Of a stretch of DNA of 34,238 nt, positions 1 through 34,238 are shown piece by piece. Position numbers and translations under genes: made by a program. The number at the start of each line of letters is the position of its first letter. Position 1 is the first letter of the stretch. The stretch covers positions 1 through 34,238 of the forward strand of contig JANWIJ010000094.1 of the NCBI GenBank assembly GCA_025449935.1. The letters run 5' to 3'. This DNA comes from Chitinophagaceae bacterium. GTDB lineage: Bacteria; Bacteroidota; Bacteroidia; Chitinophagales; Chitinophagaceae. The notes beneath the pieces were generated by a model, which was given only the letters and a program-made list of their open reading frames with translations, did no database searches and was not told the origin of the DNA.

Positions 1-66
1 GCCGACCAGGCCAAATATGCAGCGGAAGAGAAGAAGTGGAATGACCGGTATGAAAGCATCAAATAA
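1..66 (+). CDS. C-terminal end of an unidentified protein (partial)
   Basis: Frame 1 is open from the first base and ends at a TAA at 64-66, giving 21 residues rich in Ala, Glu and Lys that end YESIK. The tail looks helical and charged, and too little is present to identify the protein. A hairpin with a T-run follows 15 nt later, which supports this being a real gene end rather than chance. The start lies outside the window. Confidence 0.6.
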   Translation, partial: ADQAKYAAEEKKWNDRYESIK

Positions 67-80
67 TTAAGTTTAAGGGA

Positions 81-101
81 AGCCACTGGAAAGTGGCTTT
101 T
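81..101 (+). terminator. Intrinsic terminator after the partial first gene
   Basis: A 7-bp perfect stem, AGCCACT (81-87) with AGTGGCT (92-98), closes a GGAA tetraloop and runs into TTTTC. It lies 15 nt after the stop codon at 64-66, where a factor-independent terminator is expected. Confidence 0.75.
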
Positions 102-244
102 CTCATGAATCTTCTACTTAACATAATGGTAATTATAGGAAAAGAATATTCTCGTAAATTTTAATCTAGCCTCATATTTGTGCGGAGAATGGGTATTGAG
201 TGGTTCCATACGCTACAGTAGTTTGCACAGATAAAATTATACCG

Positions 245-784
245 ATGAATAAAGTGATCTTCATTTGTTTTGTTGTTTTCCTGCATGCCTGTGGAAACGC
301 GGAAAGAAAAACTGATACTGACAAACCCGTTGACAAATCAACAGCCGATACGCAGCTGGTGATTCCTGACATACAACCTGAAACCAGTGTTCCGGTAAAG
401 CCAGGAAAAGCACCTGTTAAAAATGGCCCCGACGACGTGTTGGCCAATATTGACCAGTACCTGGTATCTACCCCCTCCTTTAACCCCTCGGCTGCAAATG
501 CAGAAGGCATCAGGGGTTGCACGGTGTCAGTTCATAATAAATTAAACACGGCCAGTTTCCAGAAAGCAATCCTTGAAGTCAGTATCCTGCTTGCGGATGG
601 AAATGAATACCGCACCGACTATTATACTGTAATCAATATAGAATCCGGTCAGCAAAAATTAATCAAGATCCCGAATACGACCCGGGGTGTAAAAGTTATC
701 ACCCATATAGTACGGGTAACAAGCAATGAACTGACCAAGGGCGAAGCCGTGGTGGTTGGTACCCGCTATGTGCCTAAACAATGA
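245..784 (+). CDS. Hypothetical lipoprotein
   Basis: A 179-residue secreted lipoprotein of unknown function. I chose the ATG at 245 over an in-frame GTG at 200 because it gives a compact type II signal peptide: Lys3, a hydrophobic stretch and the lipobox LHAC-G with Cys16. A Thr/Asp/Lys/Pro-rich linker of about 55 residues follows. A predicted beta-rich C-terminal half (about residues 85-179) contains alternating hydrophobic strands and ends RYVPKQ. No Asp follows the Cys, so sorting to the outer membrane is plausible. A near-match to the Bacteroidota -7 element (CATATTTG, 173-180) lies upstream. Its TGA overlaps the ATG of the next gene (ATGA at 781-784), so the two are probably made together. 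I do not recognise the C-terminal fold. Confidence 0.75.
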   Translation: MNKVIFICFVVFLHACGNAERKTDTDKPVDKSTADTQLVIPDIQPETSVPVKPGKAPVKNGPDDVLANIDQYLVSTPSFNPSAANAEGIRGCTVSVHNKLNTASFQKAILEVSILLADGNEYRTDYYTVINIESGQQKLIKIPNTTRGVKVITHIVRVTSNELTKGEAVVVGTRYVPKQ

Positions 785-1293
785 ATTTACGGGAAACTAT
801 ACTGGCGGAACATTCAAAGGCTAACTGCAACCGGATCGTAAAATGGGTCGGTGAATCCCAGTCACGATTTGATAAGCTGTTCGAGCTATTCCTGCTTGGT
901 GAATACCGTGTGGCGCAACGGGCAGCCTGGCCTTTAAGCAATGCCGTCACTGATCATCCCCAACTAATAAAAAAACACATAGGCAAACTGCTGGGTAATA
1001 TCCGGAAACCCGGTGTTCATAATGCTGTGAAAAGAAATTCAGTGCGGATGCTCCAGGAAATTTCCATACCTGGAAAATATCACGGCGATGTAATGAACCT
1101 TTGCTTTGACTTTATCATTTCTCCATTTGAAAAGCCGGCGATCAAAGCCTCCTCATTAACTGTACTCCAAAACCTGTCGCGGCAGTACCCGGATATTAAA
1201 CAGGAACTCAAAACAATCATTGAAGACCGCTGGGATCTTGAATCTGCAGCATTCAGATCCAGAGCAAAAAAGATTCTTACCGCTACCAGGTAA
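781..1293 (+). CDS. HEAT-repeat-like alpha-helical protein
   Basis: A 170-residue, apparently all-helical cytoplasmic protein with no signal peptide. Amphipathic helix pairs of about 30-40 residues recur, for example around AQRAAWPLSNAV (about 45-56), the helix containing AVKRNSVRMLQEI (about 82-94) and AIKASSLTVLQNL (about 120-132). Each has the Ala-x-x-x-Leu spacing of HEAT/ARM repeats, which usually form protein-binding solenoids. Its ATG sits inside the stop of the lipoprotein gene (4-nt overlap), implying translational coupling. Its TAA abuts the stop of the convergent NDH-2 gene with no gap. Similar short helical proteins in Bacteroidota are sometimes given unrelated enzyme names in databases; I see no enzyme motif. 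The HEAT call is inferred from pattern only. Confidence 0.75.
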   Translation: MNLRETILAEHSKANCNRIVKWVGESQSRFDKLFELFLLGEYRVAQRAAWPLSNAVTDHPQLIKKHIGKLLGNIRKPGVHNAVKRNSVRMLQEISIPGKYHGDVMNLCFDFIISPFEKPAIKASSLTVLQNLSRQYPDIKQELKTIIEDRWDLESAAFRSRAKKILTATR

Positions 1294-2586
1294 TCATGAT
1301 CGGGCATTAGGAGATTTGCCGGCTTCGCGGTTAAATTCCCGGAATATCAACCGGAGGTTCTGGTCATAGGTAATATAATTGTACAGCCAGTTGCTGAAAA
1401 CAAAGAACCTGTTCTTGACACCCAATATAAGCATCAGGTGTAACCCCATCCAGATCATCCAGGCAAAAAAGCCACCGAAGTGAAGTTTCGGTTTAGGAAT
1501 ATCGACCACTGCCAGGTTTCTTCCCACAGTCGCCATAGATCCTTTATCATTATACACAAACTCAAATTGTGTCTCCGGGTTTGCTTTTCTTTCGATCAGT
1601 CTGAAATTCCCCGCCAGCATATCCGCCTGCTGCATTGCCACCGGCGCAACCTGTGGATGTCCCTGGGGATAGTCGGCCGTTTCCATATAGGCAATATCAC
1701 CGATCGCATATATATTTTGATATCCCTGCACCACGCAATACCTGTTCGTTTTAATCCTGTTACCTTTGGCTATCATCGTTTTGTCAATCCCATTTGGAAT
1801 ATTACCTTTAATGCCGGCCGCCCATATAACTGTGCCTGTTTTAATAAATTGCCCATCACTTAAGGTCACGTTTATACCATCATACTCTTTTACCAGGGTA
1901 TTCGTAAGCACTTCCACCCCCAGCCCCTGCAGGTATTTATTTGATTGGACCGATGATTTTTCACTCATGGTGGCCAGTGTCTTTGCGCCACCTTCCAGCA
2001 GGTAGATGTGCATCCCCGAAAAATCCAGTTCGGGATAATCTTTGGGCAAAACATATTTTTTCATTTCAGCCAGCGCACCGGACACTTCCACCCCGGTTGG
2101 TCCGCCACCTACGACTACAATATTCATCAGCCGCTGCAATTCGGCCGGGTCTTTTATCGTCAGGGCTGTTTCAAAATTCTGGAGCAACCGGTATCGCAAC
2201 TGCAATGCTTCTACGGTTGATTTCATCGGGAATGCATGCCGGGCCATTTGCTCATTTCCAAAAAAGTTGGTGTCAGCACCCGTGGCAATTACCAGGACGT
2301 CATAAGAAATCTCTTCCGCATCGGTGACAATTTTATTTTCAGCCGGTATTACCTGCTTCAGTTCGGCGAGCCGGATCTTTACATTTTTACTCTTCTGAAA
2401 AACTTTACGTAGCGGGAAGGAAATATTGCTGGCATCAAGCCCGGCCGTGGCCACCTGGTAAAACAACGGCTGAAACTGGTGATAATTAAACCGGTCAACC
2501 AGCACAATATCAAATCCTGCTTTATTATTGAGTTGACGGGCCAGCCTGAGCCCCCCAAATCCTGCGCCAACGATAACTATTTTCAT
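1294..2586 (-). CDS. ndh: Type II NADH dehydrogenase (NDH-2), NAD(P)/FAD-dependent
   Basis: A 430-residue flavoprotein that oxidises NADH and reduces membrane quinone without pumping protons. The N-terminal Rossmann motif GAGFGG (7-12) binds FAD. A second dinucleotide motif, VVGGGPTG (about 158-165), precedes the NADH-binding domain. The late FAD motif YAIGDIAY (about 294-301) and VAPVAMQQA (quinone-site region) are in the order and spacing of NDH-2. A hydrophobic stretch near the end (FFAWMIWMGLHLMLILG) could anchor the protein to the membrane face. Length matches the family. It is divergent from the methyltransferase gene with a 92-bp shared promoter region holding a palindrome. A perfect -7 element, TAAATTTG, lies at 2612-2605 on this strand, 18 nt before the ATG. 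Confidence 0.93.
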   Translation of the reverse strand: MKIVIVGAGFGGLRLARQLNNKAGFDIVLVDRFNYHQFQPLFYQVATAGLDASNISFPLRKVFQKSKNVKIRLAELKQVIPAENKIVTDAEEISYDVLVIATGADTNFFGNEQMARHAFPMKSTVEALQLRYRLLQNFETALTIKDPAELQRLMNIVVVGGGPTGVEVSGALAEMKKYVLPKDYPELDFSGMHIYLLEGGAKTLATMSEKSSVQSNKYLQGLGVEVLTNTLVKEYDGINVTLSDGQFIKTGTVIWAAGIKGNIPNGIDKTMIAKGNRIKTNRYCVVQGYQNIYAIGDIAYMETADYPQGHPQVAPVAMQQADMLAGNFRLIERKANPETQFEFVYNDKGSMATVGRNLAVVDIPKPKLHFGGFFAWMIWMGLHLMLILGVKNRFFVFSNWLYNYITYDQNLRLIFREFNREAGKSPNARS

Positions 2587-2604
2587 GCGGGTGTGTTTAC
2601 ACTA

Positions 2605-2612
2605 CAAATTTA
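2605..2612 (-). promoter_or_regulatory. Putative -7 promoter element of ndh
   Basis: On the minus strand this reads TAAATTTG, a perfect match to the Bacteroidota -7 consensus TAnnTTTG. It lies 18 nt upstream of the ndh ATG. No clear TTG lies 19 nt further upstream; the corresponding position falls on the left arm of the palindrome at 2617-2638. Confidence 0.5.
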
Positions 2613-2616
2613 CACA

Positions 2617-2638
2617 ATTTTCAATATTTATTGAAAAT
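2617..2638. promoter_or_regulatory. Inverted repeat (candidate operator) between divergent ndh and methyltransferase genes
   Basis: ATTTTCAA (2617-2624) and TTGAAAAT (2631-2638) form perfect 8-nt arms around a 6-nt AT spacer. The right arm contains the TTG that serves as the -33 element of the rightward promoter, and the left arm occupies the -33 region of the leftward one. One bound protein could therefore affect both genes. No regulator gene lies nearby. Confidence 0.5.
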
Positions 2639-2660
2639 ATAATAATATTTTTTACCTTTA
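2631..2660 (+). promoter_or_regulatory. Promoter of the methyltransferase gene
   Basis: TTG at 2631-2633, a 19-nt spacer, then TACCTTTA at 2653-2660 (7 of 8 to TAnnTTTG). The start codon at 2679 is 18 nt downstream, giving a leader of about 10-12 nt. Confidence 0.55.
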
Positions 2661-2678
2661 TCCTGTCAACGAAAGATC

Positions 2679-3602
2679 ATGGAACTGACAGGAAGGTATA
2701 AAACTATTCAAACAAAGGCGGCAACCGCTTTTGTCCCGGGCCCCGGTTATGACGCCATCCGGGACTATTATAATATTGCCGGCCCCGACTACGAAGTCTG
2801 GAGCCCGAATTTCAACATGCATTTTGGCTATTTTAAATCTTTTCCCGATCTGTTCTCGCTGGAAAAAATGCTGGTGAATATGAACGAGGAGGTACTGAAG
2901 CAGTTACAGATTGATGCCACAACGACTTCCCGGATTGCCGACCTGGGCTGTGGGGTCGGCACGGTGGCAAGATTTGCTGCCACCAAATTCCCCCGGGCTA
3001 CTGTTACCGGTATCACCATTTCGGATTACCAGATAGAAAAAGGCAGATCCCTGATCGAAAAAGAGGGTTTGAAAAACCGCGTACGCCTGGTAAAAGACAA
3101 TTTCGAAAACCTGCAAGCTGAAAACGAAGTCTTTACCCACGCCTATGCATTGGAAAGCGCTTGTCATGCACACGGGTCTGACAAAGCAGTTTTTATTGCG
3201 GAAATGACCAGGGTATTAAAACCTGGCGCGCGGTTTTGTATCGCGGATGGTTTTCTAAAGCACGACCGCAATCTCCCCCGCATTTTTTCATTCCTGTATA
3301 AAAAGATCTTACGATACTGGGCACTACCCTGCTTTGGGAATATTCATGCGGTTGAAAAGAAGCTGAAAGAAAATGGTTTTACAAATATTACAGTCAGGGA
3401 AATAAGCCTGAATATAGCACCCTCCGTGGCCTATGTGCCCTGGACCTGCCTGAAATTTTTTGCCCGCGAGATCTGGAAGAATAAGAGCCTTCGTATGAAA
3501 AAAGAACGATGGCACAATGTTTATGGCCCTTTACTGGGAATGATCCTGGGCCTGTATCGCCGCCATTTTGGTTATTTTATTATCAGCGGGGCTAAAAAGT
3601 AA
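2679..3602 (+). CDS. Class I SAM-dependent methyltransferase (small-molecule/lipid type)
   Basis: A 307-residue cytoplasmic methyltransferase. The SAM-binding motif I DLGCGVG is at 88-94, followed by the acidic region near VTGITISDYQ (strand 2) and the motif around MTRVLKPGARFCIAD (post-motif II/III). The N-terminal signature YNIAGPDYEVW...NMHFGYF resembles the UbiE, tocopherol and sterol methyltransferase group, in which this region caps the substrate pocket. The C-terminal 100 residues are rich in aromatic and basic positions (FLYKKILRYW, LYRRHFGYF), as in enzymes acting on membrane-associated or lipophilic substrates. The substrate cannot be assigned. It shares a control region with the divergent quinone-reducing ndh, which makes a quinone- or lipid-related role conceivable but unproven. 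It converges on serA with 10 bp between stops. Confidence 0.85.
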   Translation: MELTGRYKTIQTKAATAFVPGPGYDAIRDYYNIAGPDYEVWSPNFNMHFGYFKSFPDLFSLEKMLVNMNEEVLKQLQIDATTTSRIADLGCGVGTVARFAATKFPRATVTGITISDYQIEKGRSLIEKEGLKNRVRLVKDNFENLQAENEVFTHAYALESACHAHGSDKAVFIAEMTRVLKPGARFCIADGFLKHDRNLPRIFSFLYKKILRYWALPCFGNIHAVEKKLKENGFTNITVREISLNIAPSVAYVPWTCLKFFAREIWKNKSLRMKKERWHNVYGPLLGMILGLYRRHFGYFIISGAKK

Positions 3603-3612
3603 ACACCGGTTT

Positions 3613-4851
3613 TCAATACAGCATTCGCACTTTGATCGTCGCCTTCACTTCTTTTAACAACCCAAGCGCCTGTGCAGAAAGTTTCTTATCCACATCCAGC
3701 ACCACGTAGCCGATTTCATCATTTGTCTTGAGGTACTGGCCAACGATATTGATATTGTGTTTGGAAAGTTGTGTATTGATGGCCGACAAGACACCCGGTA
3801 CGTTATGATGAATGTGCAGGATACGATGTGATCCTTCCTGTGGCGGTAATGCGAGGGCGGGAACGGTATGTGATCCAAACGTAATCCCTTTCTCCAGGTA
3901 ATTAAACAACTTAACACTCACATCTTCACCGATATTCTGCTGGGCTTCTTCTGTAGATCCGCCGATGTGGGGAGTAAGGAGGACATTCGGGCAATCCTGC
4001 AATGGTGTCCGGAAATGGTCGCCATTCATTTCAGGTTCCCATGGATACACATCCACCGCAGCTCCGCCGATATGTCCATCGAGGATAGCTTTCCGCAACG
4101 CGTCGAGGTCCACCACCTCTCCCCGGGCATAATTGATCAGGATGGCTCCTTTTTTAAAATACTTAAGATTGGTTTTACTGATCAGGTTTTTGGTTTGTGA
4201 AGTTTCGGGCACATGCAGGGTTACAACATCGGCGCTACCCAGCAATTCTTTCAGTGATTTGGCGTCCTCTGCGTTTCCTAAAGGCAGCTTGGTTTCTACA
4301 TCATAAAAAATTACTTTCATGCCCAGTGCCTCTGAGAGTACGCTAACCTGACTACCGATATTTCCATAACCAATAATGCCCAATGTTTTTCCCCGCAACT
4401 CATAACTCCCACTGGCTTCCTTCATCCAGATTCCCTCATGGGCTGCTTTATTCTTATCCGGGATCCGCCTGATCAGCATGATCGCGGCCCCAATCACCAG
4501 TTCTGCCACAGACCTGGTATTGGAATATGGAGCATTAAAAACCACCACCCCGTTTTTAATGGCCGCATTAAGATCCACCTGGTTGACGCCGATACAAAAA
4601 CAACCGATCGCCTGCAATTTTTTTCCGGCCTCCAGTACTTTTTTAGTGATTTGTGTTTTCGAACGGATACCCAGGATATGTACATCCTTTATTTCATCCA
4701 TCAATTGTTCTTCGGTCAGTGCTTTTGAGATTTTATCCACCCGGACGTATCCGTGCTGGCGGAAATTTTTCAACGCCACATCACTGATATTTTCCAGGAA
4801 AAGTATCCTGATCTTTTCCTTTGGATAACTGGTGGAAGCTATTTTTGGCAT
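3613..4851 (-). CDS. serA: D-3-phosphoglycerate dehydrogenase
   Basis: A 412-residue enzyme that oxidises 3-phosphoglycerate with NAD+, the first step of serine synthesis. The nucleotide-binding motif GYGNIG is at 161-166. The catalytic Arg is in NYARGE (R243), the Glu in the 270 region (PWEPE) and the His in PHIGGST (H295). Residues about 342-412 form an ACT domain (HHNVPGVLSAIN...), the serine-sensing regulatory part, so this is the ~410-residue E. coli-like form rather than the long form. A perfect -7 element (TATATTTG on this strand, 4863-4856) ends 4 nt before the ATG, suggesting a very short or absent leader. No serC or serB lies next to it. Confidence 0.95.
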   Translation of the reverse strand: MPKIASTSYPKEKIRILFLENISDVALKNFRQHGYVRVDKISKALTEEQLMDEIKDVHILGIRSKTQITKKVLEAGKKLQAIGCFCIGVNQVDLNAAIKNGVVVFNAPYSNTRSVAELVIGAAIMLIRRIPDKNKAAHEGIWMKEASGSYELRGKTLGIIGYGNIGSQVSVLSEALGMKVIFYDVETKLPLGNAEDAKSLKELLGSADVVTLHVPETSQTKNLISKTNLKYFKKGAILINYARGEVVDLDALRKAILDGHIGGAAVDVYPWEPEMNGDHFRTPLQDCPNVLLTPHIGGSTEEAQQNIGEDVSVKLFNYLEKGITFGSHTVPALALPPQEGSHRILHIHHNVPGVLSAINTQLSKHNINIVGQYLKTNDEIGYVVLDVDKKLSAQALGLLKEVKATIKVRMLY

Positions 4852-4855
4852 ATTG

Positions 4856-4863
4856 CAAATATA
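4856..4863 (-). promoter_or_regulatory. Putative -7 element of serA
   Basis: On the minus strand the sequence is TATATTTG, an exact TAnnTTTG match that ends 4 nt before the serA ATG. No TTG was found at the usual -33 spacing. If used, the transcript would be leaderless or nearly so. Confidence 0.4.
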
Positions 4864-4909
4864 TAGTCCCTGTTATTAAGATTTTACCCGTATTGGGGAA
4901 AAATCAGGC

Positions 4910-4940
4910 TTTCATTTTTAAGATTCCCCTATTATATTTG
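4910..4940 (+). promoter_or_regulatory. Promoter of the serine-hydrolase lipoprotein
   Basis: TTTC (4910-4913) is a 3 of 4 match to the -33 TTTG. After a 19-nt spacer comes TATATTTG (4933-4940), an exact -7 match. The TTG start codon at 4957 lies 16 nt downstream, which supports that unusual start. Confidence 0.55.
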
Positions 4941-4956
4941 TTTAAACCCGTCTGTA

Positions 4957-6219
4957 TTGAAAAACCTGTTTGCCCCTACCCTATTGATTCTTTTTTTCGT
5001 GGCGTGCAATGTGACTTCCGCTGATAAGCAACAACCCGAAGAAGATTCCTTACAATATTACCCGCCTACTCCCGGTAAAATTAACCAGCAGGAATTCCGG
5101 CAATACTTCCGGGAGCTGGGTGCTTTTTTTGACAGTAGCCTGCTCCGGAGCGGTTTTAACGGGGGAATATTAATCGCCAAAAATGGTTCTGTTATTTATG
5201 AAAAATATGCCGGCTTTGCTGATCTACGGAAAAAGGACTCGTTAACCGACAGCACTTCACTGCATATTGCATCCACCGGTAAAACCTTCACCGGTATTGC
5301 CATTCTGCGGCTTGTTCAGGAAAATAAACTTTCACTGGATGATACCCTGCACAAATTCTTCCCGGGCTTTCCCTATCCCGGCATTACCGTAAAAATGCTG
5401 CTGAACCACCGCAGTGGATTACCCAATTATGTTTATTTTATTTACAACAGCGGCTGGGATGTAAAAAAATATGCAACGAACCAGGACATGCTGAATATCC
5501 TGTACAGTCATAAGCCGCAACGCAGTTTCGCCCCGGGGAAACGTTTCAGTTACAGTAATACTAATTATGCATTGCTCGCGATGATCATAGAGAAAGTGAC
5601 GGGGAAAAGCTACCCGGAATACATGCAACAGAAACTGTTTGACCCGCTACAAATGAAGCATACGTATGTATTCACCCTGAAGGATACGCTGAGAGCTACT
5701 CCTTCTTTTACCACAGGCGGTGCTTACTGGGAGTATGATTTCCTTGATGCCACTTATGGAGATAAAAATATTTATTCCACTCCCCGGGACCTGCTGAAAT
5801 GGGACCAGGCATTGTATACGGACCAGGTGATCAGCCAATCATTGCTGGATTCAGCTTTTACTCCCTATAGCCTGGAACGGCCTTCGGTCCACAATTATGG
5901 TTTGGGTTGGCGATTACAGCTCTTGCCGAACGGAAAAAAAGTAATTTATCATTTTGGCAAATGGCATGGCTTTAATGCTGCATTTGCCCGTCTTACGGAT
6001 GAAAAAGCAACAATCATCATTCTTGGTAATAAATTCAACAGGAATATTTATAATGCCGCCCATTTATGTTATGACATTTTTGGTGATTATATGCAGCGGC
6101 GAACTGAACCGGATGAGGAAAGTGACAACCCTGAGTCCACAAAAAAAACAACGCAGAACAGCCTAAAAAAGAAAAATGCTGCCACCAACCGGGTGGCGGA
6201 AGCAAAAACCCGGAAGTAA
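4957..6219 (+). CDS. Serine hydrolase lipoprotein, class C beta-lactamase / PBP-like family
   Basis: A 420-residue exported protein of the beta-lactamase-fold hydrolase family (PF00144), which covers D-aminopeptidases, esterases and DD-peptidases. The start is a TTG; no ATG lies near, and only this start gives a complete lipoprotein signal (KNLFAPTLLILFFVAC, Cys17). The catalytic SxxK is S106-T-G-K109 and the YxN triad is Tyr-Ser-Asn in FSYSNTNYALLA. The third motif has the form HFGKWHGF, in place of the KTG of true beta-lactamases. The last 45 residues are a Lys/Glu/Asn-rich disordered tail. The substrate is unknown; peptidoglycan or peptide hydrolysis is as likely as esterase activity. It is divergent from serA and followed by nnr after 42 nt. 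Confidence 0.88.
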   Translation: MKNLFAPTLLILFFVACNVTSADKQQPEEDSLQYYPPTPGKINQQEFRQYFRELGAFFDSSLLRSGFNGGILIAKNGSVIYEKYAGFADLRKKDSLTDSTSLHIASTGKTFTGIAILRLVQENKLSLDDTLHKFFPGFPYPGITVKMLLNHRSGLPNYVYFIYNSGWDVKKYATNQDMLNILYSHKPQRSFAPGKRFSYSNTNYALLAMIIEKVTGKSYPEYMQQKLFDPLQMKHTYVFTLKDTLRATPSFTTGGAYWEYDFLDATYGDKNIYSTPRDLLKWDQALYTDQVISQSLLDSAFTPYSLERPSVHNYGLGWRLQLLPNGKKVIYHFGKWHGFNAAFARLTDEKATIIILGNKFNRNIYNAAHLCYDIFGDYMQRRTEPDEESDNPESTKKTTQNSLKKKNAATNRVAEAKTRK

Positions 6220-6261
6220 GTCATTCATTTCTGCGAATTGTTTCCCAACTTTAAGGCGAAT

Positions 6262-7767
6262 ATGAAAATTCTGTCTGCCGAAGAAATACGCCTTTGGGAT
6301 CAGTACACTATTACGCATGAGCCTATTCCTTCTATTGAATTAATGGAACGGGCGGCCGGCAAATGCGTGAGCTGGCTAACCGAAAAATATCCCGGTGTAG
6401 CATCATTTGCCATTTTTTGCGGAAAAGGCAACAACGGTGGCGATGGCCTGGCGTTGGCCCGGATGCTGATCGAAAGAAATTGTTCCGTAAGTATCCATAT
6501 CCTTGAATTTGGGCATAAGGGAACTAATGACTTCCAGGCTAACCTGGCCCGTTTGCATGACTTGCCGCCGGCCGACATTCATTTTATCCAATCGGAGCAA
6601 AATTTCCACCCCTTCCCTCCCGGGCAAATGATCATCGATGCCCTGTTTGGTTCAGGCCTTAACAGGACACTGGAAGGAATAACAGCCCGGCTGGTAGATT
6701 ATATTAATGCTTCCGGGTGTACAATAGTCTCCATTGATATTCCCAGCGGGTTGTTCACCGACCGCTCTTCCAAAGGAGCTCCCTGTATCAAAGCTGCGCA
6801 TACGCTGAGTTTCCAATGTTATAAACCTGCTTTCCTCCTGGCGGAAAATGAAGAGTCGATCGGCGAAATACATTTGCTGGATATTGGGCTGCATCCTGAT
6901 TTTTATCAGGGTGTTTCCAGCCGGTTTGAATTGGTGGATGATGCCATAATCCGGTCAATTCATAAACCCAGAAAACGGTTTTCACATAAGGGGCATTACG
7001 GTCATGCGTTACTGGTAGCAGGCAGCTACGGAAAGATTGGTGCTGCGGTATTATCAGCGCGGGCATGCCTGAGAAGCGGTACCGGGTTACTCAGTTGTCA
7101 TATCCCGGCCTGCGGCTTTGATATTTTACAAAGCACAATTCCGGAAGCGATGGTAATGACAGATATTCATTCCTCCATCAATACAAAGATAGAAGATGAC
7201 CTGACCAGGTATGAGGCAATTGGCATCGGCCCAGGCCTGGGTATCGCTCCTGAAACCAAGATGCTGATCCGGGATATTTTTGATTCATACCGCAGCCCGG
7301 TTATACTGGATGCTGATGCACTGAATATTCTTTCGGCACAAAAAGACCTCCTGAAACTTGTTCCCAAGGGTTCAATCCTTACGCCCCATCCCAGGGAATT
7401 TGAGCGGTTATTTGGAGAAAGCCCCAATGAATTTGACCGGGTATCGCTGGCACTGCAAAAAGCAAAGGAACTCAATTGCATTATCGTATTAAAAGGACAT
7501 CATACGTTTATCGCGACGACAGACGGAAGAGGATTCTTTAACAACACAGGAAACCCCGGTATGGCTACTGCGGGCAGCGGGGATGTATTGACCGGCATAT
7601 TAACCGGGTTGCTGGCACAGGGATACAGTTCAGTGGAAGCTGCCATTCTTGGCGTTTACCTGCATGGTCTCGCCGGCGATATCGCTGCCCGGGAATTTTC
7701 GATGGAAGCCATGCTGGCAGGAGATATTGTTGAAAAATTAAAGGGTGCATTTTTGCAGATCCAATAA
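6262..7767 (+). CDS. nnr: Bifunctional NAD(P)H-hydrate repair enzyme (epimerase + ADP/ATP-dependent dehydratase)
   Basis: A 501-residue fusion that repairs damaged NADHX/NADPHX. I chose the ATG at 6262, which gives the family start MKILSAEEIRLWDQ, over an in-frame TTG at 6238. Residues 1 to about 215 are the YjeF_N epimerase domain with the CGKGNNGGDGLALAR motif (about 53-67). Residues about 235-495 are the carbohydrate-kinase-like dehydratase with HKGHYGHALLVAGS near its start and NPGMATAGSGDVLTG at about 431-445, where the GSGD Asp is catalytic. Length and domain order are normal. It follows the hydrolase gene by 42 nt and may share its promoter. Confidence 0.95.
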   Translation: MKILSAEEIRLWDQYTITHEPIPSIELMERAAGKCVSWLTEKYPGVASFAIFCGKGNNGGDGLALARMLIERNCSVSIHILEFGHKGTNDFQANLARLHDLPPADIHFIQSEQNFHPFPPGQMIIDALFGSGLNRTLEGITARLVDYINASGCTIVSIDIPSGLFTDRSSKGAPCIKAAHTLSFQCYKPAFLLAENEESIGEIHLLDIGLHPDFYQGVSSRFELVDDAIIRSIHKPRKRFSHKGHYGHALLVAGSYGKIGAAVLSARACLRSGTGLLSCHIPACGFDILQSTIPEAMVMTDIHSSINTKIEDDLTRYEAIGIGPGLGIAPETKMLIRDIFDSYRSPVILDADALNILSAQKDLLKLVPKGSILTPHPREFERLFGESPNEFDRVSLALQKAKELNCIIVLKGHHTFIATTDGRGFFNNTGNPGMATAGSGDVLTGILTGLLAQGYSSVEAAILGVYLHGLAGDIAAREFSMEAMLAGDIVEKLKGAFLQIQ

Positions 7768-8021
7768 TTATAGAAATTAAAAGAATGCTTTTGGAAAGCA
7801 GGATATTGTCCTTCTCCGGGGATTTGATCGTAAAGGTGAATCTGCCAGGTTGGGCATAGTTTTCTGATAACCGAATCATTAAAGGGCAGGTATACAATTT
7901 CGTCCAAACCAACTCTTTAGCTGCTAAAGACTCAATTTCCCAATTCCCAATTTCCATTTCGAAATTCCCCTTCAAACCCTATCTTTGCCGTCCTTTAAAT
8001 TTAGATTAAGAATCAACACTT
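7768..8021. other. Intergenic region between nnr and hppA
   Basis: 254 bp. A small hairpin (TGCTTT/AAAGCA at 7786-7800) has no T-run. A reiterated AATTTCC/AATTCCC stretch occupies about 7932-7970 and includes the 10-bp palindrome ATTTCGAAAT (7956-7965). The hppA -7 element follows. I see no gene here. Confidence 0.5.
7980..7987 (+). promoter_or_regulatory. -7 element of hppA
   Basis: TATCTTTG is an exact TAnnTTTG match, 34 nt before the hppA ATG. TTTCG at 7957-7961, in the palindrome ATTTCGAAAT, sits at roughly the -33 spacing as a weak upstream element. Confidence 0.6.
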
Positions 8022-10253
8022 ATGGACAAATTGATCTATCTGGTGCCCGTTATGGGACTGATTGGTTTACTCTACACCCTTATCAAATTCAACTGGGTTT
8101 CAAAACAGGATGCCGGTAATGAGCGGATGAAAGAGATCAGTACCTATATCGCCGAGGGTGCAATGGCTTTTCTCAGGGCAGAATGGAAAATTCTCGGGTA
8201 TTTTGTTGTGATCGTAGGGCTTTTGCTCGCTTTTATGTCGACCACCAACCCACATTCTCACTGGCTGATCGCCGGTGCATTTGTGGTAGGGGCGGTCTTT
8301 AGTGCAACGGCCGGTTATATCGGAATGAAAGTGGCAACCAAAGCCAATGTTCGTACTGCCCAAGCTGCGCGGACCAGCTTAAGCAAGGCATTGAATGTTT
8401 CCTTTACCGGTGGAGCTGTAATGGGACTGGGTGTTTCCGGTCTTGCCGTACTGGGTTTAGGCGGATTATATATTGTATTAAAACAGTTTTTTGCGCCGCA
8501 TGCTGCTGTTAATTCGGATGAGATGTTTAAAACCATTGAAGTTCTGACAGGTTTTTCACTGGGAGCAGAATCCATTGCATTGTTTGCCCGGGTGGGTGGC
8601 GGTATTTATACAAAGGCTGCCGACGTTGGTGCGGACCTGGTCGGAAAAGTTGAAGCCGGTATTCCGGAAGATGATCCCAGGAACCCCGCGACGATCGCTG
8701 ATAACGTTGGCGACAATGTTGGTGATGTGGCCGGTATGGGTGCTGATCTTTTTGGCTCTTACGTAGCAACGGTTCTCGCAACTATTGTATTGGGACAACA
8801 GACTACCGTGATCAGTGGTGATGATATGCTGGCCGGGTTCTCCCCTATTGTATTGCCCATGCTGATTGCCGGAGTTGGAATATTGTTCTCTATCATAGGC
8901 ACCTGGTTTGTTAGGGTCAGCGATGCTGCGGGCATCAATACGGATAATGTTCAGAAAGCACTGAACATGGGTAACTGGGGTTCTATCATTCTTACTGCCG
9001 GTGCGGCTGCCGGGTTGGTTTATTTTATTCTTCCGGAAGCGATGGAGCTGAGAGGAGTATTGTTCACCAAATGGGGAGTAATGGGAGCTATCGGAGTGGG
9101 ATTACTTGTAGGTGCATTAATGAGTATCATTACAGAATACTATACGGCCATGGGAAAGGGCCCTGTAAAATCTATTATACGTCAATCATCAACCGGGCAT
9201 GCCACGAATGTTATTGGTGGTCTTGCGGTGGGTATGGAATCAACCTTCCTCCCAATATTGGTGCTGGCCGGTGGTATCTGGGGTTCATACCAGTTTGCAG
9301 GCCTGTATGGCGTAGCTATCGCGGCTGCAGGAATGATGGCTACTACCGCTATGCAACTGGCCATTGATGCTTTTGGACCGATTGCCGATAACGCAGGTGG
9401 TATTGCTGAAATGAGTGAATTACCCAAAGAAGTTCGGGAAAAAACGGATGTTCTGGATGCTGTTGGTAACACGACGGCTGCCACCGGAAAGGGCTTTGCC
9501 ATTGCTTCTGCTGCCTTGACAGCATTGGCGTTGTTTGCAGCATTTGTTGGGGTGGCCATGCCGGAGAACCAGCATATCGATATTTATAAAGCAGATGTAC
9601 TGGCTTCCTTATTTGTTGGAGGTATGATTCCTTTTATATTTTCGTCCCTGGCAATCCGGGCCGTTGGAGAGGCAGCCATGGCAATGGTGGAAGAGGTTCG
9701 CCGGCAGTTCCGTACTATTCCGGGCATCATGGAAGGAACAGGAAAACCGGAATACGATAAATGTGTGGCCATCTCTACCCAGGCATCCATCAAAAAAATG
9801 TTATTACCCGGTGCCATTACGATCATCTCCCCGCTGATCATCGGTTTTGTATTAGGGCCGGAAGCATTGGGCGGTTTCCTGGCTGGCGCAACGGTTAGTG
9901 GTGTATTGATGGGCATGTTCCAGAATAATGCCGGTGGTGCATGGGATAATGCCAAAAAATCTTTTGAAAAGGGTGTGGAAATAAATGGGGAAATGTTTTA
10001 CAAGAAATCGGAGCCACACAAAGCTTCCGTAACAGGTGATACTGTCGGTGATCCTTTTAAAGACACTTCTGGTCCGTCAATGAACATTTTAATCAAGCTG
10101 ATGTCTATTGTATCCCTGGTTATTGCCCCCAGCCTGGCGCAGATAGCTGCCAGGAAAACGGCGGCTCCTGTAAATGTAAATGGAAAGAAAATAGAAATAA
10201 GTTCCGGGACATCATCGGTAAAAAACGCATCAAATACTGTTCAATACAGGTAG
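8022..10253 (+). CDS. hppA: K+-dependent membrane-bound ion-translocating pyrophosphatase
   Basis: A 743-residue integral membrane enzyme (about 16 helices) coupling PPi hydrolysis to H+ and/or Na+ export. The substrate site is intact: [16 protein letters not shown] (about 196-211; Asp201 and Asp205) and [19 protein letters not shown] (Asp227, 231, 235). The K+-dependence signature is present: [10 protein letters not shown] with Ala486 and Gly489, where K+-independent enzymes have Lys and Thr. The usual transport Glu in helix 6 is absent (DLFGSYVAT, Gly245 and Ala249). A Glu is instead present in helix 5 (LGAESIALF, Glu183). Ion specificity therefore cannot be read off simply. It has its own promoter and a strong terminator, so it is a single-gene unit. 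Confidence 0.95.
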
Positions 10254-10286
10254 TATTTTAGAAAAGCTTAATCAGAACCATTAAAT

Positions 10287-10320
10287 AAGTCCTGCTGTTT
10301 CCACAGCGGGGCTTGTTTTT
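10287..10320 (+). terminator. Intrinsic terminator of hppA
   Basis: An 11-bp stem with two G-T wobbles, AAGTCCTGCTG (10287-10297) with CAGCGGGGCTT (10304-10314), has a 6-nt loop and is followed by GTTTTTT. The T-run reaches into the stop codon of the convergent aminotransferase gene, so the stem may serve both directions. Confidence 0.85.
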
Positions 10321-11429
10321 TAGCGCCTGAATGCTTTAATCGTATCAATGATATACCAGACATCTTCCATGCTCAGGTTTGGGTGCAGCGGGATACTGAG
10401 GGCATCCGCATTTAATTGCTCGCAATTAGGCAGCGACACGTTGGACTGGTAAAGTTTATTGAGGTGCAACGGGTGATAACGCAATGTTGTATAAATCCCC
10501 TTATCAAAAAGATACCTTGCCAGCCTGTCCCTGTCCGGCACCCGCAACACATAGGTAAAATAAGAATGGGTTTCATGGCTGGCGGCATCCGGTGGACATA
10601 TTATCCAACTGACAGCCGCTAACTCCTCCGTGTAGATCTGCCATATCTTTTTCCGGTATGCCTGTAAGTCATTTAATTTATCCAATTGCGCTATTCCTAT
10701 GCTGGCTGAAATATTCGTGGGAAGCATTTTAATAAAAGGTTCCTGTATATCATATTCCCACCAGCGGTTTTCCGCATTCGCAGCAGCAGCATCAAACCCT
10801 GAAAAACCAATACCACAATAACGGAGCATTTTTGCCCGGTTTATCAGCTCTTTATTTTTTGCTGTTATACCTCCCCCTTCGCCCGTTGTCAGGTTTTTAA
10901 CCGCATCAAAACTGTATATACCAATATCTGAAATGGCACCGCAGGGCTTTCCGTAATACCTGGAGTTCACCGCATGAGCTGCATCTTCGATTACCGGGAA
11001 ACCAAGTTCCATAACAGGGTTCATATCTACGGGTTTGCCTGCATAATGAACCACCATAACCGCACCGGTCTTTTTGGTGATCTTTGGGCTGACCAGGTCT
11101 GCAGTTACATTGCAGGTATCCAGTTCAACATCACAGAACACCGGATGATGTCCCGCCATTATTACCGCCTGTGCACATGACACCCAGGTAAAAGAGGGTA
11201 AAATTATTTCAGACCCTTTTGGAAGGCGCAATAATACGCAAGCCATATACAGGGCATTGGAGCCACTGTCTACCATGGCGAAATTTTCGATGGAAAAATG
11301 TTCAGCGAATTTTTTTTCAAACTCGGTAACTTTTTTTCCGAAGCCCATCCACTGGCTTTCCATGCAGGCAGTTACGCCGGCAATTTCTTCCGGGCCGACT
11401 TTGGATCCAAAAACGGATATCATTTTCAT
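10320..11429 (-). CDS. DegT/DnrJ/EryC1/StrS-family PLP-dependent sugar aminotransferase
   Basis: A 369-residue aminotransferase of the type that makes amino sugars for surface glycans. The PLP-binding Lys is K178 in SFDAVKNLTTGEGGG. IEDAAHA (147-153) carries the Asp that contacts the pyridine ring. DSGSNALYMA (54-63) is the phosphate-binding turn. The C-terminal region YTTLRYHPLH is typical. It is the last gene of a minus-strand operon, 26 bp after the flippase gene. A second ATG two codons inside (MKM) is an alternative start. The exact sugar (4-keto or 3-keto hexose) cannot be told. Confidence 0.92.
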   Translation of the reverse strand: MKMISVFGSKVGPEEIAGVTACMESQWMGFGKKVTEFEKKFAEHFSIENFAMVDSGSNALYMACVLLRLPKGSEIILPSFTWVSCAQAVIMAGHHPVFCDVELDTCNVTADLVSPKITKKTGAVMVVHYAGKPVDMNPVMELGFPVIEDAAHAVNSRYYGKPCGAISDIGIYSFDAVKNLTTGEGGGITAKNKELINRAKMLRYCGIGFSGFDAAAANAENRWWEYDIQEPFIKMLPTNISASIGIAQLDKLNDLQAYRKKIWQIYTEELAAVSWIICPPDAASHETHSYFTYVLRVPDRDRLARYLFDKGIYTTLRYHPLHLNKLYQSNVSLPNCEQLNADALSIPLHPNLSMEDVWYIIDTIKAFRR

Positions 11430-11455
11430 TGGTAAAACAGGAGGGTGAACAAATA

Positions 11456-12886
11456 CTATACCCGGGTTGCAAAATTATTATTATACAATATAACCAATTG
11501 CTTTAAGGCAAATGTTTTAGTGAGCGCCTGTGCCAGGAGGTAAAATAAAAAATAGGAAATCGTTATTAATCCTATGCGAAACATCCTGCTGCCATCCCCT
11601 GCAAATTCCATGATCCCCGCAGTCAATAATGCAGCAATGGCAGCCTGGAAGAGGTAAAGAAAAATAAGGCTTAACTGCTCCCGGGTTTTTATGGGAATTT
11701 CCTTCGAAACAAAAAAAGAATTTAATACCATTGACAGCAGCCGGGCGGCCACGAAAAGCCATAAAAAAGTGGCAATACCGGCGGCAAGACCAAAAATGAA
11801 TACTGGTAGTTGAATCATTATTCTTAACAACTCCAGCCTGAGATAAATTTTGGAATTTCCTGTGGCTGAAATAAGAGAAACCATCAACGCGCTCATGGGC
11901 CAGGCAACGCCCGCTATACACATAATCTGGAAATAACCCGCCGCCATATCCCATCTTTCAGTAAAGAGTACCCGGAACAGATCCGGGGTTACCAGGTAAA
12001 GAAACCCCGAAAGCCCAGCGGATAAAAAAGAAACCACATGAAGATATTTCCGGAAAAAGGCTGATAAGGTTCGCCGGTCATCCTGCAGTCTTGCTGCCGC
12101 GGGGAAAAAAACGGCTGTAATACTTCCGGCGGAGAATGATTTAACGGTGCTGTCAATTGATTGAGCCCGGGTATAAAAGCCAAGCGTAGCCGCCGGAAAT
12201 AGCTTCGCGATTATGAAAATATCAAGACGGGAAACCGTACTTCCCAGGATCGTGGCGGAAAACATCCGGCTACCATATTTCCACAAGGGTTGAAGAGCGG
12301 TCCTGCTCCACACGAGTATGGGCCGCCATCCTGCAAAAATAAAATTCAATATAAGCGCAAGCACCGCCGCAATAAGGTATTGCACTACCAAACTCCATAC
12401 GCCAAAACCTTTAAGCGCCAGCACAATCCCCGCAATGCCTGATGCCCAGGCACTGATAAGACCGGTAATGGCGATATGTTTAAATTTCATTTGCTTCACC
12501 AGGATTGAACCTGGTACAAGCGACAGCGAATTGATAAAAAAAAGAAGCGACAGTACCTTTAATACAGGATCCAGCCTGGGCAAGTCATAAAACCCAGCGA
12601 GAGGTTTGGCAGTAAAAAAACATATAACCGTAAAAAGAATCCCCAGTAACAGGTTCAGAAAAAAAACAGAAGAATATTCTGCTTGTCCTGTTTCCTTTTT
12701 TTGCACCAGGGCACGGCTAAATCCTATATCAATAAAAAGGGAAGAGAAAAAAATCAACACCATGGCAATACCTGCTACCCCAAAATCCTCGGGAGTCAGC
12801 AGTCTTGTCAGCACAAATGATAACAATAAGGACACCAGTTGTGCACCGAATCTTCCCGTCATATCCCATAATAAATGTTTAACCAT
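11456..12886 (-). CDS. Wzx-like lipopolysaccharide/oligosaccharide flippase (MOP superfamily)
   Basis: A 476-residue polytopic membrane protein with about 12-14 hydrophobic segments. Its N-terminal region (GAQLVSLLLSFVLTRLLTPEDFG, then GFSRALVQKK) is characteristic of the WzxC/RfbX branch of polysaccharide transporters, which flip lipid-linked sugar units across the inner membrane. It sits 41 bp after the GT2 gene and 26 bp before the aminotransferase gene, all on the same strand, which fits a glycan export operon. No Wzy-like polymerase or initiating phosphoglycosyltransferase is seen in this operon. Confidence 0.9.
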   Translation of the reverse strand: MVKHLLWDMTGRFGAQLVSLLLSFVLTRLLTPEDFGVAGIAMVLIFFSSLFIDIGFSRALVQKKETGQAEYSSVFFLNLLLGILFTVICFFTAKPLAGFYDLPRLDPVLKVLSLLFFINSLSLVPGSILVKQMKFKHIAITGLISAWASGIAGIVLALKGFGVWSLVVQYLIAAVLALILNFIFAGWRPILVWSRTALQPLWKYGSRMFSATILGSTVSRLDIFIIAKLFPAATLGFYTRAQSIDSTVKSFSAGSITAVFFPAAARLQDDRRTLSAFFRKYLHVVSFLSAGLSGFLYLVTPDLFRVLFTERWDMAAGYFQIMCIAGVAWPMSALMVSLISATGNSKIYLRLELLRIMIQLPVFIFGLAAGIATFLWLFVAARLLSMVLNSFFVSKEIPIKTREQLSLIFLYLFQAAIAALLTAGIMEFAGDGSRMFRIGLITISYFLFYLLAQALTKTFALKQLVILYNNNFATRV

Positions 12887-12927
12887 GCCAATTTGTTATC
12901 CTGTCAACCGTAACAGGTAAAATATTT

Positions 12928-13935
12928 TCAATTTCCTTTGATCAGTTTCCGGGCAATTTTCCGGGTGTAATTCCTGAAGTTATACATATAATATTTTATC
13001 CCGGGCGCAGCATCAAGCTCCAGGAGCAATTTTTCGTCACCCGGAAATTCACCTGAGTGCAGTTCCTTCCGAAACCAGCCGGCATCTTCCCATAAATTAC
13101 TTTTAAAGAACCAGATCAGATCCCTGCCCGCTATGTTCCGTTTCAGAAGAAATGCTTCTCTTTCCTGGCCCCAGAGGTTACTGGCCATGATGGTATACAG
13201 ACGCCATAGTTTGACCTGGTTAACAGGAGCTCTTTGTGAGGACCACATCCCTCCCGCATGAATACGGTAAACAGACATCAGGTCGGGGAGGAAACCTATT
13301 TTTCCTTTTCGGTTATTATGAATGTGCAGGGAATAATCCAGGAAGGGAATATCATAAAACCAGGCAGGCATATCATCGATGTTGCTGCGTAGAAATATGC
13401 AGGAAGATGTAATGAATGGGTTGCTTTTTAATGTCAGTAAATAACCCCGCTCAAATTTTGTAGTTACCCGGGACAAGAAATCTTCCTCCTTTATAAATGG
13501 TTTGCCCCTTTCAAAACATTTGAAACCATTATGAAAACTCATACTGCAATCGGGATTGGCTTCCAGGAAATCAACCTGTTTTTGCAATTTGAAGTTATCG
13601 CACCAAAAATCATCTCCATCCACCAGGGCAATGTATTTACCCCGGGCTGCTCGAAGGTTCCCGATAAAATTAAATCGTCCCGTCTTCGCACCGTCAATAT
13701 AAATTTTATCCCGCTCAGATCTCAGGAAAAGCTGAATGATGCCGGGATGTTTTGCCGCATACGCTATGCATATTTCCCGGGTCCCGTCCGTTGAATCATC
13801 CTCACCGAGGATGATCTCATAAGGGAAACGGGTTTCCTGTTTTAATACTGAATCAAGGCATTCACGAATAAAAGACGCATGCTGGTATGTCTGTATGCAT
13901 ACGGAAATAAAGGGTTGCCGGTCAGCAGGAATCAT
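12928..13935 (-). CDS. Family 2 glycosyltransferase
   Basis: A 335-residue GT-A-fold transferase. Residues 9-31 (PFISVCIQTYQHASF...) form the first strand and nucleotide-binding turn. EDDSTDG is at 45-51, and VDGDDFW (105-111) contains the metal-binding DxD-type Asp residues. The C-terminal third is basic and helical without a membrane segment, so the enzyme is probably cytoplasmic and membrane-associated. Its ATG overlaps the TGA of the acyltransferase gene by 4 nt, so the two are translationally coupled. Donor and acceptor sugars are unknown. Confidence 0.92.
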   Translation of the reverse strand: MIPADRQPFISVCIQTYQHASFIRECLDSVLKQETRFPYEIILGEDDSTDGTREICIAYAAKHPGIIQLFLRSERDKIYIDGAKTGRFNFIGNLRAARGKYIALVDGDDFWCDNFKLQKQVDFLEANPDCSMSFHNGFKCFERGKPFIKEEDFLSRVTTKFERGYLLTLKSNPFITSSCIFLRSNIDDMPAWFYDIPFLDYSLHIHNNRKGKIGFLPDLMSVYRIHAGGMWSSQRAPVNQVKLWRLYTIMASNLWGQEREAFLLKRNIAGRDLIWFFKSNLWEDAGWFRKELHSGEFPGDEKLLLELDAAPGIKYYMYNFRNYTRKIARKLIKGN

Positions 13936-14612
13936 TTGTCAGGAATAGTTTTGATGATTTTACAGGGATTGCCCCAGGCTACCACATCACCCGGGATATC
14001 TTTTGTTACCACGCTCCCGCCACCAATAATTGTATTCGGGCCAATAGCGACGTGATCAAACACAACAGCCCCCATCCCCAACTGTACACCGGCGCTAATA
14101 TGACAATGGCCGGCAATATGAGAAGCGGGTCCCATATTTACAAAATCTTCAATGACGGCATGATGGCCGATGGTGCATCCACGGTTGACATAAATCCCAA
14201 ACCCCAGCCGGGCAAAAGAAGCAATGACAGAGCCCGGCTCAATAAAACAACCGTTGCCCAATATAACCGTAGAAGCAATTACCGAAGCGGGATGACTCAG
14301 CGTAACATAATGTTTTCTTTCAACCCCATTATTTTGCTGAAAAAAATCAACAACCTTTTTTTTGGCGTGCGGGTTAACCAGGGCAGGCAAACAGCGATGT
14401 GTCACCTCATCAAATGCCCATTCTTTCCAAAATATTTTTTTATACCGTATGCCGGGAGGGCAGAATGGAATTGATTCCGGCAAATCCATATTCCGGACAA
14501 TCGCCACTTCATCAGGATAGTTTTTTACTGCTAACGTATCCAGTATTCTTGATATAGTAGCTTCACTATACCCCAGCAAGTGAATGTGCCCTGTAAAATC
14601 CTGATTTTCCAA
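13932..14612 (-). CDS. NeuD/PglD-like left-handed beta-helix acyltransferase
   Basis: A 226-residue protein. The N-terminal part (HIHLLGYSEATISRILDTLA) looks like a degenerate Rossmann-type sugar-binding domain. From about residue 105 onward hexapeptide repeats form a left-handed beta-helix (ASTVILGNGCFIEPGSVI..., VNRGCTIGHHAVIED...). The C-terminus (GGGSVVTKDIPGDVVAWGNPCKII) is the usual acetyl-CoA-binding end. It probably N- or O-acylates an amino sugar, a natural partner for the downstream DegT aminotransferase. The start at 14612 overlaps the end of the BKACE gene by 47 nt; it is kept because the next Met would delete the N-terminal domain. Confidence 0.85.
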   Translation of the reverse strand: MENQDFTGHIHLLGYSEATISRILDTLAVKNYPDEVAIVRNMDLPESIPFCPPGIRYKKIFWKEWAFDEVTHRCLPALVNPHAKKKVVDFFQQNNGVERKHYVTLSHPASVIASTVILGNGCFIEPGSVIASFARLGFGIYVNRGCTIGHHAVIEDFVNMGPASHIAGHCHISAGVQLGMGAVVFDHVAIGPNTIIGGGSVVTKDIPGDVVAWGNPCKIIKTIPDK

Positions 14613-15408
14613 ATTCGGATGGTTTTAATAACTCCCGGTCATGTATTTCCATGAGCTGGTGAACTCTTTTCAGCAACATCATGTTACTGGCTTTTTTTTC
14701 CTTCTTGTTGTCCATCCAGATATTGTCCTCTATTCCCACCCGTACCCCATAGCCACTGCTAATCGCGATCGCATTAGCCGAAAGCTGGCTTTTGCCCAAC
14801 CCGCCGAAGGAAATAAAATGCTCATCGCCGGGAAGTTCGTTAACAGCAGCACCCATTTGTAACAGGGATGGCTGGAAGCCGGCAATATTTCCAAAAATAA
14901 AATTCCAGTAAAAGGGCGGGCCAATCATTTTTTTATGAATCAGGTATTTGCCATAATTGATCATACCCAGGTCAAAACATTCCAGTTCAGGTTTTACCCC
15001 GTAGTCACTCATTTTTTCTGCCAGCTTACAAATAATATCCGGTGAATTCACCGATGCCTGTTCGATAAAATTCAGTGAACCCAGTGTCAGTGAACACATA
15101 TCCGGGCCAAGTTCAACGACCGCTGAACGCTTTTCAAATTCCTGGAAATTTCTACCCGAAGTACTGGCACAAATGATCAGGCCGGGGCAAAATTTCCTGA
15201 TTCCCTCGAAAATATCCCGGTAAATATTTTTGGAACAGGATGGCTGACCATCCGGTTCACGCGCATGGAGGTGGACGATCGTTATCCCCAATGTCCACGC
15301 TTCCTGCGTCTGCTCAATAATTTCAGCCGGCGAAACGGGTACAAACGGGGTCTCGAACCTCGTAGGGATCATCCCGGTGGGACAAAAATTAATAATAAGA
15401 GGCTTCAT
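14566..15408 (-). CDS. BKACE-family (DUF849) beta-keto acid cleavage enzyme
   Basis: A 280-residue TIM-barrel enzyme of the family typified by 3-keto-5-aminohexanoate cleavage enzyme (Kce). Members condense acetyl-CoA with beta-keto acids and release acetoacetyl-CoA. The metal-binding HLHAREPDG (His46, His48) and the N-terminal NFCPTGMIPTR turn are present, as is a later ECFDLG. I chose the ATG at 15408: the longer ORF begins upstream of a perfect -7 element at 15460-15453, and its extra residues do not look like protein. It heads a five-gene glycan operon and overlaps the acyltransferase gene by 47 nt. Family membership is firm; the substrate is unknown, and lysine fermentation is unlikely in this context. 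Confidence 0.85.
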   Translation of the reverse strand: MKPLIINFCPTGMIPTRFETPFVPVSPAEIIEQTQEAWTLGITIVHLHAREPDGQPSCSKNIYRDIFEGIRKFCPGLIICASTSGRNFQEFEKRSAVVELGPDMCSLTLGSLNFIEQASVNSPDIICKLAEKMSDYGVKPELECFDLGMINYGKYLIHKKMIGPPFYWNFIFGNIAGFQPSLLQMGAAVNELPGDEHFISFGGLGKSQLSANAIAISSGYGVRVGIEDNIWMDNKKEKKASNMMLLKRVHQLMEIHDRELLKPSEFGKSGFYRAHSLAGV

Positions 15409-15452
15409 TAGTAATTGGTTTTCGGTAGTATAAGGAAGAAAATCCCGGTTTT

Positions 15453-15460
15453 CAAAGTTA
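15453..15460 (-). promoter_or_regulatory. -7 element of the glycan operon
   Basis: On the minus strand TAACTTTG is an exact TAnnTTTG match, 44 nt upstream of the chosen ATG at 15408. No good -33 element was found. Its position decides between the 15408 and 15537 starts. Confidence 0.5.
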
Positions 15461-15614
15461 AACAAGCCGGGGATATTTAAGAAAACATGAAAAGCACAGT
15501 AAGCTCCTGTGCAGGAATGAGTCTGCCTGCCTCGCAAGAAGTGTAACCTTTCTTTTACCCCTGCGTCTCAGAAGTTATACAGTGTTAAAAAAAATAAAAT
15601 ATAGCTTCGGGCTG

Positions 15615-15660
15615 TTTGTCTTACGAAATTAGTCGTATATTCGGTTTATAAACACGAATA
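15615..15660 (+). promoter_or_regulatory. blaI promoter with embedded operator
   Basis: TTTG (15615-15618), a 17-nt spacer, then TATATTCG (15636-15643; 7 of 8 to TAnnTTTG). The dyad TACGA-N6-TCGTA (15622-15637) fills the space between the two elements and touches the -7. A second dyad, TATTCG-N11-CGAATA (15638-15660), follows and ends 2 nt before the start codon. BlaI/MecI-type repressors bind such short dyads and repress their own genes, so autorepression is the simplest reading. Confidence 0.7.
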
Positions 15661-15662
15661 CC

Positions 15663-16049
15663 ATGTCAGCGCCAAAAATGATAAAACCTACTGAAAGCGA
15701 ACTGGAGATCCTGCAAATCCTGTGGGGTAAGGGGTTGGCCACGGTGCGTGAAGTTCATGAAGTACTGGTGCGTACGAAGGATATCGGTTATACCACTACC
15801 CTGAAACTGATGCAGATAATGAATGAGAAAGGGATCGTAAAAAGGGATGATTCAATGCGTACCCACGTGTACCAGGCAGCCGTGAACAAGGAAAGAACTC
15901 AAAAGCATTTATTGGGCAAAATGATTGATAGTTTGTTTGGCGGCTCCCCTACCCAACTGGTGATTCAGGCGCTGGGTGATGACAGCCACAAGGCAAGCCG
16001 TGAGGAACTGGAGAAAATACAGGCATTACTGGACAGTCTTAAAAAATAA
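15663..16049 (+). CDS. BlaI/MecI/CopY-family transcriptional repressor
   Basis: A 128-residue winged-helix repressor. Residues about 6-75 form the DNA-binding domain with the family signature PTESELEILQILWGKG and TTTLKLMQIMNEKGIV. The C-terminal 50 residues form the helical dimerisation part that is cut by the partner protease in known systems. The M56 gene follows after 5 nt, and the operator dyads just upstream support autoregulation. In Bacteroidota most such pairs are not linked to beta-lactamases, and none lies next to this one. Confidence 0.93.
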   Translation: MSAPKMIKPTESELEILQILWGKGLATVREVHEVLVRTKDIGYTTTLKLMQIMNEKGIVKRDDSMRTHVYQAAVNKERTQKHLLGKMIDSLFGGSPTQLVIQALGDDSHKASREELEKIQALLDSLKK

Positions 16050-16054
16050 ACATC

Positions 16055-17749
16055 ATGACCGGCGGCCAGGCTAACTTCCTTCAGGCATTGGGCTGGGCTG
16101 TGCTGAACAGCCTGTGGCAAATGGCCATTTTATGGGTCATTTTCCAGGTTATTACAGCTGTTTCCCGAAAAACAAATCCGTCATTTAAGAGCTGGTTAGC
16201 GGCGTCCCTGCTGGTTAGCGGTTTTGGCTGGTTCCTTTATACCTTTATTAATGCCGTAAGCGTTGCCCCATCCAAAAGTGCTGTTATTTCTCCGGCTATC
16301 ATCGGTGCTGAAGGTAATGAAGAGATAAATACCTGGATGATGCAGGCTCTTCCTGTTGCGTCAGCACTATATCTTATACTATTAATCATACCCGTTTTAC
16401 ATTTTATCCGCAATTACCGGTATGTAGGTGTTATCCGTCGCTATGGATTAACAAAAATTGATGTGAACTGGAGAATGTTTGTAAAAAAAGTAGCTGGCCG
16501 TATGGGTATCCGGGACAAGGTACAGATATGGGTATCCGAATTTGTTTCTTCCCCCGTAACCATCGGTTTTCTGAAACCCGTGATACTGGTTCCGCTGGCC
16601 GCGATTAACCATTTATCTCCGCAGCAACTGGAAGCGGTGATCCTGCATGAGCTTTCCCATATCCGCAGGTACGACTACCTCGTTAACCTGGTGATCAATT
16701 TGATACAGGCCATTCTGTATTTTAATCCTTTTGTAAAGGCGTTGGTGAAAACAGTAGAAAGAGAAAGAGAAAAAAGCTGCGATGAAATGGTGCTTCAGTT
16801 TCAGTATGATTCTTACGAATATGCCTCAGCCCTGTTAACCCTCGAAAAAGTCAATCATGAGCAAAGATTACTGGCGCTTGCTTCCGGGGGAAAAAGAAAT
16901 GACCTGATGCACAGGGTTGAAACGATCATGGGTGTGCAGAAAGAACCTATACTTTCATTCAACAAACTGGCGGGGATCGTGGCAGGCGTACTTTGTATCA
17001 TTGCCTTCAATGCACTCCTCATCATAAATAAACCTGCGGCTGCAGGCAAACCTGCTTCGTATGCACACCTGTCCTCTCCGTTGAGTTCTTTAACCGGCGC
17101 TACCTATGAAACACCCGCACCACCAGCCATCGATGAGAAACAGGCTGCACCGGTAGTAAATCATATTGCAGGTTCCAATACAACAAAGGCAGGCAGTGAA
17201 ATAGCTGAAGAAATAAATATTCGGGAGGATGAGGTACCTGTCAATGAGTACATAAATGTTAACTACGCGCAGGCGGCTGCAGCGGAACTCAATAAATACC
17301 AGGAACAGCAGGTAAAAGAAACGATGGAAGCCTCGAGGAAAGTGCTGGAAAATGCTCAATGGAAAGCGCTGGAAAAAAATATTGCCGATGTATTCACAGA
17401 AAAAGAGAAAGCCGAACTGAAATCCAGCTACCGGAAAGAAGTAAGCCGGTTTGACTGGGATAAATGGGAGAACAATCTCCGCATGGCTTATAGTAAAGTT
17501 GATTGGGAAAAAGTAAACTATCAACTGGATAATGCGATTAAGCAGATCACGATTGACAGTCTTCACAAAGTATATAACGATGTGGTCGTAAAACTCAACG
17601 GCGTAAAAAAGGAACTTGCAGCAGAAGGAATGAATGGTATACCTGATACGGATATATCATTAAAAGAAGTGGAAAAGGCCCGTAAAGAAGCGCTGAAAGC
17701 ATTGAATAACCTCAAGGTTAGCCGCAATAAGAAGATCGCCCATCTATAA
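16055..17749 (+). CDS. M56-family (BlaR1-like) membrane metallopeptidase sensor
   Basis: A 564-residue protein. Four hydrophobic segments (about 10-35, 48-68, 98-117 and 305-325) surround a cytoplasmic zinc protease domain. The zinc motif is HELSH (198-202), with a downstream acidic ligand in the EREREKSCDEM region (about 235-245). GFLKPVILVP before it is typical of M56. The region after the last helix lacks the penicillin-binding sensor of BlaR1. It is a charged, helical stretch of about 235 residues with two DW-x-K-W/V-x-x-x-L units (about 468 and 483). It presumably senses an unknown periplasmic signal and cleaves the neighbouring BlaI. It converges on the PorP gene with 15 bp between them. 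Confidence 0.92.
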   Translation: MTGGQANFLQALGWAVLNSLWQMAILWVIFQVITAVSRKTNPSFKSWLAASLLVSGFGWFLYTFINAVSVAPSKSAVISPAIIGAEGNEEINTWMMQALPVASALYLILLIIPVLHFIRNYRYVGVIRRYGLTKIDVNWRMFVKKVAGRMGIRDKVQIWVSEFVSSPVTIGFLKPVILVPLAAINHLSPQQLEAVILHELSHIRRYDYLVNLVINLIQAILYFNPFVKALVKTVEREREKSCDEMVLQFQYDSYEYASALLTLEKVNHEQRLLALASGGKRNDLMHRVETIMGVQKEPILSFNKLAGIVAGVLCIIAFNALLIINKPAAAGKPASYAHLSSPLSSLTGATYETPAPPAIDEKQAAPVVNHIAGSNTTKAGSEIAEEINIREDEVPVNEYINVNYAQAAAAELNKYQEQQVKETMEASRKVLENAQWKALEKNIADVFTEKEKAELKSSYRKEVSRFDWDKWENNLRMAYSKVDWEKVNYQLDNAIKQITIDSLHKVYNDVVVKLNGVKKELAAEGMNGIPDTDISLKEVEKARKEALKALNNLKVSRNKKIAHL

Positions 17750-17764
17750 TTAACCTTCAACGGA

Positions 17765-18802
17765 TTACCAGCAACGGGGACAAGCCTCGCTGTATTTATT
17801 CCCGATCAGGAATCCCACCATGATCTCATGTGTACCCCGGCTGACTGTATTTAGTGCAGTCGTAGTAAAATCATAAGCATAACCCACATTAAAGGTATTG
17901 CTGACATTCAATCCGGCCATGGCAGCATAACCATTTTGATACCTGTAACTCCCGCCTACCCACGCCAGGTCCCGGTATTGCAACTTTACATTCATCTCGG
18001 GCTGGAAATTTGTTTTCGAAGACCCGTCAATGTATTTAACCATAATGGAAGGAATAGCATTCACATCCTCCCCGATCAGGAACCGGTAACCGGCTGTTAA
18101 AAAAATATGTGGCACCATGCGTCCCTTGGTCAAAAAAGTAGCATCATCAGTAAAAGCCAGCTTCTGGGGTATGATCTGCTGGGCTGCCAACCCTATAAAA
18201 TAGTTTTTTGAATATAGCCACAATCCTACACCCATGTCGGGTCTGATTTTATTTATCTCACCACTGATGGATGCACCGGTGGCCGGATCAACCGGGTCCC
18301 CGCCACCTGAAAAGTCTTGTTTTAATTTATCGATTCCCACTCGGGTAATGCCGGCAGAAAAACCGGCTGACAGATTTGTAGTGGGTGTAAGTCCCAGGTG
18401 ATATGCATAAGTAACATTGGCACTAAACCGGGTAAAGCTCCCCGTCCGGTCATGAACGATAGTCACACCGGCACCATGATGTGGCTCGGCGGCTGTATAG
18501 TTCTCCCAGTAATATTTCCCCCTTGGATTCTGACCTGGGACCTGGAATGAAGTGGAAGATGTCCGGTAATCCTTTTTACCAATCGGCCCGTGTATGGAAA
18601 AATAAGAGGTTTTCGGTGCACCGTTCAAACCCACCCACTGGTCACGCATGCTGAATTTGATATCCATGTAATTCTCAATACCGCTTAATGCCGGATTCAG
18701 GATATAATTATTAAGAATATACTGGGTATAATGCGGCCGTTGCTGCGCTGATGCCTGCAGGCACAAAATCAAGAGCGGGATAATAAATAGTTTCTTTTTC
18801 AT
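17765..18802 (-). CDS. PorP/SprF-family type IX secretion system membrane protein
   Basis: A 345-residue outer-membrane beta-barrel. A signal peptide of about 20 residues ending LQASAQ precedes the family opening HYTQYILNNYILNPALSG. The rest alternates aromatic strands and loops and ends KYSEACPRCW. Members of this family work with a specific T9SS cargo bearing a type B C-terminal domain and help attach it to the cell surface. The gene lies 3 nt after the giant PKD protein gene on the same strand, the classical cargo-partner pair. Confidence 0.93.
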   Translation of the reverse strand: MKKKLFIIPLLILCLQASAQQRPHYTQYILNNYILNPALSGIENYMDIKFSMRDQWVGLNGAPKTSYFSIHGPIGKKDYRTSSTSFQVPGQNPRGKYYWENYTAAEPHHGAGVTIVHDRTGSFTRFSANVTYAYHLGLTPTTNLSAGFSAGITRVGIDKLKQDFSGGGDPVDPATGASISGEINKIRPDMGVGLWLYSKNYFIGLAAQQIIPQKLAFTDDATFLTKGRMVPHIFLTAGYRFLIGEDVNAIPSIMVKYIDGSSKTNFQPEMNVKLQYRDLAWVGGSYRYQNGYAAMAGLNVSNTFNVGYAYDFTTTALNTVSRGTHEIMVGFLIGNKYSEACPRCW

Positions 18803-18805
18803 TGC

Positions 18806-21800
18806 TTAACGGATTACATCAACATAACCTGACATCTGGCTTCTGCCATTTTTTGGATTCACGATATAGTAATAGGTGCCAACAGGAACTGGTTTTCCAT
18901 TTACTGTTCCATCCCAGGGATTAGTATACCCTACTGAATGATATACTACCTGGCCATAGCGGTTGTAAATATCAACCGTACATCCAGGGTATGATTCCAG
19001 GAATTGTATTACCCATTTATCATGAACTCCATCCCCATTCGGACTGAAAATATTGGGTATCGCCGGCGCCTTCAGCACTTTCACAAACACTTTATCACTA
19101 TTCGAACATCCTTTATCAGTTGTAACAGTTAATGTATAGGTGATGTCATCAGGCGGTGAGGCATTGGGTTCAGCTATGGTAGTACTGCTCAGGCCCGTCG
19201 AAGGAGTCCACAAATATGTAATGGGCAAACCAGCATTTTGTGCAGGGGTAAGTTTAACCTGCCCGCCTTCCAGTACTACCTTATCTGGTCCCGCATTTAC
19301 CGGCGGCGTTTGATTTACTTCGATAACCTGCTCTTTAAAATTGGTACAGCCATTGGTGCCTGTAAACGTATAGCGAATAGTATGAAGACCTGCACCTGCT
19401 GTTGCCGGGCTGAATAATCCAGTAGCTGATATGCCGGGGCCGGAAAATACACCGGGAGGGCCAGGTAACCCATTTAGTAATTGCGCCTGGGTAACCTGGA
19501 AAGAAGCCGCGTCTGAACAAATGGCGGGCACAGCACCAAAGGCAAGCGTTGGCGTTGCAAGGATCGTTATATCCCTTGTTACGCTGCCCAGGCAATTAGT
19601 ACCGGAAAAAGCCACGTAGCGAACCTGGTATATTTTGGAGGCCGGTGATCCAAATTCAGGATAGGTGTGCGTATACTGTGTTCCGGCAACGGGATTAATT
19701 ACCGTTGTTTTTACAGTTATATCATTAAGATAATCCCAATAAATTTCAAGTTTGATCATGTTACCCTGTACTGAAGATGCATCTTCAATAACCAGGTCCT
19801 TGTTGCTGCATAAAGCTCCCGGAGTCTTAACAGTAAAATCTGCATTGAGCACGGCCCCGTTCACAAAGAATGTTTGCAGGACAGTATCCTTACATCCGTT
19901 ATTGCTGGTGGCAATCAGTCTTACTGTATAGGAACCCATCACTGTAAAACCGTGTGTGGGGTTTTGTAAGGTGGAAGTATTCGCTGCTCCGCTTGCTGGA
20001 TCACCAAAATCCCATTCCCATCCCGTTATTGTACCACCAACAACCTTACTGGTGTCGGTAAACGGCGCTGCAGGGTCACTGGTACAGGCCTGGGGGAAAA
20101 TAAATCCGGCCTTGGGTCTTGCATTGATCACCACAGATTTTGGAGGTGCAACACTCACACAACCTTTATCAGTTGATACTGTAAGTGTGACCGTATAAGA
20201 TCCGGCGGCTGCAAATGTATGGGTTGGATTTTGCAGGGTCGATGTGTTAGCTCCGCCGCTCCCGATATCCCCAAAATTCCATTGCCAGCTATTCAACACG
20301 CCGGCATTGGCTACAGAGATATCCGTAAAGCTGATAGTCCTTGTTTCACAGCCCGGAAGGCTAAAGTTGAAATCGCTGGTTGGTAAAGGATTTACGGTAA
20401 CGGTGGTTGACCCGGTTTGTGCCTGGCTGCACAGAATACCGCTGCCTTCCTGTACGCTGACCAGGTTGTAATTAAGGATGCCTGCAGTAGTTGTGGGTAC
20501 AGCAAGTGTCACAGAATTACTAGTCGTAGTTGTCGATATAGTTTGATTTGGGCCGTTATTAATGTTATAAACAAATGTATAAGGTGCAGTACCCAAGGCA
20601 CCGGTGAATGTCACAACTGGAGATGGAGCATTCAAGCAAACTTCGGAACCCCCGCTGATACTGGCAGTAGGCAATGCATTTACTGTAACAGTTACCGAAC
20701 CGGTTTGGGATTGTGCACAAAGGTTGCCACTACCTTCCTGGACGCTTACAAGGCTGTAAACAAAACTGTTGGCCGAACCAGTTGGTACAGTAACCGAAAC
20801 GGAGTTTCCGCTGGTAGTTGAAATAGTTTGATTGGGACCGTTATTGATTGTATAGATGAATGTATATGGTGCCGTGCCTCCTGCACCTGTAAATGTAATG
20901 CTGGGTGAAGTAGCATTAAGACATACACTGGTATTTCCCGAAATGCTGGCTGTCGGCAAAGGTTTTACAGTAACCGTTGCAGAACCTGTTTGCGCTTGGG
21001 TACATTGACTCGCGGTGCCATCCTGCACGGTTACCAGGCTATAGGTATATGTCATAGCTATATTCGTTGGAACTGGAACGGCGACAGAATTTCCGCTGGT
21101 GGTCGTTACAGTTAGGTTGGTCCCGCCATTGATATTATACGTAAATGTAAATGGCGCAGTACCCACTGTCCCTGTGAATATAACATCCGGTGAGGGTGCA
21201 TTCAGGCAAACCACTGTATTACCTGCAATATTTCCTGCAGGCAATGGATGCACGGTTACGTTGTGTGAGGCACTATTATTCACCGTCTGGCATCCGGCCG
21301 CGGAAGTAACATTTAATGTAACGGTATAAGTGCCCGCCGCCGCATAAATATGAGACGGGTTCTGTAAAGACGATGTCGGTGACCCATCCCCAAAATTCCA
21401 GGTCCATCCGGTAATAGTACTTCCGGGAGCAGTGCTGGCATCAGAAAATCCAATAAGACTCCCTATACATACAGCAGGTAAAGAGTTAAATGCCGCCTGT
21501 GGTTCAGCATATATGGTATTAATAATTGTTTGTTTGATATTAACACAGCCATTATTGGTCGTAACTTTTAGTGAAACGGTATATGGGCCTGTGCCGGTGT
21601 AAATATGCAATGGGTTTTGTAAGGACGATGTCGGTGATCCATCCCCAAAATTCCATTCCCAGCCAGTGATGGTATTACCAGCTGTCACGGTTGACAGATC
21701 GGTGAACTGGGTTGCACCTGATGGCAAACATACCGCTGCGGGGAATGAAAAGTCACTGACCGGATTAGGATAAATGGTTACATTAAATGTATGGGGAAGA

Positions 21801-23980
21801 CTCTGGCAGCTTCCTACACTTACTGTCAGCGAGACTGTATAGACACCGGGTCCGGCATAGGTATGTGTGGGATTTTGCACGGTTGAATTATTGCCATCTC
21901 CAAAATCCCAGGACCATGCGGTAATTCCGGCTGTGGAATTATCGGTGAACGTAATGGTGTTACCGTCGCAAAATGGTCCCGTAGCGTTAAAGTTTGCCAC
22001 TGGGGGATCACTCAGGTTTACAACATGTGATGCTGTATCTGCAATACACCCGATATCCGTGATCAGGGAATATTTTACTGTATAAGCCCCGGCTGTTGCA
22101 TAAGTATGGGTAGGGTTATTGGCTGATGAAATAGTCGCGTCGCCAAAATTCCAGTGCCTGCTGAACACAGGTCTGCCCCCCGGACTGGAATTATCGTTGA
22201 ATTGAACAGGATTGGTGACACAACCATCCGTTGTGAAAGTGAAATCCGCAATCGGTTTGGCATATACTTCCACATCAAAAGCATATTCCTGCTCAGTTCC
22301 GCAACCGTCACCGTTGGGTGAGAAGGTAGTTATGTTGACCGGGTAAGTGCCGGTGGCAGTAAAAAAATAATAGCTTGGGAGTGAATACCAGTAAAGTGTT
22401 TTACCATTTACTATTGTCGTTGAATCAAAAGTTGATGGCGGGTAGCGGGTGATGGTGTCCGGGGGATTACCGGGCAGTTGATTCAGGTTCCAGTAAATAG
22501 AATCGGCCTTGTAGGGCAAGGAAATTTTGAATTTTGATCCCGTGCCAATACAGGCAGCAGGTGAAGCAGCGGCCCCGTAGAGAGTTGAAAAACCAAGTTG
22601 GGTGTAGAGGTCCCTGATATTTGTGCCCGCAGAATACGCGTATGATTCAAAATTCGTACTGAAGCCATACGCAATCGCGTTAAAACCACTGTCGGCAGAA
22701 AGCCGGTAGGATCCTGCTCCGGGTAATAATTCCCTTAAATAGGAATACCCGATTAATGGACCAAATGTTTGAAAAGCTGCGGAGGGTGCAAGTCCATTGA
22801 TCTGGAAACTTGGGACAGCCGCAGTTTTTATCAGTACGTTCACCCATTGATGGGTAATATTTTGCTGGGAAGAAGAAAAAATCGTGATATCACTGATGTT
22901 TTGTTCAATAGGATTTAAAATAACCATATCAGGATCCCCATAACCATTCCCTCCGCAGTTTTGCGTTTGGGCATATTGGGCCACACATACCGGCTTGTCT
23001 GAAGTGATCCTTGTTGGTTGTGTAAGAACAACCGGGGATGCAGTAAAGGCAGACGGGTAAATCTGGCCGGCCATTAAGGTGGCCACCAGGCTACCGTCAA
23101 AATAAACCGCGGTATTATCTTCGGAGGCCAGTACCCGGTAAGGATTCCCGTTTGGATAATCTCCAAAAGGAACAAATCCAAAATTCTTACCCCAGCTGCT
23201 TATCGGGTATTGCTGCTGGAAAAGCGGGTCATATGAATTACCGCCAGGACAGGAACTGGTCCCAAAAGTCAGGTTCGAACTGCCGGAAAATACAGCGATG
23301 GGCAGACAACCTCCCGATGAGGAAGCTGTGGATTCAATTAAAGTTCCCGTAATATCCTGGTCCGCCTGGTACTGGTACATATCACCCGTCTGCGGGAAGT
23401 TGATAATAAAAGCACTACCCACCACTCCGTTAAAACGAGGGGTGATTTTTACCTGTGTATTTGGTTTGACGGCGATTATCTGGAATTGTGACTTTGCGAG
23501 GTAGCTGCCGTTATTGGCTCCGGTTTGAGTAAAACTCATCGCGTAGTATTGTTTTCCCAAAACGTTTGTCGGCAATAATAAGGTGGCTGCACTTCTTGCA
23601 TTTCCCCATTGCTGCGCATATGCTACTACAGCAGGTTGGCCGGCATTAACTTTTACGCGAATTGATTTTTGAATGATGATACCGGATTCTCCATTACTGA
23701 TATGAGCGACCGAATGTGGAATTTGAATTTGTTGTAAATAATTATTACCGGCATTCACCGTGAAGTTGGCAGAGAAAGCCCCGTTTGTCATGGTGATCGT
23801 TCCGGAACTTGCCTTATCGGAGGTAATCCAGACGCTTAATGTTGCGAGTGTACCGCTTGGTACGTGTTGGGGAAAACAAAGCCAGAATTCCTTCCCTTTG
23901 TTGGAGAAGTCCTGGGCAAACATAGAACTGCCACATAAAATGGCCAGTAGTAGGGTACTTAACAGCTTAAATTTTCTCAT
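18806..23980 (-). CDS. Giant PKD-repeat surface protein with T9SS type B sorting domain
   Basis: A 1724-residue secreted protein. Signal peptide 1-22 (ends MFAQ). About 30-455 is an IgGFc-binding-like N-terminal domain (GKEFWLCFPQ...). PKD domains lie at about 577-657, 661-740, 741-827, 828-914, 1202-1288 and 1290-1376, each with W-x-FGD. Three tandem ~95-residue CLNA-type repeats are at 915-1201. A degenerate PKD-like unit (1379-1476) and two further Ig-like units (to 1638) follow. The C-terminus (1641-1724, FSPNGDGVHDKW...) is the gliding-motility-associated type B sorting domain. A weak -7 (TAAATTCG, 24021-24014) lies upstream. It probably acts as an adhesin or sheath-like surface filament; the ligand is unknown. 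Confidence 0.93.
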   Translation of the reverse strand: MRKFKLLSTLLLAILCGSSMFAQDFSNKGKEFWLCFPQHVPSGTLATLSVWITSDKASSGTITMTNGAFSANFTVNAGNNYLQQIQIPHSVAHISNGESGIIIQKSIRVKVNAGQPAVVAYAQQWGNARSAATLLLPTNVLGKQYYAMSFTQTGANNGSYLAKSQFQIIAVKPNTQVKITPRFNGVVGSAFIINFPQTGDMYQYQADQDITGTLIESTASSSGGCLPIAVFSGSSNLTFGTSSCPGGNSYDPLFQQQYPISSWGKNFGFVPFGDYPNGNPYRVLASEDNTAVYFDGSLVATLMAGQIYPSAFTASPVVLTQPTRITSDKPVCVAQYAQTQNCGGNGYGDPDMVILNPIEQNISDITIFSSSQQNITHQWVNVLIKTAAVPSFQINGLAPSAAFQTFGPLIGYSYLRELLPGAGSYRLSADSGFNAIAYGFSTNFESYAYSAGTNIRDLYTQLGFSTLYGAAASPAACIGTGSKFKISLPYKADSIYWNLNQLPGNPPDTITRYPPSTFDSTTIVNGKTLYWYSLPSYYFFTATGTYPVNITTFSPNGDGCGTEQEYAFDVEVYAKPIADFTFTTDGCVTNPVQFNDNSSPGGRPVFSRHWNFGDATISSANNPTHTYATAGAYTVKYSLITDIGCIADTASHVVNLSDPPVANFNATGPFCDGNTITFTDNSTAGITAWSWDFGDGNNSTVQNPTHTYAGPGVYTVSLTVSVGSCQSLPHTFNVTIYPNPVSDFSFPAAVCLPSGATQFTDLSTVTAGNTITGWEWNFGDGSPTSSLQNPLHIYTGTGPYTVSLKVTTNNGCVNIKQTIINTIYAEPQAAFNSLPAVCIGSLIGFSDASTAPGSTITGWTWNFGDGSPTSSLQNPSHIYAAAGTYTVTLNVTSAAGCQTVNNSASHNVTVHPLPAGNIAGNTVVCLNAPSPDVIFTGTVGTAPFTFTYNINGGTNLTVTTTSGNSVAVPVPTNIAMTYTYSLVTVQDGTASQCTQAQTGSATVTVKPLPTASISGNTSVCLNATSPSITFTGAGGTAPYTFIYTINNGPNQTISTTSGNSVSVTVPTGSANSFVYSLVSVQEGSGNLCAQSQTGSVTVTVNALPTASISGGSEVCLNAPSPVVTFTGALGTAPYTFVYNINNGPNQTISTTTTSNSVTLAVPTTTAGILNYNLVSVQEGSGILCSQAQTGSTTVTVNPLPTSDFNFSLPGCETRTISFTDISVANAGVLNSWQWNFGDIGSGGANTSTLQNPTHTFAAAGSYTVTLTVSTDKGCVSVAPPKSVVINARPKAGFIFPQACTSDPAAPFTDTSKVVGGTITGWEWDFGDPASGAANTSTLQNPTHGFTVMGSYTVRLIATSNNGCKDTVLQTFFVNGAVLNADFTVKTPGALCSNKDLVIEDASSVQGNMIKLEIYWDYLNDITVKTTVINPVAGTQYTHTYPEFGSPASKIYQVRYVAFSGTNCLGSVTRDITILATPTLAFGAVPAICSDAASFQVTQAQLLNGLPGPPGVFSGPGISATGLFSPATAGAGLHTIRYTFTGTNGCTNFKEQVIEVNQTPPVNAGPDKVVLEGGQVKLTPAQNAGLPITYLWTPSTGLSSTTIAEPNASPPDDITYTLTVTTDKGCSNSDKVFVKVLKAPAIPNIFSPNGDGVHDKWVIQFLESYPGCTVDIYNRYGQVVYHSVGYTNPWDGTVNGKPVPVGTYYYIVNPKNGRSQMSGYVDVIR
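20378..21238 (-). repeat. Three tandem ~286-bp coding repeats in the PKD protein
   Basis: Units at 21238-20951, 20950-20666 and 20665-20378 encode 96, 95 and 96 residues. Each has an N-terminal CLNA motif, GTAPYTF (or APFTF), a Thr/Ser-rich hairpin, VSVQEGSG-type and QTGS-TVTV segments. Units 2 and 3 are the most alike (shared INNGPNQTIST). The two flanking PKD domains (741-827 and 828-914) also share near-identical DNA around 21358-21400 and 21611-21660. Confidence 0.85.
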
Positions 23981-24574
23981 TAGTCCAAAAGTCCTGGGAG
24001 TGAAAAGAATTGCCGAATTTACTCAAAAGATCGGAAAATACTAAGCAATTTCCAGTATTCTGAATAAATGGTTAACACCCTGCTTTAAAAGGGTTTAAAC
24101 CTCGTATAACTACGATACATAAACGCCTGTTTTTTTCAATCTAACACCTGCGCGGCAATTACCAGGTCAACAGCCTCACGTTTCCGTCCCGGAATTTAAT
24201 TTTAAGCACCAGACAAATGTCTATTTTTTTATATTCATATTCCTATTTGAAGTAATAAATGAATGAAACCTGATTCACTATTAGTTATCAAATGAATCAT
24301 TCTTACTTTAAGATTTTGTTTAGATAATTCCATTTTACTGTATATAATTTCTATTTTATGCTATAAATATTGAATGTTTATATTCAAATAATAGTCATAA
24401 ATTATTGAACTACAATGTATATCATTATATTTTTATAGCAAGTATTTTAGTACCTAACCTACGCTCCATTTTATGTCCATTCACTAATAATCTTAGTTTC
24501 CTTTTTTGATTAATACAATGGTCGTTCAGGCTCCTCCCACATATTCTATTACATTGCATTCAATTCAAAAGCTG
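23981..24574. other. Long AT-rich intergenic region between divergent genes
   Basis: 594 bp without a supported gene. The part next to the PKD gene holds the 10-bp palindrome GGTTTAAACC (24092-24101), immediately followed by TCGTA-TAAC-TACGA (24102-24115). Another short dyad, AGACA-AA-TGTCT (24211-24222), precedes a T-run. From about 24225 to 24480 the sequence is strikingly AT-rich, with TGATTCA/TGAATCA (24271-24299) and TTGAAT/ATTCAA (24370-24387) inverted repeats. I found no convincing RNA gene or exact -7 element. Confidence 0.5.
24271..24299. repeat. Inverted repeat in AT-rich region
   Basis: TGATTCA (24271-24277) and TGAATCA (24293-24299) are perfect 7-nt arms around a 15-nt spacer. 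An overlapping alternative pairing, GAATGA (24261-24266) with TCATTC (24297-24302), is also possible. Confidence 0.4.
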
Positions 24575-25039
24575 ATGAAAAGCTTTCCCCCGCTATTGTT
24601 GCTTATTGCCTGCTTTTCTATTTTGGGGTCATCCTGCGGCTCGTTGAAAGAACCAGAATTCAGGAGCATAGAAAATATCCGGTTGACCAGGTTAGGAACC
24701 AGGCAGTCGAAGCTGGCACTTGACCTGAATTACCATAATCCCAATAAATCGAGGTTGAAATTGAAAGAAGCTGAAGGGGATGCCTGGCTGGACGGGAACT
24801 TCCTGGGCCATTTTACAGTCGACACATTGATTGAGATTCCACGAGTTGCGGATTTCCGCTTGCCCATCACCCTGGAACTGGATATGAGCCAGGTTTTGAA
24901 GAATTCTTTGGCTACTTTCTTAAAATCCGAGGTGATGGTCAGGGTAGAAGGAAAGGCCAAATTGGGCAAAGGGGGCCTTTATATCCGATACCCGCTACGG
25001 TATGAAGGGAAACAGAATCTTAGTAGACTTTTGAGATGA
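24575..25039 (+). CDS. LEA type 2 (LEA14-like) domain lipoprotein
   Basis: A 154-residue lipoprotein. The ATG at 24575 gives a standard signal (Lys2, hydrophobic LLLLIACFSILG, lipobox with Cys21). Longer in-frame starts at 24506 (TTG) and 24518 (ATG) would bury the signal and are rejected. Residues about 30-150 form one LEA2 domain: the LALDLNYHNPNK strand-turn, a central LPITLELDMSQVL and a GLYIRYPLRYEG end. LEA2 domains are small beta-sandwiches linked to desiccation tolerance in plants; in bacteria the role is mostly unknown. It faces the HMA-protein gene convergently across a repeat-rich spacer. Confidence 0.85.
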   Translation: MKSFPPLLLLIACFSILGSSCGSLKEPEFRSIENIRLTRLGTRQSKLALDLNYHNPNKSRLKLKEAEGDAWLDGNFLGHFTVDTLIEIPRVADFRLPITLELDMSQVLKNSLATFLKSEVMVRVEGKAKLGKGGLYIRYPLRYEGKQNLSRLLR

Positions 25040-25053
25040 ATCGGGGTACCTCG

Positions 25054-25160
25054 AGTTTAAGGTTTAAAGTCTAAGGTTAGGTTTTCTTATACCAGTCCGC
25101 ACACTGCCTTCCTGAATCCATAAACTCAGGAATTATACTTTAAACATTAAACCTTAAACT
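25054..25160. repeat. 14-bp perfect inverted repeat between convergent genes
   Basis: AGTTTAAGGTTTAA (25054-25067) is exactly complementary to TTAAACCTTAAACT (25147-25160) across 79 nt. The arms consist of TTTAAAC/TTAAACC words that continue in both flanks. The 144-bp spacer has no gene. Confidence 0.7.
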
Positions 25161-25181
25161 TTCAACATTAAACTTTAAACC
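25143..25181. repeat. Direct repeat of a 22-nt TTTAAAC-rich unit
   Basis: AACATTAAACCTTAAAC (25143-25159) recurs as AACATTAAACTTTAAAC (25165-25181) with one mismatch and 22-nt periodicity. It overlaps the right arm of the inverted repeat and ends 3 nt before the stop of the HMA-protein gene. Confidence 0.7.
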
Positions 25182-25183
25182 CT

Positions 25184-25573
25184 TCACTGTTGCGGTGGCG
25201 GTGGTGGAGTTTTTGGTTTTGGGTGGCCTCCCCCATCTTCATATTTCTTACAGATCCTGGGTAGCCTGTTATATGCATCCGGCGTGGCTTCCACATCATC
25301 GGCATCGTAACCTGCATTGGCAATGGCCGTTTTTATCTGCTCAATATCTGTTCGGTCGGTGAAGTATTTCACTTTGGTCTCTACCTTCCGGTAATTGACA
25401 TTTATCTCCTGTACCCCGTCATATCTCTTCAGGTATGTTTCGATTCTTGTCTTACAGTTTTCACAGAGGGCATTGGGCGTTTTAATCGTAGCCGTGACAA
25501 TTGCTTTTGTCTGTGAAAAACCGCTAAGCGGCAAGCTTGCAGTCAATACAGCGCCAATAAGAAATTTTTTCAT
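25184..25573 (-). CDS. Exported heavy-metal-associated (HMA) domain protein
   Basis: A 129-residue exported protein. Signal peptide about 1-21 (ends SGFSQ) and an HMA ferredoxin-like domain about 24-95 with the metal-binding CxxC at Cys37-Glu-Asn-Cys40 (CENCKTRIETYLKRYDGV). A tail of about 30 residues is Gly/Lys/Pro-rich and ends in six consecutive prolines. The metal is probably Cu+ or Zn2+ and cannot be decided from sequence. It lies 24 nt after pyrE on the same strand, so it is probably co-transcribed, although no functional link is apparent. Confidence 0.85.
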   Translation of the reverse strand: MKKFLIGAVLTASLPLSGFSQTKAIVTATIKTPNALCENCKTRIETYLKRYDGVQEINVNYRKVETKVKYFTDRTDIEQIKTAIANAGYDADDVEATPDAYNRLPRICKKYEDGGGHPKPKTPPPPPQQ

Positions 25574-25597
25574 GAGTAGAAATTGAAATTAAAATTA

Positions 25598-26230
25598 CTA
25601 AACACCCGTCCAACCTGCAGGATCATCCCGCCACTTTAACAAAATTTCCTGTTGATTGGCTGTGATCATTCCTTTCTGCAATGCCAGGTCTATCAATGCC
25701 GGGTAATCCGTCAGGGAATAATAGTTCAATGATGCTTTATGAAAGGCTTCTGTTGCAACCGGGAAACCATAGGTAAATATAGAAACCATACCTGTTACCT
25801 CCAGGCCTGCTTGTTTCAGCACATCCACTACCTGCAGGCTGCTTTTGCCGGTGGAAACAAGGTCTTCTATGACTACCACCTGTTGTCCCTGCTCATAAAA
25901 CCCCTCTATCTGGTTCCCCAGGCCATGCTCCTTTGGTTTTGGCCGGACATAAACATACGGGAGTTTAAGCTGGTCTGCCGCCATAGCGCCCCACGCAATG
26001 CCTGCTGTGGCCACCCCGGCCAGCAGATCCGCCTCCGGAAACTTTTCGAAGATCACATTGCAGAGCTCCGATTTAATATAATCCCTGGTAAAAGGAAATG
26101 ACAAGACCTTCCGGTTATCGCAATAGATGGGACTCTTCCAGCCACTGGCCCAGGTAAAAGGCTGTTCGGGATTTAATTTTACTGCATTAACTTGAAGCAA
26201 CTTTTCGGCAACGGCCTTAGCATCTGTCAT
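25598..26230 (-). CDS. pyrE: Orotate phosphoribosyltransferase
   Basis: A 210-residue enzyme that joins orotate to PRPP to give OMP, step five of pyrimidine synthesis. The PRPP-binding motif VVVIEDLVSTGKSS is at 118-131. YVRPKPKEHGLGNQIEG (94-110) is the flexible catalytic loop with its Lys and His residues. The ATG at 26230 gives the family start; the longer frame to 26260 would run into the divergent Nudix gene's control region. Only 32 bp separate its ATG from the divergent Nudix ATG. A near -7 (TATTTTCG, 26242-26235) lies 4 nt before the start, suggesting a very short leader. Confidence 0.95.
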   Translation of the reverse strand: MTDAKAVAEKLLQVNAVKLNPEQPFTWASGWKSPIYCDNRKVLSFPFTRDYIKSELCNVIFEKFPEADLLAGVATAGIAWGAMAADQLKLPYVYVRPKPKEHGLGNQIEGFYEQGQQVVVIEDLVSTGKSSLQVVDVLKQAGLEVTGMVSIFTYGFPVATEAFHKASLNYYSLTDYPALIDLALQKGMITANQQEILLKWRDDPAGWTGV

Positions 26231-26262
26231 GGGGCGAAAATAAAGAAAAGGGACAAGCAACT

Positions 26263-26889
26263 ATGTTTACCAAAATTTACTTTGACAACAAACCACTTTT
26301 CCTCTGTAATGCCGTTGATGAAACGCTTCAACCTTTTATTCATCATGATGATGCAGTTTTTATTGATGAACTGAATACCCATACAGTAAAATCAATGATC
26401 CATGAAATGGAACTGCCCCGGATCCATGCCGGTGTTTTTTACCACCCGCAACTGGAAGAATTAAAAAAGGCATTTTTTAAAAAATTTACCCTGGTAAAAG
26501 CGGGCGGTGGGTTGGTCCAAAATGAAAAAAAAGAAATCCTGCTCATTTTCCGCCGTGGCAAATGGGACCTGCCAAAAGGTAAACTGGACAAGGGAGAAAA
26601 ATTGGAGGACTGTGCTGTCCGGGAGGTTGAGGAAGAAACGGGGTTGCAGCAGGTAAAGCTTGTCTCTCCCCTCATGATCACTTATCATACCTATCATGAA
26701 GGTGCGAGGTTTATTCTCAAAGAATCACATTGGTATACCATGAAAGTAAAAGGAGACCAGCACCTGGTCCCCCAGGTCGCCGAGGGAATTACGGAAATAA
26801 AATGGATAAAAATAAATGACCTGCCCGGTTACCTGGAAAAATCATACCCATCCGTAGCTGATGTTTTAAAATTCTTCCTGGGTAAATAA
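26263..26889 (+). CDS. Nudix hydrolase
   Basis: A 208-residue pyrophosphohydrolase of nucleoside-diphosphate-linked compounds. The Nudix box is complete: G106, E112, R120-E121, E124-E125, G127, Leu128. An N-terminal part of about 80 residues (FTKIYFDNKPLFLCNA...) precedes it and may help dimerisation or substrate choice. The box-preceding strand ILLIFRRGKWDLPKGKLD is typical. The substrate is unknown. It is divergent from pyrE across 32 bp and convergent with the thioesterase gene (1 bp between stops). Confidence 0.92.
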   Translation: MFTKIYFDNKPLFLCNAVDETLQPFIHHDDAVFIDELNTHTVKSMIHEMELPRIHAGVFYHPQLEELKKAFFKKFTLVKAGGGLVQNEKKEILLIFRRGKWDLPKGKLDKGEKLEDCAVREVEEETGLQQVKLVSPLMITYHTYHEGARFILKESHWYTMKVKGDQHLVPQVAEGITEIKWIKINDLPGYLEKSYPSVADVLKFFLGK

Positions 26890-26890
26890 A

Positions 26891-27322
26891 TTATCCCTTC
26901 CGGGCTAAAATGGCCACAGTCAACCGGCTGACACAAACCAATTTTTCCCGATCATCATATATTTTGATATCCCACACATGGGTGGTGGCTCCCAGGTGTA
27001 ATGGCGTAGCTATACCGGTTACAAATCCTTCCCTGACCCCACGGATATGATTGGCATTAATTTCGAGCCCAACACAATAAAATTTTGTATGATCAACCAC
27101 CATTGCAGATGCCACACTCCCGATCGTTTCCGCGAGCACACAGGATGCGCCGCCATGGAGCAGGCCATATGGTTGTTTGGTACGATGATCGACGGGCATT
27201 CTTGCTTTCACAAAATTATCTCCCGTTTCGGTCCATTCAATACCGAGATACTCCCCCATCGTGCCCTTACCAAGTGGTTGTAATTGTTCGACCGAAAGCT
27301 CTTTATGAAACCAGATGGACAT
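26891..27322 (-). CDS. PaaI/YdiI-like hotdog-fold acyl-CoA thioesterase
   Basis: A 143-residue hotdog thioesterase. The signature LLHGGASCVLAETIGS (54-69) holds the His-Gly-Gly turn (56-58) and the catalytic acidic residue Glu65. The long helix follows (SVASAMVVD), and the last strands (WDIKIYDDREKLVCVSRLTVAIL) are normal. Length fits the PaaI/MenI group, which hydrolyses phenylacetyl-, DHNA- or benzoyl-type CoA esters. Its ATG overlaps the coaD stop by 1 nt (TGATG arrangement), so it is translationally coupled to a CoA biosynthesis gene. The exact substrate is unknown. Confidence 0.88.
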   Translation of the reverse strand: MSIWFHKELSVEQLQPLGKGTMGEYLGIEWTETGDNFVKARMPVDHRTKQPYGLLHGGASCVLAETIGSVASAMVVDHTKFYCVGLEINANHIRGVREGFVTGIATPLHLGATTHVWDIKIYDDREKLVCVSRLTVAILARKG

Positions 27323-27795
27323 CAGGGTTTGGGTAAGGTTTTGAAGACGGCTTCGGGAAGAAAATGACTGGCATCCCCGTTGTTCCGGATAATATCCCGT
27401 ACGATAGTAGATGCAACCGATGTGTATTTTGGTTCGCCCGTAAGAAAAATAGTTTCAATTGATTTATCCATCGTTCGGTTGGCATCCGCAATCGTTTTCT
27501 CGTACTCAAAATCACTGACATACCGGATCCCTCTCAGAATAAAATTCGCGCCGACCTTTTTACAAAAGTCCACGGTCAGCCCTTCATATACCGCGCCTTC
27601 CACCCTTTCTTCATCCTTATAAATGTCTTTGATCCATTGCAATCTTTGCTCCGCCGAAAACATGGGGGCTTTAGAAGCGTTTAAACCAATGCCAACAATG
27701 ATCTTGTCGAATAAGGGAATGGCCCTGTTGATGATATCGACATGACCCAGCGTTACAGGGTCAAAGGTTCCGGGGAATAAGCAAATTCGGGACAT
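27322..27795 (-). CDS. coaD: Phosphopantetheine adenylyltransferase
   Basis: A 157-residue enzyme that makes dephospho-CoA from 4'-phosphopantetheine and ATP, the penultimate step in CoA synthesis. The nucleotidyl-transferase motif GTFDPVTLGH (9-18, Thr10 and His18) and RGIR (88-91) with its phosphate-binding Arg residues are present. The C-terminal segment YTSVASTIVRDIIRNNGD replaces the more common ISSS form, a small variation. It lies 34 bp after pyrB and overlaps the thioesterase start, so it may be part of a pyrR-pyrB-coaD-thioesterase transcript. Confidence 0.95.
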   Translation of the reverse strand: MSRICLFPGTFDPVTLGHVDIINRAIPLFDKIIVGIGLNASKAPMFSAEQRLQWIKDIYKDEERVEGAVYEGLTVDFCKKVGANFILRGIRYVSDFEYEKTIADANRTMDKSIETIFLTGEPKYTSVASTIVRDIIRNNGDASHFLPEAVFKTLPKP

Positions 27796-27829
27796 GATAA
27801 AACCGCTTGATTAAATTGATTTTAGGTTC

Positions 27830-28765
27830 TTAAGCTCCCCGTGAAGTCTGGGGACTCAATAAATACAATACGGCCATCCTGACCGCCACACCATTTTCGA
27901 CCTGCTGCAAGATAATGGATTGTTTACTGTCAGCCACATCACTGTCCAGTTCAACACCGCGGTTTATAGGGCCCGGGTGCATAATCACAATTTCCTTATG
28001 CAGGCTGTCCAGCAGTCTCCTGTTAATACCATAGGCAAGACTGTATTCGCGCAGCGAAGAAAACAATACCTGGTTCTGACGTTCTAACTGGATACGCAGC
28101 ACATTTGCCACATCACACCACTGCAGAGTCTCTTCCAGGTTATAGTTAACCTGCACCCCGAGGGCTTCGCTGATGTATTTCGGAATTAAAGTGGGCGGGC
28201 CGCAAACTGTAACCGTTGCCCCCATTTTCTTTAATAGCCAGATATTGCTCTGGGCTACACGGCTGTGCATGATATCGCCGATGATCGCAATTTTAAGGCC
28301 TGTAAGTCTTCCCGTTTTTTCCAGGATGGAAAAAGCATCGAGCAAAGCCTGGGTCGGATGTTCATTAGTACCGTCCCCCGCGTTGATAATAGCTGCGGGG
28401 ATATGTTGTGACAGGAAATGGGGTGCCCCGCTGGCACTATGCCGCATCACCACCATATCTACTTTCATGGATAAAATATTTGTCACGGTATCGAGCAATG
28501 TCTCACCTTTTGCAGCGGATGAAGTAGAAGCTGCAAAGTTGATGGTGTCGGCACTTAACCTTTTTTCCGCCAGTTCAAATGAAAACTTTGTACGTGTAGA
28601 ATTTTCGTAAAAAAGATTTACGATAGTAACATCACGCAAAGATGGAACCTTCTTAACGGGTCGCTGCAAAACTTCTTTAAATTGGGCGGCAGTAGAGAGA
28701 ATCAGGGAAATATCATCTGTAGTAAGGTCTTTAATGCCCAGCAGGTGACGAGTGGATAGTTGCAT
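27830..28765 (-). CDS. pyrB: Aspartate carbamoyltransferase catalytic subunit
   Basis: A 311-residue enzyme that forms carbamoyl-aspartate, the committed step of pyrimidine synthesis. The carbamoyl-phosphate motif STRTK is at 56-60. The family segments ASTSSAAKGETLLDT (catalytic-loop Ser and Lys), MRHSASGAP, HPTQALLDAFS and HPGPINRGVEL are all present in order. No pyrI regulatory subunit follows, as in the PyrR-linked class. It lies 22 bp downstream of pyrR. Confidence 0.96.
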   Translation of the reverse strand: MQLSTRHLLGIKDLTTDDISLILSTAAQFKEVLQRPVKKVPSLRDVTIVNLFYENSTRTKFSFELAEKRLSADTINFAASTSSAAKGETLLDTVTNILSMKVDMVVMRHSASGAPHFLSQHIPAAIINAGDGTNEHPTQALLDAFSILEKTGRLTGLKIAIIGDIMHSRVAQSNIWLLKKMGATVTVCGPPTLIPKYISEALGVQVNYNLEETLQWCDVANVLRIQLERQNQVLFSSLREYSLAYGINRRLLDSLHKEIVIMHPGPINRGVELDSDVADSKQSIILQQVENGVAVRMAVLYLLSPQTSRGA

Positions 28766-28787
28766 TAAAGAGCGAAGTTATGGTAAA

Positions 28788-29312
28788 TCAATGACTAATT
28801 AAAACGACCTGGTTTTTGTCGTTGCCATCCTTTACCAGTTTAATCTTATCGTTTTTTTGAGTATTTACCTGTACTGCCGCGTAATCGGGCTGGATAGGGA
28901 ACTGGCGGTGTTCTTTCCGGTCTATCAATACACACAGTTCAACCTTGGCCGGGCGCCCATAATCAAGGAGGGCGTCCAGGGCGGCTTTAATGGTCCTTCC
29001 GGTGAATAATACATCATCGATCAGGATCACCTGTTTGTTTTCAATGTCAAAGGGAATGTTCATGGTATCCGGTGCCAGGATTTCATTGCGGATATCGTCG
29101 CGGTAAAATGTTATGTCCAGCTGGCCATATTTCAATTTGTCAGCAGGCCTTAGCTCCTGTAAGGCATTTACAATCCTGTTGGCAAGTACCACCCCCCCCT
29201 GTTGGATTCCTACAAACACAACATCATCTAACGAAGGGTGATTTTCATGCAGTTTTTTTGCCAGGTCGAGAATAGCTGAGTCTAATTGTCCGGCTGTCAG
29301 GATCGTTTTCAA
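28788..29312 (-). CDS. pyrR: PyrR: pyrimidine regulator / uracil phosphoribosyltransferase
   Basis: A 174-residue phosphoribosyltransferase-fold protein. The PRPP-binding motif VILIDDVLFTGRT is at 95-107. FVGIQQGGVVLANRI (33-47) and DITFYRDD (66-73) match PyrR. In Bacilli PyrR binds pyr mRNA leaders and promotes attenuation, and it can also make UMP from uracil. Here a perfect -7 (TATATTTG, 29347-29340) sits 27 nt before the ATG, leaving a leader of about 20 nt with no room for the classical anti-antiterminator. It could be only an enzyme, or regulate elsewhere. Confidence 0.93.
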   Translation of the reverse strand: MKTILTAGQLDSAILDLAKKLHENHPSLDDVVFVGIQQGGVVLANRIVNALQELRPADKLKYGQLDITFYRDDIRNEILAPDTMNIPFDIENKQVILIDDVLFTGRTIKAALDALLDYGRPAKVELCVLIDRKEHRQFPIQPDYAAVQVNTQKNDKIKLVKDGNDKNQVVLISH

Positions 29313-29339
29313 TAAAAATTAATTAGTGGTGCTGATTTA

Positions 29340-29347
29340 CAAATATA
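29340..29347 (-). promoter_or_regulatory. -7 element of pyrR
   Basis: On the minus strand TATATTTG is an exact TAnnTTTG match, 27 nt before the pyrR ATG. It directly follows the terminator hairpin of the upstream barrel gene, so the -33 region would lie inside that hairpin; no TTG was found at the right spacing. Confidence 0.5.
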
Positions 29348-29357
29348 TTGTAAATGA

Positions 29358-29382
29358 CAAAGGCCGGGAAACCCGGCCTTTG
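29358..29382 (-). terminator. Terminator hairpin after the outer-membrane barrel gene
   Basis: A perfect 11-bp inverted repeat, CAAAGGCCGGG (29358-29368) with CCCGGCCTTTG (29372-29382), has a 3-nt loop. It lies 20 nt downstream of the barrel gene's stop codon. The minus-strand T-run after the stem is weak (TTTGTCATTT), so termination may be partial, but the stem is very GC-rich. Confidence 0.8.
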
Positions 29383-29402
29383 AAAAATTAAAGCGAAATA
29401 AA

Positions 29403-30017
29403 TTATTTCCTGGCTTCACCACCTTTGCTTCCACCAAACTGGTAGATCAGGCAAATGTTGAAACCGCCTACTTTCAGGTCAGCATCTGTAGCATCCAGGA
29501 TGTTTCCCAGGCCGAGGTTATAACGTGCACCAACACCAAAGCCGCTGCTCATTTTGTAACCGGCGCCAATTCCCAAAGAGAAATTAGTGCTCTTAAAGCT
29601 TTCTTTGATGTCCTCGTCACCTTCAATACCACCAATTTTGTAGTCAAGTTTTGCGCTGGTCAGGAACCCGATCTGGGGACCTGCTTCTGCATAAAAACCT
29701 GAAGTAGAATTGAATTGGAGCATAACAGGAATGTTCACATAGTTCAGGTTGTAGTTTGCTCTGTCATCACCATCTTCTTGCTTAGCTCCTTCAACAGAAT
29801 AAAGCAATTCCGGCTGAACTGAGAAATTATCAGAAATCGGAATGTTCACTAATCCGCCAGCGTTAAAGCCGATCTTGGATTTAAAATCTTCCCCATCGGC
29901 GTCATCTCCACTGAAATTGTAGATATTAAGGCCTGCTTTCAGACCGAAACGGATTTGTGCTTGTGATGCGAAAACGGTAGTTGTCAAAACAACTAAGGCT
30001 AAAATGATCTTTTTCAT
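29403..30017 (-). CDS. Outer-membrane beta-barrel protein (PorT/OMP_b-brl_2 type)
   Basis: A 204-residue exported barrel. Signal peptide 1-20 (ends VFASQA). Amphipathic strands with Gly/aromatic alternation follow: FGLKAGLNIYNF, GFNAGGLVNIPIS, FSVQPELLYS, LNYVNIPVMLQF, GFYAEAGPQIGFL, FSLGIGAGYKMSSGFGVGARYNLGLG, FNICLIYQFGG. These are the hallmark segments of the small 8-strand Bacteroidota porin-like family. Two acidic loops (DDADGEDFK, GIEGDEDIKES) may bind metal or cations. It is a paralog of the next gene upstream (30281-30862). It has a near-ideal promoter and a strong hairpin, so it is probably highly expressed as a single unit. Confidence 0.92.
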   Translation of the reverse strand: MKKIILALVVLTTTVFASQAQIRFGLKAGLNIYNFSGDDADGEDFKSKIGFNAGGLVNIPISDNFSVQPELLYSVEGAKQEDGDDRANYNLNYVNIPVMLQFNSTSGFYAEAGPQIGFLTSAKLDYKIGGIEGDEDIKESFKSTNFSLGIGAGYKMSSGFGVGARYNLGLGNILDATDADLKVGGFNICLIYQFGGSKGGEARK

Positions 30018-30046
30018 AAAGTTTGTTTTGTTAAAAAATTGATGTG

Positions 30047-30077
30047 CAAAGGTATATATTAAAACCTCAAATGCAAA
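30047..30077 (-). promoter_or_regulatory. Consensus promoter of the 204-residue barrel gene
   Basis: On the minus strand TTTG (30077-30074), a 19-nt spacer, and TACCTTTG (30054-30047): both elements match the Bacteroidota consensus perfectly. The start codon at 30017 is 29 nt downstream. This is the best promoter in the window. Confidence 0.75.
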
Positions 30078-30090
30078 TATTTGGTAAGTA

Positions 30091-30146
30091 ATTTTACTAA
30101 TACATGCAAATTACTAATGGTTTACTCTTATTAATTTTAGTAAAAT
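30091..30146. repeat. 10-bp inverted repeat upstream of the barrel promoter
   Basis: ATTTTACTAA (30091-30100) and TTAGTAAAAT (30137-30146) are perfect arms 36 nt apart, starting 13 nt beyond the -33 element. Within and beside it, ATGCAAAT occurs twice (30071-30078, 30104-30111) and TTACTAAT twice (30094-30101, 30111-30118). This could be a regulator-binding region. Confidence 0.5.
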
Positions 30147-30280
30147 CACGTTTTTTGACCTGAATCGATTTGATTTACCGGATCAGATTGACTGGCCATG
30201 AACCTGGAGTTCGAACTTCAATTATGTATTGATTATAAACCTGTTGCGCGAAGTTAGCCCCGATAATTTGCATTGACCAC

Positions 30281-30862
30281 TTATTTGTGCCTCCCCCTGG
30301 TCTTGAACTGGTAGAACAGTCCAACCTGGAAAACCCTGTTCTTTGCCTCAAAATCGCTGTCATCACTGATATTGCTGAGGCCCAGGTTATAACGGGCATC
30401 TATCCCTACACCGGATGAAAAGATATACCCGGCGCCAAAAGCCCAGGAAAAGTCGACTGAGCTGAAGACATCCTCAATATCAACCTCAACATCGCCGACC
30501 TTTTGTTTGGCTGCGACCAGGAAACCGACCTGCGGACCCGTTTGTAACCGAAACCCGTCATTGATCATATATTGACCCAGAACGGGGATATTGATGTAGT
30601 TCAGTTTCAATTTTGCATCTGAACCATCTTTGCCACCCTGGCAACTCAGGACCAACTCGGGCTGTACCGCGAAATGCTTATTGATATGAATATGGGCAAG
30701 ACCACCCAGGTGAAGGCCACTTTTTGAATCGTAATCTATCCCGTCAGTAACCTGCACAGTGGCCGAGTTATAACCGGCCTTTATTCCGAAATTGGTATGC
30801 TGGGAATTGATAGTCGAAATCGAGGTCAAAAACACAATGATTGTTGTCAAATACTTTTTCAT
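30281..30862 (-). CDS. Outer-membrane beta-barrel protein, paralog of the neighbouring barrel
   Basis: A 193-residue exported barrel with signal peptide 1-20 (ends STINSQ). It aligns along its length with the protein at 29403-30017: FGIKAGYN, GLHLGGLAHIHIN, FAVQPELVLS, LNYINIPVLGQY, LQTGPQVGFLVAAK, WAFGAGYIFSSGVGIDARYNLGLSNI, FQVGLFYQFK. The two surely arose by tandem duplication. No TAnnTTTG element was found upstream. 263 bp and an independent promoter separate the pair, so they may be differently regulated. Confidence 0.9.
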   Translation of the reverse strand: MKKYLTTIIVFLTSISTINSQHTNFGIKAGYNSATVQVTDGIDYDSKSGLHLGGLAHIHINKHFAVQPELVLSCQGGKDGSDAKLKLNYINIPVLGQYMINDGFRLQTGPQVGFLVAAKQKVGDVEVDIEDVFSSVDFSWAFGAGYIFSSGVGIDARYNLGLSNISDDSDFEAKNRVFQVGLFYQFKTRGRHK

Positions 30863-31069
30863 GTTGCTGGTTTAGAAATCCCGGGATGAAACCTGTTGCC
30901 GGACAAATTCTGTCAAAACCATGCCAAATGGCCACTTAACTAAACTTAAGCTGGGGCAGGAAGTCCGGAATACCGGGCTGAGCCGGGTTATTTCCTGGTT
31001 TTTGATCCGCAGATATCTGAAACCGATTGAAAAAGAAAAAAAGAAAAAATCACTTGTCATTTCAATCCA

Positions 31070-32701
31070 TCATTTTTCCTGCATAAACGGGTACTTATAA
31101 TCCGTAGGAGGATTAAAAGTTTCCTTGATTGTCCTGGCACTCAGCCAGCGGTATAAATTTAAAATTGACCCGGCTTTATCATTGGTTCCGCTTCCGCGGG
31201 CACCGCCAAATGGTTGCTGGCCTACTACGGCACCCGTAGGTTTATCATTGATATAAAAATTACCGGCTGCATGCCGGAGTTTATCGGTAGCCTGGTCAAC
31301 AGCAGCCCGATCCTTTGCAATTATAGAGCCAGTGAGTGCATATGGTGAAGTAGTATCAACAAGATCGAGTGTTTTTTCAAAACTGTTGGCGGGATATATA
31401 TAAACCGTCAGGACCGGTCCGAATATCTCTTCGCACATCGTCACATACTTCGGATTTTTTGCCTCGATAATGGTGGGCTGAACAAACCAGCCTTCTTTGC
31501 TGTCACACTTGCCACCTGCCCAGATCTCTGCCTTCGGATCTTTACGGGCATTGTCAATATACTGTTTGATATTGTTGAAACTCTTTTGATCAATTACAGC
31601 ATTAATGAAATTTGAAAAATTTTCGACGGTCCCCATGCTGAAACTTTTGACGCCCGCGATCAGTTTCTTCTTTACTTCTTCCGCCATGTTGGAAGGAATA
31701 TATGCCCTGGATGCAGCGGAACATTTTTGTCCCTGGAATTCAAACGCACCCCGCAGCAATGCAGTCACCACCACATCCGGGTCTGCACTCTTATGTGCCA
31801 GGACAAAGTCTTTACCGCCGGTCTCTCCCACTATCCGTGGGTATGATTTGTACATCCCCATATTCTTACCGATGGTTTCCCACATATTGTTGAACACGCC
31901 TGTTGAACCGGTGAAATGTACGCCGGCAAAATCACGGTGATTGAAACATACTTTACCGATGGTGGGGCCATCTACATAAATCAGGTTGATAACTCCATCG
32001 GGCAAACCCGCTTCTCTTAAAATCCGCATCGTCATTTGGGCAGCGTAAACCTGGGTATTCGCCGGTTTCCACACCACCACGTTTCCGCACATGGCAGCTG
32101 AAGTCGGGAGGTTGCCACCGATTGCTGTAAAGTTGAAGGGGGTAACTGCCAGTACAAATCCTTCCAGGGGCCGGTATTCCATTCGGTTATGCATACCGGG
32201 GCTGCTGATAGGTTGTTGCTTATATATTTCAGAAAGAAAATGAACATTAAAACGCAAAAAGTCGATTAACTCACAGGCTGCATCGATCTCTGCCTGGTAC
32301 GCATTTTTGCTTTGACCCAGCATCGTCGTACCATTCATGTAGGGACGATATTTTGTAGCCATCAGATCAGCCGCTTTTAAAAAAATCCCTGCCCTGTTCT
32401 CCCAGCTTGTGTTAGCCCAACTCTCCTTAGCAGCCAAGGCCGCTTCAATGGCCTGTTCTACATGTTTTTGCTCTCCTGCATGGAAGTATCCAAGTACATG
32501 TCTTGTTTCATGCGGGGGACGGATGGCTATTTTTTTATTGGTACGAACCTCTTTGCTCCCGATATACATCGGGATATCCATTTCCAGTTTCTTTAACTCG
32601 CCCAGCACTTCTTTTAATCTTTTCCGTTCCGGTGAACCGGGGGAATAGTTCAATACAGGCTCATTGACAGGCATGGGATAAGCAAATGTTCCGATACTCA
32701 T
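31070..32701 (-). CDS. pruA: L-glutamate gamma-semialdehyde (delta-1-pyrroline-5-carboxylate) dehydrogenase
   Basis: A 543-residue NAD-dependent aldehyde dehydrogenase that turns the proline breakdown product glutamate semialdehyde into glutamate. The catalytic Cys is C327 in GQKCSAASR. The general-base Glu is E293 in GETGGKD, and the Asn of VTPFNFTA is N190. The FTGST (263-267) dinucleotide loop and the C-terminal QQPFGGARGSGTNDK signature are specific for the PruA/RocA group. Length is that of the single-domain form. No promoter was found. Its ATG lies 5 nt from the left inverted repeat of the four-helix-bundle cassette, which may have displaced or replaced its control region. Confidence 0.95.
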   Translation of the reverse strand: MSIGTFAYPMPVNEPVLNYSPGSPERKRLKEVLGELKKLEMDIPMYIGSKEVRTNKKIAIRPPHETRHVLGYFHAGEQKHVEQAIEAALAAKESWANTSWENRAGIFLKAADLMATKYRPYMNGTTMLGQSKNAYQAEIDAACELIDFLRFNVHFLSEIYKQQPISSPGMHNRMEYRPLEGFVLAVTPFNFTAIGGNLPTSAAMCGNVVVWKPANTQVYAAQMTMRILREAGLPDGVINLIYVDGPTIGKVCFNHRDFAGVHFTGSTGVFNNMWETIGKNMGMYKSYPRIVGETGGKDFVLAHKSADPDVVVTALLRGAFEFQGQKCSAASRAYIPSNMAEEVKKKLIAGVKSFSMGTVENFSNFINAVIDQKSFNNIKQYIDNARKDPKAEIWAGGKCDSKEGWFVQPTIIEAKNPKYVTMCEEIFGPVLTVYIYPANSFEKTLDLVDTTSPYALTGSIIAKDRAAVDQATDKLRHAAGNFYINDKPTGAVVGQQPFGGARGSGTNDKAGSILNLYRWLSARTIKETFNPPTDYKYPFMQEK

Positions 32702-32743
32702 AATAGGTTGATTTGGAGGTTTGATAATTAGATGATGTGGTGA

Positions 32744-33100
32744 TTAGTCGTGCTTTTTTGAGGAGGCAATTATTTTTGACAATACCAGGATAATCGAAGA
32801 GCATTCATTTAACAACTCTTTGCAATCCGGACAATCACCTGACTGATCACAAAGCAAAAGCCAATATTCCGTTTCATCAGCCTCTTTAGCAGCAATCTTC
32901 ATCTTATGAATAAAGTCAGGCCTGCTCTCCGCATTTTGCGCCTCTCTGACATTTGCACCAATGCTGGTTCCTGACTTTAGGAGCTGTGTTCCCAAAACAA
33001 ATTTTCTTTCCTTCTCCAGGAGCCCGGAATACTTCAATATTTTCAATGCAAAATTGAAAGTTAGTTCAACAATCAGGTTTTTTTCCTTATTACCCTGCAT
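32744..33100 (-). CDS. Four-helix-bundle protein (23S rRNA intervening-sequence protein family)
   Basis: A 118-residue helical protein of the family first found in intervening sequences of 23S rRNA genes (TIGR02436). Diagnostic parts are VELTFNFALKILKY (about 10-23), the central LLKSGTSIGANVREAQNAES (35-55) and KMKIAAKEADETEYWLLL (65-82), ending with a hydrophobic helix. The related bAvd protein assists reverse transcriptase in diversity-generating retroelements, but no reverse transcriptase is nearby. It has two Cys residues (CPDC) in a loop. The gene sits between prfB and pruA on the same strand, flanked by inverted repeats. Its function outside rRNA genes is unknown. Confidence 0.88.
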   Translation of the reverse strand: MQGNKEKNLIVELTFNFALKILKYSGLLEKERKFVLGTQLLKSGTSIGANVREAQNAESRPDFIHKMKIAAKEADETEYWLLLCDQSGDCPDCKELLNECSSIILVLSKIIASSKKHD

Positions 33101-33127
33101 ATACCCTTTTTCTAATCAATGACAAGG

Positions 33128-33153
33128 CTGTAATTAGGCAATTTCCTAATCAG
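33128..33153. repeat. Hairpin near the right end of the cassette
   Basis: CTG-ATTAGG (33128-33130, 33133-33138) pairs with CCTAAT-CAG (33145-33153) around a CAATTT loop and a 2-nt bulge. It shares bases with the right inverted repeat, so the two structures would compete in RNA. Confidence 0.5.
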
Positions 33154-33165
33154 CACATCTCCAAA

Positions 33166-34238
33166 TCAACTTGCATTTTCTTTCTCACTCATTAAATAAG
33201 CCTTGATAAACCCATCCAGTTCTCCATCCATCACAGGCTGCACATTCCCAACTTCATAATCCGTCCGGTGGTCCTTAATCATCTTATAGGGATGAAAAAC
33301 ATAACTCCGGATCTGGCTCCCCCATTCTATTTTTTTCTTATTGGCATTGGTAGCATCTTTTACCGCCTGGCGTTTCCGCAATTCTTCTTCATACAAACGG
33401 CTCTTCAGCATTTGCATGGCCAGTTCCCTGTTTCCTAACTGGCTCCTGTCCTGCTGGCACACCACTACAATGCCGGTAGGGATATGCGTTAGCTGCACTT
33501 TCGTTTCTACTTTATTTACATTCTGCCCGCCTGCACCCCCGCTCCGGGATGTTTCCATCTTTACATCGGCCGGGTTTACCTCAATATTAATCGTATCGTC
33601 CACCAGCGGGTATACATATACCGAAACAAAGGAAGTATGTCTCCTGGCATTGCTGTCAAATGGTGAAATGCGGACTAAACGGTGAACGCCACTCTCTGCC
33701 TTTAAGAATCCGTAAGCAAAGGGTCCGTCAAATTGTAAGGTCGCGGTTTTAATTCCGGCACCATCACCCCATTGCCAATCCATTTCCGTCACTTTCCATC
33801 CCTGCTTCTCACCATACATCCGGTACATCCGGGCCAGCATTTCAGCCCAATCCTGGCTTTCTGTGCCTCCTGCCCCGGAGTTGATCTGTAATACTGCGGG
33901 CAATTCATCTTCCGGTTCATTCAGGGTGGCTTTGAATTCAGCATCATCCAGGATAGCGAGTGCGTTGTCGTAGGCTTCTTTGGTTTCATCCTCAGTAGCA
34001 TCGCCCGCCTTCCAGAATTCAAAGAGTACGGCAAAATCCTCCACAGACGTTTCAGCCGTCTCATAGAGTTTTACCCAGTACTCATTTACCTTGGCGTTTT
34101 TAAGAATTTCGGTAGCTCTTTTGTTGTCGTCCCAGAAACCGGGACTTAACGAAAGCTGCTTGTCTTCTTCAATTTTATATCGTCGGTTTTCGACGTCAAA
34201 GAAACCTCCTTACCCCGGCAATGCGGGACCGCATATCA
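33166..34238 (-). CDS. prfB: Peptide chain release factor 2, with programmed +1 frameshift (5' end outside window)
   Basis: RF2 recognises UGA/UAA and releases the nascent chain. The catalytic GGQ lies in [12 protein letters not shown]. The usual N-terminal domain continues upstream of any start in this frame: the frame reads [16 protein letters not shown]... and then FWDDNKRA, up to a CTT TGA C site at 34201-34195. There the ribosome must slip from the 0 frame (which reads [12 protein letters not shown] then TGA) to +1. AGGAGG (34210-34205) sits 3 nt before the slip codon, as in the classical prfB site. About 365 residues are expected; the first codons are missing. The 3' end overlaps the right inverted repeat of the four-helix-bundle cassette. 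An in-frame GTG at 34044 is not the start. Confidence 0.93.
34195..34210 (-). other. prfB programmed +1 frameshift signal
   Basis: On the minus strand the sequence reads AGGAGGTTTCTTTGAC. It comprises a Shine-Dalgarno-like stimulator, a 3-nt spacer, the slippery CTT codon, the in-frame TGA and the +1 base C. This is the autoregulatory RF2 element: low RF2 makes the ribosome pause at UGA and shift. The strong AGGAGG stands out because normal start sites in the window lack such a sequence. Confidence 0.92.

Follow-up and report, generated by a model that had tools for sequence, protein, structure and literature searches.

The window analysed here (the whole stretch of 34,238 nucleotides) contains a small gene of the four-helix-bundle family, enclosed by complementary arms and situated between prfB and pruA. 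The locus thereby raises the question of whether the intervening sequences (IVSs) of 23S rRNA have relatives that reside between protein-coding genes and, if so, whether such cassettes move. The coordinates of the features are collected in Table 1; the names of the two neighbours, prfB (33166..34044) and the pruA-like gene (31070..32701), are those which we take from the preliminary description of the window and from general knowledge of these genes. On the minus strand, prfB (stop codon at 33166-33168) is followed by the PF05635 ORF (33100-32744) and then by pruA (ATG at 32701), the 3' arm of the cassette stopping 5 nt short of this ATG. The preliminary description had placed the gene of an IVS-type protein within a hairpin-armed cassette, and this is upheld by the complementary arms and by the profile matches of the encoded protein to PF05635 (77.1 bits, curated cut-off 33.8) and TIGR02436 (91.7 bits, curated cut-off 24). 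The solved structure nearest to the protein, by sequence, is 2rld (E 2.1e-22). The coordinates of the arms and ORFs likewise agree with two further claims, namely that the cassette fits exactly between the prfB stop and the pruA start, and that its arms overlap the stop codons of prfB and of the enclosed gene and end 5 nt before pruA.

Table 1. Features of the cassette, its host genes and a gene-less hairpin in the window
Feature	Position	Strand	Basis
PF05635 / TIGR02436 four-helix-bundle protein gene, 118 aa (cassette gene)	32744..33100	minus	ORF list, profile matches
5' arm in gene sense (GTTGATTTGGAGATGTGCTGATTAG), G-rich, overlapping the prfB stop	33146..33170	minus	repeat search, RNA fold
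3' arm in gene sense, two blocks (32707-32731, 32727-32747), overlapping the stop of the PF05635 gene	32707..32747	minus	repeat search, RNA fold
prfB (peptide chain release factor 2), upstream host gene; frame open further upstream	33166..34044	minus	ORF list
pruA-like aldehyde dehydrogenase, downstream host gene	31070..32701	minus	ORF list
Gene-less hairpin with heptamer (GTTTAAA-type) inverted arms	25054..25180	no strand	between convergent ORFs 24506-25039 (+) and 25184-25573 (-)

The arms pair over 25 nt (32707-32731 with 33146-33170, 84% complementary) and, in a second register, over 21 nt (32727-32747 with 33146-33166, 81%), and the perfect 12-bp core GTTGATTTGGAG/CTCCAAATCAAC reported at the outset is exact in the sequence. 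In an RNA fold of the whole cassette, the minimum free energy and the centroid structure each pair the terminal arms, in three blocks; the fold energy itself is unremarkable (z -1.28, with 12 of 100 shuffles equally good). An excision from the transcript by RNase III, as in rRNA IVSs, is no more than suggested by this fold. No Rfam match was obtained within the window, and the cassette does not lie inside an rRNA gene. Two other features of the window may be recorded. On the minus strand, prfB contains AGGAGG...CTTTGAC at about 34195-34212, which we take to resemble the classical programmed frameshift site of RF2. A repetitive protein of 1724 amino acids is encoded at 18806-23980, also on the minus strand, and its end presumably resembles the C-terminal regions of gliding/T9SS-type proteins.

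The genome from which the window derives (3.5 Mb in 118 contigs) yields nine PF05635 matches, and the inverted flank repeats at these genes differ in sequence from site to site. Across the genus, 42 genomes were scanned and 30 of them contain the family, with 210 matches altogether and up to 16 per genome, so that further copies exist, as anticipated. The companion expectation, that GTTGATTTGGAG-type ends would surround them, was not confirmed: in the copies read, other arm sequences are found there, often composed of 7-nt repeats, and the GATTTGG arm type was seen at the prfB site. Complementarity was quantified by an arm score, i.e., a local alignment across 350 nt on each side of the gene, with a threshold of 14. 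The genus set comprised 138 loci and 140 copies, from which 132 copies with at least 400 nt on each side were kept and 8 short-flank copies were left out. The two flanks of the same copy reach the threshold in 94 of these 132 copies and stay below it in 38, compared with 2.3% of 17,263 mismatched flank pairs (29 of 17,292 had been dropped as stemming from the same locus or scoring at least 40) and with 10 of 295 other genes in the same loci; the median score is 17 for matched flanks and 9.5 for both controls. In the window's own genome, eight of the nine copies score at least 14, the exception being L003. A copy's own pair ranks first in its row in 51 of the 132 cases. RNAduplex on 300-nt flanks was also tried as a measure (matched median -115.7 versus -100.0; the matched pair beats all 10 mismatched ones in 45 of 132 copies), but was swamped by general pairing, and local alignment was consequently made the main measure.

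The window copy's own arm pair scores 15.0, a value unmatched by any flank of the other 131 genus copies against either of its flanks. Two same-site relatives, L018 and L015, stand outside this 131-copy comparison set; the right arm of the window copy scores 13.5 and 14.0, respectively, against their left arms, and 13.0 against its own (intergenic part only).

The association of arms and gene extends well beyond the genus. Among the matches listed in a scan of named genomes (at least 580 relatives), 80 loci were kept, of which one was dropped and 79 had usable flanks. Matched arms reach 14 in 54 of the 79, compared with 3.3% of mismatched pairs, and 25 remain below the threshold. Those at threshold include members of the Bacteroidota, the Proteobacteria (Nitrosomonadales, Hydrogenophilus, Pseudaminobacter), the cyanobacteria (Nostoc, Phormidium), Geobacter, Hydrogenedentota, Ignavibacteria and Phycisphaerales. 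None of the 80 named loci matched an rRNA family of Rfam at the gathering threshold. Eight genomes reached via the named loci contributed 29 loci, of which 12 at contig edges were dropped and 17 were scored; 14 of the latter attain a score of 14, and four of these had also been counted among the named loci. In Adhaeribacter all six copies attain the threshold, each with different arms.

Plasmids contain the family as well, with a PF05635 match in 37 of 72,556 records, mostly cyanobacterial, and a search of 50,697 phage records with one query protein gave no match. Of the plasmid loci, 8 were scored; in 7 of these the score is 14 or more and is higher than that of any mismatched pairing of the left flank within the set of eight. 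The placements include one between nrdB and nrdA (antisense), one between an AAA-family ATPase gene and a ParB-family gene, and two between cas6 and cas4, on plasmids of Anabaena sp. 90 (L331) and Pseudanabaena galeata (L332). In this regard, passages of PMC3936711 note PF05635-family genes in cas loci, and the placement of the armed genes of L331 and L332 may bear on that reported presence.

The arms share a characteristic anatomy. Self-comparison of the genus flanks reveals an excess at lag 7 and its multiples, with a mean best run of 10.9 on the left and 10.8 on the right, compared with 4.4 in control regions. In the flanks of the named loci the lag-7 run rises to 14.1 (left) and 13.3 (right), the other lags giving about 4-6 save for the harmonic 14; some arms of the named set show other periods. 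The prfB site family departs from the 7-nt pattern: the window copy has no lag-7 stretch at the threshold of the heptamer scan and its arms are not clearly heptameric, and its relative L018 carries arrays of GATTTGGAGATGAAAC-like 16-nt units. The 5' arm contains more G than C in 91 of the 94 genus arms and 51 of the 54 named arms at threshold, and in the pooled genus 5' arms C accounts for about 6% of the letters. Stop codons in all three frames occur in 67 of 148 left arms, whereas the complementary strand has them in 22 of 148 and shuffled arms in 16%, in keeping with the stop-rich ends that had been ascribed to the cassette. For arms at threshold with a codirectional upstream gene (n=78), the left arm starts at a median of -1 nt relative to the first base after the upstream stop, with 64 of the 78 at 12 nt or less and 40 ahead of that base; this nearness to stop codons is partly forced, since empty sites have short spaces. 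A heptamer core common to the 94 arms was considered and rejected as weak (information 3.06, against a null maximum of 2.85 in 12 shuffled sets). The right arm of L090 holds a CCTGCCTGCCGGCAGGCAGG-type palindrome, and the closely related L061 is without one.

Relatives lacking the insert, as envisaged in the preliminary description, do occur. Of 22 prfB-pruA loci in the genus, 21 contain both genes, the remaining one (L013) running out at a contig edge. Five are filled by a PF05635 cassette, 15 have a gap of only 15-138 nt, and the junction in L012 (G022) is occupied by an unrelated 966-nt insert with no PF05635 hit. In eight loci from other families no pruA hit was found. Occupancy varies at other sites, too: between sdhA and sdhB, 4 sites are filled and 24 empty in 30 loci of 40 matching genomes (of the rest, L254 comprises only a gene tail at a contig edge and one was not assigned), and between gyrB/parE and a methyltransferase gene, 4 are filled and 26 empty (-8 to 18 nt) in 30 loci of 39 matching genomes. 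Filled sites of the latter kind measure 423-424 nt, or 619 nt in L292, whose stop may have been set at the wrong place. An apparent right-arm remnant, judged by eye, was noted in the sdhA-sdhB locus L257. No target duplication is evident by eye in the comparisons of filled and empty sites, in which the intergenic spaces diverge too far between species.

Mapped on the host tree, and for the examined genomes only, occupancy changed at least three times at the prfB site, four times at the sdh site and three times at the gyrB site. Genes from the same site cluster by site in the tree, except for sdh_G001, which is placed elsewhere and has other arms. Homing into the prfB site was considered and discarded: FastTree placed the window's copy nearest to that of G009, yet the DNA tree and the AU test allow its grouping with that of G001 (p 0.085). 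The tree of the prfB-site cassette genes is thus in no significant conflict with the host genes and vertical descent is not rejected, so that one gain followed by losses could account for this site.

Whether arms and gene travel together was addressed by comparing copies at different sites, i.e., pairs without a homologous neighbour, some of which may be missed orthologs. The arms of such pairs cross-pair at 14 or more in 2.2% of cases at 20-29% protein identity (n=730) and 1.6% in the 30s (n=2090), followed by 4.5% in the 40s (n=710), 15% in the 50s (n=261), 21% in the 60s (n=89) and 42% (8 of 19) in the 70s. A joint spread of arms and gene, with later drift of the arms, would be expected to produce such a rise. 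The only different-neighbour pair above 80% identity, L135 and L137, also has arms that cross-pair at 14 or more. The left flank of one of the two matches the right flank of the other in inverted order, so the cassette or its surroundings were inverted between the species, and owing to this shared inverted flank the pair does not represent a clean new site. L137 also contains what we take to be a transposase-like ORF inside its right arm. The proposed movement between intergenic sites is inferred: arm sharing between different sites is commoner when the proteins are related, but a near-identical copy occupying two clean sites did not turn up, and the prfB copies are compatible with vertical descent. 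Copy-specific co-variation of the arms was dropped as a claim, since arms pair better within a copy than across copies in only 6 of the 10 same-site groups compared, which leaves compensatory co-evolution of the arms unsupported.

The cassettes are oriented with respect to their hosts. In a count covering 131 of the 132 genus copies, 83 of those between same-strand neighbours are sense and 9 antisense (p 4e-16); another 28 come after a gene whose far neighbour is convergent with it, and in 11 the flanking genes diverge. In the five ortholog pairs tested, dN/dS ranges from 0.07 to 0.14 (dS exceeding 1 in two), and by this measure the PF05635 protein is under purifying selection in these pairs.

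Heptameric repeats also occur without the gene. Our scan of the window's own genome covered 409 kb, namely the contigs known to carry PF05635 and the window, and detected 16 periodic stretches at lag 7, as opposed to 0-4 at other lags and 12 at the harmonic 14. Six of the 16 lie within 100 nt of PF05635 genes (about 0.14 expected), around four of the seven genes present, and ten are solo. When ranked among 13 genomes (the window's own and 12 others), three of the ten solo arrays are closest to the cassette arms of their own genome. The gene-less hairpin in the window (Table 1) is a possible ORF-less relative of the cassette.

Published heptameric repeats were examined in the same manner. Parts of PMC4692102 describe GGGAATC repeats in Xanthomonas and GGGGA(C/T)T repeats in Nostoc, and parts of PMC4679880 describe TAACTGA repeats in Beggiatoaceae, cyanobacteria and Bacteroidetes. 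GGGAATC triplets were present in a single genome (G431) out of 369 sampled from one class, with four array sites, two of which are gene-less inverted pairs; no PF05635 hit was obtained in these four loci. The single PF05635 match of G431, partial in frame (positions 1-64 of 106), has GGGAATC-type arms with a score of 24, and its neighbours are presumably accB- and accC-like genes. TAACTGA triplets were found in 12 of 296 Bacteroidota genomes, ten of which carry PF05635. Among 14 TAACTGA sites read, one (in G558) is the arm of a PF05635 cassette with a score of 19.5, two (L380 and L419) look like hairpins without a gene, and at 11 neither a cassette nor a clear inverted partner is seen; at one site (L381) there is a weak PF05635 hit about 650 nt away.

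As to enzymes that might assist the cassettes, a reverse transcriptase was rejected as a resident requirement, given that PF00078 was matched in only 6 of the 42 genus genomes and not in the remaining 36, which include the window's own genome. The Y1 transposase family (PF01797) was matched in 18 of the 42, again without a match in the window's own genome.

The reading towards which we lean, with somewhat better than even confidence, is that the window cassette belongs to a class of small intergenic elements that is spread across the bacteria and akin to the 23S rRNA IVSs, and of which it is one copy: an arms-plus-gene unit that would spread with the help of a factor in trans. It draws on properties established from the sequences themselves: the anatomy, the spread over phyla, the fit to stop and start codons, the sense orientation, presence and absence at the same sites, the sharing of arms by related proteins and purifying selection in the pairs tested. 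A cassette would accordingly consist of a PF05635 gene between imperfect inverted arms built of short tandem units, often of 7 nt and peculiar to an insertion lineage, and arms and gene would spread together. Being rich in G and in stop codons, the 5' arm would allow the unit to sit at the stop codon of a gene without lengthening that protein, and on the host mRNA the arms may pair into a stem that isolates the cassette and may be processed. The four-helix protein may bind arm RNA or DNA, thus serving as the element's own spreading or maintenance factor, and strand transfer would be performed by a putative enzyme in trans. The arms would drift afterwards, such that old copies no longer share them. 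Besides the points made above on arm co-variation, clean second copies, target duplication, vertical descent at the prfB site and the partly forced nearness to stop codons, several results count against this explanation, namely the copies below the arm threshold (38 of 132 in the genus, 25 of 79 among the named loci), the lack of a PF00078 or PF01797 match in the window's own genome, the fold z of -1.28, the window arms that are not clearly heptameric, the 10 of 16 heptamer stretches located off PF05635 genes and the 11 of 14 TAACTGA sites with neither partner nor cassette.

The last two observations bear on a different order of events, in which the hairpins came first: replication slippage and quasi-palindrome repair would generate heptamer arrays and hairpins, and PF05635 genes would be passengers that settled in them or bind them for a host function. 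The common gene-less arrays (10 of the 16 own-genome stretches not near PF05635), the four GGGAATC sites of G431 without a PF05635 hit, the 13 of 14 TAACTGA sites that are not cassette arms and the variation of arms from site to site would all be in line with such an origin. We nevertheless regard it as rather unlikely, considering that arm sharing between different sites climbs with protein identity, that six of the 16 heptamer stretches have a PF05635 gene within 100 nt, against an expectation of about 0.14, and that the arms keep a constant polarity with respect to the gene (91 of 94). Purifying selection, sense orientation and the grouping of same-site copies, which roughly track the host genes, could alternatively point to ordinary genes, i.e., old and often lost accessory members of operons whose arms would be hairpins with a regulatory role, such as mRNA processing or translational insulation. 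This account appears unlikely in view of the diverse housekeeping neighbours at the sites read, the up to 16 copies per genome, the many empty sites and the sharing of arms between sites, as well as the position of sdh_G001 outside the other sdh copies in the tree, with other arms.

The Y1 transposase would offer yet another explanation, if the cassettes were MITE- or REP-like elements moved in trans by PF01797 and the four-helix protein were incidental. Indeed, all 18 Y1-bearing genomes of the genus carry PF05635, making up 18 of the 30 PF05635-bearing genomes, and none of the 12 PF05635-free genomes has Y1 (Fisher p 3e-4); among genomes of at least 2.5 Mb, cassette copy number is also higher in those with Y1 (p 0.005). 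Copy number, however, tracks genome size (Spearman 0.80), which confounds the correlation, the window's own genome has nine copies and no Y1 match, and purifying selection acts on the PF05635 protein in the pairs tested; we therefore consider this explanation very unlikely.

Beyond the arms-plus-gene element towards which we lean, a wider proposal can be put forward tentatively, as possible rather than probable. The intergenic heptameric repeats (GGGAATC, TAACTGA and others) would all belong to one pan-bacterial mobile class, as its arms, as derivatives that lack the gene or as decayed remnants, its gene would be the four-helix-bundle "IVS protein" that recognises its own copy-specific arms, and the rRNA IVS would be the special case that landed in an rRNA helix. 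PF05635 genes, annotated as "four helix bundle" or "S23" proteins, are widespread and often present in several copies per genome; no established role is known to us for those that are free-standing, and no link between these and inverted or heptamer arms was found in the open-licence library searched. The occurrence of armed PF05635 genes in many phyla, adjacent to stop codons, in sense orientation and with empty sites, joins the puzzles of the rRNA IVSs and of the heptameric repeats, and both thereby become testable. The similar cassettes between genes in many bacterial groups suggest an overlooked class of small genetic elements, which would add a mobile-looking class without a recognisable catalytic gene.

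Several known systems invite comparison. Avd, of the diversity-generating retroelements, belongs to the same broad four-helix-bundle family as PF05635; in contrast to the Avd systems, the genome of the window has no PF00078 match. REP/REPIN sequences with their RAYT, as generally understood, resemble the cassettes in being short palindromic units between genes that are associated with a protein gene and have derivatives without it. RAYT, however, is a transposase and REP sequences are family-wide, whereas the cassette protein is a four-helix bundle and the cassette arms vary by site. As for the IVSs of rRNA, not every one of them encodes an S23p protein.

Like the cassette arms, the published heptameric repeats are mainly intergenic and consist of 7-nt units, and both GGGAATC and TAACTGA proved here to be the arm type of one PF05635 cassette each. 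According to portions of PMC4692102, the GGGAATC repeats are located near stop codons, often as inverted pairs, heptameric repeats are generally not associated with mobile elements, and a detailed study of them was lacking. Unlike the cassettes, the repeats are linked to no encoded protein in the relevant portions of PMC4692102 and PMC4679880.

The rRNA IVSs, as presented in sections of PMC4990558, are known from Leptospira, Coxiella and other bacteria, lie inside rRNA and are cut by RNase III, and their origin and function are called unclear. PF05635-type genes are also mentioned in rRNA insertions of CPR bacteria in a section of PMC11270868, and one between guanylate kinase and nucleotide adenylyltransferase genes in a section of PMC5524665. 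In so far as these accounts extend, the rRNA IVS and the cassette have in common the protein family and complementary ends able to form a stem around the ORF. The cassettes differ from the IVSs there described in lying between protein genes, without an rRNA match, in several copies per genome and with arms that differ by site; the window cassette thus resembles an rRNA IVS yet lacks its defining location in rRNA. The S23p segment of Coxiella is suggested in the same part of PMC4990558 to be expendable, as opposed to the purifying selection on the cassette protein in the pairs tested. The Coxiella IVS measures 428 nt, and the tandem heptamers reported directly before its ORF in that part of PMC4990558 provide the strongest link of the cassettes to the rRNA elements.
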